64,000 nucleotides of DNA from Thermococcus sp. (GTDB lineage: Archaea; Methanobacteriota_B; Thermococci; Thermococcales; Thermococcaceae): contig NZ_JACDNS010000001.1 in the NCBI RefSeq assembly GCF_017656495.1, positions 124,001 to 188,000 of the forward strand, written 5' to 3'. Below, in pieces: positions 1 through 64,000 of this stretch. The notes under the pieces are model-generated. The model was not told where the DNA came from. It made no database searches and saw nothing but the letters and a program-made list of their open reading frames with translations. The position numbers and the translations under genes are program-made. Numbering within the stretch: the first letter of the stretch is position 1; each line of letters starts with the position of its first letter.

Positions 1-3
1 AGT

Positions 4-279
4 GTGAGAGATGCCTACATATATTTTGAAATAGTCATGTGGCTACTCTTTGGACTTGTTGAACATATTGAGGAATTTGGCATAAAAATTATGATGACAC
101 TATTACTCATAGCTGTTGGAGTACTGGGATTAACTCTCTATAGATTTGAAGCAACTATAACGGATATTTTAGGATTAACTATTAGCACAATTGTTGCTTT
201 ATATGGATTTGCATATCTGGGAGATTTAGTTAATCAAAGAAGAGCTGAGAAGTCCAAAAACAAAAAAGCTAAACCTTAA
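4..279 (+). CDS. small membrane protein, possibly 5'-truncated
   Basis: About 91 residues with two clear hydrophobic stretches (roughly residues 28-47 and 53-74), a weaker one near the N-terminus, and a Lys/Arg-rich tail. This suggests an inner-membrane protein with a short basic cytoplasmic end. The GTG at 4 is only the first possible start in the window. The frame is open to base 1 and no ribosome site can be seen, so the gene may begin upstream. I do not recognise the family. Its 3' end overlaps by 11 nt the end of a convergent 41-codon ORF on the other strand. Confidence 0.55.
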   Translation: MRDAYIYFEIVMWLLFGLVEHIEEFGIKIMMTLLLIAVGVLGLTLYRFEATITDILGLTISTIVALYGFAYLGDLVNQRRAEKSKNKKAKP

Positions 280-394
280 GTTTTTTCTTTTGCTTTATCT
301 TTCTCTCTAATCTCTTAATTAATTGGGTGAGCATTATCTCAAAGTTTTCAATGGCACTTAACACCTCATTATCCCTTATACATTTGTTTTCCAT
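269..394 (-). CDS. 41-residue basic small protein (unannotated)
   Basis: A 42-codon reverse-strand ORF starts ATG at 394 (MENKCIRDNEV...) and ends TAG at 271-269. It has an unusually good ribosome site: GGAGGTGA at 408-401, 6 nt before the ATG. A TATA-like ATTTAAAT lies at 431-438, about 41 bp before the ATG, which fits a short leader. The protein is Lys/Arg-rich at its C-terminus (KRLERKIKQKKKLKV) and predicted helical, with one Cys. I recognise no family. It could be a small nucleic-acid or membrane-surface binding protein, but that is inference. It converges with and overlaps the 3' end of the upstream membrane-protein gene. Confidence 0.5.
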   Translation of the reverse strand: MENKCIRDNEVLSAIENFEIMLTQLIKRLERKIKQKKKLKV

Positions 395-417
395 CCTCTT
401 CACCTCCAATAATAGTA

Positions 418-438
418 TCCATTAATGTGCATTTAAAT
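418..438 (-). promoter_or_regulatory. promoter of the 41-residue gene
   Basis: Read on the minus strand, a TATA-like ATTTAAAT (438-431) is followed by CATTAATG (427-420). Initiation would be expected near 410, just before the GGAGGTGA ribosome site. The 8-bp palindrome CATTAATG falls between TATA and start, the same relative place as at the 21.2 kb aminotransferase promoter. Confidence 0.4.
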
Positions 439-576
439 TTTGTCTCAGTTTTATTGTCAATGTTTCGAAAAATTTAAGACATATTTGACTAACTTTGAAC
501 AGTTTTCCTTTACATTTATAAAGATTTACATAACGAAAGACACCAATGTTTAGACAAAAACTTAAAGGTTTATTCA

Positions 577-592
577 TGTACATTAATGTACA
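577..592. repeat. perfect 16-bp palindrome, possible operator
   Basis: TGTACATTAATGTACA is a perfect palindrome in the AT-rich intergenic region, about 50 bp upstream of the truA TATA box. Its core CATTAATG recurs at 420-427. Apart from the small gene at 269-394 and the promoters, I see nothing else in 395-681. Confidence 0.4.
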
Positions 593-640
593 AAAATTTC
601 AAATTAAAAAGACAAGATTAGCGTTTTATTCCCAAAAGTC

Positions 641-650
641 TTTTATAATT
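641..650 (+). promoter_or_regulatory. TATA box of truA
   Basis: TTTTATAATT, centred about 37 bp before the truA ATG, predicts initiation near 671 and a leader of about 10 nt carrying a weak GGCGAGGA ribosome site. Confidence 0.45.
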
Positions 651-681
651 AGAGTTTGTTATTCCATTGTAGGCGAGGAAT

Positions 682-1482
682 ATGAGGATTGCCCTAAAAA
701 TAGCGTATGACGGGAGCAAATTTTACGGATTTCAGCGACAATCCAGATTGAGAACTGTAGAAGGAGAGATTATCAAGGTTCTTCAGAAACTTAATCTAAT
801 TGAGTCTCCAGAAGGAGCCAATTTTAAAGGAGCTTCCAGAACAGATAGAGGGGTTAGTGCATTTGGAAATGTGGTTGCATTCAATACTGAAAATCCAAAA
901 CTAGCCCAGCCGAGAATTTTAAATCACCACTTAAGAGATGTTTGGGTTTTAGGAATTGCCCAGGTTCCAGATGATTTCCACCCAAGGTTTTGGGCAAAGA
1001 GCAAAATTTATCGGTATTACTTAGTTAATGAAGAGTTTGATGTAGATGCAATGAGAGAATGTGCTAAGCTTTTTGTTGGCACTCATGATTTTTCTGCTTT
1101 TGCTAGGCTTGAAAAGTTTAAAGATCCAATAAGAGAAGTTAGTAGACTTGAAATAATCCCAAAAGGGGATATTATTGTAATCGAAATCGAAGGAAAGAGC
1201 TTTCTCTGGGAGATGGTTAGGAGAATTGTAACTGCATTGAAGCTGTGTGGTCTTGGTGTTATTGAAGTTGAGGATATAAAGAGAATGCTGGAGGGGAAAA
1301 CGAATAAGAAACTCCCTCCGGCGTCTCCGGAGAATCTCGTTTTGTGGGAAATAAAATATGATAAAGTGAGTTTTCAAGTTGATGAGTACTCTATCAAAAA
1401 GATTAGGGAAGAGTTTTTTGAGAGGTTTAGTCATGCTTTGGTTAGAGCCAGCATATTTAGGGAGTGGCTCTCCGCTCTATGA
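682..1482 (+). CDS. truA: tRNA pseudouridine synthase A
   Basis: TruA isomerises uridines of the tRNA anticodon arm (positions 38-40 in the family) to pseudouridine. The catalytic motif is visible as SRTDRGVSA with Asp near residue 55. The usual second half follows (HDFSAFAR, then FLWEMVRRIV near residue 175). At 266 aa it is normal in length. The ATG at 682 follows a short leader. The gene is monocistronic and its 3' end overlaps the convergent helicase gene by 6 nt. Confidence 0.93.
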   Translation: MRIALKIAYDGSKFYGFQRQSRLRTVEGEIIKVLQKLNLIESPEGANFKGASRTDRGVSAFGNVVAFNTENPKLAQPRILNHHLRDVWVLGIAQVPDDFHPRFWAKSKIYRYYLVNEEFDVDAMRECAKLFVGTHDFSAFARLEKFKDPIREVSRLEIIPKGDIIVIEIEGKSFLWEMVRRIVTALKLCGLGVIEVEDIKRMLEGKTNKKLPPASPENLVLWEIKYDKVSFQVDEYSIKKIREEFFERFSHALVRASIFREWLSAL

Positions 1483-2847
1483 TTTTTGCTTAACTTTACT
1501 GGAGAGATTATTGTCATAGAACTTTCCATAATAGTGCTTCAGGGCTTTTTCTCTTTCGATAAAGTGTGTGAACAACAGTGGGTCGTCGTCTTGGACATCA
1601 ACTATTACAGCTTCCCTTCCATCTTTTGGCCTTAGGGCTCTTCCAATGGTCTGAATTGTCATTATGTCACTCTTTCCTCCGCCAGCTAAAATTATAGCAG
1701 AAATCTCCGGTATGTCAACCCCCTCTTTAAGCAGGGTTGAAACTAGGACTTGAATTTCCCCTTTTTTGAACTTTTCAAAGATATCCCATCTGTTGGGGCT
1801 TTGGGAACTTAAAAACTCAGCGTTAACTCCTTTTTCTTTGAGCATCTTCACTAAGATTTCTCCGTGATCAATTCTCCTGACATCAATCAAGACTCTGTGT
1901 CCTTCTTTCGCAAGCTCAATGGCTTTTTCAACAATGGCTTTGTTCCTTTCCTCGTTTTCCATAATCATCTCTTCGTAAAGCTCCTTGTATCTCTCAGCTA
2001 AAGCTGGCATTTTTGATTCATATTTAATGATCTCAAATTTTGGCTTTGCCAAGAAGCCTTCCTTAATTAACTCATCTGCCTTAACTTCGTAAATTATTGG
2101 TCCAATTGCCCCCTCAATCTTTATCTCTTCCCCTCTAATTCTTCTCCAAGGTGTGGCTGAGAGTCCAAAGCGGTAGACTTGGGGTAGGGACATACCAAGC
2201 TGGTAGAACTTTTCAGCAGCTGAAGTTCTATGACACTCATCAAAGATCACTATGGCGTAGGGGAGCTTGAGTTTGTCAGCTCCCCTTGAAAGAAGTGTCT
2301 GAATCATAGTCACAGTTACGGGTTTTTCATTCCACTTATTATCCCCAACGATACCAGCTTCGACTCCGAGAACTTCTTCAACTTTCTCCTTCCACTGATA
2401 GAGAAGTTCTTTAGTATGAACAACTATAAGGGTAGAAAGATCAAGTTCGTGGACAATTCTCAAGCCAACAACTGTTTTTCCACTACCAACAGGTAACGCA
2501 AGAACACCCATCTTTGCCTTTATTGCTCTTTTTACAGCCTTTTGCTGATACTTTCTCAGTTTGTATTTCTCATTCCATTCAGAATTCAGTTTGATACCCT
2601 CAACTTTACGTTCATCTATAATCCTCACACGATAACCCTTAGAATTCAAAAGCTTCTTAACTCTCGGAATTAACCCTACAGGGAATGATTTCTCATATGG
2701 ATTATACAAACTCTCGGGTTTTTCCCATTTACCAAAATCCCTCTTGTAGCTTAGAGCTTCATAAATCATAAAGTAGACTTTTGGTTCTGCTTTCTCGATA
2801 ATAACCTTTGCACTTTTATTTGGGATTCGTAACGTTACCATGGACAT
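1477..2847 (-). CDS. XPB/ERCC3-like superfamily 2 DNA helicase
   Basis: A 456-residue SF2 helicase. Motif I (LPVGSGKT), motif II DECH, motif III (LSATPWR) and motif VI (QTIGRALRP) occur in order. They form two RecA-like domains after an N-terminal region of about 100 residues, as in archaeal XPB/Rad25-type helicases that unwind or remodel DNA in repair or transcription. ATG 2847 is preferred over TTG 2853. A TATA box on the minus strand (about 2888-2877) puts initiation near 2857, so the transcript is nearly leaderless, and no ribosome site is seen. No Bax1-like nuclease partner lies next to it. Confidence 0.82.
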   Translation of the reverse strand: MSMVTLRIPNKSAKVIIEKAEPKVYFMIYEALSYKRDFGKWEKPESLYNPYEKSFPVGLIPRVKKLLNSKGYRVRIIDERKVEGIKLNSEWNEKYKLRKYQQKAVKRAIKAKMGVLALPVGSGKTVVGLRIVHELDLSTLIVVHTKELLYQWKEKVEEVLGVEAGIVGDNKWNEKPVTVTMIQTLLSRGADKLKLPYAIVIFDECHRTSAAEKFYQLGMSLPQVYRFGLSATPWRRIRGEEIKIEGAIGPIIYEVKADELIKEGFLAKPKFEIIKYESKMPALAERYKELYEEMIMENEERNKAIVEKAIELAKEGHRVLIDVRRIDHGEILVKMLKEKGVNAEFLSSQSPNRWDIFEKFKKGEIQVLVSTLLKEGVDIPEISAIILAGGGKSDIMTIQTIGRALRPKDGREAVIVDVQDDDPLLFTHFIEREKALKHYYGKFYDNNLSSKVKQKS

Positions 2848-2952
2848 CGTCAATCAAAAGAAAGTTTTGGAAAAAACTCTTTATAGGCTTTTTGGCTCAA
2901 ATTTGTGCAGAAAGAATAAAAGTAAGTTAACATAATTAGGAAGGGTGGTATT

Positions 2953-4221
2953 ATGTTGAGGGAAATCATCAAAAAATTTGGGGATGAGGTTGTCACTATT
3001 GAAAAACCCATTAGCAAAAACCTTGAGCTAACAAGCTATCTGCTTAAATATAAAACAAAGCCTGTTCTTTTCAAAGATATTAATGGATGGGATGTTATTG
3101 GTAATCTCTGGTCAACGAGGGAGAGAATAGCAAAATACTTGGGCATTAAAAAGGAGGAAATTCTGCACATTATGGAGTACGCAATGGATAATCTTCACGA
3201 TTACAAGTTAATTGAGAAAGCGGAGTTCATGAATAACAAAACTGATGATTTCTCCCTTAAAGAACTCCCGATTCCAAAGTACTACCCAAAGGATGGAGGG
3301 GAATACTTCACGTCTGCTATTGTGGTTGCAAAAGATGAAAATGGCTTTGTGAACATGTCTTTCCATAGAATGATGGTAATTGATGATAATAGAGCGGCAA
3401 TAAGAATTGTTCCTCGTCACTTGTATGCGATGTGGAAAGAGAAAGCAGAAAGAGGAGAAGAGCTTGATGTCAGAATAATTGTTGGTAATCCAATCTACGT
3501 TTTACTTGCCGCTGCTACAAGCGTGGAATACGGCAAGAGTGAGCTTAACATAGCATCTGCAATAAAGGAGAAAACCTTGGGGTCACCTTTGGAAGTTGTC
3601 AACGTCAACGGTATTGAAGTTCCAGCGGAGAGTGAGTTCGTTTTTGAGGCAAAAATTCTGCCGGAGCTGACTGATGAGGGTCCTTTTGTTGATATAACTG
3701 GCACTTATGACCACGTTAGAAAGCAGCCTGTTGTGATTTTTGAGAAGATGTATCACGTTGACAATCCAATTTTCCATGCCCTTTTGCCGGGAGGCTATGA
3801 GCACTACATGCTCATGGGGCTCCCAAAAGAGCCTCAAATCTACAAGAGCGTGAAAAGGGTTGTTCCCAAAGTGCATGGGGTAAGGCTGACGGAAGGGGGC
3901 TGCATGTGGCTTCATGCCGTTGTTTCAATTACAAAGCAACATGAGGGAGATGGCAAAAACGCAATCTTAGCGGCTTTTTCTGGACACCCATCCTTAAAGC
4001 ATGTTGTAGTTGTTGATGAGGATGTAAATATATACAATGACAGAGAAGTTGAATGGGCAATAGCGACGAGGTTTCAAGCTGATAGGGATTTGGTGATAGT
4101 CCCTAATGCAAGAGGAAGCTCTCTCGATCCTTCAGCCAAGAAAAGCCTGACAACAAAGTGGGGAATTGATGCAACGAAACCATTAGATAGAAAAGAGGAG
4201 TTTGAGAGAGCTAAATTGTAA
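2953..4221 (+). CDS. UbiD-family decarboxylase, possibly anhydromevalonate phosphate decarboxylase
   Basis: 422 residues spanning the whole UbiD fold, including the family stretch [13 protein letters not shown] near residues 277-289 and a conserved C-terminal [14 protein letters not shown]. UbiD enzymes use prenylated FMN to decarboxylate unsaturated acids. In many archaea the family member makes isopentenyl phosphate from trans-anhydromevalonate 5-phosphate in the modified mevalonate pathway, which is the likeliest role here. No mevalonate gene adjoins it, so substrate is inferred. The ribosome site GGAAGGGTGGT precedes the ATG and a TATA-like GAATAAAAG lies near 2914. It converges with proC. 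Confidence 0.82.
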
Positions 4222-4239
4222 CCTTTCTTCCTCAATTCT

Positions 4240-5022
4240 TTATCTATTAATTTCAAGCGACAAAATCTTTGACTTCTTCGTTGCGGCATCCACAGCTTTC
4301 ATTATCGCTGTTCTTACCCTGCTGTCTTCAAGCTCAAAAATTCCATCTATTGTTGTCCCTCCTGGGGTTATCACCATATCCCTAATTTGGGCTGGATGGA
4401 GATTTGTCTCCAAGAGGAGTTTTGCTGTGCCCAGAAGAGTCTGAGCAGCTGCGAGTAGGGCAACATCTCTCGGTAGACCCACTTTCAAGCCCCCGTATAT
4501 AAGGGATTCTAAAAAGACGGAGGCATAAGCCGGTCCAGAACCGCTCAGACCTGTTATTGCGTCCATGTATTCCTCTTCAATTTTAATGCACTTCCCAAAG
4601 GTTTCAAAAATTTCCTCAACGAGCTTTATCTCTTCATCGCTTAGGTCATTTGTGGCATAAGCTGTGAAGGATTCCCTTACGAGAATCGCTATATTTGGCA
4701 TGGCCCTAACAAACTTTGCATTCGCTAATCCTTTGAGGACTTTCAGAGGAATACCGGCAGCAAATGAGATGATAATTTTTCCTTCAACAGATTCTTTAAT
4801 TTCTTCAAGAACTTTTCTAACTTTATTTGGCTTTACAGTGAGTATAATGACATCTGCTACTTTAGCTGCAGCCTTATTGTCCTTCATGAGCTTAACGCCA
4901 TGTTTTTCGAGCCATTTGATCTTCTCAATTCTTCTCCTTGTGGCTATAACTTCATATTTCTCTGAGAGCGCTTTGGCAACAGCACTTCCAACTGTTCCAG
5001 CCCCGATTACAGCTATCTTCAT
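4240..5022 (-). CDS. proC: pyrroline-5-carboxylate reductase
   Basis: ProC reduces pyrroline-5-carboxylate to proline with NAD(P)H. The protein starts with the Rossmann signature IAVIGAGTVGSAVA and carries the family signature GLSGSGPAYASVFLE (about residues 160-175) and ITPGGTTIDGI (about 220-230). At 260 aa it is normal length. Its ATG overlaps the asd stop (ATGA), so it is translationally coupled as the last gene of ask-thrB-thrC-asd-proC. Proline synthesis is thus tied to the aspartate-family operon. No proA/proB is seen here. Confidence 0.93.
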   Translation of the reverse strand: MKIAVIGAGTVGSAVAKALSEKYEVIATRRRIEKIKWLEKHGVKLMKDNKAAAKVADVIILTVKPNKVRKVLEEIKESVEGKIIISFAAGIPLKVLKGLANAKFVRAMPNIAILVRESFTAYATNDLSDEEIKLVEEIFETFGKCIKIEEEYMDAITGLSGSGPAYASVFLESLIYGGLKVGLPRDVALLAAAQTLLGTAKLLLETNLHPAQIRDMVITPGGTTIDGIFELEDSRVRTAIMKAVDAATKKSKILSLEINR

Positions 5023-6005
5023 GTTATCACCCCTAACTTATAAGCTAACTCTGCATTTAGGATTGAACCCCCAGCGGCTCCTCTAACTAAATTGTGTCCT
5101 AAAGTGACGTATTTGAACTTCTTTTTCTCAGCTTTTTCTAGTCTTCCAACTGTAACTGTCATTCCATTACCGAGTTCTCTGTGAAATTTTGGCTGGGGGA
5201 TTTCCCTATAGACAATTGGCTTTGCATATGAAGGAAGCTTAAGCTTTTTCAATGGATCAAAGGATTCAAAAGCTTTTTTAAGTTCTTCAACACTGATGTC
5301 TTCACTAAGTTCAACAAAGACTGCCTCTGTGTGTCCATGAGATACTGGAACCCTTGTTGTAATGGCTGATATCTCAAAGTTAAAGCTAAGGATTTTCTTT
5401 GATTCGTTCTCGATTTTCCACTCCTCTTTTTCAATGTAAGGGATTACGTTGTCAAAAATCTGTAGAGCTGATAGACCTCTAAATCCCGCTCCACTTATTG
5501 CCTGCATAGTTGCAACGTTGACATTTTTGAGTCCGAATTCTGAAAGAACTTTCAGCGAAAGCACTAGAATGGCTGTGGAACAGTTTGGGTTTGTAACTAT
5601 AAACCCCTCCCACTCTCTTTGCTCTTGCTGAAATTCGATAAGCTTTAACTGGTCTGCGTTAACTTCTGGGACTAAAATGGGTACATCGTCTTCATATCTA
5701 TGGGATGAAGCGTTGCTGAACACGGGAATTTTCTCGGCAAGCTTTTCCTCCACCTTACCGGCTATTGAAGAGGGCAAAGCTGAGAAGACTAAGTCCACGT
5801 CTGGATTCTTTAAGAAATCCTCTAAGCTCTCTACCTCTATGTCCCCAATATCATCACTGACCCATTCTGCAATATCTTTGTATTTCTTTCCTTTTGATCT
5901 TTTCGAGGCCACTAAGCGCTCTATTTTAAACCAGGGGTGATTTTCTAAGAGCCTCACAAACGTCTGCCCAACTAAACCTGTAGCACCTAAAATTGCAACC
6001 TCCAT
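5019..6005 (-). CDS. asd: aspartate-semialdehyde dehydrogenase
   Basis: Asd reduces aspartyl phosphate to aspartate semialdehyde, the branch point to threonine and methionine. Visible are the NADP motif GATGLVGQTF at residues 8-17, the catalytic Cys in NPNCSTA (C142) and the His-containing SHGHTEAV. 328 aa is typical of the archaeal form. The start ATG overlaps the thrC stop (TGATG) behind an AAGGAGG site. Neighbouring ask, thrB and thrC form the threonine branch; homoserine dehydrogenase is missing from the window. Confidence 0.93.
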   Translation of the reverse strand: MEVAILGATGLVGQTFVRLLENHPWFKIERLVASKRSKGKKYKDIAEWVSDDIGDIEVESLEDFLKNPDVDLVFSALPSSIAGKVEEKLAEKIPVFSNASSHRYEDDVPILVPEVNADQLKLIEFQQEQREWEGFIVTNPNCSTAILVLSLKVLSEFGLKNVNVATMQAISGAGFRGLSALQIFDNVIPYIEKEEWKIENESKKILSFNFEISAITTRVPVSHGHTEAVFVELSEDISVEELKKAFESFDPLKKLKLPSYAKPIVYREIPQPKFHRELGNGMTVTVGRLEKAEKKKFKYVTLGHNLVRGAAGGSILNAELAYKLGVIT

Positions 6006-7180
6006 CAGAGAACCTCCTTAAACGCTTCCAAACTAGGCTCTATCGGTTCTGGAAGCTTAAAGTTCTCAATAATTATATTTGGGTCTTTCAGTCCATGTCC
6101 TGTTGTAATTAAAACATAACTCTCATCTGGTTCAATCAAGCTAAGTTCTTTCAGCTTAATTAGACCTGCCAAAGAAGATGCCGATGCTGGTTCGACAAAA
6201 ATTCCCTCTTTTGATGCGAGCAGTTTTTGAGCCTTGAGAATCTCTTCATCACTCACACTTTCAAATAGTCCTCCTGATTCTTCAACGGCCTTCCATGCTT
6301 TTTTCCAATTTGCTGGATTTCCAATCCTTATGGCTGTCGCTACGGTTTCAGGCTTCTCCTCGGGCTTGAACTCCCTCTTCTCCTTCCAGGCTTTAGCCAG
6401 CGGCGATGCCCCTTCAGCCTGAATACCAATCATCCTCGGTAGCTTATCTATAAACCCAGCCTCATAAAGCTCCTTGAAACCCTTCCAAATTGCTGAAATG
6501 TTACCGGCGTTTCCTACGGGTAGAATAACATTATCGGGAACAAAGCCAAGTTGGTCGAATACCTCAAAAGCTATCGTTTTCTGTCCCTCAAGGCGGAAGG
6601 GATTTATTGAGTTGAGCATATAGACCCCCAACTCCCTGCTTGCCTCAACTACAATCTTTAAAGCGTCGTCAAAGTTTCCTTTAACTGGAACAACCTTTGC
6701 CCCATAAACTATTGCTTGAGCGAGCTTTCCCAATGCTATCTTTCCGCTTGGCACTAAAACATAGCTCCTTATCCCGGCTTTTGCTGAATAAGCTGCTAGA
6801 GATGCTGAGGTATTCCCTGTTGAGGCGCATATAACTTTGTCCATGCCCAGCTCAATTGCCTTTGAGACACCAACCGTCATTCCTCTGTCCTTGAAAGAAC
6901 CCGTTGGATTTGCACCTTCGTTCTTGACGTAAAGCTCTCTCATCTCAAGCTCTTTCTGAAGGTTTTCCAGACGATACAGGGGTGTCCCTCCTTCATTGAG
7001 AGAAACTCTTTTTTCAACTGGAATAAAGCTCTTGTACTTCCAGAGTGTTATGTTTTTTCCATCAAAAACATTTTCAACTTTATCCAAATCGATGACTACC
7101 TCCAATAAGCCGCCGCAGTCGCACCTATATCTAACTTCATCTTCTGAATATTCCCTATCACACTCTATACATCTAAGCAT
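6005..7180 (-). CDS. thrC: threonine synthase
   Basis: A PLP enzyme converting O-phosphohomoserine to threonine. The N-terminus carries a zinc-ribbon-like CxxC...CxCGG (residues 4-24), then the PLP lysine in TGSFKDRG (K97) and the glycine-rich phosphate loop PVGNAGN. 391 aa is normal. A GGAGG site precedes the ATG, and the first 16 nt overlap the end of thrB. It is the third gene of the operon and acts directly after ThrB. Confidence 0.94.
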   Translation of the reverse strand: MLRCIECDREYSEDEVRYRCDCGGLLEVVIDLDKVENVFDGKNITLWKYKSFIPVEKRVSLNEGGTPLYRLENLQKELEMRELYVKNEGANPTGSFKDRGMTVGVSKAIELGMDKVICASTGNTSASLAAYSAKAGIRSYVLVPSGKIALGKLAQAIVYGAKVVPVKGNFDDALKIVVEASRELGVYMLNSINPFRLEGQKTIAFEVFDQLGFVPDNVILPVGNAGNISAIWKGFKELYEAGFIDKLPRMIGIQAEGASPLAKAWKEKREFKPEEKPETVATAIRIGNPANWKKAWKAVEESGGLFESVSDEEILKAQKLLASKEGIFVEPASASSLAGLIKLKELSLIEPDESYVLITTGHGLKDPNIIIENFKLPEPIEPSLEAFKEVL

Positions 7181-8052
7181 TTTGCTCCTCCTCCAACTTT
7201 GGTTATGAAATATTCCGCCCTAATTCCCTCATTCTCAAATGTTTCGACCATAACTTTCCCAATATTCCTCAAATTCTCCCCTAACGCAAACATTGCTGGA
7301 CCCGAACCGGATAAAGAAACACCATAGGCGCCACTTTCCAGTGCAGCTTTTCTAACATTATCGAACCATGGTATGAGCGGTTTTCTGTAAGGAATAGCCA
7401 AGTAGTCATCCAGAAGTTTTCCGACTTTTTCTATGTCCCCTTCTTTCAAAGCCGATATTAAGGCACTTGCAAGGGCTAAATTTCTAACGGCATCGCTTAG
7501 AGGCACATATTTTGGCAGTACTGCTCTTGCTCTTTTTGTGCTAACTTCGACTTCTGGGAGAACTATAACGAGTTTAAAGCTCACATCAAGCTTAAACACT
7601 TCAAGAGGTGAAAGAGATTTTAGTATTGTAAATCCACCAAAGAGTGAGGGAACAATGTTGTCTCCATGGGCACTTCCAGATGCAGCTTTTTCTCCCTCAA
7701 GAGCAGCCTTTATTATGAGTTCCCTATTTTCAACTCCGAGGAGCTTTGCTAATGCTAATGCTCCACCTAGGGCTGATGCTCCAGAACTTCCGAGTCCGCT
7801 TTTAGGTCTTATTCCCTTTCTAATCTTCATCTTAAAGCCTATCTCTGCTTTAAGCATCTTCAAGAGTGCAAGGGCAGATATCGAAGCAACGTTCTTTTCT
7901 GGATCTTCTGGCACGTTAAATCCTTCAACTTTTACTTCAATTTCATCGTTTTCTTTGATTTTGATGATATCTCTTGGTTCATCAAGGCACAAGCCAAACA
8001 CGTCAAACCCTGGCCCAAAGTTCGCTATCGTTGCTGGTGCTGAGACTTTCAT
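7165..8052 (-). CDS. thrB: homoserine kinase
   Basis: A GHMP-fold kinase phosphorylating homoserine. It starts with the family N-terminus VSAPATIANFGPGFDVFG and has the ATP-binding GLGSSGASALGG near residues 87-98 and a C-terminal SLSGSGPAMFAL. 295 aa, normal. Its start lies 50 nt inside the 3' end of the aspartokinase gene, an unusually long overlap, and its end overlaps thrC, implying tight translational coupling. Confidence 0.94.
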   Translation of the reverse strand: MKVSAPATIANFGPGFDVFGLCLDEPRDIIKIKENDEIEVKVEGFNVPEDPEKNVASISALALLKMLKAEIGFKMKIRKGIRPKSGLGSSGASALGGALALAKLLGVENRELIIKAALEGEKAASGSAHGDNIVPSLFGGFTILKSLSPLEVFKLDVSFKLVIVLPEVEVSTKRARAVLPKYVPLSDAVRNLALASALISALKEGDIEKVGKLLDDYLAIPYRKPLIPWFDNVRKAALESGAYGVSLSGSGPAMFALGENLRNIGKVMVETFENEGIRAEYFITKVGGGAKCLDV

Positions 8053-9100
8053 TTAAAACCACCTCATGAATCTCGTTTAAAGCTTCCTCAAGCTCATTCC
8101 TGTCAACAAGAAAACATACATACCCATCGCCCCGCTCGGCAATTGAGTATTCCACATCAACACAAGAAGTTCCAATAACTCCTATCTTTGCGGTATCTCT
8201 GAAAATCTTGTAGGTTATTATTGGCATTTTAAAGCTGATATCGGAAACTAATGTTCCTAATTTCCATTCGCTTGTCTTTCCAAGAATCAGCGGGACTCTA
8301 TCTTTTATCGGTTCAATGGTTCTCTCATGTAACGCTTTCATTCCGAGTCTCGAAGCTATTAAGGCCTCATCGTAGGATATAAATGGGATAATTCTAGCAT
8401 TTTTGACTATCCTTGGATCAGCAGTATAAATTCCTTTCACATCACTCATTATTAGAACTGCCCTGGCATTCAGGAGATATCCCAAAACTGAGGCAGTGTA
8501 GTCACTTCCCCCTCTCCCCAGTGTAGTTCTGAGGCCGTTAAAATTCCCGAGAAATCCTGTGACAACGGGAACTCTGCCTGTCTTTAGTAGCTTCTCTATT
8601 GTCCAAATCTTCTCTTTTGTTTTCTTTAAGTCAACTTCAGCGTTACCGAAATTCCCATTTGTTTCTATTAGATAAAAAGCATCAACTGGAGCGCTTCTGA
8701 TTCCCTCATCTTCCAAGGCTTTTGAAAAAAGTTTTACTGACAATCTCTCTCCGAATGACAAGACATGGTCTATGTACGCTTCCCTACTTGGGAACATTTC
8801 TTCATTTCCTAGGACAAATTTAAGTTCTTTGATCTCATTTTCAATATTCAACTCAATTCCAAGCTTCTCAATTGCTCTTAAGTGTATTTCTTCGAACTCT
8901 CCAAGAATCTCTGGGCTTTTACTTTCTGCTAACTTCAATAGTAAGTCTGTAACACCTTTTAATGCGGATAGAACAATTACAACTTCATTCCCTTCGTAGA
9001 ACTTTTGGACAAGTCCTAAAGCTTCACTAAAAGAGTCCCTAACTGAGCTTCCTCCAAATTTAATAACTACCCTTGACTTAGCGGAGAGTTTGTAAATCAC
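8003..9100 (-). CDS. aspartokinase with a reduced regulatory tail
   Basis: Phosphorylates aspartate, the first step to threonine and methionine. The kinase signature VVIKFGGSSV is at residues 11-20, with GRGGSDYTA and the nucleotide-binding DVKGIYTADPRIV further on. At 365 aa it is about 80-100 residues shorter than two-ACT aspartokinases. After the kinase domain only one ACT-like segment remains (from about residue 303), so feedback control may be altered. The GTG at 9100 has GGGTGAT 9 nt upstream. It is the first gene of the operon behind TATA at 9138-9147. Confidence 0.9.
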   Translation of the reverse strand: MIYKLSAKSRVVIKFGGSSVRDSFSEALGLVQKFYEGNEVVIVLSALKGVTDLLLKLAESKSPEILGEFEEIHLRAIEKLGIELNIENEIKELKFVLGNEEMFPSREAYIDHVLSFGERLSVKLFSKALEDEGIRSAPVDAFYLIETNGNFGNAEVDLKKTKEKIWTIEKLLKTGRVPVVTGFLGNFNGLRTTLGRGGSDYTASVLGYLLNARAVLIMSDVKGIYTADPRIVKNARIIPFISYDEALIASRLGMKALHERTIEPIKDRVPLILGKTSEWKLGTLVSDISFKMPIITYKIFRDTAKIGVIGTSCVDVEYSIAERGDGYVCFLVDRNELEEALNEIHEVVLNESLSTSNDSELWARV

Positions 9101-9137
9101 CGATAGTGCATCACCCTATCCGTAGAGTTTTTAATTT

Positions 9138-9159
9138 ACTTATAAGTTTTTTCGAAAAA
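9138..9159 (-). promoter_or_regulatory. promoter of ask-thrB-thrC-asd-proC
   Basis: On the minus strand ACTTATAAGT (9147-9138) is a strong TATA box, predicting initiation near 9117 and a leader of about 17 nt. A 12-bp palindrome TTTTTCGAAAAA (9148-9159) covers the BRE side and could be a repressor or activator contact. Confidence 0.5.
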
Positions 9160-9284
9160 TTTTTGTCTTTCTGTCGAGATTTGCAAAACCAACCTGTAAG
9201 TGAATCGTCAAAATGTCATATTTTAGTGCAATAACTTCCAAAATAGTCCAATTAAATATGCTTCGAAATGACACAATGATAATC

Positions 9285-9304
9285 TGGCTAGCTTTTCCTA
9301 GCCA
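9285..9304. promoter_or_regulatory. perfect inverted repeat abutting the aro-operon BRE
   Basis: TGGCTAG-CTTTTC-CTAGCCA has 7-bp perfect arms and a 6-bp spacer. It ends where the BRE of the aro promoter begins. This is where an archaeal activator that recruits TFB/TBP, or a repressor blocking them, would bind. The obvious candidate ligand is the winged-helix protein encoded just downstream. Confidence 0.55.
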
Positions 9305-9316
9305 AAAATTTAAATA
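9302..9316 (+). promoter_or_regulatory. BRE/TATA of the aromatic biosynthesis operon
   Basis: The BRE-like purine run after the dyad leads into TTTAAATA (9309-9316), predicting initiation near 9339. Two GGTGAT ribosome-site copies follow at 9339-9344 and 9345-9350. The first coding ORF therefore has a leader of only about 24 nt. Confidence 0.6.
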
Positions 9317-9362
9317 CTAAGAGTTAATCTTCAAAGTCGGTGATGGTGATGCCCCGCCAATA

Positions 9363-9668
9363 TTGATAGCTCAAAACATAGAAATTAAACGAGATGAGTT
9401 GATTGTATTTAGAAAGCTCTTTTTAAGGGCTTTGAATGAAAATCAGCTTCTGATTCTAAGAAGCATAAATGGGAAGCACCACTCTCTAAATGCTCTTTTA
9501 GAAGAACTAAGCAGAGAAACCAAGAAACCAATCTCAACATTAAAACTTAATGCCAAGATTCTGAAAGATCTTGGCTTAATCGACTACGGCAAAAAGGACA
9601 ATCCAAAGCCCGTTGAATTGACAAAGCATGGAAAACTCGTTCTAAAAATTCTTGGGGTGGTAGAATGA
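9363..9668 (+). CDS. winged-helix transcription regulator heading the aromatic cluster
   Basis: 101 residues with a predicted winged helix-turn-helix: helices near residues 26-60, a recognition helix around STLKLNAKILKDLG, then a wing GKKDNPKPVELTKHG. From memory, a small wHTH protein in the same position in Thermococcus kodakarensis (TK0271, Tar) activates the aromatic genes, so an orthologous role is likely. Start TTG 9363 lies 12 nt after the second GGTGAT, a rather long spacing. No better start is visible. It overlaps the next gene by 4 nt (ATGA), so it is co-transcribed with its presumed targets. Confidence 0.75.
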   Translation: MIAQNIEIKRDELIVFRKLFLRALNENQLLILRSINGKHHSLNALLEELSRETKKPISTLKLNAKILKDLGLIDYGKKDNPKPVELTKHGKLVLKILGVVE

Positions 9669-10330
9669 GTGAAAGCTTAGTTCACTCGGCCTTAAGTGAC
9701 AAGCTCAAAGAAATGCTCTCGGAAGTGAACAACTTCCACCTCAACTCCTCTATAACGTGCCTTGAGATTTTAAAGGCAGTGATAGCAAAGAAAAGAGAAA
9801 ATGACGTAGTAATCCTAAGTAAAGGACACTCAGCGCCAGCATTTTACGTAATCCTCTCAGAGATCGGACTTTTAAGTGAAGATGAGCTGAAAAGCTTTGC
9901 CAATTTAGATGGACTGCCAAGTCACGTTATCAGGGGTTTGCCCTTCATTGAGATCTCAAGCGGTTCATTGGGACAGGGATTGTCAGTTGCCAACGGAATA
10001 GCACTAGCCTCAAAGCTTGAAGGAGAAGAAAAGAACATTTATGTAATTTTAGGGGATGGAGAATTGGATGAGGGCCAAATTTGGGAAGCAGCAATGACTT
10101 CTTCGCATTACAAGCTTGACAATGTCATAGCCATTGTTGATAGGAACTTCAACCAATTAACAGGGAAAACAGAGGAGATCATGTCAAAAGAACCCTTAGG
10201 GGAGAAATGGAAATCCTTTGGCTGGGAAGTGTTTGAGGTTGAAAACAAAGCCGAGAAAATCCTCGAGTTGCTCTTTGAGCTAGACAAAGTAAAGGGAAAG
10301 CCGAAAGTGATAATAGCAAAGTGGGAGTGA
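9665..10330 (+). CDS. transketolase, N-terminal subunit
   Basis: 221 residues with the thiamine-diphosphate half of transketolase: SKGHSAPAFY, then the TPP-binding GDGELDEGQIWEAA (about residues 126-139) with the Asn in IVDRNFNQLTG. In archaea transketolase is split in two genes and pairs with the next ORF. The enzyme rearranges sugar phosphates and its presence at the head of the cluster suggests supply of erythrose-4-phosphate to DAHP synthase. Its start overlaps the regulator stop. Confidence 0.92.
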   Translation: MSESLVHSALSDKLKEMLSEVNNFHLNSSITCLEILKAVIAKKRENDVVILSKGHSAPAFYVILSEIGLLSEDELKSFANLDGLPSHVIRGLPFIEISSGSLGQGLSVANGIALASKLEGEEKNIYVILGDGELDEGQIWEAAMTSSHYKLDNVIAIVDRNFNQLTGKTEEIMSKEPLGEKWKSFGWEVFEVENKAEKILELLFELDKVKGKPKVIIAKWE

Positions 10331-10336
10331 AAAGTT

Positions 10337-11266
10337 ATGGGTAAAATCATCGAAAGCTTTAGAGAAGCCTTTGGAAGAGCTTTAGTTGAGATAGGAAAGG
10401 AGAACGAAAACGTTGTAGTCCTAGATGCAGATGTAAAGGGTTCAACGAAAACGATTTACTTTGAAAAAGCTTTCCCCAATAGATTCTTCCAGATCGGCAT
10501 AAGCGAGCAGGATTTAATTTCAACAGCCGCAGGCTTTGCGATAGCAGGCAAAATTCCAGTAGCTTCTGCTTTTGCCGCTTTTATGATGAGGGCTTGGGAA
10601 CAGATAAGAAATACAGTGGCGAGGGATAACTTAAACGTCAAAATTGTTACAACCCATTCGGGTTTTTCTGATTTCATGGATGGCTCATCGCATCAATGCT
10701 TAGAGGACATAGCCTTGATGAGGGTTTTGCCAAATATGAAAGTCCTTGTGCCAGCAGATGCTTATGCAACCAAAGTTCTCCTTAAGCAGATAGTTGAAAG
10801 CGAAGGACCCTTTTACATGCGTTTGGGAAGAGATTACACGATAAAGGTTTACGATGAAGAAGAGCTCAAAATTGGGAAGGCAGAAATCTTGAGGGAAGGA
10901 GAGGATGTTTTTTTGATTGCCTGTGGATTCATGGTTCCAGTGGCTTTAGAAGTCGCTGAAAAGCTTAACGATCTGAGCGTTGGAGTAGCAGATTTTCACA
11001 CGATAAAGCCCCTTGATGGCGACATCTTGCTCAAAATAGCTAAAAAAGCCAACTTAATAGTCACCCTAGAAGAGCACAGCATTTTTGGAGGACTTGGAGG
11101 AGCTGTAGCAGAAGTTTTGAGCGAAAAGATGCCAAGGATGATCATTAGAATTGGAACAAGGGAGTTTGGCAAAAGCTCGAGGGACTACTTAGCGTTATTG
11201 GATTTCTACGGCCTAAGTGCGGAAAAAGTTGCAAAGAGAATAGTTGAGGCAGTTAAGGGCTTGTAA
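10337..11266 (+). CDS. transketolase, C-terminal subunit
   Basis: 309 residues holding the pyrimidine-binding and C-terminal domains of split transketolase: [32 protein letters not shown] with the conserved Glu, the aromatic-rich [13 protein letters not shown], and a C-terminal [21 protein letters not shown]. It works with the 221-residue subunit 6 nt upstream and lies directly before DAHP synthase. Confidence 0.92.
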
Positions 11267-11285
11267 AATGCCGGGAGGTGATTTT

Positions 11286-12062
11286 ATGTTTAAATTCAGC
11301 AAAGAATACAAAGCTAAGACCGTTGTCAAGGTTAATGGGGTCAAATTTGGAGAAGGATTTACCATAATCGCTGGACCGTGTTCCGTCGAATCGGAAGAGC
11401 AGATAATGAAAACTGCAGAATTTTTAAGCGAGCTTGGGGTTAAAGTCCTAAGAGGAGGGGCGTTTAAACCCAGAACTTCTCCCTACTCCTTCCAAGGGCA
11501 TGGGGAAGAGGCTTTGAAGTGGCTCAAAAAAGCTGGAGAAGAGTTTGGCTTAGTTACGGTCAGCGAAGTTATGGATACAAGAAAAGTTGAACTCGTGTCT
11601 AAATACGTTGATATCCTGCAAATCGGGACAAGAAATGCTCAAAACTTTGACCTTCTGAAAGAGGTCGGCAGAATAGATAAGCCAGTCATTTTAAAGAGAG
11701 GCTTTGCCAATACGATTCAAGAATGGCTCTATTCGGCGGAATATATCTTAGCTGAGGGAAATGAAAACGTTATTCTCTGCGAGAGGGGCATTAGGACATT
11801 TGAAACATCAACGCGCTTTACCCTCGACATCTCAGCGGTTCCAGTCGTTAAAGAGCTGTCTCATCTTCCAATAATAGTTGACCCCTCCCACGCCGCTGGA
11901 AAGAGGAGCTTAGTTAAACCCCTAGCCAAAGCGGCGTTTGCCGTCGGAGCGGACGGAATTATGGTTGAGGTTCATCCAGAGCCAGAGAAGGCACTATCAG
12001 ATTCAAAGCAACAACTGAACTTCGATGAGTTCAAAGAACTCTTGGAGGACTTGAGAAAATGA
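11286..12062 (+). CDS. aroF: DAHP synthase (type I-beta, KDO8PS-like)
   Basis: Condenses phosphoenolpyruvate and erythrose-4-phosphate, the first step of the shikimate pathway. Family motifs are [10 protein letters not shown] near residues 28-37, [17 protein letters not shown], and the metal/substrate sites ILKRGF and [11 protein letters not shown]. The chosen ATG 11286 has GGAGGTGAT 4 nt upstream. The frame is open further 5' but without a ribosome site. 258 aa fits the short archaeal form without an ACT or chorismate-mutase extension, so feedback control would be transcriptional or absent. Confidence 0.94.
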
Positions 12063-13057
12063 GGATTATAATCGAGAAAGGCAGCATTAAAAAGCTAAAA
12101 AGCATTGTCGATGAGCTTTCTCCCTACAAAACTGTCGTAATAACCAACACAACTCTCGAAAAACTTTGGTTAGATGAGATTTTAGAGCAAATAAGTACTA
12201 TTCCAATCGTTATTCCCGATGGAGAGAAGTTCAAAAGCCTTGACACGGCTCAGCAGATATGGAAAGAGCTAATTGAGATTGGTTTCACAAGGAAATCATT
12301 GATAATTGGGCTTGGTGGTGGGGTTATAACAGATTTAGCTGCTTTTGTTGCCTCCACTTTTATGAGGGGAACCTATTTGGGCTTAATTCCAACGACACTT
12401 TTAGCTCAAGTTGATGCTGCTATAGGGGGGAAGACAGGAGTAAATTTTGAAGGTAAGAATATTATTGGAACTTTTTACTTGCCCAACTTTGTTCTAATTG
12501 ATCCAGAAACCCTAAAAACGCTCCCCGAGGTTGAAATATTGAATGGCTTTGGCGAGGTCGTTAAGTATGGGATTCTTGATTTGAGAGTTTACAAGAAGCT
12601 CAAATCTTTCAGGGAAATCAATGACGAGCTAATTAGAGAATGCGTAAATGTAAAGCTCAGAATCGTTGAAGAAGACTTAAGGGAGAGCGGGAAGAGGAGG
12701 ATTTTAAATTTAGGTCACACCGTTGGGCATGCAATAGAGAGAGTTTCAAATTACAAGGTAAAGCATGGCTTTGCCGTTGCTATCGGCTTGATGGTAAGCG
12801 CACTAATAGCGGAAAAGATCAACGGTTTCGATTCTGGAAAAGTCGAGGAGTTATTAGATAGGTTCGGCCTCCCAAAGAGGTACAACTTTGAACCAAAAGA
12901 GCTTTTGAAAGCAATGAAAATAGATAAAAAAGCTTGGTATGGGAGATTAGTTTTCATACTTCCGGAGGAGATTGGAAAAGTTGCCATAAGGGAAGTTGAC
13001 GAAAAAGTAGTTTTAGCTGTTCTCGAGGCGATGAGAGATGATAGCAGGGACAATTAG
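12059..13057 (+). CDS. aroB: 3-dehydroquinate synthase
   Basis: Cyclises DAHP to 3-dehydroquinate with NAD+ and a divalent metal. Visible are the NAD loop [21 protein letters not shown], the substrate/metal region [21 protein letters not shown], and the metal-binding His in [11 protein letters not shown]. This is the classic AroB, not the AroB' of methanogens. 332 aa. It overlaps aroF by 4 nt and aroD by 20 nt. Confidence 0.94.
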
Positions 13058-13688
13058 AGCAAAAAGCATTGATGAGGTTATAAAAATAATTGAAAGGGAG
13101 GAAGCTGATCTCTATGAGCTTAGAGTTGATGCCATGGAAAACTTTGAGGGAATTGAAAAGCTGAAGCCCTTTGCTGGGAAGCTGATAATCACGGTTCGTT
13201 CCAAGGAAGAGGGGGGATTTAGAGAGATTAGCGATGAAGAGAGACTAAAACTCTTCGAAGAGTTCATGAAGGTTAAACCAGCGTTCGTTGATGTTGAGTT
13301 CAAATCAAAGATCACAAAGAATGTCATTGAGCTGGCGAGGGAGAGGGGGGTTGGGGTTATTGTTTCATATCACGAGTTTGGGAAAACGCCGAGCTTTGAA
13401 GAACTCAAAGCACTCTTGGAGGAAATGAAAAAACTCAAAGCTGACGTCATAAAAATAGTAACCTTGGCTAAGCATTACCTCGACAACGTGAGGATTGTAA
13501 GACTCTATGAATACGAAAAAAATCTCATCGCCTTTTGCATGGGTGAAAAAGGGGGAATATCAAGAGCTTTTAGCTTGATTTTAAGTCCATTTACTTACGC
13601 TTCTCTGGGCGAAGCAGTTGCACCTGGACAGCTGAGCGTTGAAGATATGAAGTTGCTCTTGGCTCTCATTGGTGGTAGAAATGATTAA
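13038..13688 (+). CDS. aroD: 3-dehydroquinate dehydratase, type I
   Basis: Dehydrates 3-dehydroquinate through a Schiff base. The 216-residue TIM barrel starts [13 protein letters not shown], with the catalytic His in IVSYHEFGKTP and the Schiff-base lysine in ADVIKIVTLAK. The ATG at 13038 lies within the aroB 3' end, and the stop overlaps the aroE start by 8 nt. Confidence 0.93.
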   Translation: MIAGTIRAKSIDEVIKIIEREEADLYELRVDAMENFEGIEKLKPFAGKLIITVRSKEEGGFREISDEERLKLFEEFMKVKPAFVDVEFKSKITKNVIELARERGVGVIVSYHEFGKTPSFEELKALLEEMKKLKADVIKIVTLAKHYLDNVRIVRLYEYEKNLIAFCMGEKGGISRAFSLILSPFTYASLGEAVAPGQLSVEDMKLLLALIGGRND

Positions 13689-14508
13689 CGCCAAAACGAA
13701 GCTCTATGGATTAATTGGGAAGCCTGTTGAACACTCGCTAAGTCCAGCAATTCACAATGCTCTATTCAAAAAATACAACATTAACGCAGTTTATTTAGCC
13801 TTTGAAGTTAATGATTTAGATTCAGCGGTTAAAGGGGTTAGAGCTCTTGGGATTTCTGGATTAAACGTTACGATGCCTCACAAGGAGCAAATTTTGGAGT
13901 TTTTAGATGGGCTTTCCGAAGAAGCAAAAGCGATTGGAAGCGTGAATACAATAGTAAACAGAGAAGGGAAACTCATTGGGTACAACACTGATGGCATTGG
14001 CGCGTTAAAAGCTCTAAAGCGCTTTACGGAAGTTGAGAACAAAAACATCTTAGTTTTAGGGGCTGGAGGTGCCGGGAAGGCAATAGCCTACACTCTCTCT
14101 AGGTTAGCCAAAGTTGTCGTGCTTAACAGAACTGAGAGAAAAGCAAAAGAGCTTGAAAAATTTGGTGTCAAAGGGGAGAAGCTGAGCAAAGAGAGTTTAG
14201 AGCATTACTTAAGCTGGGCTGATATTGTTATAAATGCCACATCCCTTGGCATGAACGAAGATAAGAGTCCAATTCCAAAGAAGCTTTTGAGAGAAAATTT
14301 GGTTGTTTTTGATATCGTTTACTTTCCCTTGGAAACCAAGCTCTTAAGGGAAGCCAGAGAAGTTGGCTGTTTGACTATTGACGGCTTGTGGATGCTAATC
14401 TACCAAGGAGCGGAGAGCTTTAAGCTGTGGACTGGAGTCAAGCCAGATGTTGAGTTCATGCGTAAAGTTGCCTTGGAGGCACTTAAAAGTGAAAGGCAAA
14501 GCATTTAG
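13681..14508 (+). CDS. aroE: shikimate dehydrogenase
   Basis: Reduces 3-dehydroshikimate with NADPH. Motifs are [13 protein letters not shown], the catalytic Lys in [17 protein letters not shown] and the Rossmann [14 protein letters not shown] 13681 is preferred over GTG 13669 because the family begins a few residues before the KLYGLIGKP stretch. The 3' end overlaps aroK by 20 nt. About 275 aa. Confidence 0.94.
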
Positions 14509-15304
14509 CGCGGTAACGGTAATCAATGCCTTTGCCACTGGAAAGGGAGGAGCAATTGGAATAGGTTTGAAGGTTAGTGTTAGGGTTAAGCTAACTGATG
14601 AAGGAGTTAGTGGTGAAATCTTCGTTAGAGGGGAAAAGTTTGAGGATTTTTCGTTAGTTAAAGCAGTTTTGGAGACAATTAAAGATAAATTCGGCTTAGA
14701 TTTTGGCGTTAAAGTTAAGATAGATTCGGAGATTCCAGTTGGAAAAGGCTTGAAGAGCAGTTCTGCAGTGGCAAATGCTCTAACAGATGCAATCTTAAAA
14801 GAGCTTAAAATTGAGTTGCCTGATATTGAAGTTGTTAGGCTCGGCGTTGAGGCATCGAAAAGAGCTGGTGTAACTTTAACGGGAGCATTTGATGATGCTT
14901 ATGCCTCCTACTTTGGCGGTTTGTGTTTGACAGACAACCTGAAGCTTGAGCTCTTGAAGAGAGAGGAAGTGGAAAAACTACCCGTTGTTTTGCTAATCCC
15001 CAAAGAAACCCTCCTGACGTCAAATCTGAGAGGGAGGAACTTCAAAGTCCTTGCTCCATATGTTGAGGAAGCCTTTAAGTTGGCATTAAGAGGAGAGTGG
15101 AAAAAAGCTTTGGTTTTGAACGGGCTGATATATGGGTCTTTCTTAGGGTACAACCTCGAACCCATTACTAAAGCCCTAGGAGCTGAAGCAGTTGCCGGAC
15201 TTTCTGGAAAAGGTCCTGCAATGTTTGCAATAGCTGAAGAACCCGAAAAAATTGTAGAAACTTGGAGAGACTATGGGGAAGTTTTGACAACAAGGCTGAG
15301 GTGA
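14489..15304 (+). CDS. shikimate kinase, archaeal GHMP type
   Basis: Phosphorylates shikimate, but belongs to the GHMP superfamily, unrelated to bacterial AroK. The ATP loop [15 protein letters not shown] is near residues 82-96, with the C-terminal [16 protein letters not shown] 14489 is chosen because GGAGG lies 9 nt upstream (14475-14479). The longer frame from 14447 has no such site. About 271 aa. It lies between aroE and aroA in pathway order. Confidence 0.92.
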
Positions 15305-15308
15305 GCTG

Positions 15309-16520
15309 ATGATAGAAATCACTCCGATAAAAACTTTAGATGGAAAAATTAGGGCTCCTCCCTCAAAGAGCTACACGCATAGAGCACTATTTTTGGGATT
15401 ACTTTCTGAAGGGAAAACAAAAATAGAGAATCCGCTAATCTGCACCGATACACTTGCAACGCTGAACGCTGTGAGAGCATTTGGAGCCAAAGCAGATTGG
15501 AACTTTGTCGAAAGTTCTGGAGAAGTTAAACCCGCTAAAATTAACGCTTTTGAATCAGGAACAACCGCAAGGTTAGCCATAGGAATTAGTGCCTTAGCAA
15601 ATGGAGAAAGCATGATAGATGGAAAAGAATCTTTAAGGAAACGTCCTATGGAGCCCCTGCTCAAAGCTTTGAATGATTTAGGCGTAAAAACTCAATCAAA
15701 TGGATTTTTGCCAGTGCGAGTTTTTGGTGGGGAGATAAAGAAGGATTATGTGAGAGTTGATGGAAGCATTTCATCACAGTTCATCACTGCCCTGCTTCTC
15801 TTGGGAACTAAAGTTGGGTTAAGCGTGGAAGTGCTAAACCCAGTTTCAAAGCCCTACCTTGAGATAACGCTTAGAACGCTAAAGTGGGCTAATGTTAAGG
15901 TTGAAAGAGATGGTGGCATTTTCCATGTTCACCAAGGTATAAAAGCTGAGCACTTCTCAATTCCCGGTGATTACTCCTCAGCTTCATTCTTTTTAGTGGC
16001 CGGGGCAATATTCGGTAAAGTTAGAGTCGAAGGATTGGATAAAGATGATGTTCAAGCTGATAAAGTGATAGTTGAGCTCTTGAGGGAGTTTGGAGCTAAC
16101 GTAAAAGTTGGCAAAGATTACGTTGAAGTTGAGAGGGACGAATTAGTGGGTCAAGAAGTTGACTGCAGGGACTTTCCCGACCTCTTCCCAATTTTAGCTG
16201 TTTTAGGAGTTTACTCGGAAGGAAGAACGGTTTTGAGGGCAAAGCATTTGCGCTACAAAGAAAGCGACAGGATAAAGGCTATGGCTTTGAATTTGGCAAA
16301 GATGGGTGCAAAAGTAAAAGAGCTCGATGACGGTCTAATAATAAGCAAGAGCGAGCTTAGAGGCACTGTATTGGATCCGCAAAATGACCACAGGATTGCG
16401 ATGGCATTAACAATTGCCGCTTTAGGCGCAAAAGGAAAAAGCTTCATCTTAAACGAAAGATGCGTCGAAAAGTCTTATCCGAACTTCTTCGAAGATTTGA
16501 GGAGGTTGACTAACCAATGA
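15309..16520 (+). CDS. aroA: EPSP synthase
   Basis: 3-phosphoshikimate 1-carboxyvinyltransferase. Both half-barrels are present: N-terminal APPSKSYTHRALF, the GTTARLAIG loop, SISSQFITAL, and C-terminal LRYKESDRIKAMA and NDHRIAMAL. 403 aa. It starts 4 nt after aroK and overlaps aroC by 4 nt. Confidence 0.95.
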   Translation: MIEITPIKTLDGKIRAPPSKSYTHRALFLGLLSEGKTKIENPLICTDTLATLNAVRAFGAKADWNFVESSGEVKPAKINAFESGTTARLAIGISALANGESMIDGKESLRKRPMEPLLKALNDLGVKTQSNGFLPVRVFGGEIKKDYVRVDGSISSQFITALLLLGTKVGLSVEVLNPVSKPYLEITLRTLKWANVKVERDGGIFHVHQGIKAEHFSIPGDYSSASFFLVAGAIFGKVRVEGLDKDDVQADKVIVELLREFGANVKVGKDYVEVERDELVGQEVDCRDFPDLFPILAVLGVYSEGRTVLRAKHLRYKESDRIKAMALNLAKMGAKVKELDDGLIISKSELRGTVLDPQNDHRIAMALTIAALGAKGKSFILNERCVEKSYPNFFEDLRRLTNQ

Positions 16521-17599
16521 TGGGAAAAATGCTTAGATTTTCGCTCTTCGGCGAGAGCCATGGAAGAGTCGTTGGAGTTCTAATTGAGGGAGTTCCACCG
16601 GGGATTAAAGTTAACATGAAAAAGATGGAGGCTGAGCTTGAGAGGAGAAAGGGTATTAGGAGATTTTCAACTAAAAGAAGAGAGAGCGACGAGCCAATAA
16701 TCCTCTCGGGGATCTTCAACGGTTTTACGACTGGTTCTCCTATAGCTGTAATCATTGAGAACAAAGATGTTGATTCATCCTATTATGAGGAAATAAAAAA
16801 CACCCCAAGGCCTGGACACAGTGATTACACCGCTAAGATTAAGTATTTTGGATTCAACGATTACAGGGGTGGTGGATTTTTCTCTGGCAGGTTGACGGTT
16901 GGAATAGTAATAGCTGGCTACTTTGCGAAGGAGATTTTAGCAAAAGCTGGAATAGAAGTGAAAGCCTACATAAAATCCATTGGAAAGGTAAAAGCGAAGG
17001 ATTTGAGCGTTGAAGAAATCTTTAGCTCAAAAAACAGCTTTTGCCCAGATGAAGAAGCGTTTCAAAAAATGCTCGAAGAAATGGAGAGAGCAAGGGAAGA
17101 GGGAGACAGTGTTGGTGGTGTTGTGGAAGTTATAGCCCTAAACGTTCCTCCCGGCCTTGGTGGGCCTTACGACGAAGATTTGGAAGGGGATTTAGCTAAA
17201 GCCTTCTTTGCAATTCCAGCTGTCAAAGGGGTTGAATTTGGTTTAGGCTTTAAGATAGCCGAGCTTAGGGGAAGTGAAGCAAACGATCCCTTTGTTGTCA
17301 AAGATGGGAAAGTTATGACGAAGACTAACAACTGTGGGGGGGTTTTAGGAGGAATAAGCAACGGAATGCCAATAGTTGCGAGAATTGCATTTAAACCAAC
17401 ACCCTCAATTTACAAGCCACAAAGAACGGTTGACTTGGAAAAGATGGAAGAGACTGAGATAAAGCTCAGAGGTCGCTTTGATTCCTGCATAGTGCCAAAG
17501 GCTTTGCCAGTTGTTGAAGCAATGATGGCGTTGGTTTTGGCAGACCATTTGCTGAGGTGGTTGAGTTGGAAAGGCTTCATGAGCTTAGGAAAAGGGTAG
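16517..17599 (+). CDS. aroC: chorismate synthase
   Basis: Eliminates phosphate from EPSP to give chorismate using reduced FMN. Motifs are SLFGESHGRVVGVLIEG at the N-terminus, PRPGHSDYTAKIKY, the YRGGGFFSGR loop and GKVMTKTNNCGG. 360 aa. Two adjacent ATGs (16517, 16520) are possible. Its 3' end overlaps the chorismate mutase gene by about 34-43 nt. Confidence 0.95.
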   Translation: MMGKMLRFSLFGESHGRVVGVLIEGVPPGIKVNMKKMEAELERRKGIRRFSTKRRESDEPIILSGIFNGFTTGSPIAVIIENKDVDSSYYEEIKNTPRPGHSDYTAKIKYFGFNDYRGGGFFSGRLTVGIVIAGYFAKEILAKAGIEVKAYIKSIGKVKAKDLSVEEIFSSKNSFCPDEEAFQKMLEEMERAREEGDSVGGVVEVIALNVPPGLGGPYDEDLEGDLAKAFFAIPAVKGVEFGLGFKIAELRGSEANDPFVVKDGKVMTKTNNCGGVLGGISNGMPIVARIAFKPTPSIYKPQRTVDLEKMEETEIKLRGRFDSCIVPKALPVVEAMMALVLADHLLRWLSWKGFMSLGKG

Positions 17600-17796
17600 A
17601 TGAGATTGACGAACAAATAATTAAACTCTTGGAGGAGAGGCTTAGGATTGCTAGGGAGATTGGAGAAATAAAGAGAGGGTTAAACTTACCAATAAGGGAT
17701 GAAAAAAGAGAGGAAGAAGTCCTAAGGAAAGCCGGCAAGTTTAGGGAAGTCTTTGAGAAGATAGTGGAGGTCTGTAGGGATGTTCAACGTTTATGA
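17566..17796 (+). CDS. chorismate mutase, AroQ type
   Basis: A small all-helical mutase converting chorismate to prephenate: ELRKRVDEIDEQIIKLLEER, then IAREIGEIKR and IRDEKREEEVL with the conserved Arg, Lys and Glu positions. TTG 17566 is preferred because GAGGTGG lies just upstream; GTG 17557 falls inside that site. About 76 aa. Deep overlap with aroC suggests translational coupling. Confidence 0.88.
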   Translation: MERLHELRKRVDEIDEQIIKLLEERLRIAREIGEIKRGLNLPIRDEKREEEVLRKAGKFREVFEKIVEVCRDVQRL

Positions 17797-18814
17797 ATTT
17801 TTTAACAAAATCTCTTCGCTTAACCCTAGGATAAGGCTGGATGCAGGACAGCCGGATATAAAGGTGGATGAAAGAATAATAGAAGAGGCCGTGAGCTCTT
17901 TAAAAAGAGGCGAAACGGGCTACACAAAAACCCTCGGCTTGGATGAGCTTAGGGAGAAGATAGCAGAAGTTGAGGGTGTTGAAAAAGAGAACGTAATCGT
18001 TGGCAACGGCTCAAAGATTTTAATTGCTTCACAGATTTTAAGGGCTAAGCGGATTGGCATAATTTCTCCTCACTGGCAGGCTTATGAGAGCATAGCCAGA
18101 GCATTCGGAAAAGAGGTCAAAATTTTTAAAACTTCTCTTGAAGAGGGATGGGAGCCAAAAATAAAAAGATTAAATGTTGACTTACTCATTTTAAACTATC
18201 CAAACAATCCAACGGGAAAAATTCTGCCAAGAGAAAAGCTTAAAGAAATCCTTGAGATTGCTGAGGAGGGGAATGTAAAAGTTTTAGCGGATGAAATTTA
18301 CTCTGACATAACTTTTAAACCCTTCACACCAGTGAGGGAGCTTTATGACAACGTTGTGACCATTAAAGGCTTCTCAAAGCTCTTCTCCATGACAGGATTT
18401 AGATTGGGCTATGCAATAGGACAAAGAGAGGATATTAAAGCTATGCAGAAGTTTTTAGAGGTAACAACAACTTGCGTTCCAATCTTTATCCAAAGGGCTG
18501 GAGTTAAAGCATTAGAAATTAGGGAAGGGGTCAAAAAGAGGGTTGTCAAAATCTACGAGGAGAGAGTAAAACTCGCTTCAAGAATACTAAAAGGCTTCGA
18601 ATTTTACGAGCCCGATGGGGCGTTTTACCTCTTCGTTAAAACAGGGATTGATGGGCTTAGCTTTGCCGAGAAGCTTTTAGAAAAGGGTGTTTCCGTTTTT
18701 CCGGGGATTGCTTTTGGGGATTATAGAGATTTTATCAGAATTTCGTTGGTAAGTTCAAAGCTTGAAGAAGGACTCAAAATAATTAAGGAGGTTAAGCTAT
18801 GCGCATCGGAATAA
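17780..18814 (+). CDS. class I/II aminotransferase of the aromatic cluster
   Basis: A 344-residue fold-type I PLP enzyme. Conserved parts are NYPNNPTGK, the aspartate of LADEIYSD, and the PLP lysine in KGFSKLFSMTGFRLGYAIG near residue 200. Its place between chorismate mutase and tyrA suggests transamination of prephenate or 4-hydroxyphenylpyruvate/phenylpyruvate, but the sequence alone does not fix specificity. It overlaps both neighbours by 16-17 nt. Confidence 0.85.
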   Translation: MFNVYEFFNKISSLNPRIRLDAGQPDIKVDERIIEEAVSSLKRGETGYTKTLGLDELREKIAEVEGVEKENVIVGNGSKILIASQILRAKRIGIISPHWQAYESIARAFGKEVKIFKTSLEEGWEPKIKRLNVDLLILNYPNNPTGKILPREKLKEILEIAEEGNVKVLADEIYSDITFKPFTPVRELYDNVVTIKGFSKLFSMTGFRLGYAIGQREDIKAMQKFLEVTTTCVPIFIQRAGVKALEIREGVKKRVVKIYEERVKLASRILKGFEFYEPDGAFYLFVKTGIDGLSFAEKLLEKGVSVFPGIAFGDYRDFIRISLVSSKLEEGLKIIKEVKLCASE

Positions 18815-19584
18815 TCGGCTATGGAAAAATGGGGAGGCTATTTGCTAAAGAGTTCAGCACAAAGCATGAAGTTGGAATTTATTCAAGGCATGCAAAGGAG
18901 ATTGAGTTTAAGCTGTTTAGCTCAATAGAGGACCTTTTTAAATGGGCAGAGGTGATTATTGTTGCAAAGTCTCTTGAAGAGACACCTCAAGTTTTAGAAA
19001 CGCTTGCAAAATTGAGTGAAAAAAGTGAAGGAAAGGTTATTTTTGACATCTCAACATTCAAGAGAGATGTGATAGAGATTTACAAAAGATTTCCGGAGAG
19101 CGTTAGGGTCTGTAGCGTTCATCCAATGTTTGGTGCTGGAGCCAAGAGCTTCGAAGGGAGAAGGTTCATAGTAATTCCAGTTGAGGGAAGAGAGGAAGAT
19201 ACAAATCCAGTGATAAATCTTTTCAAGGAATTTAAAGCTGAGGTTTTCGTTGCAGATGCTAAAACTCACGATGAAATGATGAAAGTTGTCATTGGAATTC
19301 CATACTTCATTGGCATCTCATTCCTAAGCTTCCTCTCGAAGTTTGGAGGAGTTGAAAACTTTGGAGGCACATCCTTTGAGTATTTGACCACTTATGCAAA
19401 AGCTGTGTTGAATGACTCGCCAGAGTTTATTAAAGAGGTTTTGGAGTTCTCAAAGGATAAAATTGAGGAATTTCTTGAGTTTGCAGAAGGGGGAGAATTT
19501 GACATTGAAGTGCTGAGAAAGAAGTTTGAGCATGAAATTAAGGAGAGCTATAAGAGATTTTACAAAGTGTTAAACAAAACATGA
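18799..19584 (+). CDS. tyrA: prephenate dehydrogenase
   Basis: Oxidatively decarboxylates prephenate to 4-hydroxyphenylpyruvate. The NAD motif IGIIGYGKMGRLFAKEF is at the start, and the substrate-site region VCSVHPMFGAGAKSFEG is near residues 105-121. 261 aa, without a fused mutase or ACT domain, so allosteric tyrosine control may be lacking. It is the last gene of the operon. No prephenate dehydratase or trp genes are in the window. Confidence 0.9.
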   Translation: MRIGIIGYGKMGRLFAKEFSTKHEVGIYSRHAKEIEFKLFSSIEDLFKWAEVIIVAKSLEETPQVLETLAKLSEKSEGKVIFDISTFKRDVIEIYKRFPESVRVCSVHPMFGAGAKSFEGRRFIVIPVEGREEDTNPVINLFKEFKAEVFVADAKTHDEMMKVVIGIPYFIGISFLSFLSKFGGVENFGGTSFEYLTTYAKAVLNDSPEFIKEVLEFSKDKIEEFLEFAEGGEFDIEVLRKKFEHEIKESYKRFYKVLNKT

Positions 19585-19630
19585 TTGGAATTGGCGAATT
19601 TCGTCTAAACGACATTTTCTCCCTGAAAAA

Positions 19631-19640
19631 CTTTTTATCC
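19631..19640 (+). promoter_or_regulatory. TATA box of the HAD phosphatase gene
   Basis: CTTTTTATCC lies about 36 bp before ATG 19672, with the purine-rich ribosome site AAAAAGGGGAG between them. This separates the phosphatase gene from the aro operon. Confidence 0.4.
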
Positions 19641-19671
19641 CCAAAGGATTTCAAAAAGGGGAGTGTTAAAA

Positions 19672-20340
19672 ATGGAGAGAATAGCATTCATAGACGTTGA
19701 AGGGACTTTGACAGACTTTGAGTTTTGGGATGAGATAGCGAACTACGTTAAGAAAGGGGATGAAATAAGGGAGCTACTTTACAAAGGACTCAGGGGAGAA
19801 ATTGACTGGTTTGAGGGCTTTATGAAAAGAGTGGAGCTCATAAAAGGAGTTGATAAAAGAATAATTTTAAAAGCCTCCCAAAAGCTTGAACTTCAGCCCC
19901 AAGCGAGGGAATTAGTCGAGCTCTTGAAGAGCGAGGGCTTTTATGTGGTTTTGGTGAGCGGGGGTTTTGAGGAAGTTGTAAAAAAAGCCCTAGCGTACAC
20001 TAACGCGAACATGCTCATTGCAAATAAGTTGCTTTTCAAGAATGGAAAGGTCTGGGGGGTTTACCTATCCTTTAGAAGCAAGTATGAAATCTTGGATAGA
20101 TTTTTAGCAGAAAGGAGCTTTGTTTTAGCTATTGGAGACGGAAGCAACGACATTCCAATGTTTGAAAGGGCTAACGTAAGCATTGCAGTTGGAAGCAACA
20201 AAAAAGCCATTGAGTATGCTGACTTTAATGCTAAAAACCTTGATGAGGTTATAAGAATAGTCAGTGGAGTGCTTGAAAACGCTGTGAGAATCGAAAAGGG
20301 ATATACCCTCCCTCAAGAAGAGAGTCTGGAGACGCCTTGA
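19672..20340 (+). CDS. HAD-superfamily phosphatase, SerB/ThrH-like
   Basis: About 222 residues. Motif I is DVEGT, where the usual second Asp is Glu; motif II is VLVSGG and motif IV is IGDGSNDIPMF, followed by the SerB-like tail VGSNKKAIEYADF. The C1-capped architecture resembles phosphoserine phosphatases and ThrH, so phosphoserine or another small phosphomonoester is likely. DxE is also found in ThrH-type and enolase-phosphatase enzymes. ATG 19672 has AAGGGGAG 9 nt upstream. Confidence 0.7.
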   Translation: MERIAFIDVEGTLTDFEFWDEIANYVKKGDEIRELLYKGLRGEIDWFEGFMKRVELIKGVDKRIILKASQKLELQPQARELVELLKSEGFYVVLVSGGFEEVVKKALAYTNANMLIANKLLFKNGKVWGVYLSFRSKYEILDRFLAERSFVLAIGDGSNDIPMFERANVSIAVGSNKKAIEYADFNAKNLDEVIRIVSGVLENAVRIEKGYTLPQEESLETP

Positions 20341-20516
20341 GACCACAATAAGGCTTTTCTGCACTAACTATGACATAATATGCTCCTCTCTAAAGGAAGA
20401 AAATTAAGCAGGCTAACAATGCTAACAGTTGGGCATCTAAACTTTGAGTGAGAGATTTTCGCGAGTTTAACACAAAACTTATTATTCAAACTTCTAAAGT
20501 AAGTTTTGGTGAGATT

Positions 20517-21191
20517 ATGCAAAAAGATAAGCCGAGTATCACAAAAGTTGTTAAAGATCTCATCATGTCAAAACCAGCGATTAGGGAGTGCATGATTCTA
20601 GATATTGTAAACTACAGTGCTCTGGCAAGACTCTTGTTGGAAGAATTAGAGAGTAAGGGCATCAAAACCTCAACTGGAGCCGTGAAGATGGCTTTGATAA
20701 GGCTAGGGGGAGAACTTAAGAAAGAGAGGGAATCCCTTGAGAGGCAAATTAAGAATGTTATCGCCAGAACAGTTATTGAACTTCAATCAGATTTGACAGT
20801 TGTAACAGTTGAAAAAAGAGTCCTCTTAAATAGAATTGAAAGGCTTTCAAAGATCATGGAAAAAGCCCGCTTCTTCCAGCTTACACAAGGTGTTGAGACA
20901 TTCACAATTGTCGTTTCGAGTGAGGAAAAAGAAGAGATAATCAAGATTTTGAGAGAGGGCATAGTTGATATCATCGAAGAACAAACTGCCATAATCCTCA
21001 TAAGCCCTGACGAGATAATTGAAACTCCCGGAATAGTGGCTTTCGTGACATCAGCACTTTCCTCAAATGGTGTGAACATAACCCAGGTAATCTCGTGTCA
21101 TAAAGATACAATATTCGTCCTTGACAGAAGAGTTGCTCCAAAGGCCTATCAAATTCTTGAAGAACTTATTTTGAAAATGAGGAAGGCATAA
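20517..21191 (+). CDS. predicted amino-acid metabolism regulator with ACT domain
   Basis: 224 residues. The N-terminal part (about 1-90) is helical and HTH-like, the middle holds an ETFTIVVSSEEKEEIIKIL segment, and the C-terminus is ACT-like: TPGIVAFVTSALSSNGVNITQVISC. It resembles the COG2150 family of predicted ACT regulators, whose function is unknown to me. ATG 20517 is chosen because GGTGAG lies 3 nt upstream and CTTATTAT (20478-20485) is correctly spaced. The next gene encodes an aminotransferase with its own promoter 76 nt on. Confidence 0.7.
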   Translation: MQKDKPSITKVVKDLIMSKPAIRECMILDIVNYSALARLLLEELESKGIKTSTGAVKMALIRLGGELKKERESLERQIKNVIARTVIELQSDLTVVTVEKRVLLNRIERLSKIMEKARFFQLTQGVETFTIVVSSEEKEEIIKILREGIVDIIEEQTAIILISPDEIIETPGIVAFVTSALSSNGVNITQVISCHKDTIFVLDRRVAPKAYQILEELILKMRKA

Positions 21192-21222
21192 GTTTGTCAA
21201 AAATCCAAAATACGAGGGGAAA

Positions 21223-21242
21223 AATTTATATTCATTAATGAA
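21223..21242 (+). promoter_or_regulatory. aminotransferase promoter with overlapping palindrome
   Basis: A TATA box AATTTATA (21223-21230) is followed at once by TTCATTAATGAA (21231-21242), a perfect 12-bp palindrome placed between TATA and the predicted start near 21252. A TTTGTCA half-site lies at 21193-21199. Confidence 0.5.
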
Positions 21243-21267
21243 CATAAGTGTGGGCCTAGGTGATGAA

Positions 21268-22446
21268 ATGTTCTCTCAGAGAATACTTGATGTTGACATG
21301 AGTGAAGTCAAAAGGGTGGTCGCTTTAATAAAAGGTGGGAGCGTAATTTCGTTTGCTGGTGGAGTGCCAAGTAAGGAACTTTTTCCTCTTAAAGAGTTAA
21401 AGGAGGTTTTCCTTGAGGTCGGGGAAATAACCGACGCTTTTCAATATGGTTCAACTCTGGGATTTGAGGGTCTCAGAGAAGAACTATTAAAGCACTTAAA
21501 GGAAAGTCAAGGAATCCACGCAAAGCTCGAGGAGATAATGATAACCCACGGTTCTCAGCAAGGAATTGACATCATTGGAAGAGCCTTTGTTGATCCAGGA
21601 GATATGATTGTAGTTGAGGCACCAACATATTTCGTTGCTTTAAACACGTTCCAAATTTATGAAGCGAGATTTCTTCAAGTTGGACTTGACGAAGAAGGTA
21701 TGAAGACTGAAGAGCTCGAAAGTTTATTAAGGAAACTGAAAGCAGATGGCAAAAAGATAAAACTTGTCTATACAATTCCGACATTTCAAAACCCTTCTGG
21801 AGTTACTATGAGTGAAGAGAGAAGGAAACACTTAGTGGAGCTTGCAGAAGATTTTGACTTCATAATAGTTGAGGATAACCCATATGGAGAGCTCCGCTAT
21901 TCAGGGAGTCCCGTGAAGGCAATAAAGCACTTTGATAAGAGTGGAAGAGTAATAAACTTGGGAACGTTTTCAAAGATTTTCGTTCCAGGCTTTAGGTTGG
22001 CATGGTTAATAGCAAACGAAGAACTTATGGAAAAGCTTGAAGTTGGAAAATTAACCACTGATGTTTGTTCAAACACAGTTGGACAGTACGTTACTTGGGC
22101 ATTCATGAAAAAAGGCCTGTTAAAGAGACACATCCAAAGGTTGATAGAGTTCTACAGGCCAAAAAGGGATGCAATGCTTGAAGCTTTAGGTTCATTCATG
22201 CCCGAAAATGTCAGCTGGACAAGACCAGAAGGAGGAATGTTCATCTGGCTAACCATCGATGGCAACGTTGATACAAAAGAAATGCTTGAGGAGGCTGTTA
22301 AGAGAGGAGTTGCTTATGTTCCCGGAAAAGTATTCTATGCCTTAAATGGTGGAGAAAATCAAATGAGACTAAACTTCACATTCGAGAGTGTTGAACGGAT
22401 AAGGGAAGGAGTAAAGAAGTTAGCAGAGCTTATTGCTAGCTCTTAA
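21268..22446 (+). CDS. fold-type I aminotransferase, 2-aminoadipate/aromatic type
   Basis: 392 residues similar to LysN/ArAT-like multisubstrate aminotransferases: ITHGSQQGIDIIGRAF, VEAPTYF, PTFQNPSGVTMS, VEDNPYGELRYSG and the PLP lysine in GTFSKIFVPGFRLAW. Likely donors and acceptors are glutamate/2-oxoglutarate with aromatic, branched or aminoadipate-type keto acids. ATG 21268 is chosen because GGTGAT precedes it by 3 nt and the TATA puts the start of RNA near 21252. Upstream in-frame ATG 21238 would precede the transcript. Confidence 0.85.
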   Translation: MFSQRILDVDMSEVKRVVALIKGGSVISFAGGVPSKELFPLKELKEVFLEVGEITDAFQYGSTLGFEGLREELLKHLKESQGIHAKLEEIMITHGSQQGIDIIGRAFVDPGDMIVVEAPTYFVALNTFQIYEARFLQVGLDEEGMKTEELESLLRKLKADGKKIKLVYTIPTFQNPSGVTMSEERRKHLVELAEDFDFIIVEDNPYGELRYSGSPVKAIKHFDKSGRVINLGTFSKIFVPGFRLAWLIANEELMEKLEVGKLTTDVCSNTVGQYVTWAFMKKGLLKRHIQRLIEFYRPKRDAMLEALGSFMPENVSWTRPEGGMFIWLTIDGNVDTKEMLEEAVKRGVAYVPGKVFYALNGGENQMRLNFTFESVERIREGVKKLAELIASS

Positions 22447-22515
22447 AAAGCTTTTGTTGGTTGTCTTTGGGATAAATGCTCACTAAAAGAAATATGCAAA
22501 AAGTTAGAAAAAGAC

Positions 22516-22854
22516 CTAAAGAGCCTTTGTTCCCTTTTCTTCAGTTCTAATCCTTATGGCCTCCTCAATGGGTATTATGAATATCTTTCCGTCTCCAACT
22601 TCACCAGTCTTTGCGGCACTTATTATTGCCTTGACAACTCTGTCTACATCTTTATCGTCAACGACTACCTCAATTTTTACTTTTGTTAGGAGCTCAACTT
22701 TCATTAATCTTCCTCTAAATTGTATTGTCATTCCCCCTTCTTTTCCTCTTCCCATTACCGCAGTCACTGTCATTCCGAAGAATCCCTCATCTTCTAACGC
22801 CTTTATGACGTCCTTAAGCTTGTCCTCCCTTATTATCGCCTCAACTTTTTTCAT
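22516..22854 (-). CDS. glnK: PII signal protein, GlnK type
   Basis: 112 residues: KKVEAIIREDKLKDVIKAL, T-loop region GRGKEGGMTIQFRGRLMKVELL, then KIEVVVDDKDVDRVVKAI and the C-terminal signature GKIFIIPIEEAIRIRT. PII trimers sense ATP/ADP and 2-oxoglutarate and plug AmtB. The T-loop lacks the uridylylated Tyr of bacterial PII, so control is probably by ligands only. Its start overlaps the amtB stop by 4 nt, the usual amtB-glnK pair. Confidence 0.93.
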   Translation of the reverse strand: MKKVEAIIREDKLKDVIKALEDEGFFGMTVTAVMGRGKEGGMTIQFRGRLMKVELLTKVKIEVVVDDKDVDRVVKAIISAAKTGEVGDGKIFIIPIEEAIRIRTEEKGTKAL

Positions 22855-24269
22855 TCCTCTCCACCTCCGTTCTTAACTGTTGGGAGCAATACAGCCTCAG
22901 TTGACACAAAGTTTGGATATGCTATCGTTGCATGCTCCACTATGTCCAGTCCAACCCTCTCCTCTTCTGGACTTACCCTTATTCCGACTGTCTTCTTGAG
23001 GATGTAGAACAATACGTAGCCTGTTCCAAAGGCCCAGATGAAGTTGACTATTGCTGAGATTACTTGGCAAGCGAAGAATCCTGGATTTCCGTAGAGCAAA
23101 CCAGTTATGTGTGGTAGCTCAGTTGTGTAGTTACCATAGGTTCCATCAGCGAACAGACCTAAGGCTATTAACCCCCAAGTTCCGTTGAACCCGTGAACGG
23201 GAACAGCACCAACGACGTCGTCGATTCCCCTCTTCTCAAGGAACCAGTAGCCATAAACTGCTATGAATCCAGCGACTATTCCAATGATTGTTGCAGCCCA
23301 AGGAGCAACCCACGCACATGGGGCTGTTATGGCAACCAATCCTCCAATGGCACCGTTACAAGTCATTCCAACATCCGGCTTTCCAAGCTTCTTCCATGTT
23401 ATCAGCATTGCTGTTATGGCACCTGCAGCTGCGGCTAAGTTAGTGTTGGCAGCGATGATCGAAATCCTAAGCTCGTGAGCTGAAAGCGTTGAACCTGGGT
23501 TAAAGCCAAACCATCCAAACCATAGGATTAAGGTTCCAATTACTGCATAAGCTATGTTGTGTCCAGGAATTGGTCTTGGGTTTCCGTGCTTATCGTATTT
23601 CCCAATTCTCGGCCCTAAGAGCATACATGCTGCTAAGGCCACATAACCACCTAAGGCATGAACAACTCCGCTTCCAGCGAAATCCAATGCTCCGTATCCT
23701 CCACCAAGCTTTGTCATGAAATCGCTTGAGCTCAGCCAACCACCACCCCAGAGCCAGTGGCCATAGATTGGGTAAATGATTGCACTTACAACAGCACTGT
23801 AGATGAGGTATGTTGAGAACTTTGGCCTCTCCGCTATCGCTCCACTGACTATTGTCGCTGCAGTAGCACAGAATACTAACATGAAGAACCAAATCTCGAT
23901 TGTTGAAACATCATAGGCATCGCCAAGCAAAAACCATCCGCTCTTTCCTATTAAACCGTGCCAGTCGTTGCCCATCATTAGAGCAAAACCAACCGCAAAA
24001 AAGGCTAAGCTTCCAACTGCAAAGTCCATCAGGTTTTTCATCATTACGTTTGCGACATTTTTAGCCCTTGTGAATCCTGCCTCAAGCAAAGCGAATCCTG
24101 CCTGCATGAACATCACTAAGAACCCACAGATTAAGACCCAAACGAAGTCTACTGATACCTCTGGACTTTCTTTTAGCGTTTCTGCTCCCGTTGGATCTCC
24201 TGCTAAGACAAAGCTTCCGCTAATTAACATTGCCACAAATATAGCAAGCAGTACGCTTGCTCTTTTCAC
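22851..24269 (-). CDS. amtB: ammonium transporter
   Basis: Channel for NH4+/NH3 with about 11 membrane segments after a cleavable-looking signal (KRASVLLAIFVAMLISGSFVLA). Family stretches include FMQAGFALLEAGFTRAKNV, the pore region HALGGYVALAA and the twin-His second site VPVHGFNGTWGLIALGLF. GTG 24269 is preferred: GTG 24278 lies inside the AAGGGGGTG ribosome site. About 472 aa. It is co-transcribed with glnK and divergent from argG. Confidence 0.93.
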   Translation of the reverse strand: MKRASVLLAIFVAMLISGSFVLAGDPTGAETLKESPEVSVDFVWVLICGFLVMFMQAGFALLEAGFTRAKNVANVMMKNLMDFAVGSLAFFAVGFALMMGNDWHGLIGKSGWFLLGDAYDVSTIEIWFFMLVFCATAATIVSGAIAERPKFSTYLIYSAVVSAIIYPIYGHWLWGGGWLSSSDFMTKLGGGYGALDFAGSGVVHALGGYVALAACMLLGPRIGKYDKHGNPRPIPGHNIAYAVIGTLILWFGWFGFNPGSTLSAHELRISIIAANTNLAAAAGAITAMLITWKKLGKPDVGMTCNGAIGGLVAITAPCAWVAPWAATIIGIVAGFIAVYGYWFLEKRGIDDVVGAVPVHGFNGTWGLIALGLFADGTYGNYTTELPHITGLLYGNPGFFACQVISAIVNFIWAFGTGYVLFYILKKTVGIRVSPEEERVGLDIVEHATIAYPNFVSTEAVLLPTVKNGGGEE

Positions 24270-24314
24270 TTTTGGCACCCCCTTGAATTAACGTTCCCAT
24301 CCTTGCAACACTTC

Positions 24315-24323
24315 AAGTATAAG
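24315..24323 (-). promoter_or_regulatory. TATA box of amtB-glnK
   Basis: On the minus strand CTTATACTT predicts initiation near 24293 and a leader of about 25 nt with AAGGGGGTG. The 260-bp divergent region to argG is very AT-rich; besides the two promoters and the argG upstream element I see a TTTGTCAAA at about 24352-24360. Confidence 0.45.
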
Positions 24324-24448
24324 ACATTTTTGCAAAAATTATTGAGATTTTGTCAAATTTGTTCAGAAAATTTAGTAATTATTTAGATAATTGTTCAAAA
24401 AGTTGGGATATTTTTGAAAATTATGAGTCTACTCTCAATTCTCATTAT

Positions 24449-24467
24449 TGTTGCATTTATAACAAAA
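24449..24467 (+). promoter_or_regulatory. argG upstream element shared with lysW
   Basis: TGTTGCATTTATAACAAAA matches the element at 35540-35558 at 18 of 19 positions. It contains a TGTT-N8-AACA dyad. It ends 31 bp before the argG TATA box, the same distance as at lysW. A second partial copy (GTTACAAAAG) directly precedes the TATA. Confidence 0.65.
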
Positions 24468-24498
24468 TTTTTCAATTTTGACACATTAGTTACAAAAG

Positions 24499-24509
24499 AT
24501 ATAAAAAGT
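24499..24509 (+). promoter_or_regulatory. TATA box of argG-argH
   Basis: GATATAAAAAG predicts initiation near 24528, just before the GGTGAT ribosome site (24530-24535) and the GTG start, giving a leader of about 12 nt. Confidence 0.55.
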
Positions 24510-24539
24510 GTTCCTTTTATTTTGGCCTAGGTGATTTAG

Positions 24540-25772
24540 GTGAAGGTAGTTTTAGCGTATTCGGGAGGATTGGATACATCGGTTATCCTTAAACTAATGC
24601 AAGAAAAGCTGAACGCTGAAGTGATAACAGTCACAGTTGATGTCGGGCAAAAAGACGACTTTAAAAAAATTGAAGAGAAGGCTTTGAAGTTTGGGGCAGT
24701 AAAGCACTATACGATTGACGCAAAGGAGGAGTTTGCGAAGGAATACCTAGCTAAAGCTATTAAGGCCAATGCCCTTTATGAAGGAGCTTACCCCTTAGCC
24801 ACTGCCTTGGCAAGGCCTTTGATAGCAAAGAAGATAGTGGAGATCGCTAAAAAAGAAAACGCCGATGCAATAGCTCATGGCTGTACTGGAAAAGGGAATG
24901 ACCAAGTGAGGTTTGATTTGGCAGTTAAAGCACTCTATCCAGAAATTAAGATAATCGCTCCAGTAAGGGAGTGGGGTCTAACAAGGGATTGGGAGATGGA
25001 ATACGCTAAGAAAAACGGCATTCCAGTTAAGGAAAAAATCTACAGCATTGATGAGAACCTTTGGGGAAGAAGCATAGAGGGAGGAATTTTAGAGGATCCC
25101 TCTGAAGAGCCGCCTGAAGAAGTTTTTGAGTGGACACTTTCACCAGAGAAAACTCCTGAAAAGCCTGAGTATGTAACAATTGAATTTGAGGAAGGAGTTC
25201 CAGTTGCTCTAAACGGGAGGGAAATGGGCCTAGTTGAGCTTATAGAAACTCTAAACTTTATAGCCGGAAAGCACGGAGTTGGGAGGATAGACCACATTGA
25301 AGATAGGGCTGTTGGAATAAAGAGCAGGGAAGTTTATGAGGCACCAGCTGCGATAACTCTAATCAAAGCCCACAAAGACCTTGAAAAGTTTGTACTCACA
25401 AAATGGGTTCTTGAGTTTAAGGAGTTTGTTGATTCTAAGTGGTCGTGGCTCGTTTACAATGGTCTCTGGTTCGAGCCACTTAGGGAGGCATTAGATGCAT
25501 TCATAGATAAAGTTGAAGAAAAAGTCAGCGGAACTGTCAAGGTAAAGCTCTACAAAGGAAACGCCATTGTTGTTGGAAGGAAATCGGAAAATGCGCTCTA
25601 TGATATAAACTTGGCGACATTCGAAAAGTCTGACTACGATCAAAAACTTGCCATAGGTTTCATTGAGCTCTTTGGAATGCAGAGCGTTTTAGCTTATAGT
25701 ATAGCTAACAAGCTCAAACCTATGGAAGCCTTCGGAAGCAAAAAGCTGGAGGCAGAGAAGGTTATCAGTTAG
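24540..25772 (+). CDS. argG: argininosuccinate synthase
   Basis: Joins citrulline and aspartate with ATP, the penultimate step to arginine. N-terminal PP-loop [11 protein letters not shown], then [13 protein letters not shown] and [14 protein letters not shown]. 410 aa. The GTG start has GGTGAT 4 nt upstream. It is followed 8 nt later by argH. Confidence 0.96.
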
Positions 25773-25780
25773 GTGGTGTT

Positions 25781-27136
25781 ATGTACAGGAAGAATCTGCT
25801 CGGTGATATAAACTCTGAAATCCTCTCCTATATTTCTTCAATGGAAGAAGATAAAGAGCTTGTTGAAGAGGTTATCGAGAGCTTAATAGCTCATGTAAAG
25901 GTATTAACATCCCAAAATCTTATTCCCAAGGAGAAGGAAGAGAAAATATTGGAAGAGTTAAAAAACCTCCTTGAAGACCCTTCTTCGCTGTTTAAAATTG
26001 AAGCTGAAGATGTTCACGAGGCGATTGAGATTTACTTGAGGCAAAAGCTTGGCGAAGATGAGGGATACTTAGCTTTGGGAAAAAGCAGAAACGATCATGT
26101 TTCAGCGGCTTTAAGACTAAAAGCAAAGAAACTTTTAATCGAGCAGATAAAGGAAGTGCTGACTTTTAGGAGAATTCTCCTAGAAAAGGCTAAAAATCAC
26201 CTCAATACAATAATGCCGGCATTTACTCATTTACAACCAGCACAACCTTCAACCTTTGCCCACTATTTATGTTACATAGAGGAAACCTTGGCCACATACA
26301 CGAAGGCTCTACTTTTCGCTTTTGAGATAGTTGACAGCTCCCCCTTAGGCGCTGGAGCCGTAGGAGGAACTAGTGTTCCATTGAATAGGAAAAAGCTCGC
26401 TGGAGAGCTCTTCGGTGGGATAATCTTTAACTCTATAAATGCAACGAGTAATAGAGACTTCTTAGGAATTGCCTGTTCAATCGATGTAAACCTATCCATC
26501 TTCCTCTCAAGGATAGCCGAGGATATAGTGATTTTTTCGACACCACAGTTCAACTACCTTAAGCTTCCAAATGAGCATTTAGCAACGAGTAGTATGATGC
26601 CCCAAAAGAGGAATCCAGCAACAATGGAAATAGCTAGAGCTTGGGGTGGTGAGAGCATAGGGCATCTCATTGCATTGCTAACAATTTTGAAGGGTCTCCC
26701 AACGGGCTACAACTTGGATATGCAAGAAGCCAACAAGCACGCTTTTAAAATATTGAAGGGGACACTTGAAACGCTTAAGATTTTTGCTGACCTCTTTGCC
26801 AAAATTGAGGTTAATGAAGAGAACTTGCTGAGAGATGTAAAAATTTTCCCTATTTTAGCAACGGACATTGCTGAGAAAGTCGCTTTGATAAGTGGAAGAC
26901 CATACAGAGAAGTTTACGGCGAGATAGCCAAGCTCGTAAAAGACTCTGAGAGTGTTGAAGAATTCTACGCCAAGGTTAGGGAGAAATATGGAATTGAAGT
27001 TAGTCTAGAGGAGGGAATTAAAAAGCCCATTACAGGCTCTCCAAATCCAGAAAAAGTCAAAGAATACATTGAAACGGCAGAAAAAGCTCTTGAAGAAGAC
27101 TTCAGCAAGCTCAAGTTTTTGACATTAAATTGTTAA
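25781..27136 (+). CDS. argH: argininosuccinate lyase
   Basis: Releases fumarate to give arginine. Fumarase/aspartase superfamily regions are present: LGKSRNDHVSAALRL, FTHLQPAQPSTFAHYL and the signature SSMMPQKRNPATME with the mobile catalytic loop. 451 aa. It shares a promoter with argG. Confidence 0.95.
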   Translation: MYRKNLLGDINSEILSYISSMEEDKELVEEVIESLIAHVKVLTSQNLIPKEKEEKILEELKNLLEDPSSLFKIEAEDVHEAIEIYLRQKLGEDEGYLALGKSRNDHVSAALRLKAKKLLIEQIKEVLTFRRILLEKAKNHLNTIMPAFTHLQPAQPSTFAHYLCYIEETLATYTKALLFAFEIVDSSPLGAGAVGGTSVPLNRKKLAGELFGGIIFNSINATSNRDFLGIACSIDVNLSIFLSRIAEDIVIFSTPQFNYLKLPNEHLATSSMMPQKRNPATMEIARAWGGESIGHLIALLTILKGLPTGYNLDMQEANKHAFKILKGTLETLKIFADLFAKIEVNEENLLRDVKIFPILATDIAEKVALISGRPYREVYGEIAKLVKDSESVEEFYAKVREKYGIEVSLEEGIKKPITGSPNPEKVKEYIETAEKALEEDFSKLKFLTLNC

Positions 27137-27163
27137 TTTAAGTATTGCAAAAATGAATAATTG

Positions 27164-27186
27164 GACGGATTTGCGTCTATAAAATA
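27164..27186 (+). promoter_or_regulatory. carAB promoter
   Basis: CTATAAAATA (27177-27186) is preceded by GACG-N6-CGTC (27164-27177), a short dyad touching the TATA box. Initiation is expected near 27205, giving a short leader with GGGTGAT before GTG 27215. Confidence 0.45.
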
Positions 27187-27214
27187 TGAGGGCAAAAATT
27201 AGCGGGTGATCTAA

Positions 27215-28336
27215 GTGAAGGCTTACCTTTTATTAGAGGATGGAACAGTTGTAGAGGGAAAAGGGTTTGGGGCTGATGGAGTTAAGTTCGGAGAGGTGGT
27301 CTTTACAACGGCAATGGTCGGTTATCCAGAGTCATTAACGGATCCATCATACAAGGGACAGATTCTAGTCATGACTTATCCACTAATTGGAAACTACGGC
27401 GTGCCAAGTAAAGAAATTAAGGAAAATGGCATTCCCCTACACTATGAGTCAGATAAAATTCAAGTTGAAGGTTACGTGATTTCAAAACTCATGCGACCAA
27501 GCCACTGGGCAAGCGAAATGAGCTTAGACGAGTGGCTCAAAAAAGAAGGAATTCCAGGGATAGAGGGCGTTGATACAAGGGCGTTGGTTAAGAAGATAAG
27601 GGAAAAAGGAGTTATGATGGGAGCCTTAGCCGTTGGTGATTATGAGAAGGAAGAGCTTGAAAGGATCATGAGGAAAGTCAGAAAGTTGAGTTATGATGAG
27701 GCAAATTTTGTCGATAAGGTGACTCCAAAAGAAATAATAATTCACGAACCTAAAAAAGCAGATAAGACCGTTGTTGTAGTTGATTGTGGGATTAAGTATG
27801 GCATTCTTCGAGAAGTCTTAAAAAGAGGCTTTAAGGTCATAAGGATACCTTACACCTACGACCCAGTAAAGGCCTTCGAGGAATTTAACGCCGATGGGAT
27901 ATTCCTAAGCAACGGTCCAGGGAACCCTGCTTTGCTGAAAACACTGATAGAGAATGCCAAAGCCATAATTGAGTACAACGCCCCAACAATGGGGATATGC
28001 TTGGGCAGTCAAATACTGGCTTTAGCTGATGGAGGAGAGGTTTACAAGCTTAAATACGGTCACAGAGGAATTAACAAGCCTGTAAAAGACTTAAAGACAG
28101 GAAAAGCCTTTGTAACGACACAAAACCATGGCTACGCGGTAAAGCCCGAAAGCTTGAACGAATTTAAAGTCTGGATGATTAATCTTGACGATAAAAGCGT
28201 TGAGGGAATTTATCATCCAAACAAACCGATTATAGCGACACAATTCCATCCTGAGGCTTCTCCCGGACCTCTAGATTCAACTTGGGTATTTGACCTTTTT
28301 GTAAAACTGATCAAAGGTGATGCTCATGTTTTCTAA
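27215..28336 (+). CDS. carA: carbamoyl-phosphate synthase, small subunit
   Basis: Glutaminase subunit that passes ammonia to CarB. The N-terminal CarA domain (VVFTTAMVGYPESLTDPSYKGQ) is followed by a class-I amidotransferase with nucleophile in MGICLGSQ and His/Glu in ATQFHPEASPGP. 373 aa. Product feeds both citrulline and pyrimidines; its place after argGH favours arginine control. It overlaps carB by 11 nt. Confidence 0.95.
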   Translation: MKAYLLLEDGTVVEGKGFGADGVKFGEVVFTTAMVGYPESLTDPSYKGQILVMTYPLIGNYGVPSKEIKENGIPLHYESDKIQVEGYVISKLMRPSHWASEMSLDEWLKKEGIPGIEGVDTRALVKKIREKGVMMGALAVGDYEKEELERIMRKVRKLSYDEANFVDKVTPKEIIIHEPKKADKTVVVVDCGIKYGILREVLKRGFKVIRIPYTYDPVKAFEEFNADGIFLSNGPGNPALLKTLIENAKAIIEYNAPTMGICLGSQILALADGGEVYKLKYGHRGINKPVKDLKTGKAFVTTQNHGYAVKPESLNEFKVWMINLDDKSVEGIYHPNKPIIATQFHPEASPGPLDSTWVFDLFVKLIKGDAHVF

Positions 28337-31300
28337 AGTCTTAATTTTAGGTTCTGGTGCAATAAAGATTGGTGAGGCTGCTGAATTCGACTACAGTGGA
28401 AGCCAAGCATTAAAAGCCCTAAAGGAAGAAGGCATTGAAACCATCTTAGTAAACCCAAACGTTGCTACAATCCAGACTAGCCATGAGATGGCTGACAAAG
28501 TTTATCTCCTTCCCCTGGATGTCAAATTTGTTGAGGAAGTTATAAAGAAAGAGAGGCCAGATGGAATTTTATTAGGCTTTGGTGGGCAAAGTGCCTTATC
28601 TTTGGGTGTAGCGCTCTATGAAAGCGGAATTTTGGATAAATACAGTGTTAAAGTCCTTGGCACACCTATCGAGGGCATAAAGAAAGCCTTGGATAGAGAA
28701 AGGTTTAGGGAGACAATGATAAAAGCTGGTCTCCCAATACCACCAAGCGGAGCGGCTAAAAGCGCTGAAGAAGCAATTGAAATAGCGGAGAAGATTGGCT
28801 TCCCTGTCATCGTTAGGGTGAGCTTCAACCTCGGTGGTAGAGGTTCTTTCGTTGCGTGGAATAAGGAGGAGTTTGAAAACTATATAATTAGGGCTTTCGC
28901 TCAGAGTGAGATTGGTGAGGTTTTGGTTGAGAAATACCTCTATCATTGGAAGGAAATAGAGTTTGAGGTTGTGAGGGATAAAAACGGAAATGCTGTTGCC
29001 GTTGCATGCTTAGAGAACTTTGACCCGATGGGAGTTCATACTGGAGATTCCATAGTTGTTGCTCCTTCTCAAACTCTCACCAATAGGGAGTACCAAATCC
29101 TAAGGAGCGCGGCAATAAAGGTCGCTGAAGCAATAGGTTTAGTTGGCGAGTGCAATGTTCAACTAGCCCTAAATCCAAAATCAGAGGAGTTTTACATAAT
29201 CGAGACAAATCCAAGGATGAGCCGCTCATCTGCGTTAGCGAGCAAGGTAACGGGTTATCCTTTAGCCTATATAGCGGCAAAGCTTGCTTTGGGCTATACC
29301 TTAGATGAGCTCTTGAATGGTGTAACTGGAGTTACCACAGCGGCTTTTGAGCCAAGCTTGGATTATGTTGTCGTTAAAGTTCCGAGATGGGACTTAGAGA
29401 AGTTTGAAAACGCAAACAAGAGGATAAATTCAGAGATGAAGAGCATTGGAGAAGTCATGGCAATAGGACGAAACCTGCATGAGGCATTTCAAAAGGCAAT
29501 TAGAATGGTTGATATTGGAGATGAGCTGATTGGTGAATATTACGAAAAGGATGAGTCCTTGGAAGAAGTTATGAAGAGAATAAGGAACTATGAACCTTAC
29601 ATGCCAATGCACATAGCTAAAGCATTAAAGCTTGGGGTAAGTGTTGATGAGATTTATGAAATCACTGGAATAGACCGCTTTTATCTCTACATAATCGAAG
29701 ACCTTGTTAGAGTGGCGGAAGAGCTAAAGAGGAACCCAACTGAAGAGCTTATAAGTGAAGCGAAGAAGCTCGGCTTCAGCGATAAGCAAATAGAGAGATT
29801 AGTGGATAAGAAGTTAAATGAATTCAAGAAGCCAAAAATCTTCGTGAAGCAGATTGACACTTTGGCTGGAGAATTCCCTGCAAAGACAAATTATCTGTAC
29901 ATGACCTATGATGCTCAAGAAAACGACATTCCTCACATGGAAAAGCCAAAAGTTTTGGTTTTGGGTGCTGGAGTCTTTAGGATAGGTGTTAGCGTTGAGT
30001 TTGATTGGGCAGTTGTTAATTTCGCAAATTCAGCAAAGAAGAGGGGCTATGAGGTTATTGTGCTTAATTATAATCCCGAAACAGTTTCAACAGACTGGGA
30101 CATTAATGATAAGCTCTATTTTGAGGAGATAACCCTCGAGAGAGTTTTGGACATTTACAATTTTGAGAAGCCTGAAGGTGTCATTGCCTTTGCTGGTGGA
30201 CAGTTAGCCAATTCCTTGGCCAAAAAGCTTGAACAGAATGGGGTTAGGCTTTTGGGGACGAGAGGAACGAGTGTTGATGTAGCTGAAAACAGGGCGAAGT
30301 TCTCCAAACTCCTCGAAGATTTAGGAATAAAGCAGCCGCCTTGGACAACTGCGAGGAGCGTCAAAGAGGTCTTAAAGTTCGCCGAGGAAGTTGGGTATCC
30401 AGTTATGATAAGGCCAAGCTACGTTTTAAGCGGAACCGCAATGAAAGTTGCCTACAATGAGAAAGAGCTGATAGAATACCTCTCCTTAGCGGCAAAGGTA
30501 TCTCCAGAGCACCCAGTGGTGGTTTCAAAATTCTTAGATGCCATGGAAGCTGAGATAGATGCTGTGTCAGATGGAAAAAGGGTTGTCGGCGTTACTCTGG
30601 AGCACGTAGAAAAAGCTGGTGTTCACAGTGGAGACGCTACGATGGTGACGCCTTATCGCTATCTAAAACCCAAGCAAGTTAAAAAGATGCAAGAAATCGC
30701 TTTAGAGCTTGCTTTGGCTTTAGGAATTAGAGGGCCGTTTAACATACAGTTCCTGGTAAACAATGACGTCTATGTCCTTGAACTAAACTTAAGAACGAGC
30801 AGATCAATGCCCTTCTCAAGCAAAGCAAGAGGTGTAAATTTAATGGAGCTAGCGGCTCAGGCAGTATTTGATGGAAAGCTCTTGATTGGAGAGGATTACA
30901 AATACTATGAGATACCTCCAAAGGCTTTCGCTGTGAAAAGTCCACAGTTCTCGTGGTCTCAACTCCAAAACGCTTATCCTTTCTTAGGGCCAGAAATGCG
31001 TTCCACAGGAGAGGTAGCAGCTCTCGGTAGCGAATTCGAGGATGCACTGCTTAAGAGCTGGCTCTCAGTGAAGCCGAACAAAATGCCCGAAAAGAGTGTA
31101 TTGATTTATGGTTATGGAAAAGAAAAAGAGAAGCTAAGCGAAACAGCTAAGATTCTTGAATCTCTCGGCTATGAAGTATTTACGCTGGAGAACAGCCTAA
31201 GCATCGGAAAGCCAATAAGCAAAGAGAAAGCTGTAGCGTTAATGAAAAACAGTAAGATCGACTTGGTGATGACCTCTGGCTATGCAAAAGACAGGGATTA

Positions 31301-31493
31301 CAAGGTAAGGAGAACTGCCGTTGATTTGAATGTCCCAATTGTTTTAGATGCAAACTTGGCTTATGAGCTTTCAAAAGCTCTCTCTTGGGTCAAAGAGAAC
31401 GAGTTTGAGGTCAAAGAGCTAAGCGAATATTATGGAAAGATAAAGCTAAGAAACATGCCCACACCCATAGAGCAGCTTATTCAGAGTCTCTGA
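28326..31493 (+). CDS. carB: carbamoyl-phosphate synthase, large subunit
   Basis: Two homologous ATP-grasp halves make carbamoyl phosphate from bicarbonate, ammonia and 2 ATP. The first half starts VLILGSGAIKIGEAAEFDYSG and the second VLVLGAGVFRIGVSVEFDWA near residue 545, each with ETNPRMSRSSALASK or ELNLRTSRSMPFSSK. The C-terminal MGS-like allosteric domain follows (SVLIYGYGKEKEK...). About 1055 aa, full length. Start ATG 28326 is chosen with GGTGAT 4 nt before it. Confidence 0.96.
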   Translation: MFSKVLILGSGAIKIGEAAEFDYSGSQALKALKEEGIETILVNPNVATIQTSHEMADKVYLLPLDVKFVEEVIKKERPDGILLGFGGQSALSLGVALYESGILDKYSVKVLGTPIEGIKKALDRERFRETMIKAGLPIPPSGAAKSAEEAIEIAEKIGFPVIVRVSFNLGGRGSFVAWNKEEFENYIIRAFAQSEIGEVLVEKYLYHWKEIEFEVVRDKNGNAVAVACLENFDPMGVHTGDSIVVAPSQTLTNREYQILRSAAIKVAEAIGLVGECNVQLALNPKSEEFYIIETNPRMSRSSALASKVTGYPLAYIAAKLALGYTLDELLNGVTGVTTAAFEPSLDYVVVKVPRWDLEKFENANKRINSEMKSIGEVMAIGRNLHEAFQKAIRMVDIGDELIGEYYEKDESLEEVMKRIRNYEPYMPMHIAKALKLGVSVDEIYEITGIDRFYLYIIEDLVRVAEELKRNPTEELISEAKKLGFSDKQIERLVDKKLNEFKKPKIFVKQIDTLAGEFPAKTNYLYMTYDAQENDIPHMEKPKVLVLGAGVFRIGVSVEFDWAVVNFANSAKKRGYEVIVLNYNPETVSTDWDINDKLYFEEITLERVLDIYNFEKPEGVIAFAGGQLANSLAKKLEQNGVRLLGTRGTSVDVAENRAKFSKLLEDLGIKQPPWTTARSVKEVLKFAEEVGYPVMIRPSYVLSGTAMKVAYNEKELIEYLSLAAKVSPEHPVVVSKFLDAMEAEIDAVSDGKRVVGVTLEHVEKAGVHSGDATMVTPYRYLKPKQVKKMQEIALELALALGIRGPFNIQFLVNNDVYVLELNLRTSRSMPFSSKARGVNLMELAAQAVFDGKLLIGEDYKYYEIPPKAFAVKSPQFSWSQLQNAYPFLGPEMRSTGEVAALGSEFEDALLKSWLSVKPNKMPEKSVLIYGYGKEKEKLSETAKILESLGYEVFTLENSLSIGKPISKEKAVALMKNSKIDLVMTSGYAKDRDYKVRRTAVDLNVPIVLDANLAYELSKALSWVKENEFEVKELSEYYGKIKLRNMPTPIEQLIQSL

Positions 31494-31569
31494 AGCATTG
31501 ACTTTTTCTAGCTTATATCGTTAGTTTTCTATAGCACTTCTTTTTCGAAAATTCTATGGAGGATACTTT

Positions 31570-31644
31570 ATGTTTGCCAAGCTTCTTCTTTTCATTTCAC
31601 AATCTCTTTCTCCAATGCTCAAAAATTTCTTCGGTAATTTTTAA
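31570..31644 (+). CDS. possible 24-codon small ORF with Leu-codon run
   Basis: ATG 31570 to TAA 31644 encodes a hydrophobic 24-residue peptide (MFAKLLLFISQ...KNFFGNF). GGAGGA (31558-31563) is ideally placed, and GCTTATATCG (31511-31520) could be its TATA. Three identical Leu codons occur in tandem at 31582-31590. It lies 125 nt upstream of lysS, which has its own promoter. It may be a leader or small membrane peptide, or a chance ORF. I see nothing else in 31494-31720 except AT-rich dyads. Confidence 0.3.
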   Translation: MFAKLLLFISQSLSPMLKNFFGNF

Positions 31645-31719
31645 TAAAAATCGAAAAATTTTAGCAAAAACTCGAATAGTCTAAAAATCTCTTCGAGAAT
31701 TACCAAAATTTTCCGAAAT

Positions 31720-31742
31720 ATTTATATACCCATTCATGAATG
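31720..31742 (+). promoter_or_regulatory. promoter of lysS operon with palindrome
   Basis: TATTTATATAC (about 31719-31728) is the TATA box. The perfect palindrome CATTCATGAATG (31731-31742) follows directly, between TATA and the expected start near 31750, a classic repressor position. Confidence 0.5.
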
Positions 31743-31768
31743 TTGAGAGTGTCAAATCAGATAAGGGG

Positions 31769-32881
31769 GTGGTACTATTAAGAGCCATACAATTACTAGA
31801 CTCAACATTGAGGGAAGGAGAGCAGTCACCAGGGGTCAATTTTACCCCTGAGCAGAGATTGAGGATAGCAATAGAGCTAGATGAATTTGGAGTTGAGTTT
31901 ATAGAAGTAGGACACCCAACAGTGAGCCAAGACGTAATGGAAGGCATAAAACTAATAGCCAACCAGGGATTGAAAGCGAACCTCTTAGCACACTCAAGAG
32001 CTTTGAGAAGGGATATAGACCTAGTTTTGGATACAAATGTAAACTGGATAGGAATATTCTTCTGCCTCTCAAATGCCTGCCTTCAAAAGCGCTTCAACAT
32101 AACTCTTGAGCAAGCTTTAGACAGGATTGAAAGAGCGATCCTTTATGCCAAGGATCATGGCTTAAAAGTTCGCTTTACGCCTGAAGACGCAACAAGAACG
32201 GAGTGGGAAAACCTCGAGAGGGCTTTAAGCTTAGCGAAAGAACTTAAAGTCGACAGAGTAAGCATAGCAGATACAACAGGAAGTGCTCACCCGCTCTACT
32301 TCTATGAGCTCGTTAGAAGGGTAGTAAGCTTCGGCATTCTAACCAACGTTCACTGCCACAACGATTTAGGCTTAGCCTTGGCAAATGCAATAATGGGCAT
32401 TGAAGCTGGAGCAACGTTAGTGGATGCAACGATAAATGGCATAGGAGAGAGAGTGGGAATAGTAGATTTAGCTCAAATTTCAACGATTCTCTACTACCAC
32501 TACGGAATCAAGCATTACAGACTTGAAAAGCTCTACGAGTTGAGCCAAATAATCCAAGAAATAACTGGAATTAGAGTGCAGAGGAATTATCCAATAGTTG
32601 GGGAAAACGCCTTTATACACAAAGCTGGCTTGCATGTTTCCGCCGTGGTAAAAGACCCCAGGTTTTACGAGTTTTTACCAGCAGAGATCTTTGGAAGAGA
32701 GAGGGCGATTTATTTGGACAAATATGCAGGAAGGGACTCGATAAGATTCTACTTGGAAAAAATGGGAATTAAAGATGAAGAAATTACCGAAAAACTGCTC
32801 AGCATTGTGAAGAACTCTCAGAAAGTCTTCACCCCGGAAAGGCTTCTTGAAGAGGCAAGAAAAATGGGGGGAGTAGAATGA
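31769..32881 (+). CDS. lysS: homocitrate synthase
   Basis: First enzyme of the alpha-aminoadipate lysine route, condensing 2-oxoglutarate and acetyl-CoA. The DRE-TIM motif [15 protein letters not shown] is at the N-terminus with [13 protein letters not shown] and NGIGERVG later. About 370 aa, lacking the C-terminal LeuA regulatory domain, as in Thermus-type homocitrate synthase. The start is uncertain: the TATA box puts RNA initiation near 31750, so ATG 31736 is excluded and GTG 31769 is the first in-frame start. Isopropylmalate synthase activity cannot be excluded. Confidence 0.85.
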
Positions 32882-34032
32882 CAATTGTTGAAGAGCTATT
32901 GAATGCAAAAGCCGGAGAGGCCGTAATAAGGGAAGTTGATTTAATTTACGCCCATGACGGAACGATGCCTCTAATCATTGAATCTTTTAGAAAGACATTC
33001 ACAAGAGTAAGAAAACCCGATAGAGCTTTTATTTTCTTTGACCACGTTTATCCAGCGCCAACTGTGAAAATAGCGAATCTGCAGAGAGAAATCAGGGGAT
33101 TCGCAAGGAAACAGGGAATTAGAATATTCGAAGGTTATGGTATCTCCCACCAAGTCGTTCCAGAGGAAGGTCTCTTAGAGGGGGCAAAAATAATCATTGG
33201 AGCGGATTCACACACACCAACGTTAGGTGCTTTTGGAGTGTTTGCCGTTGGAATGGGGGCAACTGACACTGCCATAGCTTTAGGATTAGGCAAAACTTGG
33301 TTCAGAGTTCCGGAAAGCGTTAGAGTAAACCTCGAAGGAAGATTAGGCAAAAATGTTATGGCAATGGACTTAATGCTTCATTTGATTGGACTACTGAGAA
33401 ACTTTGACATGAACTACAAGGCCCTAGAGTTCTTCGGAGATCTTGACTTTTCAATTGACGAAAAAATGACAATAGCAAACTTCAGCGTTGAGACAAATGC
33501 AAAGACAGCCCTTTTAGATAATGGAACCTTCAGCGGAGATGGGGATTACTTGAGGGAAATTACAATAGACCTCGGCCAAATTGAGCCTCTAGTAGCTCTA
33601 CCACACCATCCAAGCAACGTCGAGAGAGTTGAGAAGGTCAAAAGAAAGATTGACCAAGTTTTCATAGGCTCATGCACCAACGGAAGGCTCGAGCAACTTA
33701 GGAAAGTAGCAGAAATCCTTGAAGGCGAACAGGTTAGTGTGAGAACCTTTATAGGGCCAGCATCAAGGAAGATTTACCTCCAAATGATAAAAGAAGGAAT
33801 TACGCAAAGGCTAATTGACGCAGGAGTTACCCTTCTTCCTCCCGGATGTGGGCCTTGCTTAGGAAGGCACATGGGAGTAGCTGGAGATGGAGAGGTAATC
33901 TTGAGTACAACCAACAGGAACTTCAAAGGAAGGATGGGTTCTCCAAACGCTGAAATCTATCTTGCTAGTCCTGTCACTGCAGCGGTGAGTGCAATTTATG
34001 GAGAGATAACGAATCCGGAGGATGTGCTATGA
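32878..34032 (+). CDS. lysT: homoaconitase large subunit
   Basis: Carries the 4Fe-4S cluster for isomerising homocitrate to homoisocitrate. Cluster Cys are visible in FIGSCTNGR and [13 protein letters not shown], and [13 protein letters not shown] is the family N-terminal motif. 384 aa, somewhat shorter than bacterial LeuC. It overlaps lysS and lysU by 4 nt each. Confidence 0.9.
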
Positions 34033-34508
34033 GGGTGTGGAAATTTTGGGATAATGTTTCAACTGATGAGATAACCCCCGGGAGATACAACTTAACGAAA
34101 GACCCACAAGAATTAGCCAAAATAGCGTTCATAGAAGTTAGACCAGAATTCTCTCAAAATGTAAAACCAAGGGATGTAATAGTTGGTGGAAGGAACTTTG
34201 GAATTGGTTCATCGAGGGAGTCAGCCGCTTTGGCATTGAAAGCCTCTGGAATAAGTGGAATTATCGCAAAGTCATTTGGAAGGATATTTTACAGGAATTG
34301 CATTAACTTGGGCATTCCTCTCTTAATTGGCGACACGGACTGGCTGAACGATGGGGATGAGATTGAAGTTGACTGGAAACGGGGAATTGTGAGAAAAGGT
34401 GATGAAGTAAGGAAGTTTAAGCCATTGGATGGCTTCCTCTTCGAGATAGTTGAGAACGGTGGGATAATTGAATACGTGAGAAGGAGGGGAGACTTGTGTA
34501 TAGAGTAG
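34029..34508 (+). CDS. lysU: homoaconitase small subunit
   Basis: 159-residue swivelling domain: [35 protein letters not shown], and the substrate-specificity loop near residues 20-35. It pairs with the large subunit immediately upstream. Its 3' end overlaps the dehydrogenase gene by 13 nt. Confidence 0.9.
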
Positions 34509-35539
34509 CGGTCATTAAGGGAGATGGCATTGGCATTGAAGTTACGGAAGCCGCGATGGAGGTCATAAGAGCTGTAACCGATAAAATAGAGTTCGTTGAG
34601 TTTGAGGGTGGCTTTGAGGTATTCAAAAGATATGGAGTCCCAATAAGAGAGGAGGACTTGGAAGAGATAAAGAAAATGGATGCAGTTTTATTTGGGGCGA
34701 CATCAACGCCTTTCGACGTTCCAAACTACAAAAGCTTAATCATAACACTTAGAAAGGAACTCGACCTTTATGCTAACCTGAGGATAATTCCAGATTTATG
34801 GAATGATAGGGAAATCTACATCGTTAGGGAGAACAGCGAAGGCCTTTACTCTGGTGTTTATAGGTCTACAGATGAAAGGACAATAGATTTCAGAGTAATA
34901 ACAAGGAAAGGGGCTGAAAGAATAGCAAGATTTGCCATAACTTTGGCAAAAGAGAAAGGGGAGAAGATTACTTTCGTCCATAAAGCAAATGTTCTAATGG
35001 GTGACAAGTTCTTTAGGAAGATTGTCTTAAATTTAGCCGAAAGGGAAGGAGTTAAGGTTAGAGAGAAAATTATAGATTCCTTCACAATAGAACTCGCCAA
35101 GAATCCATGGAGTCAGGGGATTATTTTAACGGAAAATCTCTTTGGTGACATTCTCTCGGACTTAGCAGCTATTCACGCAAGAAGTATTGGAATTGTCCCC
35201 TCTGGGAACTATGGTGATGATATAGCCCTATTTGAGCCGATTCACGGAACTGCACCTGACATAGCTGGAAAAGGAATAGCTAATCCAATTGGGGCTATTT
35301 TGAGCGGTGCCATGCTTTTGGATTATCTTAACTTAAACGGTCAAATCATCTGGGAAGCTGTCAAATCTTACGTCAAAAAAGGCAATTTAACTCCCGATTT
35401 GGGAGGGACTGCAATGACGAAGGATGTCGTTGAAGGGATTATTAGGGAGATAGAATATCGAATTGATCCATGGGAGTGGGATGAAGTTTGGGTTGATGAG
35501 ATTAGGATCAACTTCATCCCAACGGTTTTCATAAAGTAA
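34496..35539 (+). CDS. homoisocitrate dehydrogenase
   Basis: Beta-decarboxylating dehydrogenase giving 2-oxoadipate. [12 protein letters not shown] at the start, [12 protein letters not shown], the catalytic Lys in [13 protein letters not shown] and [15 protein letters not shown] are visible. 347 aa. GTG 34496 has an AAGGAGGGG site. The family includes isocitrate and isopropylmalate enzymes, and Thermococcales homologues can be promiscuous; context decides for homoisocitrate. Confidence 0.87.
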
Positions 35540-35558
35540 TGTTGCATTTGTAACAAAA
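35540..35558 (+). promoter_or_regulatory. lysW upstream element shared with argG
   Basis: TGTTGCATTTGTAACAAAA begins directly after the dehydrogenase stop codon and matches 24449-24467 at 18 of 19 positions. It ends 32 bp before the lysW TATA box. Confidence 0.65.
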
Positions 35559-35590
35559 ACTAAAAACTTAGAAATAAATGCTACAAAAAA

Positions 35591-35600
35591 GATTTAAAGC
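35591..35600 (+). promoter_or_regulatory. TATA box of lysW-X-Y-Z-J-K
   Basis: GATTTAAAGC predicts initiation near 35622, right at the GGAGGTGA site before lysW. It makes the carrier-protein genes a unit separate from lysS-T-U. Confidence 0.5.
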
Positions 35601-35633
35601 TTTCCAAATGTTAAGCGAAAGGAGGTGAACGAA

Positions 35634-35795
35634 ATGGTGGAGTGTCCAGTTTGCGGAGCGGAGATTGAGGTCGGAGAGTTAGAATTACACCAAATAATTG
35701 AGTGTCCGGTCTGTGGAGTTGAGCTTGAGGTGGTTGGCTTAGATCCAGTAGTCTTGGAAGAGGTCCCAGAGGTAGAAGAAGACTGGGGCGAGTAG
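35634..35795 (+). CDS. lysW: amino-group carrier protein LysW
   Basis: A 53-residue acidic carrier whose C-terminal Glu gamma-carboxylate protects the amino group of aminoadipate (or glutamate) during synthesis. Two CPVCG zinc-binding knuckles (Cys 4/7 and 24/27) and the conserved C-terminal EDWGE are present. AAGGAGGTGAAC lies just before the ATG. Too short for most gene calling but certain from its motifs and from lysX 31 nt downstream. Confidence 0.95.
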   Translation: MVECPVCGAEIEVGELELHQIIECPVCGVELEVVGLDPVVLEEVPEVEEDWGE

Positions 35796-35826
35796 CCCTT
35801 TAATCTTCTTTTTTGGAGGCCAGGCA

Positions 35827-36648
35827 ATGAAAATCGGCATAACATACACAATAATGCGCAAGGAAGAAATGATGCTCAGGGAGAGGGCAAAGGATTACGG
35901 AGAAGTGGTTATGCTCCACGATAGCGACGTTATTTTCCCCCAAAGCTATGACCTAGATGTTGTGATAATCAGGAACGTGAGCCACTTTAAAGCCCTATAC
36001 TTAGCAAAGCTCTTCGAGAGTGCAGGAATTCCAACGGTAAACCCCTTCCACATAATACTTGAAGCTGGAGATAAACTCCTAGCAACTTTAAGGCTTAGCA
36101 AAAAGGTCAAGGTTCCGAGATGGGGCGTTGCCTTTGATGAGAAAAGCGTCAAACAAGTGGCTGAAATGCTTGGCTACCCTATAGTTTCAAAGCCAGTTTT
36201 TGGGAGTTGGGGGAGGTTAATAACGAAAATAAACGATGACGATGCGTTGGAAGGAATAATAGAGCACAAAAAATGGCTGAGCAATCCGCTTTACAAAATC
36301 TACTACTTCCAAGAATTTGTCAAAAAGCCAGGAAGAGACATTAGGAGCTACGTTATTGGAGGAGAATTTGTTACTGCTATTTACAGATATTCTGAGCATT
36401 GGATAACAAATACGGCTAGAGGAGGAAAAGCTGTTCTCTGTGATGATGAAGAGGTGAAAGAAATTTCCATTAAGGCTTGGGAAGCATTTGGGGAAGGTGC
36501 TTTAGCTATAGACATCTTCGAGAGTGAGGAAGGGTTGTTAGTTAATGAGGTTAACCCAACTATGGAGTTCAAGAACACAGTCAAAGCCACTGGGGTGGAT
36601 GTGGCTGAGAAAATAGTTAGGTATGCCGTTGAGGTGGCTAAAAGATGA
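35827..36648 (+). CDS. lysX: LysW ligase, ATP-grasp (LysX)
   Basis: Ligates the amino group of alpha-aminoadipate (and possibly glutamate) to the C-terminal Glu of LysW. RimK-like ATP-grasp: VSKPVFGSWGRLITKI, QEFVKKPGRDIRSYVIGG, and the Mg-binding EVNPTMEFKNTVKATG. 273 aa. In T. kodakarensis the cognate pathway has been reported to serve both lysine and ornithine, so dual use is plausible here. It overlaps lysY by 4 nt. Confidence 0.92.
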   Translation: MKIGITYTIMRKEEMMLRERAKDYGEVVMLHDSDVIFPQSYDLDVVIIRNVSHFKALYLAKLFESAGIPTVNPFHIILEAGDKLLATLRLSKKVKVPRWGVAFDEKSVKQVAEMLGYPIVSKPVFGSWGRLITKINDDDALEGIIEHKKWLSNPLYKIYYFQEFVKKPGRDIRSYVIGGEFVTAIYRYSEHWITNTARGGKAVLCDDEEVKEISIKAWEAFGEGALAIDIFESEEGLLVNEVNPTMEFKNTVKATGVDVAEKIVRYAVEVAKR

Positions 36649-37637
36649 TTAAAGCAGCAGTTGTTGGTGCAAGTGGTTACATTGGGGGAGAGTTGGTCAG
36701 ACTCTTAGCAATGCATCCTGAGGTGGAGATAACGGCAATAACATCAAGGAGATATGCAGGAAAAAAAGTTCACAAGGTTCATCCAAACTTGAGAGGACTA
36801 AATTTGCGCTTTACAAATGATTACAACTTTGACGCTGATGTTATATTTTTAGCAGTCCCTCACGGCGAGTCAATGAAAATAATCGATGAATTCCTTGGCA
36901 GTGCAAAAATAATTGACCTTAGTGCTGATTTTAGAGTAAGCTTGGATCTCTATACTAAATACTATGGAGAGCATGTAAAGCCAGAGCTCATTGATGAGTT
37001 CGTCTATGGATTGCCAGAAATTCACAGAGAAGAGATCAAAAAAGCCGAGCTAATAGCGAATCCTGGCTGCAATGCCACAGCAGTCATTTTAGCTTTGTAT
37101 CCCCTCAAAGGAGAGGTTAGCGAAGCAATAGTGGATTTAAAGGTTAGCTCAAGTGCTGGTGGAAGAAGAGAAAACGTGGCAAGTATTCATCCCGAGAGGT
37201 CCCACGTAGTTAGGGTCTACAAGGCGTTTCATCACAGACATGAAGCTGAGGTAATTCAAGAGACCAATGTAAAGGCTCAGTTCACAGTTCATTCCGTTGA
37301 CTTGGTGAGAGGGCTTTTGGCTACAATTTACTTCAAGATGGAAACGAGTGAGAAGGAGCTCTATAAGAAGTTTTTCCGCTACCTAAAAGAGCCATTCATA
37401 AGAATCGTCAAAGAGAAAGGTGGAATCCAGAGGCTCCCTGATCCAAAGTACGTAATAGGAAGCAACTTCGTTGATATAGGCTTTGCCTACGATGAGGAGA
37501 ATCAAAGGGTCATGCTCTTTTCCGCATTGGACAATTTAATTAAAGGCGGCGCTGGACAAGCGGTGCAAAACATGAACATAGCCTTTGGATTAGATGAGAC
37601 TCTAGGACTGAACTACTTGCCAGTGTATCCAATTTGA
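36645..37637 (+). CDS. lysY: LysW-aminoadipyl/glutamyl phosphate reductase
   Basis: ArgC-type reductase forming the LysW-bound semialdehyde. VVGASGYIGGELVRLL at the N-terminus, catalytic Cys in NPGCNATAV near residue 142, and His in HRHEAEV. 330 aa. It acts after LysZ in the chain and overlaps lysX. Confidence 0.92.
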   Translation: MIKAAVVGASGYIGGELVRLLAMHPEVEITAITSRRYAGKKVHKVHPNLRGLNLRFTNDYNFDADVIFLAVPHGESMKIIDEFLGSAKIIDLSADFRVSLDLYTKYYGEHVKPELIDEFVYGLPEIHREEIKKAELIANPGCNATAVILALYPLKGEVSEAIVDLKVSSSAGGRRENVASIHPERSHVVRVYKAFHHRHEAEVIQETNVKAQFTVHSVDLVRGLLATIYFKMETSEKELYKKFFRYLKEPFIRIVKEKGGIQRLPDPKYVIGSNFVDIGFAYDEENQRVMLFSALDNLIKGGAGQAVQNMNIAFGLDETLGLNYLPVYPI

Positions 37638-37648
37638 AGGTGAGGGAG

Positions 37649-38377
37649 ATGAGGGTCGTTAAAATTGGGGGGGCAGTTTTGGATAGGCTGGAAGAGTTTG
37701 ATGGAATTTTAGAGGGAGATATAATAACTCACGGTGGCTCGGATTACGTTGATGAGCTTTCCAGAAGGTTAGGGATAGAGGTTAAAAGACTTAAGAGCCC
37801 CTCCGGTGTGGAGTTTAGGTACACTCCAAAAGAAGTGCTTGAGATTTATTTAATGGCTATAATGAAGGCCAACAAGAGGATAGTTTCCCTCCTCCAGAGC
37901 AGGGGGATTAATGCCATAGGATTGAGTGGGCTTGATTTGGGCCTCATAAAAGCCGAAAGGAAAAAGCTCGTCAAAGCTATAATCAATGGAAAAAAAGTTG
38001 CGATAAGGGATGATTACTCTGGCATTATAAGGGAAATCAACGTTAAAGTCTTAAGGGAACTCAGCAAGGTGGGAGTTCCTGTTATAGCGCCAATAGCAAT
38101 GAGTGAAGCCTATGAACCTTTGAATATTGATGGGGATAAGTTAGCTCATGCAATAGCTCTAAGCTTGAAAGCAGATGAGCTTGTCTTTTTAACGGACACC
38201 GCTTTTTTGGCTGATGGTGAAATAGTTGAGAAGATTAAGGTTAATGAAATGGAAGAGTTCTTGCCATTCGCAAAAGGAGGAATGAAGAGGAAGCTACTTA
38301 TGGCTAAAAAATCTGTTGAAAGCGGTGTCAAAAAGGTGATCATTCAAGGACTCAACGGCAGGACGGTGATTGAATGA
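37649..38377 (+). CDS. lysZ: LysW-aminoadipate/glutamate kinase
   Basis: ArgB-family kinase phosphorylating the LysW-bound side chain. [10 protein letters not shown] and [12 protein letters not shown] are followed by [23 protein letters not shown]. About 242 aa from ATG 37649, chosen because GGTGAGGGAG precedes it; TTG 37634 overlaps the lysY stop. In bacteria this family is a PII target, and a PII gene lies 15 kb away, but interaction here is conjecture. Confidence 0.9.
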
Positions 38378-39471
38378 GGGAGGTAAGCGTTTACAAAAAG
38401 AGACTCAAGCTTGTCAAAGGAAAGGGCGTTTACGTCTGGGATGATAAAGGGAACAAGTACCTCGATGCAATAGCTGGGATAGGCGTTGCAATCTTAGGGC
38501 ACGCAAATGAAGAGCTTGCAGAGGCAATAAATGAACAGATGAGAAAGCTGGTAGTTGCTGGACCAATGTTCGAGCATGAGGAAAAGGACGAGTTTTTTGA
38601 AGAGTTATCTCACTTTGTCAATTTTGAATACGCCTTCATGGGGAACTCTGGGACTGAAGCTGTTGAAGCGGCTTTAAAGTTTGCCCGCCTTTATACTGGA
38701 AGAAAAGAGATAATAGCTATGACAAATGCTTTCCACGGAAGAACATTTGGCTCTCTAAGTGCAACTTGGAAGCCAAAATATAGGCAAGGGTTTGAGCCTT
38801 TAGTTCCCGGGTTTAAGCATATCCCATTCAACAACGTTGAAGCGGCAAAAGAGGCCATAACAAAAGAAACTGCCGCTGTAATACTTGAGCCAATTCAGGG
38901 AGAAGGTGGCATTGTTCCGGCTAAGGAAGAGTTTGTGAAAACATTGAGGGATTTAACTGAAGATGTTGGGGCTTTGCTCATAGTGGATGAAGTCCAAAGC
39001 GCCTTTAGAACTGGAAAGTTCTTAGCTATAGAGCACTATGGTGTTGAGCCGGATATAGTTACGATGGGAAAAGGGCTAGCCAATGGAGTGCCAATCGGAT
39101 TAACATTAACGAACTTTGACGTTCCGAGGGGCAAGCACGGCTCAACCTTTGGAGGAAACCCCCTCGCTTGTAAAGCTGCAGCTGCAACGCTTAGAATTTT
39201 GAGAAGGGAAAGACTAATAGAAAAAGCCAAGGAGAAGAGCATAACCGTCGAGGGAGAAAAGGTCGTGATGACAAGGGGCAAGGGATTAATGATTGGAATC
39301 GTCTTGAAAGAAAGCGCTGGAAAGTATGTCCAAGCACTGCAAGATAAGGGTCTCTTAGTTGGAACCGCAGGAAATAGAGTGATTAGACTCCTACCGCCGC
39401 TCATAATAACAAAGGAACAAATGCTTTGGGTCAAAGAGACCATTGAGGGTGTCCTAAATGAAAATCAGTGA
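38374..39471 (+). CDS. lysJ: LysW-aminoadipate semialdehyde/ornithine aminotransferase
   Basis: ArgD-like class III PLP transaminase making LysW-lysine or LysW-ornithine. [27 protein letters not shown] and the PLP lysine in [14 protein letters not shown] are visible. 365 aa. It overlaps lysZ by 4 nt and lysK by 14 nt. Confidence 0.91.
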
Positions 39472-40441
39472 AGAGGAGAAAATTGAATTTCTGAAGGAGC
39501 TTGTGAGCATTTACAGCCCAAGTGGAGAAGAAGAGAAGGTTGCAAAATTTTTGGTTGAGAGCTTTGAGAGTTTTGGTGTTGAGGCTTATATCGATGAAGT
39601 AGGGAATGTGATAGCTGAGAAAAGAGGAGAGGGGAGAAAAATACTCTTAGCCGGACATATAGATACCGTTAAAGGCTACATCCCAGTTAGAATCGAGGAC
39701 AATTACTTATGGGGAAGGGGAAGCGTTGATGCCAAAGGCCCTTTGGCGACTTTCTTTTTCGCTTTCCTTGAAAGCAAAGCAAATTTAATTTTCGCTGGCT
39801 TAGTTGACGAAGAGAGATATTCAATCGGAGCTAAAAATCTAAATGTTCCAAGACCAGACTTTATAATAATTGGAGAGCCAAGCGGCTTTGATAGCGTTAC
39901 AATTGGCTATAAGGGAAGCTTAACGATGAAGTTTGTGGAAAAAGTTGAGAAGTTCCATGGAAGTTTAAGCTCAAAAGGTGCTGCAGAAAAGCTAATTGAG
40001 AAATGGCTCGAGTTAAGCAGAGATTTTGGTGAAGGCTTTGATAAGCCAAGCGGGAGGATTTTGAGGTTTGAAGCCTATGAGAGAGATTTTGACTTTTATG
40101 GGGAGATGACCGTGAACATTAGAACACCTCTCAATTATGAACCAGCGATTAAAGGAGAAATTTTAGATTTTGTTCCCGCTTACGAAATTTCGCCAAGGAG
40201 CCCGCTGGTTAGGGCTTTTGTTAGGGCTATAAGGAAGAACGGAATAAAGCCAAGGTTGAAGAAAAAATCGGGTACAACAGATATGAACATCCTAGCTCCT
40301 AAGTTCGGAGTCGATGCCGTTGCTTATGGCCCTGGCGATTCAAGGCTCGATCATACTCCTTACGAGCGCTTAAACTTAGAGGAATATTTGAAAGCGATAG
40401 AAGTGCTAAAAACGGCTTTAGAAGAGTTAAAAAATATCTAA
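39458..40441 (+). CDS. lysK: LysW-lysine/ornithine hydrolase
   Basis: M20-type metallopeptidase releasing lysine or ornithine from LysW. Metal ligands are in [22 protein letters not shown] and LVDEERYS, with the C-terminal His in RLDHTPYE. 327 aa. It is the last gene of the unit and its 3' end overlaps the convergent his-operon phosphatase by 15 nt. Confidence 0.91.
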
Positions 40442-41164
40442 AAGCTTTTCTATAGCTTCATTCACGTCTTTGACGTCTCTCCCTACCATGAGGAAGCCAA
40501 AGTCTTTCCCATAGGCTTTTTTGTAATTCTCTACTAAAAGACTATCGTTTATTGTATCCCCAATATAAATTCCTTCCTCACCTTTTGTGAGATGCCAAAG
40601 AGCTTTTGGATCTGGCTTAACATAAAGCTCTCTTGTTACAGCGTTTTCGAAGTGAAAACCAAGTATTTTCTCTGCCAACTCAAGCTCCAAGGAACTTCTC
40701 CCTGTTACAACTCCAAGCTTGAATCTTTCGTTTGCCTTTTCTAAAAGCTCTCTTTTCACTATTGATTTTTCCTTTTTCCAAAGCCCATCAAATTCAAAAA
40801 TCCTGTCTTTGTAATATTCACCGAGGTAGAAAGTGTTGAAAACTTTCTCGATGCTTTTTGGGTTAACTGCTATCCCAAATCTTGATCTCACCCACTCTAT
40901 CCCCTTTCCACTTGGAAAATCCTCTACAAACTGCTGTATATCTTCAGTCAAGGCTCCGATTATCAAAGCTTCACTAACCTTAAAATCGTCTCCAAAAGCT
41001 CCTTTCTGTCTTAGCTTTCTGATTATATTCAAGTTGATTTCAACATCTTTGTTAAGCTTTTTAAGAAAGTATTCTACAGTGAGCTTTGTAGCTAGGTCAT
41101 AGCTTTTACTCACGTCTATAAGAACACCGTCAACATCAAAGATTAGCCATTTTAGCTCCTTCAT
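40427..41164 (-). CDS. HAD histidinol-phosphatase candidate
   Basis: 245 residues with HAD motifs DVDGVLIDVS, VVTGRS, a conserved Lys in VKPDPKAL and IGDTINDSL. It lies 34 nt after hisC at the end of a his operon that otherwise lacks a histidinol-phosphatase. From memory, the monofunctional Thermococcus onnurineus histidinol-phosphatase is of this DDDD-type family, so the assignment is well supported by context. ATG 41164 directly precedes MKELKWLIFDVDG. Confidence 0.82.
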   Translation of the reverse strand: MKELKWLIFDVDGVLIDVSKSYDLATKLTVEYFLKKLNKDVEINLNIIRKLRQKGAFGDDFKVSEALIIGALTEDIQQFVEDFPSGKGIEWVRSRFGIAVNPKSIEKVFNTFYLGEYYKDRIFEFDGLWKKEKSIVKRELLEKANERFKLGVVTGRSSLELELAEKILGFHFENAVTRELYVKPDPKALWHLTKGEEGIYIGDTINDSLLVENYKKAYGKDFGFLMVGRDVKDVNEAIEKLLDIF

Positions 41165-41198
41165 TAGTTAACCCCCAAATTATAGCTCGTGCAGGCAA

Positions 41199-42212
41199 TC
41201 AGTACTTTTCCTCCAAAAACTCTTTCAAAGCCTTAATTAGCTCATCGTTTTCCTCTTTTTTGCCAACAGTAACTCTTATGTGTCCCTCCAATCGTCCGCC
41301 GAGCTTTCTCACCACGATACCCTTCTCAAGAAGGAATTTATAGGCATCTAAGCGCATGAGTAAAAAGTTTGCCTCACTTGGATAGGCGTAGTCTTTGAGC
41401 TCTCTGTAAATACGCTCACGCTCTTTAATTATGTAATTAACTCTTTCCTTAACCAGATCATAATGTCTCAGCATGACCTTGGCTGTTGTTATTGTTAATG
41501 AATTTAGACTGAAGGGTGATTTTATTCTGTAAAGGGCATCAACAATTTCTTCACTTGCTAAAAAGTAACCGACCCTTGCTCCAGCTAAACTGAATGCTTT
41601 TGAAAATGTTCTGAGTATTATGAGGTTCTCATATTCAGCAAGCAAATCAATGCAGCTCTTTTCTGAAAATTCTGCATATGCTTCATCCAGAACAACCGTA
41701 ACACCAGTATCAAGAACCTTAAGTATCTCTTCTCTTGGCTGGGTATTGCCCGTTGGGTTGTTTGGAGAAGTTATGAAAACAATGCTCGCTTTTTTAGCTT
41801 TTTCGGCAATCATGTCCCCATTTATTGTGAATTTCTTATCCAAGGGTACTTCTACGACAGGAATTCCATTCAGCTTTGCATAGAAGTAGTACATACCAAA
41901 AGTCGGAGGCGTTGTAATTATGTAGTCTCCTTCAAAAATTCTTATGAGGTAGCTCAGCAGTTCATCTCCTCCGTTTCCTACAGCAATGTTTTTTGGACTA
42001 AGCCCATAAAATTCTGCTATAGCTTCCCTCAGAGGCATGGATGTTATGTGTGGGTAGCGATTGAAGGGGGTTTTCCTGAGTTCTTCAAAGATTTCCTCTT
42101 TTATTTCTGGTGGCAAGTCGAAGGGATTTTCGTTCTTGTCGAGCCAAATTTTGTAATTTCCCTCCAAAACCCTGTAAGGCTCAAAGCTTTTAATTAACTC
42201 TCGAATTTTCAC
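41199..42212 (-). CDS. hisC: histidinol-phosphate aminotransferase
   Basis: PLP enzyme converting imidazole acetol phosphate to histidinol phosphate. [12 protein letters not shown] near the start, [21 protein letters not shown] and the PLP lysine in [19 protein letters not shown] are visible. 337 aa. It overlaps hisIE by 4 nt. Confidence 0.92.
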
Positions 42213-42838
42213 TTTCTTCGCCTCCTCAATTCTTCCATAACTTCTCCCAGGCTTATTTCATTATAGGCAAGCAGAACCAACAAATGATAAAGCAAATCAG
42301 CGGTCTCGTAAATTATTCTCTTCCTTCCTTCAGCGACTAAAACCTCAATTGCCTCCTCTCCAAACTTCTTGTAGATTTTCTCCTTCCCCTCTTTGAACAG
42401 CTTTGACGTATAGGAACCTTCCTTTGGATTCTCCTTTCGTTGCTTTATCAACTCTTCAAGCTCTCTCAGGATTGTGAGCGAGTAGTCTATTCCGCCAACG
42501 GCTTTCTCAGGCTCTCCTAGCTTTCTGTAAAAGCATGAGTAGTTCCCCGTGTGGCACGCAACACCGGCTTGCTCAACAATTAAAAGCAAAGCGTCATTGT
42601 CGCAGTCTATTCTAATCTCCTTTACTCTTTGAACGTTCCCACTAACCTCACCCTTCATCCTAATTCTCTTTTGACTCCTTGAATAGTAGTGGGCATAACC
42701 CGTTTCAAGCGTCTTCACTAAAGCTTCTTTGTTCATGTAAGCTAAGGTCAGCACCTCTCCTTTTGTATCTTGGACAATTACTGGGACAATCCCATTGTTC
42801 TTCTCCCAGTTGACTTTTTCAATAAGCTCCTCCTTCAT
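42209..42838 (-). CDS. hisI: bifunctional PRA-CH / PRA-PH (HisIE)
   Basis: Two fused steps. The N-terminal HisI cyclohydrolase half carries [30 protein letters not shown] and CHTGNYSCF with zinc ligands. The C-terminal HisE pyrophosphatase half carries [24 protein letters not shown] and [12 protein letters not shown]. About 209 aa. ATG 42838 has GGAGTGAT upstream; longer starts fall in that site. Confidence 0.93.
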
Positions 42839-42843
42839 TTTCA

Positions 42844-43599
42844 TCACTCCAGTCTTATAGGAACACCTTTCTTAGCTAGGTATTCTTTCAGCTCTCTAAC
42901 CGTGTACTTTCCATAGTGGAATATCGAAGCTGCCAAAGCTGCCTCAGCACCTATTTTAAACGCTTCATAAAAGTGCTCTGGACTTCCAGCACCTCCAGAG
43001 GCTATAACTGGAATATCCACAGCTTCAACAATCGCTTTAGTCAGCGGAATATCAAAGCCTTGCTGAGTTCCATCTGTGTCCATTGACGTCAAGAGTATTT
43101 CTCCAGCACCTAAGCGCTCAACTTCCTTTGCCCACTCTATAGCATCAATACCTCTCGCCTTTCTTCCTCCGTGAGTGTAGACCTCCCAAAACTTGCCGTT
43201 CCACTTTGCGTCAATTGCTATGACTAAATTTGCACTCCCAACAACTTTTGCCGCTTCGCTTACGAGCTTGGGATTATCAACGGCCGCTGTATTTAGGAAA
43301 ACCTTATCAGCACCGCTTTTGATTATCTCTCTTATTTCTTCAACACTCCTAATTCCTCCGCCAACTGTAAATGGGACGTAGATCTCTTCAGCTATTCTCT
43401 TAACCAAATCAAGGAGGATTTTTCTTTTTTCGTAAGATGCGGTAATATCTAAGAAAACTATCTCGTCTATTCCTTCTTCCTCATAGCGCTTCGCTAATTC
43501 TATTGGGTCTCCAGCGTCGCGAATGTTTTGAAACTTTATCCCTTTGACCACTCTACCTTCTTTTATATCTAAAGCCGCGATAATTCTTTTGGCAAGCAT
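42844..43599 (-). CDS. hisF: imidazole glycerol phosphate synthase, cyclase subunit
   Basis: TIM barrel using ammonia from HisH to close the imidazole ring. [18 protein letters not shown] with the catalytic Asp, [30 protein letters not shown] with the second Asp, and [14 protein letters not shown] 43599 is chosen; GTG 43608 lies within the AGGTGAT site. About 251 aa. Confidence 0.95.
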
Positions 43600-43600
43600 C

Positions 43601-44290
43601 TCAATCACCTAAGACATTTAACAGCTCTTCTAAAGTAACCTTACCCTCGTAGAGGGCTTTTCCCACTATAGCCCCAGAGAATCCAATCTCTCTAAGCTTT
43701 AGTACATCGCTTACGCTTGAGACGCCCCCAGCGTAGATAACCTCTTCTCCATCCCAAAAGCGATTAATCTTTTCAATTCCCATCAAGGTGCCATCCCTTT
43801 CGATTGCCGTGTAAATGAACCTATTAATGTACTTTTTGAGCATCTCGTAAGCCTCTTCAACGGTTATAGAGCTCTCCTCCTCCCAGCCTTTTACAGCTAT
43901 CCTTCCGCCTCTGGCATCTAAGCTTACAGTTATTCCTTCAAAATCCTGCGTTACCTTTTCTAAAAACTCCAAATCAAAGGCTTTCGTTCCTATTATGACG
44001 TTCTCAACGCCAATTGAGTAGGCTTTCACTATGCTCTCATAGTCCCTAAAGCCTCCACCCACCTGAATCTTCAGCCCAGTCTCCTCTATTATCCTCCTCA
44101 TGACGTCAAGGTTATTTGGCTTTCCTTCAAAGGCTCCATCCAAGTCCACTATGTGGATTTTGTCCACAAGCTTGGCAAAATCCTTAGCTATCTCTACTGG
44201 ATCTCCATAAACTTTTACGCTCTCTTTTTTGCCCTTGTAGAGCCTCACAGCTTTCCCGCTCATTAAATCTATTGCAGGGTAAACCCTCAT
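43601..44290 (-). CDS. hisA: ProFAR isomerase
   Basis: Aminoaldose-ketose isomerase of the half-barrel duplicated family. [15 protein letters not shown] with the catalytic Asp, [11 protein letters not shown], and [12 protein letters not shown] with the second catalytic Asp. 229 aa. It ends within a few nt of the hisF start and begins 1 nt after hisH. Confidence 0.94.
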
Positions 44291-44291
44291 C

Positions 44292-44879
44292 TCACAGCCT
44301 CCTGAAGTTTTCTAAAAGCTTCAACCCATTTTTGCTCGACTTTTCTGGGTGAAATTGAACCCCAAAGATGTTATCTTTGTAAACTGCTGAAGGAAAGACT
44401 ACTTCCTTCCCCTTTGACTCATAGTCCGTTATTGCTGCAATTACTTCTTTGTCTTGAGGGTTTACATAGTAGGAGTGCACGAAGTAGAAGTAGCTCCCGC
44501 TTTTGATTCCTTCAAAGAGCGGACACTCTTTAGCAGGAAAAACTTGATTCCAGCCTATGTGGGGGACCCTAACACCTCTAAACTTCACTACATTGCCCTT
44601 AAATACTTCTAAGCCCTTCCCTTCGCTTTCTTCGCTCCACTCAAACAAAAGCTGCATTCCTAGGCATATCCCAAGGAATGGCTTTCCTTCATTGATCGCA
44701 TCTAAGATCGTCTCTTTTAGAGGCTCAAGCCTTTTCATCACTGCTCCAAAGTTCCCTACCCCCGGGAGCACGATCTTATCGGCTCTCTCAATCTCATAGG
44801 AGTCACTCGTGATTATTCCACCCAAGGCTTTTCTAACATTTGCCAAGTTCCCAATCCCTAAATCCACTATTGCTATCAT
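44292..44879 (-). CDS. hisH: imidazole glycerol phosphate synthase, glutaminase subunit
   Basis: Class-I amidotransferase partner of HisF. IVDLGIGNLANVRKAL at the start, nucleophile Cys in FLGICLGMQLLF, and His/Glu in VQFHPEKSS. 195 aa. Confidence 0.95.
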   Translation of the reverse strand: MIAIVDLGIGNLANVRKALGGIITSDSYEIERADKIVLPGVGNFGAVMKRLEPLKETILDAINEGKPFLGICLGMQLLFEWSEESEGKGLEVFKGNVVKFRGVRVPHIGWNQVFPAKECPLFEGIKSGSYFYFVHSYYVNPQDKEVIAAITDYESKGKEVVFPSAVYKDNIFGVQFHPEKSSKNGLKLLENFRRL

Positions 44880-45413
44880 TTACAGCACCCCTTTCGTGCT
44901 CTCCAAACGCTTGCTCTCTCTCAAAGCCTTTCTTAAAGCGACGCCGAGTCCTTTAAATGCCGCCTCGATGACGTGGTGGGCATTAACTCCGCTCAACTGC
45001 TTCATGTGAATTGTTGCATTGAGAGTCCTCGCTAAAGCCCAGAGGAACTCCCTAACTAACGTGAGCTCAAATCCCTCTTCACCCTCTTCCGGGGCGAGCT
45101 CAACGCTGGCATATGCTCTACCAGAGATGTCCACGGCAACCAAAACCAATGCATCGTCCATTGGCATTATTGCGTTCCCAAAGCGCGCTATCTTTTTGCC
45201 CTTGATTTTCTCTTTGAGCTCTTCTCCAAGGACTATACCCAAGTCCTCCCATAGGTGATGCCTTAAGTCATAGCTCGCTTTAATGTTAACTTTCTCACGC
45301 ATGTAAAAGAATAAAGCGGTAAGGAGGTGGTCAAATACTCTATCTCCTGTTTCTATGCTTCCCTCAACGCCGATCTCCACGGTTATGTCAGTCTCTTTCG
45401 TTTTGCGTCTCAT
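44880..45413 (-). CDS. hisB: imidazoleglycerol-phosphate dehydratase
   Basis: Monofunctional dehydratase with its duplicated metal-site motifs: [26 protein letters not shown] and [20 protein letters not shown]. 177 aa, a little short of the usual 190. There is no fused phosphatase, so a separate histidinol-phosphatase is needed (see 40427-41164). Confidence 0.94.
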
Positions 45414-46543
45414 TTTCTAACCTCCATTGACTTCTTGTGCATCTCCATTTCCTCTATCTCAGCCAATCTAATTCCTAGATAGCGCTCGCTTAGGAATTCT
45501 TCTCTGCTTACGTAGGCTAGACTTATTCTTTTCATGAAGTCCATAACTGTTAAAACCCCGCTGAACTTCGCAGCTCCACCGGTTGGCAGGACGTGGTTAA
45601 CTCCAAGGAAGTAGTCAGCAGCTGGCACCGGTGTGTATTCGCCGAGATAAATCGCTCCAGCGTTTTCAATTAAATCTACGAGCTTCAGTGGTTCCTTTGT
45701 GATTATCTCCAAGTGTTCTGGAGCTATCTCGTTAGCTTTTTCGGCACATTCTTCCAAGCTTTCACATAGGACAACTTCAATTCCGTCCCTTTTGCAGTAC
45801 TCCGCTAATTCCTTTGAAGTCGTTAAAAGCCAAGCCTTGCTATCTTTTCCGTGCTCCAGCTGGGAAAGCAAATCGTATAAAACATACTCCTTATCTGCTG
45901 TCTCATCGGCTATAACAGCTATCTCTGATGGTCCAGCTAAGCTGTCAATTCCTACAACACCAAAGACCTGCCTCTTTGCTTCGTTCACGAACTTATTGCC
46001 TGGACCGAAGATTTTGTCTACTTTCTTCATTCCAATGCCGTAAGCCATTGCTCCAATCGCTTGGATTCCACCGAGCTTGTAGACCTCTTTGATGCCAAGA
46101 AGCTTTGCAACATAGAGGATGTACGGATTGACTTTGCCGTTTTTAGGTGGTGTTGTAACTGCTATCTCCTTAACACCAGCTATCTTCGCTGGAACTCCAA
46201 CCATCATGAGCGTCGAAGGCAGAGGCTTCCCTCCGGGGACGTAGATACCGATCCTCCTTATCGGCTTGTAGATTATACCATAAAGCGAAGCGTTCTTTAT
46301 GTAGAGCTTATCGCTCTCAAGCTGTTTTTCGTGATACTCCCAGATTCTTTCTATTGTGCGCTTGATGATTTTCTTATCCTTCTCTGGAATTTGCCTCTCC
46401 GCTTCTTCAAACTCCTCTTCGCTGACAAGGAATTCCCCATCATAGCCGTCAAACTTCCTTGAGTATTCCTTCACAGCTTCAATGCCTCTTTCCCTTATGT
46501 CTTTCAAAATTTGAGCCACATAGCTTTCTAACTCAAAATTCAT
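45410..46543 (-). CDS. hisD: histidinol dehydrogenase
   Basis: Zinc enzyme oxidising histidinol to histidine in two steps. [21 protein letters not shown], the family signature [29 protein letters not shown]-like [13 protein letters not shown], and C-terminal His in [10 protein letters not shown]. About 377 aa, shorter than the bacterial 430. ATG 46543 is chosen because AAGGAGG lies 9 nt upstream. Confidence 0.93.
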
Positions 46544-47150
46544 CTTTGACAACCTCCTTAATTTTTAAAACAAGCTCGTTAATCTCCTTAAACTTCGTCT
46601 TTTGGGAAATTCTATTCACCAAAAGCAGAGCGGAAACATCCATAATCTTCTCTACCTCAACTAAGCCGTTAGCCCTCAACGTGTTTCCAGTCTCGACTAT
46701 GTCAACGATAGCATCTGCAATCCCAATTTTTGGAGCAAGTTCGATGCTTCCGTGAAGCTTTATCACTTCAACCTCTACTCCTCTCCTCTCAAAGAACTTC
46801 TTTGCAAGGTTTGGGTATTTGGTGGCTATCCTAAAACCGTCCATCTCTTCAACGCTGACTGCATTTTCTTTGGGCATCGCCAAGCTTAAGCGACACTTCC
46901 CAAAAGGCAGCTCAAGAGGAACGAGGACGTCACTTTCCCTTTCCTCAACAACATCGCTTCCAGCTATGCCAACGTCAACGCCATACTCGACATAAACCGG
47001 GACATCAAAAGCCCTTGCAAGGAGAAGCTCATACCTGCCGTTTTTCACAATCAATTCTCTGTTCTCTGGTGGCTTAAGCTCAATCCCAGCTTTTCGTAGG
47101 ATTTCAAGCGAACCCTTGAATAGTCGTCCTTTTGGGAGAACAAATCTCAT
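46533..47150 (-). CDS. hisG: ATP phosphoribosyltransferase, short form
   Basis: First committed step of histidine synthesis. 205 aa: [38 protein letters not shown] and the PRPP loop [18 protein letters not shown]. The short form lacks the C-terminal histidine-binding domain and needs HisZ, which is the gene upstream. It overlaps hisZ by 4 nt. Confidence 0.95.
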
Positions 47151-48037
47151 TCTCCCACCTCCACTGGAATGCCGAGTTTCACGAGCTCTTTTGCAAGCTT
47201 GTATGCTTCTTTCGGCTCTCCACCGATTCTCTTTCTGCTCTTCTCTATCCTCCCGTCAAAGAGCTTTGAGAGTGTATTTAAGTCAAAGGCGAATCCAAAA
47301 GCGCTGACTCCCTTGAAGGTATATTCCCCACCACCACCGAGTGGTTTTCCAATTTTGGGAGAATAGACTTCAAAGATTATGTCACTGTAGTAGGGTAGAG
47401 GCCTTATTGTGCCGAAGTCTATGAAGACTCTCTCATCGTCAACTGCCTCGATAATTTTATTAAGCTTTTCGTATTCACAGCTCTTTCCCCTGAAGTTGAA
47501 CAGTTGCCAGAGCTCTTCTTTCTTCTCCTCGTTTATAGGCAGTCTTTCGATGATTTCGAAGTTTCTTCTCGTCAAGGCTCTGAAAATTTCTGCTTTGAAT
47601 TCTTCAATTCCTTCAATTGCTCTCTCCCAGACCTTCAAGCTGCCGACGTCGATGTAGAAGTCCTCGATGCCAAGTGCTTCGAGAGAAGTTATAACAGTTA
47701 AAAGAACCTCGACCTGCATTTTGACGTCTTCTCCACCAATAAACTCAACTCCAGCCTGCCAGTTCCCTTTAATTCCACCATTCAGCACTTCACTGATGTA
47801 GTAGAGCTTAAGTCTCCTAGGCTCCTTGAGGTTTGCAAGTATCTGGGATGTTAAGTCTGGTTTTATTACATAAAATCCATTGTTGTAAGCAAATTTTGTT
47901 CCTTTTCTAAGCTGCTCGCTGAACTCTTCTATCGTTGGCAAAAATATCTCTCTATAACCCCAAAGCTCAAATGTTCGCCTTAAATACTTTGTAATATCTG
48001 CTAACCTCTCTGATTCGGAAAATAAATCCTTCTTCAA
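47147..48037 (-). CDS. hisZ: ATP phosphoribosyltransferase regulatory subunit
   Basis: HisRS-like protein without tRNA charging: [21 protein letters not shown] and the class-II-like motif LTSQILANL, with a shortened C-terminal part. 296 aa, shorter than the usual 330-400 aa. It forms a complex with HisG and gives histidine feedback. TTG 48037 is well supported by GGAGGG 6 nt upstream. A 32-codon His-terminated leader ORF ends 78 nt before it. Confidence 0.9.
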
Positions 48038-48115
48038 AATAATCCCTCCGAGAATTTTTCGATGAGAAAATCTCCCGTTAAATAATGTCCAACTAAGCTA
48101 AGTGTTCCAGAACAG

Positions 48116-48214
48116 TCAATGATGATGGTAGTAACTCACCAGAAAAGCCATGAAAAAGTTAACTTCTTCTCTAAAGTTTGTACCTCTTTTGTTGTCTATT
48201 CCTCCCCCTCTCAT
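48116..48214 (-). CDS. histidine leader peptide of the his operon (unannotated)
   Basis: ATG 48214 to TGA 48118-48116 encodes 32 residues, MRGGGIDNKRG...LVSYYHHH, with three tandem CAT codons directly before the stop. GAGGTG (48226-48221) is 6 nt before the ATG. TATA at 48255-48247 puts RNA initiation near 48225, so this is the first ORF of the his mRNA. The bacterial his leader is the known parallel. I know of no archaeal example, so its role in histidine-dependent control is inference. Candidate hairpins overlap the His codons (see findings). Confidence 0.72.
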   Translation of the reverse strand: MRGGGIDNKRGTNFREEVNFFMAFLVSYYHHH

Positions 48215-48245
48215 TTTAAACACCTCAACTCCCAATGTCTTGCAC

Positions 48246-48256
48246 CCTATATAAGT
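48246..48256 (-). promoter_or_regulatory. TATA box of the his operon
   Basis: On the minus strand AACTTATATAG is a strong TATA box, about 26 bp before the predicted initiation point near 48225. Confidence 0.65.
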
Positions 48257-48271
48257 TTAACCTATTAAAAG

Positions 48272-48288
48272 TTTGTCAGTATGACAAA
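48272..48288. promoter_or_regulatory. operator-like inverted repeat upstream of his TATA
   Basis: TTTGTCA-GTA-TGACAAA has perfect 7-bp arms and lies 16 bp upstream of the TATA box. It is a good candidate binding site for a dimeric regulator of the his operon. Confidence 0.55.
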
Positions 48289-48309
48289 AGTTTGCGAAAA
48301 ATATTAGGT

Positions 48310-49098
48310 CTAAAGGGAAGCCAACTCAAAAATAAGCTCAGCTTTGGAACAGTATTTTTTCAATCTCTTCTTAACTTCTGCATGCTTTCCAAGAACGGGC
48401 CAGAGAATTGAGTCTATGTGAAGAGGTGGGATACTAACCTCTTCTGCAATCCTCGACCAAAAGCTTGTGGGTAGCTCGTTCGTGAATCTCTTTGTATAGG
48501 CATTTATTCTCACATCATCTGGAATTTCAATTTCCATTGGATAGGGAATGAACTCTTTAAATGCTATCCTGCCTGCATAGCCAAACATCTTCACAGCAAA
48601 GACTATTGTTTTGGCATTTCTTTTGGAATTCAGCACTTCTGCAAGGTCATTCCTTAGAGATGTCATTGAATAGTAGTAATTCTTGAGATCTTCAAGTTTA
48701 AGCTTAATTAAAAAAGGCTCGAGCTTTTCAAGCCTTTTAATTTTTGCAGCTGTTAGCCTTCTGTTAGCTTGAGATGTGGGTAAAAACCTTGAATAAGCAT
48801 CAACAATGCTCCTTTCCGGGGGATTCAATGAGAAATGTTCTGCAAATTCCCACCACCACTCCTCCCCACTGGCAGTCAGCTGATAGCTGACTATTGCGTT
48901 GGCAATTACGAGCTTTATGAATAGCTCATCGTTTTTGAGATTTTTGTGAAGATGCTCCAGAGCTGAAAACTGCAGATCAACTTTCTCCTCGATAGTTCTG
49001 GCACATTCTATGCCCAACTCTTTAAGGATTTCCTTTAATCTCTCGATTTTTGGTTTGTTCTCCTTGTGTTTGACTGTGATAAAGCGGTCGAGGGTCAT
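48310..49098 (-). CDS. archaeal 8-oxoguanine DNA glycosylase/lyase
   Basis: A base-excision repair enzyme of the AGOG family that removes 8-oxoguanine and nicks by beta-elimination. The family stretch ANAIVSYQLTASGEEWWWEF, the presumed Schiff-base Lys in NSKRNAKTIVFAVKM and the Asp in IPDDVRINAYTKR are present. 262 aa, all-helical HhH fold. It ends just upstream of the his promoter and lies 2 nt after the RFAP synthase gene. Confidence 0.88.
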   Translation of the reverse strand: MTLDRFITVKHKENKPKIERLKEILKELGIECARTIEEKVDLQFSALEHLHKNLKNDELFIKLVIANAIVSYQLTASGEEWWWEFAEHFSLNPPERSIVDAYSRFLPTSQANRRLTAAKIKRLEKLEPFLIKLKLEDLKNYYYSMTSLRNDLAEVLNSKRNAKTIVFAVKMFGYAGRIAFKEFIPYPMEIEIPDDVRINAYTKRFTNELPTSFWSRIAEEVSIPPLHIDSILWPVLGKHAEVKKRLKKYCSKAELIFELASL

Positions 49099-49100
49099 CT

Positions 49101-50072
49101 TTATCCCTTCGCTACGCTGTTTATCAGCCTCAGCAGATAGGCATTTTCCATCACAATTTCTACTCCTTTGTTCCTTGGAGTTCCAAGATCTATCTTGGCT
49201 TTGATGCCGTGATCCTTCAGAAAGTCATGTAGCTTTGCCTTCAGCATAGAGTATTCGCTCTTCCGTATCAATCCGTAAACAGTTGGACCCCATGAACTCT
49301 GTCCATAGCCGTAGGTGTTCCCCCTCAAAAACTCTAGGATTAGCTTCACATCTTCTCTGAATTCGCCTCCTTGGTAATCCTCAAAATGCTTTCCAACTAG
49401 CCTTTGAATTTCACTCAAATGCTTTCCGAAGGTCTTAATGTCCCTTTCTTTTAGAGCTGGTAGAAGTCCAAGCAGAATTCTGTGGCATATCTCCTTTGCA
49501 ATTTCGGGTTTACCTCTAATGTTTGCCATTATGGGCTTTTCCTCCTCTTCGTCAAATCCTCTCTTAACTTGAGGAATCACTAAAAGAAAAGCCCAATTCT
49601 CAGGAAACTCTTCCCTAAGAATTAAAGGCGGGATTCCTTCCTTAACCCCACCATCAATAACAAAGCCGCCGTATTTGAAGGTATAAATCCCAGCGCCGCT
49701 ATTTTTTCCTCTTCCTAAAATTTCAGCCAGCTCTTCAATTTTAGCATTTATGTTGTTTAGCTTTGCTATTCCTACACTAACAGCTAAAGAGAGCTGAGTT
49801 GTTGATCCTAGGCCAACATGTTTTGGAATTGTCCTTCTGACTTCAACAAGATAGTTAAAGCCCGTGCTAAAATGTTTGTTCATTCTTCCAACAACAAATT
49901 CAATTGTTTTTTTATCTTCCTCATCAGCCTTAATTTCGAGCTTTTCATGAGGCATGAGCTTTATCTCGTAGCCTTCTTCAAGGGCAACACCTAAGCTTCC
50001 AAATCTTCTTCCTAAAGAACCAGAGGGGTCAATTAAACCTAAATGCAGTCTTCTTGGTGTTTTGATTATCAC
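49101..50072 (-). CDS. beta-ribofuranosylaminobenzene 5'-phosphate synthase
   Basis: Joins 4-hydroxybenzoate or 4-aminobenzoate with PRPP, the first committed step to tetrahydromethanopterin-type pterins. GHMP-fold protein: TPRRLHLGLIDPSGSLGRRFGS and the phosphate loop HVGLGSTTQLSLAVSVGIA. About 323 aa. GTG 50072 is chosen; upstream GTGs lie in the GGTGGTGAT site. A dihydropteroate-synthase homologue lies nearby, supporting a pterin role. Confidence 0.87.
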   Translation of the reverse strand: MIIKTPRRLHLGLIDPSGSLGRRFGSLGVALEEGYEIKLMPHEKLEIKADEEDKKTIEFVVGRMNKHFSTGFNYLVEVRRTIPKHVGLGSTTQLSLAVSVGIAKLNNINAKIEELAEILGRGKNSGAGIYTFKYGGFVIDGGVKEGIPPLILREEFPENWAFLLVIPQVKRGFDEEEEKPIMANIRGKPEIAKEICHRILLGLLPALKERDIKTFGKHLSEIQRLVGKHFEDYQGGEFREDVKLILEFLRGNTYGYGQSSWGPTVYGLIRKSEYSMLKAKLHDFLKDHGIKAKIDLGTPRNKGVEIVMENAYLLRLINSVAKG

Positions 50073-50179
50073 TACAATCACCACCTTGAATTTAAAAACT
50101 ACTCTTTTTTATTCATTTTGATTGTGAGAATGAAAAATGATTTAACAACAAAACTAAAACTTAGTTATGGTGGGAATCT

Positions 50180-50992
50180 ATGCCGTTTATTAACGTAGAT
50201 GGAATTAAGATCCATTTCTATGACTCGGGAAAGGCTGTGGAGGAGAATTTGCCAACTCTCCTATTTCTTCATGGCTCTCCAGGCCAGATTAGCAACTGGA
50301 AATATATTCTGCCGTGCTTTGAAGGGAAGTATAGAGTTGTTGCAATAGATTCAAGAGGTTATGGAAAGTCTGATAAGCCCCTTCGTGTCACACTTGAGGA
50401 TTACATCAAGGATATTAATGCAATAAGATCTGAACTTGGACTTGAAAACGTTGTTCTAATTGGGCACAGCTTTGGGGCAATGATAGCAATCGAATATGCT
50501 GCCCAGAAATATGTTAACGGGACTGTGCTGATAGGTCCAGTTGCGTATTTAAAGACGGATGCTATTGACAAGATTATAATGCATTTGCCCCCTGCCATTT
50601 GGAAACCGATTCTCTTCAAAAGCAATCCCCTCACAAGACGGATGTATAAGAAGATGTTTTTCAGCCCGACAACTCCGGATGAGGTATTCTTGGAGTTCAT
50701 GAAGGACAATAAAGATTACATAGAGTCCTTGCCTCCACAAAGCTTCAGATATCTAATTTATCTGGCTGGTTATAGTGCCAAACCTTCTGCGGAGAAAGTA
50801 AAAGTTCCTACTTTGATAATAGTTGGAGAAGATGACGTTGTGACACCTCCTGAACATGCAAAGCTAATACATGAGTGGATTAGGGACTCAAAACTTGTAA
50901 TTATTCCAAATGCTGGACATTTGATATTATATGAAAAGCTTGAAGAAATATGCAGATTAATTGAAGACTTCCTTCAAAGGACTTTGAGGTGA
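50180..50992 (+). CDS. alpha/beta-fold hydrolase
   Basis: 270 residues with oxyanion-hole HGSPGQISNW, nucleophile elbow IGHSFGAMIAI, acid VGEDDVVTPPEHA and His in NAGHLILYEK. Substrate is unknown. It is directly before the pteroate-synthase homologue (8 nt) and divergent from RFAP synthase, so it could be involved in pterin or cofactor metabolism, but general esterase activity is equally possible. Confidence 0.8.
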   Translation: MPFINVDGIKIHFYDSGKAVEENLPTLLFLHGSPGQISNWKYILPCFEGKYRVVAIDSRGYGKSDKPLRVTLEDYIKDINAIRSELGLENVVLIGHSFGAMIAIEYAAQKYVNGTVLIGPVAYLKTDAIDKIIMHLPPAIWKPILFKSNPLTRRMYKKMFFSPTTPDEVFLEFMKDNKDYIESLPPQSFRYLIYLAGYSAKPSAEKVKVPTLIIVGEDDVVTPPEHAKLIHEWIRDSKLVIIPNAGHLILYEKLEEICRLIEDFLQRTLR

Positions 50993-50999
50993 AAAAGAT

Positions 51000-51824
51000 A
51001 TGAAGTTTGCTGGTATTAATCTTGAGGAACCAAAAATTATGGGAGTCATCAATGTTTCCCCAGAAAGCTTTTACAAAGGAAGTGTCAAGCAGAGTAAGGA
51101 TGAGCTGATTAGAACGGCTTTAAAAATGATTGCCGATGGGGCCTCTTTTATTGATATTGGGGCAAAATCTACAGCTCCTTATTTAGAGACCCAAATTCCG
51201 GTTGAGGAGGAAATTAGACGGGCAGTCTGGGCAATCTCAACGCTGAGAGATTATATTGATGTTCCAATCAGCATAGACACGACAAATGCAAAGGTTGCTG
51301 AAGAAGCGATAAAAGCCGGAGCAGACATTATCAATGACGTTTCTGGGCTTAAGGGTGACTCAGAGATGGTTAGAGTTGCAAAAGAATATGATGTTCCAGT
51401 GATAATTTGTGCTCATGGAGAAGTTAAGGACTTCATGGAGCCTGTTCACACTGTAATTAACTTCCTTCAGGAGAGCCTTCAGATTGCATACAAAAACGGA
51501 ATCGAGAAAGAGAAGATTGCAATCGATCCAGCAATTGGCTTCTTGAGACCAAATTACCCGCCTTGGTATGAGTGGGATTCAAAGATTATAGCAAACCTGA
51601 ATATGCTTAAGATGTTCGGACTTCCAATTCTAGTTGGAATTTCCAGAAAATCCTTTATTGGCGCAATAACTGGAAGGAAAGACCCGAGTGAGAGATTAAC
51701 TGGCTCATTGGCAGCGACAGCAGTAGCTGTTTGGAATGGAGCTAACATAATAAGAACACATGATGTTAAGGAAACGTTTGATGCAGTTAAGGTTGCGTGG
51801 TTTATTAGGAAGTTCCGGGCATGA
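51000..51824 (+). CDS. dihydropteroate synthase homologue
   Basis: 274-residue TIM barrel: MGVINVSPESFYKGS, FIDIGAKSTAPY, SIDTTNAKVAEEAIKAGADIINDVSG and GISRKSFIG. In archaea with methanopterin-like cofactors this homologue probably couples dihydropterin pyrophosphate to RFAP rather than free pABA. RFAP synthase 1 kb away supports that reading. Confidence 0.85.
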   Translation: MKFAGINLEEPKIMGVINVSPESFYKGSVKQSKDELIRTALKMIADGASFIDIGAKSTAPYLETQIPVEEEIRRAVWAISTLRDYIDVPISIDTTNAKVAEEAIKAGADIINDVSGLKGDSEMVRVAKEYDVPVIICAHGEVKDFMEPVHTVINFLQESLQIAYKNGIEKEKIAIDPAIGFLRPNYPPWYEWDSKIIANLNMLKMFGLPILVGISRKSFIGAITGRKDPSERLTGSLAATAVAVWNGANIIRTHDVKETFDAVKVAWFIRKFRA

Positions 51825-51924
51825 GTTCGTTTTTGATTTGCACTTTGAAGAAACTTACTCGTTCAGTTATTTTCATTGTTCGTTAAGACAATAACCTCTA
51901 AGCTCAAGAAAAGAAAATTACAAA

Positions 51925-52722
51925 TTAAAACTTAATCTCTTCAACTTCAAATTTTTTCTCTTTTGGGAAAATCTTAACATAGAATGCTGTTTCGTTCTCG
52001 ACTTCTTCAAATGGGATGTATGAATACTGCTCAAAAGTTGAAGATACAACCGCAAAAATATCAGCACCTTCAAAATATAGCAGGCGCCCATAGTAATAAT
52101 TTAAAATGTCTGATGCATAAATATCACTCATGTACGCAGTTATAAATGCTCTAACTTCTTTTTTGTCGTTTATGAGTAATGTTGCAGTGTTCATGAGAGA
52201 TCTCGTGGTTGATTTGATCTCTCTAAACCTCTTCAGAAGATACTCTTTTTCAATGCTTTCTAAAAAGCGGCAGAGATAAACACCCATTACATAACTGTCA
52301 GATGCATCTTTTAATTCCATTGGATTAAGTTCTCCAATTTCAATTAACTTATCTTTATCCAAATCCCCATTGTGCATAGTCCAAAATATGAAGCCTCTTT
52401 TTGTTGAAAATGCAAATGGTTGAACGTTAAACAGATTTTTCTCTCCTTGGCTTGCTGCTCTTGTGTGGGCTAAGAATATCACAAAGTCATCAAGCTTTTC
52501 CATTAATTCCTTCACTTTTTTCTTGTCCTCAAAGATTGCGTTTTCACTTTTGTAATGCTCTACACAACTGTTTTTTAGTAGGACATATCCCCAGCCGTCT
52601 CTGTGCTGGCTTCCTTTCTTGCGGGCGAGTTTGTAAGGATCATGCTCTGAAGATTTAAGCAATGCCTCAAGAAGGGGTTTGACTCTTTTTCCCTCACCTA
52701 CAGCGAACAGTATTCTGCACAT
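51925..52722 (-). CDS. class-II glutamine amidotransferase-like protein
   Basis: 265 residues beginning Met-Cys, so the N-terminal nucleophile Cys is exposed after Met removal. RDGWGYV, LAHTRAASQG and MHNGDLD are the Ntn amidotransferase motifs. No synthase domain is attached, as in YafJ-like proteins, so the ammonia acceptor is unknown. ATG 52722 has GGTGAT before it; the longer frame would bury the Cys. It converges with the pteroate-synthase homologue. Confidence 0.82.
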   Translation of the reverse strand: MCRILFAVGEGKRVKPLLEALLKSSEHDPYKLARKKGSQHRDGWGYVLLKNSCVEHYKSENAIFEDKKKVKELMEKLDDFVIFLAHTRAASQGEKNLFNVQPFAFSTKRGFIFWTMHNGDLDKDKLIEIGELNPMELKDASDSYVMGVYLCRFLESIEKEYLLKRFREIKSTTRSLMNTATLLINDKKEVRAFITAYMSDIYASDILNYYYGRLLYFEGADIFAVVSSTFEQYSYIPFEEVENETAFYVKIFPKEKKFEVEEIKF

Positions 52723-52776
52723 TAATATCACCAAAGGTTTTTAGGTTCTCATTGTATAAAAATTTGGGGATTGAGA

Positions 52777-53529
52777 ATGATACTTAGAAAGCTGAAGAAG
52801 AAAGCACTTCGAATCATTGATGAAGACTTCAAAATCATTGATTTCTCATTTGCTCTACCATATACCTATGTTGTTATCGAAGGAAAGAAAGGGAAATCTT
52901 TGGGAGTTGCAATGACGCTCCCAGAGGAAATCCAAATGTATTCGAGTGAGATTGAAAATATAAGTGTTGAAGACTTCATTGAGAAAGCAGATAGCTTAAA
53001 TGTTATTGAACGCACTTTGGCTCTGGCAACAATAAATGCCGTCTCCCAATATTACATAGACTTAAGTGAAGCTGAAAATAAAGATGCAACAGAGCTTTTA
53101 GATGGGAGCATTAAAAAAGTTGCAGTGATTGGCAACATGCCTCCGATAGTGAGAGCATTGAAAGACAAATGGTTTAGGCTTTATGTATTTGAGAGGAATC
53201 CCAAACTTTGGGATCGAGATACTCTAAGCGATTCTTTAGAATACTGGCTTCTTCCAGAGATGGATGCTGTCATCGTGAGTGGAACTGCATTGGTAAATGC
53301 TACTTTGGACATGATTCTTGAACGGTCTAAGAAAGCCAAACTAATTGTTTTGACCGGCCCAACAGCTCAAATTTTGCCCGAATTTCTTGAAGGTTCTGGA
53401 GTTACCCACTTGGCTTCAATGAAAGTTCTTAACATTGAAAATGCTCTCTTCAAGCTTAAATTGGGCTCATTTAGAGGCTTTGAGAAAGAAACTAGAAAAT
53501 ATATTATTGAGGTGCCACAGAATGGATAA
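52777..53529 (+). CDS. DUF364-type Rossmann-like protein
   Basis: About 250 residues. The N-terminal part (to about residue 90) resembles the DUF4213 region, followed by a Rossmann-like DUF364 part (VAVIGNMPPIVRALKDKWFRLYVFERNP, then DAVIVSGTALVNATLDMILERS, LTGPTAQILPE). Some members were proposed to handle heavy metals or cofactors, but function is unknown. Overlaps the nuclease-like gene by 8 nt, so co-translated. Confidence 0.72.
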   Translation: MILRKLKKKALRIIDEDFKIIDFSFALPYTYVVIEGKKGKSLGVAMTLPEEIQMYSSEIENISVEDFIEKADSLNVIERTLALATINAVSQYYIDLSEAENKDATELLDGSIKKVAVIGNMPPIVRALKDKWFRLYVFERNPKLWDRDTLSDSLEYWLLPEMDAVIVSGTALVNATLDMILERSKKAKLIVLTGPTAQILPEFLEGSGVTHLASMKVLNIENALFKLKLGSFRGFEKETRKYIIEVPQNG

Positions 53530-54391
53530 AATAGAGAGGGCAGTACTCGATGTTCTTAAAAAAGTGAACGAACACAGAGGACTATACGAGAGAAATGAAG
53601 AGGCTGTAAAGCAACATCTGATTGGAGAGATATTCCAGGCTCTCGGCTGGGAATGGGATAATCCAAAAGAAGTACGTCCGGAGGAGAGAACTGAAGAGGG
53701 AAGAGCAGATTATGCTCTAATTCTTAATGACAGAGTTGTTGCATTTGTTGAAGCTAAAAATCTTAGTGTAAATGTTCTCAAAAAAGACAAACCACTGAGG
53801 CAGCTCGGAAGATACTGCTTTAATCATGGAGTTAAATATGGAATCCTGACGAATGGATTATCATGGGTGGTTATTAAAGCTTTTGAAGAAGGTTCTCGCC
53901 TAGAGGACAGGGTTATTCTAAGTGTGGATGTGGAAAATGAACCAATTGAGAGAACAGTCCTTAAATTAAGCCTTTTATCAAAAAATAGAATAGAAAAACT
54001 TGAAAGATTTGCAACCCTTCTAAGAGCTCTAGAATTTAGCTTTGATGAGCTTAAGCGGGAAGGTATCAGCGAGAGGAAGCTAATAGAGTTTTTAACTGCT
54101 TCAAAGAAGAGGTTGCTTACGTTGGATAAAATAGGAGGAGATGAGCTCCCGAAGGCTCTCTATGTTTATGACGATGGTTGGAAAATGATTCCACTTGTAG
54201 AAAGGAGCATAAAAGGAGTTTTGTTGTCTCTTCTTCTCTATCTTAGTGAGAGGAGTGAAGGAGAAGAAAAAGCCCAAATCAAAAGAGCTTATACATATCT
54301 TAAGGAAATTCCAATTGATACCCAGAAAATCCTAAGACTTCTGCGTGAGATAGAAAGGGACAGGGGGATAAGAATTGGGATTGAGATTTAA
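53522..54391 (+). CDS. PD-(D/E)XK nuclease-like protein (type I/IV HsdR-N family)
   Basis: About 289 residues. The N-terminal half has E in NEEAVKQHLIGEIFQALGW, then GRADYALILN and FVEAKNL, the D...ExK catalytic pattern of restriction-like nucleases, followed by a helical C-terminal half. ATG 53522 has GAGGTG upstream. No methylase or specificity gene is nearby, so it may be a solitary type IV-like or repair nuclease. Converges with the metallophosphoesterase with a 4-nt overlap. Confidence 0.75.
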   Translation: MDKIERAVLDVLKKVNEHRGLYERNEEAVKQHLIGEIFQALGWEWDNPKEVRPEERTEEGRADYALILNDRVVAFVEAKNLSVNVLKKDKPLRQLGRYCFNHGVKYGILTNGLSWVVIKAFEEGSRLEDRVILSVDVENEPIERTVLKLSLLSKNRIEKLERFATLLRALEFSFDELKREGISERKLIEFLTASKKRLLTLDKIGGDELPKALYVYDDGWKMIPLVERSIKGVLLSLLLYLSERSEGEEKAQIKRAYTYLKEIPIDTQKILRLLREIERDRGIRIGIEI

Positions 54392-55905
54392 TTCTTCCAA
54401 GGAACTTCAGTTTTGATTTTCCAAATTCCTAGCAACTTTCTTGAGCCCCATGTTGCTTGAATTTCAAAGGCGACAATTATGTCTTCATAGATGTCAATTA
54501 GATTGAATGAATTTCCAAATGGATTTCTATGCAGTTCCCAGCTTATTGAACCAGCATTAATTACTGGCGTTCTTTCAATTCTAACTCCAAATGCATTGCC
54601 CCCATGCCCAGTCATTACAAGCTCGGTTCTTTCTTCAGTGAGTATCTTCAAGACATTGCCAGCATCCTCTAAAAATCCTAATTCCCTACTTCTCGGAATT
54701 GGCACGAGGTTGTGATGCATTACAACAGCTGTGAATTTTTCTTTATATTCTTCAAGCTTTGATCTTAGGATTTTTTGCCCAATTCTGCCGACAACACCTA
54801 TGGACGTCTCGTATTGAGCCGTTAGTATAGGGATAAAGACAAAATCACCAAATTCTTTAATCTCAGGCTCTCCAAAGTATTCTCTAAACAAATCATATCC
54901 AAGATACGTTATGTCATTATGACCTGGGACTATGAGTTTTTCTGTCTTAAGCTTTGCATAATACTCTGCTGCCATCTCATAGTATCTCTCAATGCCCACA
55001 TCAACAATGTCACCGCAGTGTATTACTAAATCTGGCTTATACTTCTCGTTTATCGCCCTTATTGCATTTTCAAGAATCCTCTTTCTAAAGTAAATCCTGT
55101 CAGAAACATTGCTCTCACTCATCTGAATTATCCTCAAGAGATGCTTTCCTTTTGGAATGAAAATCTTAGGCTTTACGGATTTATAGCTCTTTTTCAGCTC
55201 ATCTCCGGTTACTCTTCTTATGGTTACATCAATCTGGCCATCGCCGGTTAACTTAATGATGTTATAGCTGTTCACATCGCCTTTCCTTGTCTTTCTGCAT
55301 GAGGTACAGCCAGCATTCACGACGACTAAATCCTCAATGCTATAAACGTTTGGAACATGCTTGTGTCCGCAGAGGTAGAGATTTACTTCATGCCTCAACA
55401 GCAAATCTAAAACATCTCCAGCATTGAATAAGACGTTCCTTTCTCTTCCTGTATCTGGAAGTGGGACAAGATGATGATGAGCAGCTACGATTTTGAATTT
55501 CTTATGTGAGTACTCCTCTAGCTTTTCCTTCAGCCAACGGAACTTATAACCGCCAATTCTTCCATCACTTAAATCTGGTATTGTTGAATCGACCCAGATT
55601 ATTACAAGATCATCTCGCTCATAAACCCCATACAAAGGACCGATATATTTCTCAAACAGCTCATATCCAACATTTCTGGCGTCATGATTTCCTGGAAGAA
55701 CTATAAGAGGCGTTTCTATCTTCCTAATTAGATAGCTGGCATGTTCGTACTCTTCTTTGAGTCCTTGATTTGTTACATCACCTGTGTGAATTACTAAATC
55801 AAAATCGCCTCGATTTATCTCATTTACTATTAAGTCATAGGCATACGATTTAAAGGCTGGCTCTTGGGTTATATGTGTATCGCTTATGTGTGCTATCTTA
55901 ATCAT
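54388..55905 (-). CDS. tandem-domain metallophosphoesterase
   Basis: 505 residues made of two calcineurin-like domains. Domain 1 (about 1-230) has complete motifs ISDTHIT, HTGDVTNQG, LPGNHDARN, AHHHLVP and LCGHKHVP. Domain 2 (about 255-490) retains GDIVDVG and MHHNLVP but has MSESN for DxH, GHND for GNHD and GHGGN for GHxH, so it is probably inactive. ATG 55905 follows GGAGTGATG. Substrate (cyclic nucleotide, phospholipid or nucleic acid) unknown. The preceding gene encodes a CBS pair. Confidence 0.82.
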   Translation of the reverse strand: MIKIAHISDTHITQEPAFKSYAYDLIVNEINRGDFDLVIHTGDVTNQGLKEEYEHASYLIRKIETPLIVLPGNHDARNVGYELFEKYIGPLYGVYERDDLVIIWVDSTIPDLSDGRIGGYKFRWLKEKLEEYSHKKFKIVAAHHHLVPLPDTGRERNVLFNAGDVLDLLLRHEVNLYLCGHKHVPNVYSIEDLVVVNAGCTSCRKTRKGDVNSYNIIKLTGDGQIDVTIRRVTGDELKKSYKSVKPKIFIPKGKHLLRIIQMSESNVSDRIYFRKRILENAIRAINEKYKPDLVIHCGDIVDVGIERYYEMAAEYYAKLKTEKLIVPGHNDITYLGYDLFREYFGEPEIKEFGDFVFIPILTAQYETSIGVVGRIGQKILRSKLEEYKEKFTAVVMHHNLVPIPRSRELGFLEDAGNVLKILTEERTELVMTGHGGNAFGVRIERTPVINAGSISWELHRNPFGNSFNLIDIYEDIIVAFEIQATWGSRKLLGIWKIKTEVPWKN

Positions 55906-55912
55906 TAAAACA

Positions 55913-56320
55913 TCACTCCGTTGATATTGATGTCTCAAGCTTTCTTCTTGTGGCTTCAAGCAAATCGCTTAATGTGAAAATCCCAACTATCTTCCCCTCC
56001 TCTTCAATCAAGACGTGTTTGATTCTGTGATGTGCCATTATCTTGAGCACTTCTCTCAGCGGAGTATTTGCGTCTGTGGTTATTAAATTCCGGCTCATTA
56101 TTTCTTTTACTGGAGTGGTGTAGGATAAACCTGGCACAATGACCCTTCTTATTATGTCGGATTTTGTAAAGAAGCCAATAACCCTATCATCTTCAACAAC
56201 AACTAAAGAGCCTATGTCAAATTTCACCATAATCTTGCAGGCTTCCTGAACGGTATCTTCTGGGCTAACTCCTACCAATTTTTTAGTCATGTAAACTTTT
56301 ACTGGAGCAGTCTCTTCCAT
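55913..56320 (-). CDS. CBS-pair protein
   Basis: About 135 residues made almost entirely of two CBS motifs (VYMTKKLVGVSPEDTVQEA... and IMSRNLITTDANTPLREV...), with the second repeat ending in IVGIFTLSDLLEA. Such proteins bind adenosyl nucleotides and act as energy sensors. ATG 56320 is preferred with GGTGAC upstream. It is 7 nt before the metallophosphoesterase gene, so the two may work together. Confidence 0.83.
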   Translation of the reverse strand: MEETAPVKVYMTKKLVGVSPEDTVQEACKIMVKFDIGSLVVVEDDRVIGFFTKSDIIRRVIVPGLSYTTPVKEIMSRNLITTDANTPLREVLKIMAHHRIKHVLIEEEGKIVGIFTLSDLLEATRRKLETSISTE

Positions 56321-56422
56321 GGGCATGTCACCTTAAAAGCGAGCTATTCAAGAAATTTTAAAAACTAATTCTATAAAACCTTTTTTATAGTCATGGAATA
56401 GTAAAGAAGAAAGGAATGTAGA

Positions 56423-57709
56423 TTACTCACCAAACTTTAACCTTTTGTTCATCAGATCCAGTATTATGGGTACGAGATTTACCATTCTGATCTTCCCTAA
56501 CATGCCTTCTGCACAGCTAACTTCATCGTAGCGTTGCACTTTATCAATTCTGCATTTAGGTCCTTTCACTGCAATAGGCACGGGATCTCCGCTGTGATCT
56601 CTGACAATACATGGGGTTGAGTGATCCGCAGTAATAGCATAAACTGTCTTATTTTCGTCCGTATTCCTGAGTATGTATCCAATCATCTCATCGGCCTTCT
56701 CAATTATCTGAATCTTTCCCAAATAATCGGCATCATGGCCTGCTATATCTGGCCCTTTTATGTGAACAAAGATTATGTCCGTATCTGTAGTCTCATAAAC
56801 TTCAAGTGCCCTTTTCCCGATAGCAATGACATCACTTTCTAAATCCCCTGTGGCACCTTCTGGAATCTCAGCTTCCATCCCCAAAAGCTTTGCAAGACCT
56901 ATTATTGTGTCTTCCTCTGCTATTACATAGCCTTTGACACCAAAACGCTCTTTGAATGATTTCAGGTCAAGAGGAACCATCCCAGCTCCTCTCGTGAGAA
57001 TTATGTTCGCTGGTAGCTTACCTTCCTTCACCCTTCTCTTATTTACAGGATGATCCTTAAGCACATCATATGAAAGCTTTATAATCTTGTTCAAGATTTC
57101 AGCGGTTCTTCTTGCTTCTTCTGAATCCTCAAGGGGAACAACTTCTCTTACAGGATTTCCTTCTTTTGCAGTTCCAGGATCGGAGTTGCTAATCTTCGGA
57201 GATAATCCCTTTCCTCTTAAGACTAATGCTACTCTATGAGCAGTTGCTGGATGAAACTCAACTTTAACACCATCAATTTCTTTTATTGCTTCATTTAATG
57301 CCCTTACAAGTTCTTCAGCATCTTTTCCTTTGATTCTGCCTGCTCTCCTGTCTACGACTATTAACTTTCCATTCCTTTCCTCTACCGTGGCTAAATTGCA
57401 TCTCAAAGCTACATCACCGGGTTTAAGCTTAGCCCCTGCTCCAATAGCTTCGAGAGGTCCTCTCCCAGGATAGTATTTGTATGGTTCATATCCAAAGATT
57501 GCAAGATGCCCCGTATCAGTTCCGGGTCTAATTCCAGGCTCAATCATGTCAGCTAAACCTGTCATTCCCATCCTTGCTATGTAATCAATATTTGGCTTTC
57601 TTGCGACTTCTAAGGGGGTTCTAAAGTTCAGCTCTGGTACGGGCCTATCCCCAACGCCATCAAGGATAAAAACAAAAGCTCTGTAGGTCTCTATGGGTTT
57701 CCATTTCAT
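56423..57709 (-). CDS. apgM: cofactor-independent phosphoglycerate mutase, archaeal type
   Basis: Interconverts 3- and 2-phosphoglycerate. Alkaline-phosphatase superfamily metal motifs ILDGVGDRP, GTDTGHLAIFGYEP, IKGPDIAGHDADY and ITADHSTPC are present. 428 aa, typical ApgM. GGGTGAT precedes the ATG. Its neighbour is the cyclic-2,3-diphosphoglycerate synthetase gene, which uses the product of the same metabolite pool. Confidence 0.92.
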   Translation of the reverse strand: MKWKPIETYRAFVFILDGVGDRPVPELNFRTPLEVARKPNIDYIARMGMTGLADMIEPGIRPGTDTGHLAIFGYEPYKYYPGRGPLEAIGAGAKLKPGDVALRCNLATVEERNGKLIVVDRRAGRIKGKDAEELVRALNEAIKEIDGVKVEFHPATAHRVALVLRGKGLSPKISNSDPGTAKEGNPVREVVPLEDSEEARRTAEILNKIIKLSYDVLKDHPVNKRRVKEGKLPANIILTRGAGMVPLDLKSFKERFGVKGYVIAEEDTIIGLAKLLGMEAEIPEGATGDLESDVIAIGKRALEVYETTDTDIIFVHIKGPDIAGHDADYLGKIQIIEKADEMIGYILRNTDENKTVYAITADHSTPCIVRDHSGDPVPIAVKGPKCRIDKVQRYDEVSCAEGMLGKIRMVNLVPIILDLMNKRLKFGE

Positions 57710-57752
57710 CCTATCACCCTCACAATATTAAGAGAAAACAAAGAAGAGAGGA

Positions 57753-59126
57753 TTAAGTTTTTCTACCTTTCCTTTTATTAAATCTTTCAACTGCTTTGTT
57801 TGCAAGTTCTTTAATGCCTTCCTCAAGATCGATGTCACCGCCTACAGTTACTGGAATATTATTCACGTAAACAACTGGAAGGCCTCTCTGGACAGCCATT
57901 CTTGTTGCAACATCTACTGCTGCGGCTTTAAGCTCTGTAACAAGCATTTCAGCCTTTGGCAAGTATTTCTCTAAGTCTTCTCTGAGCTTTGGTCTGTTGC
58001 TGAGCCATGGTGAGTACCCAACGACCTCACATCCATATTTCTCCTCCAAGTAAGGTATCACAGTCTTCTCAAGAGCGTCTTTCTTTGCTGTTGATGTGAA
58101 GACTATCTTTTTGCCCCTAATATCTCCCATTGGCTCTGGTCTCAAAACAACCTCTGATATTTTAGCCTCTGGGTTAAGCTCTCTCACAGCTTTTTCAATT
58201 TGCTCGACTTTGTCTCTGTTGTACTCTTCAGCCATCGTTATCACAATGAGGTCGGATATCATGACTCTGTAAGGCCCGAAGAAGTTTGTTATGTGGCTTA
58301 AAGGTGTCGTTGCGCTTATAACGAGCTCAACTGCATCGTTAAGCACGGCTGGAACAGTTGTTCCACTACCTTCGACTATGATGAAGTTCACTGGCAGAGT
58401 GTTAGCAAGCTTCACTGCTTCAACCTCAGTTGAGTAGAATGGCTTGCCAACCATTCCTCCTCCACATCTTCTTGCTCCAACTGTTATAATGCCGGCAAGC
58501 AGAGCCTCTTGGTAATAATCCGATGCTGCATGTTTTCCGCTGTCAGCAACCTTCAAAAGGAACTCTGGTGACAGCTCAAGCTCTTCTCCAAAGAGTGGTG
58601 TTGGCTCTTCTGGACCTCCTCTTGCCGCTTTTATAACACAGGGTTTGAAGCCCATCTTTTTGAGTGTTATGGCTGTAAAAGTTGATATAGCAGTCTTACC
58701 TACTCTCTTGCCAAGCCCAATGCACTTTATTGATGGATATTCTGCAACATCCTGAAAGTCTATTGGGTTGAATGCAAAATCTGCACCCTCATATCTGACT
58801 CCTACAGCCATTAAAGCTGAGCCTATTAGCATCCTCTTTTCATAGTCAACCACTGGTTCATCTGACATATCCAAGGCAACATCAACGTTGTATTTCTTTG
58901 CAGTCTCTACTATCGTCCTAATTGGTGGGTTTCCTTCTCCTAAAACTACTGGGATTGGAAGGGCTTTTTTGACGTCTTCTGGTGTCCCTATCTTCTCAGT
59001 TCCACCTAGAAAGACCGCCGCGACAACCTCATATTCTGGATATGCTTTCTTTACATACTCTAAGGCTCCTTTAAGCACAGGTATGTAGTGCTCCCCATCT
59101 ATCAAGGCCAAAGCCCTCTGTTTCAT
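57753..59126 (-). CDS. cyclic 2,3-diphosphoglycerate synthetase-like GTPase/kinase
   Basis: 457 residues. A P-loop GLGKRVGKTAIST lies near residue 140, after an N-terminal domain with DGEHYIPVLKGALEYV. The closest known function is closing 2,3-diphosphoglycerate to cyclic DPG (a thermoprotectant in some methanogens). Whether this organism accumulates cDPG is unknown, and no 2-phosphoglycerate kinase is in the window. ATG 59126 follows GGAGGTGG; GTG 59135 lies in that site. Confidence 0.75.
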   Translation of the reverse strand: MKQRALALIDGEHYIPVLKGALEYVKKAYPEYEVVAAVFLGGTEKIGTPEDVKKALPIPVVLGEGNPPIRTIVETAKKYNVDVALDMSDEPVVDYEKRMLIGSALMAVGVRYEGADFAFNPIDFQDVAEYPSIKCIGLGKRVGKTAISTFTAITLKKMGFKPCVIKAARGGPEEPTPLFGEELELSPEFLLKVADSGKHAASDYYQEALLAGIITVGARRCGGGMVGKPFYSTEVEAVKLANTLPVNFIIVEGSGTTVPAVLNDAVELVISATTPLSHITNFFGPYRVMISDLIVITMAEEYNRDKVEQIEKAVRELNPEAKISEVVLRPEPMGDIRGKKIVFTSTAKKDALEKTVIPYLEEKYGCEVVGYSPWLSNRPKLREDLEKYLPKAEMLVTELKAAAVDVATRMAVQRGLPVVYVNNIPVTVGGDIDLEEGIKELANKAVERFNKRKGRKT

Positions 59127-59139
59127 TTTATCCACCTCC

Positions 59140-60213
59140 TCATGTTAATCTAACTAAAACACCGTGGTTAATTTTAAGATAAACAACAGTTCCTTCCTTG
59201 TAAAGTGTTGTAGCTTTAGTTTGAACTCTAATTTCCTCCCCTTCCACATCCACAAGATAGTCGACTATATCTCCAAGGAACGTAGCTCTTTTCACAGTTC
59301 CAGCCACTGTGTTTTCTGCTGGACTCTCTAGAATGTCTATCTCTGAAGGCCGAACGACAAAAACGAGTTCTCCTTTTTTCTTCAATGGCGGTGCGCATCT
59401 AACTTTCACCTTTCCGCCAAAGAGTGTAACTTCTGCGTAGTTCTCTTCAATCCTTGCATCATCGAATTTCAAGAAGTTAGCTAATCCTATGAATCCAGCA
59501 ACAAATGCATCAGCCGGTCTCTTGTAGATCTCCCAGGGAGAACCAATTTGATGTATTTTCCCCTTGTCCATTACTGCTATTCTATCGCTCATAGCCATTG
59601 CTTCTGCTTGGTCATGGGTAACATAAACTATTGTAACACCAATTTCTTTCTGTAGCTCTTTTATCTCAAAACGCATCTCTTCTCTTAGCTTTGCATCTAA
59701 GTTGCTCAATGGCTCATCAAGTAGCATAACCTCTGGTTCCATCACAAGTGCTCTTGCTAATGCAACTCTCTGTTGCTGTCCTCCACTGAGCTGGTGAGGA
59801 TAACGATTTTCAAAGCCCTTTAAACGAACCATCTCTAAGGCTTTCATGACTTTCTTTTCAATCTCATCTTTTGGGAGCTTCCTGATCTTGAGAGGATAAG
59901 CTACATTATCAAATACTGTCATATGCGGCCAAACTGCATAGTTTTGGAACACCATGCCTATATTTCTCTGTTCTGGTGGGATGAAAATGCCTTTAGATGG
60001 GGAGGATACTATCTTATCTCCAATGTAAATCTCTCCATCAGTAGGTACTTCAAGACCTGCAATCATCCTAAGCGTTGTAGTCTTTCCACAGCCACTTGGG
60101 CCGAGTAAAGTCATGAATTCACCGTCTTTTATGTCAAGGTTTATGTGGTCAACTGCAGTAACTTCACCAAACTTCTTAACAAGATTAATAATCCTTATAC
60201 CAGCCAATTTCAC
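59140..60213 (-). CDS. ABC importer ATPase, Fe3+/spermidine-type
   Basis: 357 residues. Walker A GPSGCGKTT, Q-loop, signature LSGGQQQRVALARAL, Walker B VMLLDEPLSNLD and H-loop VTHDQAEA are followed by a C-terminal TOBE-like region (about 240-350). The family serves ferric iron, polyamine, sulfate or phosphonate importers. It is the third gene of the transporter and overlaps the permease by 4 nt. Confidence 0.9.
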   Translation of the reverse strand: MKLAGIRIINLVKKFGEVTAVDHINLDIKDGEFMTLLGPSGCGKTTTLRMIAGLEVPTDGEIYIGDKIVSSPSKGIFIPPEQRNIGMVFQNYAVWPHMTVFDNVAYPLKIRKLPKDEIEKKVMKALEMVRLKGFENRYPHQLSGGQQQRVALARALVMEPEVMLLDEPLSNLDAKLREEMRFEIKELQKEIGVTIVYVTHDQAEAMAMSDRIAVMDKGKIHQIGSPWEIYKRPADAFVAGFIGLANFLKFDDARIEENYAEVTLFGGKVKVRCAPPLKKKGELVFVVRPSEIDILESPAENTVAGTVKRATFLGDIVDYLVDVEGEEIRVQTKATTLYKEGTVVYLKINHGVLVRLT

Positions 60214-61868
60214 AACCCCCTTGCTCCCATTTTTCCGGTTATTCTATTAACAACAAGCTGGGCAAGGATAACAACGACTGCAACAACAGCTGAAAGGGCA
60301 TAGGCAGCTGTGTACTGCCCTTCTTCCATCAAATTATATGTTGCAACACCAATTGTTGGATGATTTGGAGGATATATGATAATTGAAACAGTCAGCTCAC
60401 TTAAAGTGGGCATAAAAACTAAAATCCATGCCGCGATAAGTCCTGGCTTTATGAGAGGTAGGACTATGTTCTTCATTGTGGTAAGCCAGTTTGCACCACA
60501 CATGAGCGAAGCCTCTTCAAGCGTTTTGTCTATCTGAAGGAGTGAACCAACAGTTGTTCTGACACCATAGGAGAGATATCTTACAAAGTACGCAAACGGA
60601 ATTATCCAGAGTGTGTTAAAGATGGGGGTCTTGATGAAAGCGAGGATTATCGCAACACCAACGACTGTTCCTGGCAGAGCATAGGGAACTGAGGATAACC
60701 AGTCCATAAAGAGTCTGCCTTTGACGTTTGTCTTCACTATCATGTAAGCTAAGAGAGCTCCGAATAGTGTGACTATTGTTGATGCTAGCAGAGCTGAAAA
60801 GATGCTTGTTCTTAATGCGGTGGTCGTTGTTTCATCTTGGATGAGGACAAACTTGAAGTTATCGATTGTGAATGAAGATAAGCTCGTCAGGGGTGAGTAT
60901 AGATTCTTAAGGAATGCGCTGAAAAAGAGCGAGAATAATGGTATCACTGAAGTTAATGCTAAGAAGATGAAGACAAATAGAGCTATCAAACCTTTGTGCT
61001 TGCCAAGGGCAATTACTGAAGGCCTCACGGTTTTTCCTGTTAGGGTTGTGTACCTCTTCTCTCCAAAGGACTTCTTCTGAATTAAGAGAGCAACGCCTGT
61101 TAATATTACCAAGAGGATTGAATATGCGGTAGCCTTGTCCAAGTCTGGAATTGAGAGAGTACTATAGATTCTCGTTGTGAGCACGTAGTAATGGGCTCTG
61201 TCACCTATTAACGCGGGAATTCCGAAGTTTGCACAAGTTGCTACAAACGCCAATAAAGCGCCAGATGCTATACTTGGCATTACGAGAGGTATAGTTACAT
61301 CTCTTGCAACCTTGAAGGGATGAGCACCGCTCATTCTTGCTGCCTCTTCAAGGGATGGATCCATTTGCTCAAGGGCCGCCGCAACTGTGAGGAACACATA
61401 AACGTAGAACTTTAGCGTCATTACTAAAACTAAGCCTGCAAATGAGTATATGTTAATTAAATTTCCACTGTGTCCCAAAGCCTTCCATATTCTGTTTATA
61501 TATCCCACATAAGGAGCAGCAAGCTGAATCCAAGCTATTGCACTAACATAAGGTGGCAAGATAAAGGGTAAAACTGCTAAAAATCTCACAATTTTTCTTC
61601 CAGGTAAGTCAGTTCTAACGACAAAAAATGCAAGTGGGACACCTATCAAGATTGCAAAAAAAGTCACAATAACGGCAAGTTTTACCGTGTTGAAAGCATA
61701 AACCCAAGTGTTGGGGTCAGAAACTATGACTTTATACGCATACCCAAATCCTTTCTCACCAAAAAGACTCTTATAGATGAGCATGAAGAGAGGATATGCT
61801 ATTGTCACGAGAAGGACAACAAGAGAGAACAACCACATGATTTGTGTGAATGTCATTCTTCTCTCCAT
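60210..61868 (-). CDS. ABC importer permease, duplicated FbpB-like
   Basis: 552 residues with about 12 membrane segments in two homologous halves, each ending in an EAA loop: EEAARMSGAHPFKVARDVTIP near residue 185 and EEASLMCGANWLTTMKNIVLP near 450. This fused architecture is typical of ferric iron and phosphonate importers. GGAGGGGGC precedes the ATG. Confidence 0.9.
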   Translation of the reverse strand: MERRMTFTQIMWLFSLVVLLVTIAYPLFMLIYKSLFGEKGFGYAYKVIVSDPNTWVYAFNTVKLAVIVTFFAILIGVPLAFFVVRTDLPGRKIVRFLAVLPFILPPYVSAIAWIQLAAPYVGYINRIWKALGHSGNLINIYSFAGLVLVMTLKFYVYVFLTVAAALEQMDPSLEEAARMSGAHPFKVARDVTIPLVMPSIASGALLAFVATCANFGIPALIGDRAHYYVLTTRIYSTLSIPDLDKATAYSILLVILTGVALLIQKKSFGEKRYTTLTGKTVRPSVIALGKHKGLIALFVFIFLALTSVIPLFSLFFSAFLKNLYSPLTSLSSFTIDNFKFVLIQDETTTTALRTSIFSALLASTIVTLFGALLAYMIVKTNVKGRLFMDWLSSVPYALPGTVVGVAIILAFIKTPIFNTLWIIPFAYFVRYLSYGVRTTVGSLLQIDKTLEEASLMCGANWLTTMKNIVLPLIKPGLIAAWILVFMPTLSELTVSIIIYPPNHPTIGVATYNLMEEGQYTAAYALSAVVAVVVILAQLVVNRITGKMGARGL

Positions 61869-61907
61869 TTGAGCCCCCTCCTGGATAAAAATTAAATAAA
61901 GGGAAAA

Positions 61908-63002
61908 TCAGCCCAACATTATCTCAGAGAATTTGTTCCTAATATCTTCAAGCTGAGCTGAAAGCTTCTCCCAGTCAATTTGGATTTGTGGTATTTCAGT
62001 TATGCTTGGGGTTCCCTGTGGTGGAGCAACATCTGTTCTTGCAGGAATTATTCCGTACTGAACAAGTAGTTCTTGGACTTCCTTTGATAGCAGGAAGTCC
62101 ACAAAGGCTTTAGCAGCATCTGGGTTTTCTGTTGTCTTCATAATTGCAATTGGACTTGGAATTAGTACTGTTCCATCTTCAGGATATACGTAGTTTATAG
62201 GTGCTCCCTTAGCAATTGCTTGTCTTACCATATAGTCAAGTGTAACTCCGATTGGGTCTTGTCCTTCGATTACTGCGTTTTTAACAGCACCATTGCTCTT
62301 GAGAACAACAATACCCATCTCTTTTGCCTTCTTGAAGTAATCCCAGCCATATTTCTCGGAGAGACCATAGACCCATGCTGTGGCTGCACCTGAGTAGAGT
62401 GGATTTGGAATTGCGACCCATCCTTCGGCTGTGTTCCATGGACTTGGAAGTGATGCTCTATAGTTGGAGTCCACCAAGTCACTCCACTTCTTTGGTGGGT
62501 TCTTTACAATCTCCGTGTTGTAAGCAATGACGGGAGCTATGAACCTTCCAGCTATCCAGTATCCCTCTGGATCTTTAACTGGAACCTTGTCTGCATCTTT
62601 TGGTATGTATTTCATAAGAACTCCCTTGTTCTTGAGGTATATTGTGTTTCCTGGATCTGCAAGCCAAACTACATCGGCTATTATCTTTCCAGCTTCGATT
62701 TCAGCATCGAGCTTTGCCATGACTTTTGAGGCACCACTTCTATAAACCTCAACTTTAACATTGGGATACTTCTTCTGGAACTCTTCTGCAATTTTAACAG
62801 CGATATCTTTTGGAATTGATGTGTAGAAGTGGATTGTTCCGCTGATTTCTTTAGTAGTTTGAGTTGGTGTTGAGGAAGATGTTGTCTCTGAAGGAGTTGG
62901 GGTTGCTGTGGTTGTTGATGTTTCTTTCTTCCCTACGCACCCACTTCCCACTACACTAAAGGCAAGGACAAAAATTAACAAGGCCACGAATAACTTTTTC
63001 AT
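61908..63002 (-). CDS. ABC importer substrate-binding lipoprotein
   Basis: 364 residues. Signal MKKLFVALLIFVLAFS ends in lipobox VGSGC, then a Thr/Ser/Pro-rich linker (about 28-52) and a type-II periplasmic-like fold (IHFYTSIPKDIAVKIAEEF...). The adjacent Tyr pair of classical ferric-binding proteins is not obvious, so the ligand is uncertain: ferric ion, phosphonate or a sugar/organic anion. First gene of the operon, with TATA (TATATAAG, 63031-63038). Confidence 0.85.
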   Translation of the reverse strand: MKKLFVALLIFVLAFSVVGSGCVGKKETSTTTATPTPSETTSSSTPTQTTKEISGTIHFYTSIPKDIAVKIAEEFQKKYPNVKVEVYRSGASKVMAKLDAEIEAGKIIADVVWLADPGNTIYLKNKGVLMKYIPKDADKVPVKDPEGYWIAGRFIAPVIAYNTEIVKNPPKKWSDLVDSNYRASLPSPWNTAEGWVAIPNPLYSGAATAWVYGLSEKYGWDYFKKAKEMGIVVLKSNGAVKNAVIEGQDPIGVTLDYMVRQAIAKGAPINYVYPEDGTVLIPSPIAIMKTTENPDAAKAFVDFLLSKEVQELLVQYGIIPARTDVAPPQGTPSITEIPQIQIDWEKLSAQLEDIRNKFSEIMLG

Positions 63003-63030
63003 GAAGCTCCACCGTTCAAGTATTTTGTTG

Positions 63031-63038
63031 TATATAAG
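63031..63038 (-). promoter_or_regulatory. TATA box of the ABC importer operon
   Basis: On the minus strand CTTATATA predicts initiation near 63008. The upstream 63040-63145 region is rich in ATATAG-type repeats; I see no gene in it. Confidence 0.45.
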
Positions 63039-63145
63039 ATAAAAATTTTGTCGAAATATCGTCTATATAATCTATTTAGAAGAATATAGTGATATATGTC
63101 AATATATAGAATGTGATAGAGTGGGTCGGATATAGTAAATTATAT

Positions 63146-64000
63146 TCACTGTTTTTGCATTGTTTTTAAAGCAATAATTGCTGCAGCTTCTGCTTCGCTT
63201 ATAAAAGGTTCTTTAAGGGTAATTTTATATCCAAATATCTTTCTCAGCTCATTTTCTATTAGTGGCTTAAGAAGTTCTTTTGCTCCAAAATAAAATCCTC
63301 CAGTTATAGCAAGTTTATCTCGTACATCTTCTAATCCTAGTCTTTTTGCTGCGGCCCTATATGCTATGGCTATTTCCTTGCTTGCATTTCTTAAAATAGA
63401 ATATGCTGTGCTATCCCCCTCTTTTGCAGCTTTAACGACATAAGGAGCAAAACCTCCGACTAATGTTTTAGGATTTTTGGAAGAATATATAGTCCGTATA
63501 ATCTCGTCAGGAGTATGAGCACTAAAATACTCCAGAACATAAGCTGTGAGTAGTGTATCCTTTTCTCTTCCATCGTAGGCTCTTAATGCTTTTACTATGC
63601 CTTCCCTCCCAACCCAATAACCGCTTCCCTCATCTCCGACTAAATGTCCCCACCCTCCAACTCTTGTGCTTTCTCCTTTTTCATTTATTCCATAAGCTAT
63701 TGATCCAGTGCCAGCTATGAAGACTATCCCTGGTCTAAAATTAAAACATGCGACATGGGCAACTTCATAATCTCCCTTTACAATAACTTCTGCACTTGGA
63801 AGGATTTCTGAAATAATCTCCTCAAAGAGCTGGGAGTTTCCGCCAAGTGTGCCTGCTGCCGAGATGCATACGGCTTTGACTTCTTCTCTGCAGTGTCGTG
63901 ACAGAGCTTGGAGGACTGCATTTTTAATTGATTGCCTGACTACACTAAGCGGAGAGGAATTTGGATTTCCGGGTCCACTTTTTCCCTCTCCCAGTACAAG
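63146..64000 (-). CDS. BadF/NagK-family sugar kinase, 5' end outside window
   Basis: The frame is open from base 64000 to TGA 63148-63146, giving the C-terminal 284 residues. VLGEGKSGPGNPN, IAGTGSIAYG, GWGHLVGDEGSGYWVGRE and the C-terminal AITGGFYFGAKELL are typical of N-acetylglucosamine/glucosamine kinase-like members of the BadF/BcrA ATPase family. In Thermococcales such kinases act in chitin or amino-sugar catabolism, but the substrate is inferred. The start codon lies beyond the window. Confidence 0.85.
   Translation of the reverse strand, partial: LVLGEGKSGPGNPNSSPLSVVRQSIKNAVLQALSRHCREEVKAVCISAAGTLGGNSQLFEEIISEILPSAEVIVKGDYEVAHVACFNFRPGIVFIAGTGSIAYGINEKGESTRVGGWGHLVGDEGSGYWVGREGIVKALRAYDGREKDTLLTAYVLEYFSAHTPDEIIRTIYSSKNPKTLVGGFAPYVVKAAKEGDSTAYSILRNASKEIAIAYRAAAKRLGLEDVRDKLAITGGFYFGAKELLKPLIENELRKIFGYKITLKEPFISEAEAAAIIALKTMQKQ

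Follow-up and report, generated by a model that had tools for sequence, protein, structure and literature searches.

A 32-codon open reading frame (ORF) lying directly before the his operon of Thermococcus sp. is, in our judgement, likely to be a histidine-codon leader peptide, and would serve as a ribosome-mediated attenuator of that operon. Sensing of histidine through the codons of this leader appears highly probable when the related loci are compared, as the ORF and its terminal His codons recur before the his genes throughout the Thermococcaceae that we collected. The step by which the leader would act on the operon is set out below as a model.

The his locus and its leader ORF

In the window, by which we mean the whole 64,000-nucleotide stretch of DNA analysed, the leader ORF (MRGGGIDNKRGTNFREEVNFFMAFLVSYYHHH*) occupies positions 48116..48214 of the minus strand, which from 48214 to 48116 reads directly as ATG ... 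TAC TAC CAT CAT CAT TGA. The three tandem CAT (His) codons at 48119..48127, the proposed stall site, adjoin the TGA stop codon at 48116-48118. A Shine-Dalgarno (SD) sequence, GAGGTG (48221..48226), is located 6 nt 5ʹ of the ATG, and a TATA box, CTTATATA (48248..48255), 41 nt 5ʹ of it, both on the minus strand. On the other side of the leader, an untranslated spacer of 78 nt (48038..48115, minus strand), which is T-rich (T fraction 0.36), has T runs of 4 at most and lacks a conserved hairpin, leads to the TTG start of hisZ at 48037; the SD sequence of hisZ, GGAGGG, is found at 48044..48049 on the same strand. The sequence-only reading had described a minus-strand ORF of 32 codons with three CAT codons before TGA, and hisZ 78 nt downstream, and the coordinates, the codons and the gap were all confirmed by the sequence. 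The TATA box and ribosome site that it had assigned to the leader are both present as well, with a placement that is conserved across relatives.

The genes after the leader, as assigned by family models, form a hisZGDBHAFIEC cluster on the minus strand. The first of them, hisZ (47147..48037), codes for a HisRS-like regulatory subunit of ATP phosphoribosyltransferase; TIGR00443 was the best model for it, with a score below the cut-off of the model. It is followed by the short form of hisG (46533..47150; TIGR00070, 4.6e-62) and by the remaining operon, hisD, hisB, hisH, hisA, hisF, hisIE and hisC in this order (41199..46552; NCBIfam matches above curated cut-offs). The translation of the focal HisZ contains no His residues at all, and the first 840 nt of the hisZ genes at 41 loci contain 9 His codons in total. 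Since HisZ is nearly His-free, the first protein of the operon could be made under histidine shortage. Directly after hisC, at window positions 40427-41164, we also noticed a gene for a HAD-family hydrolase, TIGR01548-like (below cut-off), which could be the source of the histidinol-phosphatase step missing from the his operon.

An inverted repeat 5ʹ of the TATA box, TTTGTCA-TAC-TGACAAA (48272..48288, by direct reading), is a candidate operator, and related TGTCAT..TGACA motifs are present 5ʹ of other his promoters. This suggests that a transcription factor is also acting at these promoters, and the candidate operator may work separately from the leader.

Conservation of the leader among Thermococcaceae

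To compare his loci, we took hisZ relatives and contigs titled Thermococcus, Thermococcaceae or Thermococci, and extracted and oriented the DNA upstream. The resulting 47 distinct his loci comprised 41 tabulated loci and 6 loci from a hisG search, with hisZ identity to the focal gene going down to 58% among the relatives. The sequence-only reading had staked its proposal on the persistence of the frame and of the tandem His codons in homologues; an equivalent in-frame ORF with 2-4 terminal His codons was present at all 47 Thermococcaceae his loci, and the tail after the His run was never longer than 7 residues.

In the 41 tabulated loci the leaders are 12-40 codons long and mostly have an SD sequence, and an automatic scan found a TATA box 40-50 nt 5ʹ of the leader start in 39 of them. 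The two exceptions in the scan were L043 and the focal locus, L001, for which CTTATATA at 41 nt ranked second. The usual distance from TATA box to transcription start is about 25 nt, which together with the placement of the TATA boxes indicates a short leader 5ʹ UTR. Judging from the SD sequence and the TATA placement, with the start derived from the TATA box, the leader is a short first ORF with its own SD sequence. Short 5ʹ UTRs are typical of T. onnurineus, in which their median is 12 nt (PMC5316973).

The C-terminus of the leader, LVSYCHHH, is conserved among the nearer relatives. In divergent loci, with ends such as RVSLHH*, DSCHHPF*, TYCHHLF*, RLHCHH* and MIFHHI*, VSY is gone and HH is kept, and the N-termini are unrelated between clades. 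Within the 2.05-Mb genome CAYCAYCAYTRA occurs 10 times and CATCATCATTGA twice; none of the other nine CAYCAYCAYTRA sites, scanned with the genes downstream left unannotated, resembles a second leader. Taken over these sequences, the leader arrangement is beyond what chance would produce.

Selection on frame, residues and codons

Substitutions counted in groups of close relatives were spread near evenly over the codon, with 36, 47 and 44 at positions 1, 2 and 3. The tally of synonymous to nonsynonymous-type changes was 22:45 in the leader frame, as compared to 16:53 and 18:52 out of frame, and no clear synonymous excess in the leader frame was seen in these groups. The frame itself is always open, with no stop codon inside the leader bodies; when the leader bodies of 19 representatives, only partly independent of one another, were dinucleotide-shuffled, the joint probability of staying open was ~2e-12. 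An open frame with free residues indicates that translation up to the His codons matters and that the upstream residues do not. Such an open frame with a drifting peptide reads as the signature of a leader peptide rather than of a functional small protein.

The conserved position and frame would also be expected of a leader ORF that encodes a conserved functional small protein, but its residues are without purifying selection and its N-termini are unrelated between clades. The codon-position test led us to reject this reading, and we give it practically no chance.

The choice of His codon is also distinctive. In the 41 tabulated leaders the ratio of CAT to CAC is 102:2, whereas elsewhere it is 140:153 in the long ORFs of the window and 16:52 in GC-richer his loci. 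Alternatively, the ORF could be an upstream ORF (uORF) whose role is to maintain translation of the 5ʹ region, for mRNA stability or basal coupling, with no sensing of histidine; an open frame with a free sequence is what such a uORF would have. However, it leaves the His-His at every his locus unexplained, as well as the Ile/Leu/Val runs found at ilvB (see below), and we consider it very improbable.

The element after the leader stop codon

The comparison of the 47 loci revealed a post-stop element, CTGTTCTGG (48107..48115, minus strand), with an invariant TTCT at 48112-48109. At each of the 47 loci TTCT is found 3, 6 or 9 nt past the last His codon, always at a multiple of three, and the chance of TTCT within 16 nt is about 9% per locus. 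Read in the leader frame, the element gives TTC (Phe) and then T at 47/47 loci; the preceding codon is Leu in 42 of the 47, written with five different codons, and a second in-frame stop codon often comes directly after Phe. A stop codon directly after His is always TGA, and the next base is C in 32 out of 34 cases. In the loci that do not have an immediate TGA, the peptide runs on as LF*, PF*, RLF* or longer. TGA followed by C is a weak termination context. The pattern looks like either an HH(x)LF* ending of ancestral type into which UGA was introduced afterwards, or slow or leaky termination at UGA, where a ribosome may pause or read through.

When the last His codon occupies the ribosomal A site, the start of TTCT lies 6-12 nt 3ʹ of the first base of that codon, and a bacterial-size ribosome footprint would take in TTCT at this distance. 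Since TTCT is inside the expected footprint, a stalled ribosome would cover it.

Another way in which the end of the leader could act is TnaC-like arrest by the nascent peptide, where the C-terminus LVSYCHHH with UGA would bind histidine or stall termination, and the arrest would be the signal. The conserved C-terminus of the nearer relatives is consistent with it, as is the uniform use of TGA, mostly with C next, for the immediate stops. However, the divergent loci keep only His-His, and arrest by excess histidine has the wrong sign for a biosynthetic operon, unless it is repressing. We therefore hold this explanation to be improbable.

RNA structure and the spacer

The sequence-only reading had offered two switches that would operate on the RNA itself, the folding of the downstream RNA and the access to the hisZ ribosome site. 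As for the first, RNAalifold found no conserved hairpin, the consensus for the near loci amounting to only -2.8 kcal/mol. There was no intrinsic terminator and no antiterminator-terminator pair at the loci compared, in which T runs are mostly of 4 or fewer and reach 5-6 in a few, and no Rfam family (riboswitch, T-box) matched within the window at the gathering threshold. The spacer, with a T content of 0.34 vs 0.22 in hisZ, measures 57-82 nt in most loci. In L029, L030 and L042 only about 30-40 nt separate the leader stop codon from the hisZ match, which leaves little space for a termination complex before hisZ.

The second switch corresponds to ermC-like translational attenuation, in which the post-stop pyrimidine element would pair with the hisZ SD sequence, and a ribosome stalled at the His codons would break the pairing, so that hisZ is translated. 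Sequestration of the SD sequence was the first model considered, and it was appealing in the Thermococcus-like loci, where CTCTTCTG and CAGGAGGG have 8 possible pairs and a duplex of -8 to -14 kcal/mol. With a modelled ribosome, L008 and L027 gained about 5.8 kcal, and L007, L038 and L041 gained 2-3 kcal; moreover, in a second taxonomic family, described below, a CGCC-N5-GGCG repeat abuts the hisG SD sequence. However, with the ribosome modelled on the His codons, the gain in SD opening had a median of 0.1 kcal/mol over the 41 loci and was -0.4 kcal at the focal locus, and the gain at the His codons had a median rank of 0.46 among sliding ribosome positions. TTCT remains fixed while the SD sequence varies and the pairing weakens in L011, L012, L042 and L043. 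Growth near 80-100 °C is also unfavourable to weak helices, the folding here being computed with 37 °C parameters. SD sequestration thus failed as a general rule, both in the ribosome modelling and in the comparison of SD sequence and TTCT across clades; access to the hisZ ribosome site is unsupported as a general mechanism at the 41 loci, and we regard this explanation as unlikely. With no conserved hairpin and no general SD release, the classical hairpin attenuator and the general SD switch both fail.

Proposed mechanism of attenuation

In classical attenuators, starved and fed ribosomes halt at different places. In the his leader the His codons touch the stop codon, and therefore the fed and starved states would differ in the presence of the ribosome and not in its stopping place. 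This favours the masking of a nearby site by the ribosome, for which TTCT is the obvious candidate.

From the anatomy of the locus, its conservation, the free upstream peptide and the invariant TTCT, we infer the following course of translation, stalling, masking and polymerase release. Judged by the position of the TATA box, transcription would start about 15-20 nt 5ʹ of the leader ATG, and the leader would be translated first. When His-tRNA is ample, the ribosome would pass the tandem CAT codons, terminate at the adjoining UGA and depart; the pyrimidine element with TTCT would then be bare, and RNA polymerase would be released in the 78-nt spacer before hisZ, most likely via FttA (aCPSF1). 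When His-tRNA is scarce, the ribosome would be held on the His codons with TTCT covered, and the polymerase would proceed into hisZ.

Termination of FttA type had been the third option of the sequence-only reading, and it is compatible with the locus. To terminate transcription, FttA cleaves the transcript 22 nt behind the end at the polymerase, with a preference for exposed U-rich RNA at -30 to -36 (PMC11616081), and polarity in archaea is probably due to FttA (PMC12548453). The published optimum of FttA is, however, U-rich RNA and not a TTCT motif, which counts against the FttA step of the masking model. FttA may still be the output step, to which we assign somewhat less than an even chance.

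Leaders before other operons

In six genomes from another taxonomic family, within the class to which the Thermococcaceae belong, a different His-ended leader (L113, L117, L127, L134, L135 and L136), for example MGIINENVKFDSSIILSCTAHHH*, precedes the long form of hisG. This leader ends with HHQ in one genome and with YHHN in another, and its stop codon lies about 30 nt from hisG. The CGCC-N(5-6)-GGCG repeat directly abuts the GGAGG of hisG, with CGTC (a G-U pair) in one member; when single sequences were folded, only part of the members formed the repeat hairpin, and the rest adopted different local structures. Control of the SD sequence is plausible in this family on the basis of such modelling. 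Except for the His end, there is no evident sequence shared with the Thermococcaceae leaders, and either convergence or rapid drift is therefore possible. Some short ORFs with two His codons also precede hisG genes of other archaea, but no trustworthy conserved pattern of His leaders emerged there.

Leaders ending in a run of Ile/Leu/Val, at or next to the stop codon, were present in 5 of 6 Thermococcaceae with ilvB. These leaders (L196-L200, in G012, G007, G016, G020 and G051; for example MNVRTSTLTFMSSLPLTLAILILLVIIIIIILI* and MNTLNLHPRTILQTLLIVILVIIIIIIRA*) are placed at a short distance before ilvB of the ilv-leu operon, and they are apparent branched-chain leader peptides of Thermococcaceae. 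In L198 and L200 the leader stop codon is followed at once by a small, perfect inverted repeat. Both the ilvB leaders and the hisG leaders of the second family lend support to the leader-peptide reading of the his ORF. The sixth Thermococcaceae ilvB (G072) follows another gene and has no leader. At 50 further ilvB genes, namely G072 and 49 from other archaea, the search for branched-chain amino acid leaders returned one weak match, the background being 14 of 650 sequence windows.

In the Thermococcaceae genomes we found no Trp leaders before trpC, no leaders before homoserine dehydrogenase and no Phe leaders before prephenate dehydratase. As trp, hom and pheA have no leader, leader attenuation is not a general strategy in these genomes. 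A wider proposal, rather doubtful at this stage, is that Thermococcales use, at the his and ilv operons, a leader attenuation mechanism of a general archaeal kind, which works by a ribosome stalled at the leader end shielding a site of FttA, a CPSF73-type terminator; this would be a counterpart of Rho-dependent attenuation built on unrelated machinery.

Relation to known attenuators

The his leader resembles the bacterial hisL, ilvL and trpL: in each case the operon is immediately preceded by a short ORF, the first to be read, in which codons for the end product stand in tandem and the peptide is otherwise free. It differs from them in its archaeal host and polymerase, in that no terminator or antiterminator hairpins were found, and in the position of the His codons, which are at the stop codon in nearly all loci. 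In the tnaC system of E. coli, a ribosome at the leader stop codon keeps Rho from its loading region. Similarly, a ribosome stalled at or near the stop codon of the his leader would cover a putative factor site, an unstructured spacer adjoins it, and the stop codon is mostly UGA. However, tnaC senses an inducer by the nascent chain and controls catabolism, whereas here the end-product codons would be the sensor; moreover, archaea are without Rho, and FttA would stand in its place. The likeness to ermC, in which leader stalling could expose a downstream SD sequence, concerns the second family, with its repeat touching the hisG SD sequence, but SD release is unsupported in most Thermococcaceae loci.

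The sequence-only reading knew of no archaeal case of this kind, which agrees with our finding no archaeal leader-peptide attenuator in the open-access literature, a scope that leaves out most subscription journals. A 2014 paper on T. kodakarensis states that no experiments then supported attenuators in Archaea, and a methods paper mentions, without going into particulars, that archaea use uORFs for regulation (PMC10219788). What sets the present case apart is that its host is an archaeon, that it shows no hairpins and that the element after the stop codon is fixed; the principle is already known from bacteria.

The his and ilvB leaders offer a conserved, amino-acid-specific candidate at two operons in genetically tractable organisms. 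If the proposal is true, archaeal ribosomes, like bacterial ones, would report the charging of tRNA to operon expression, and the leaders would be a natural substrate for studying the coupling of archaeal translation to FttA termination. Codon-sensing control that does without stable hairpins would fit life near 100 °C.
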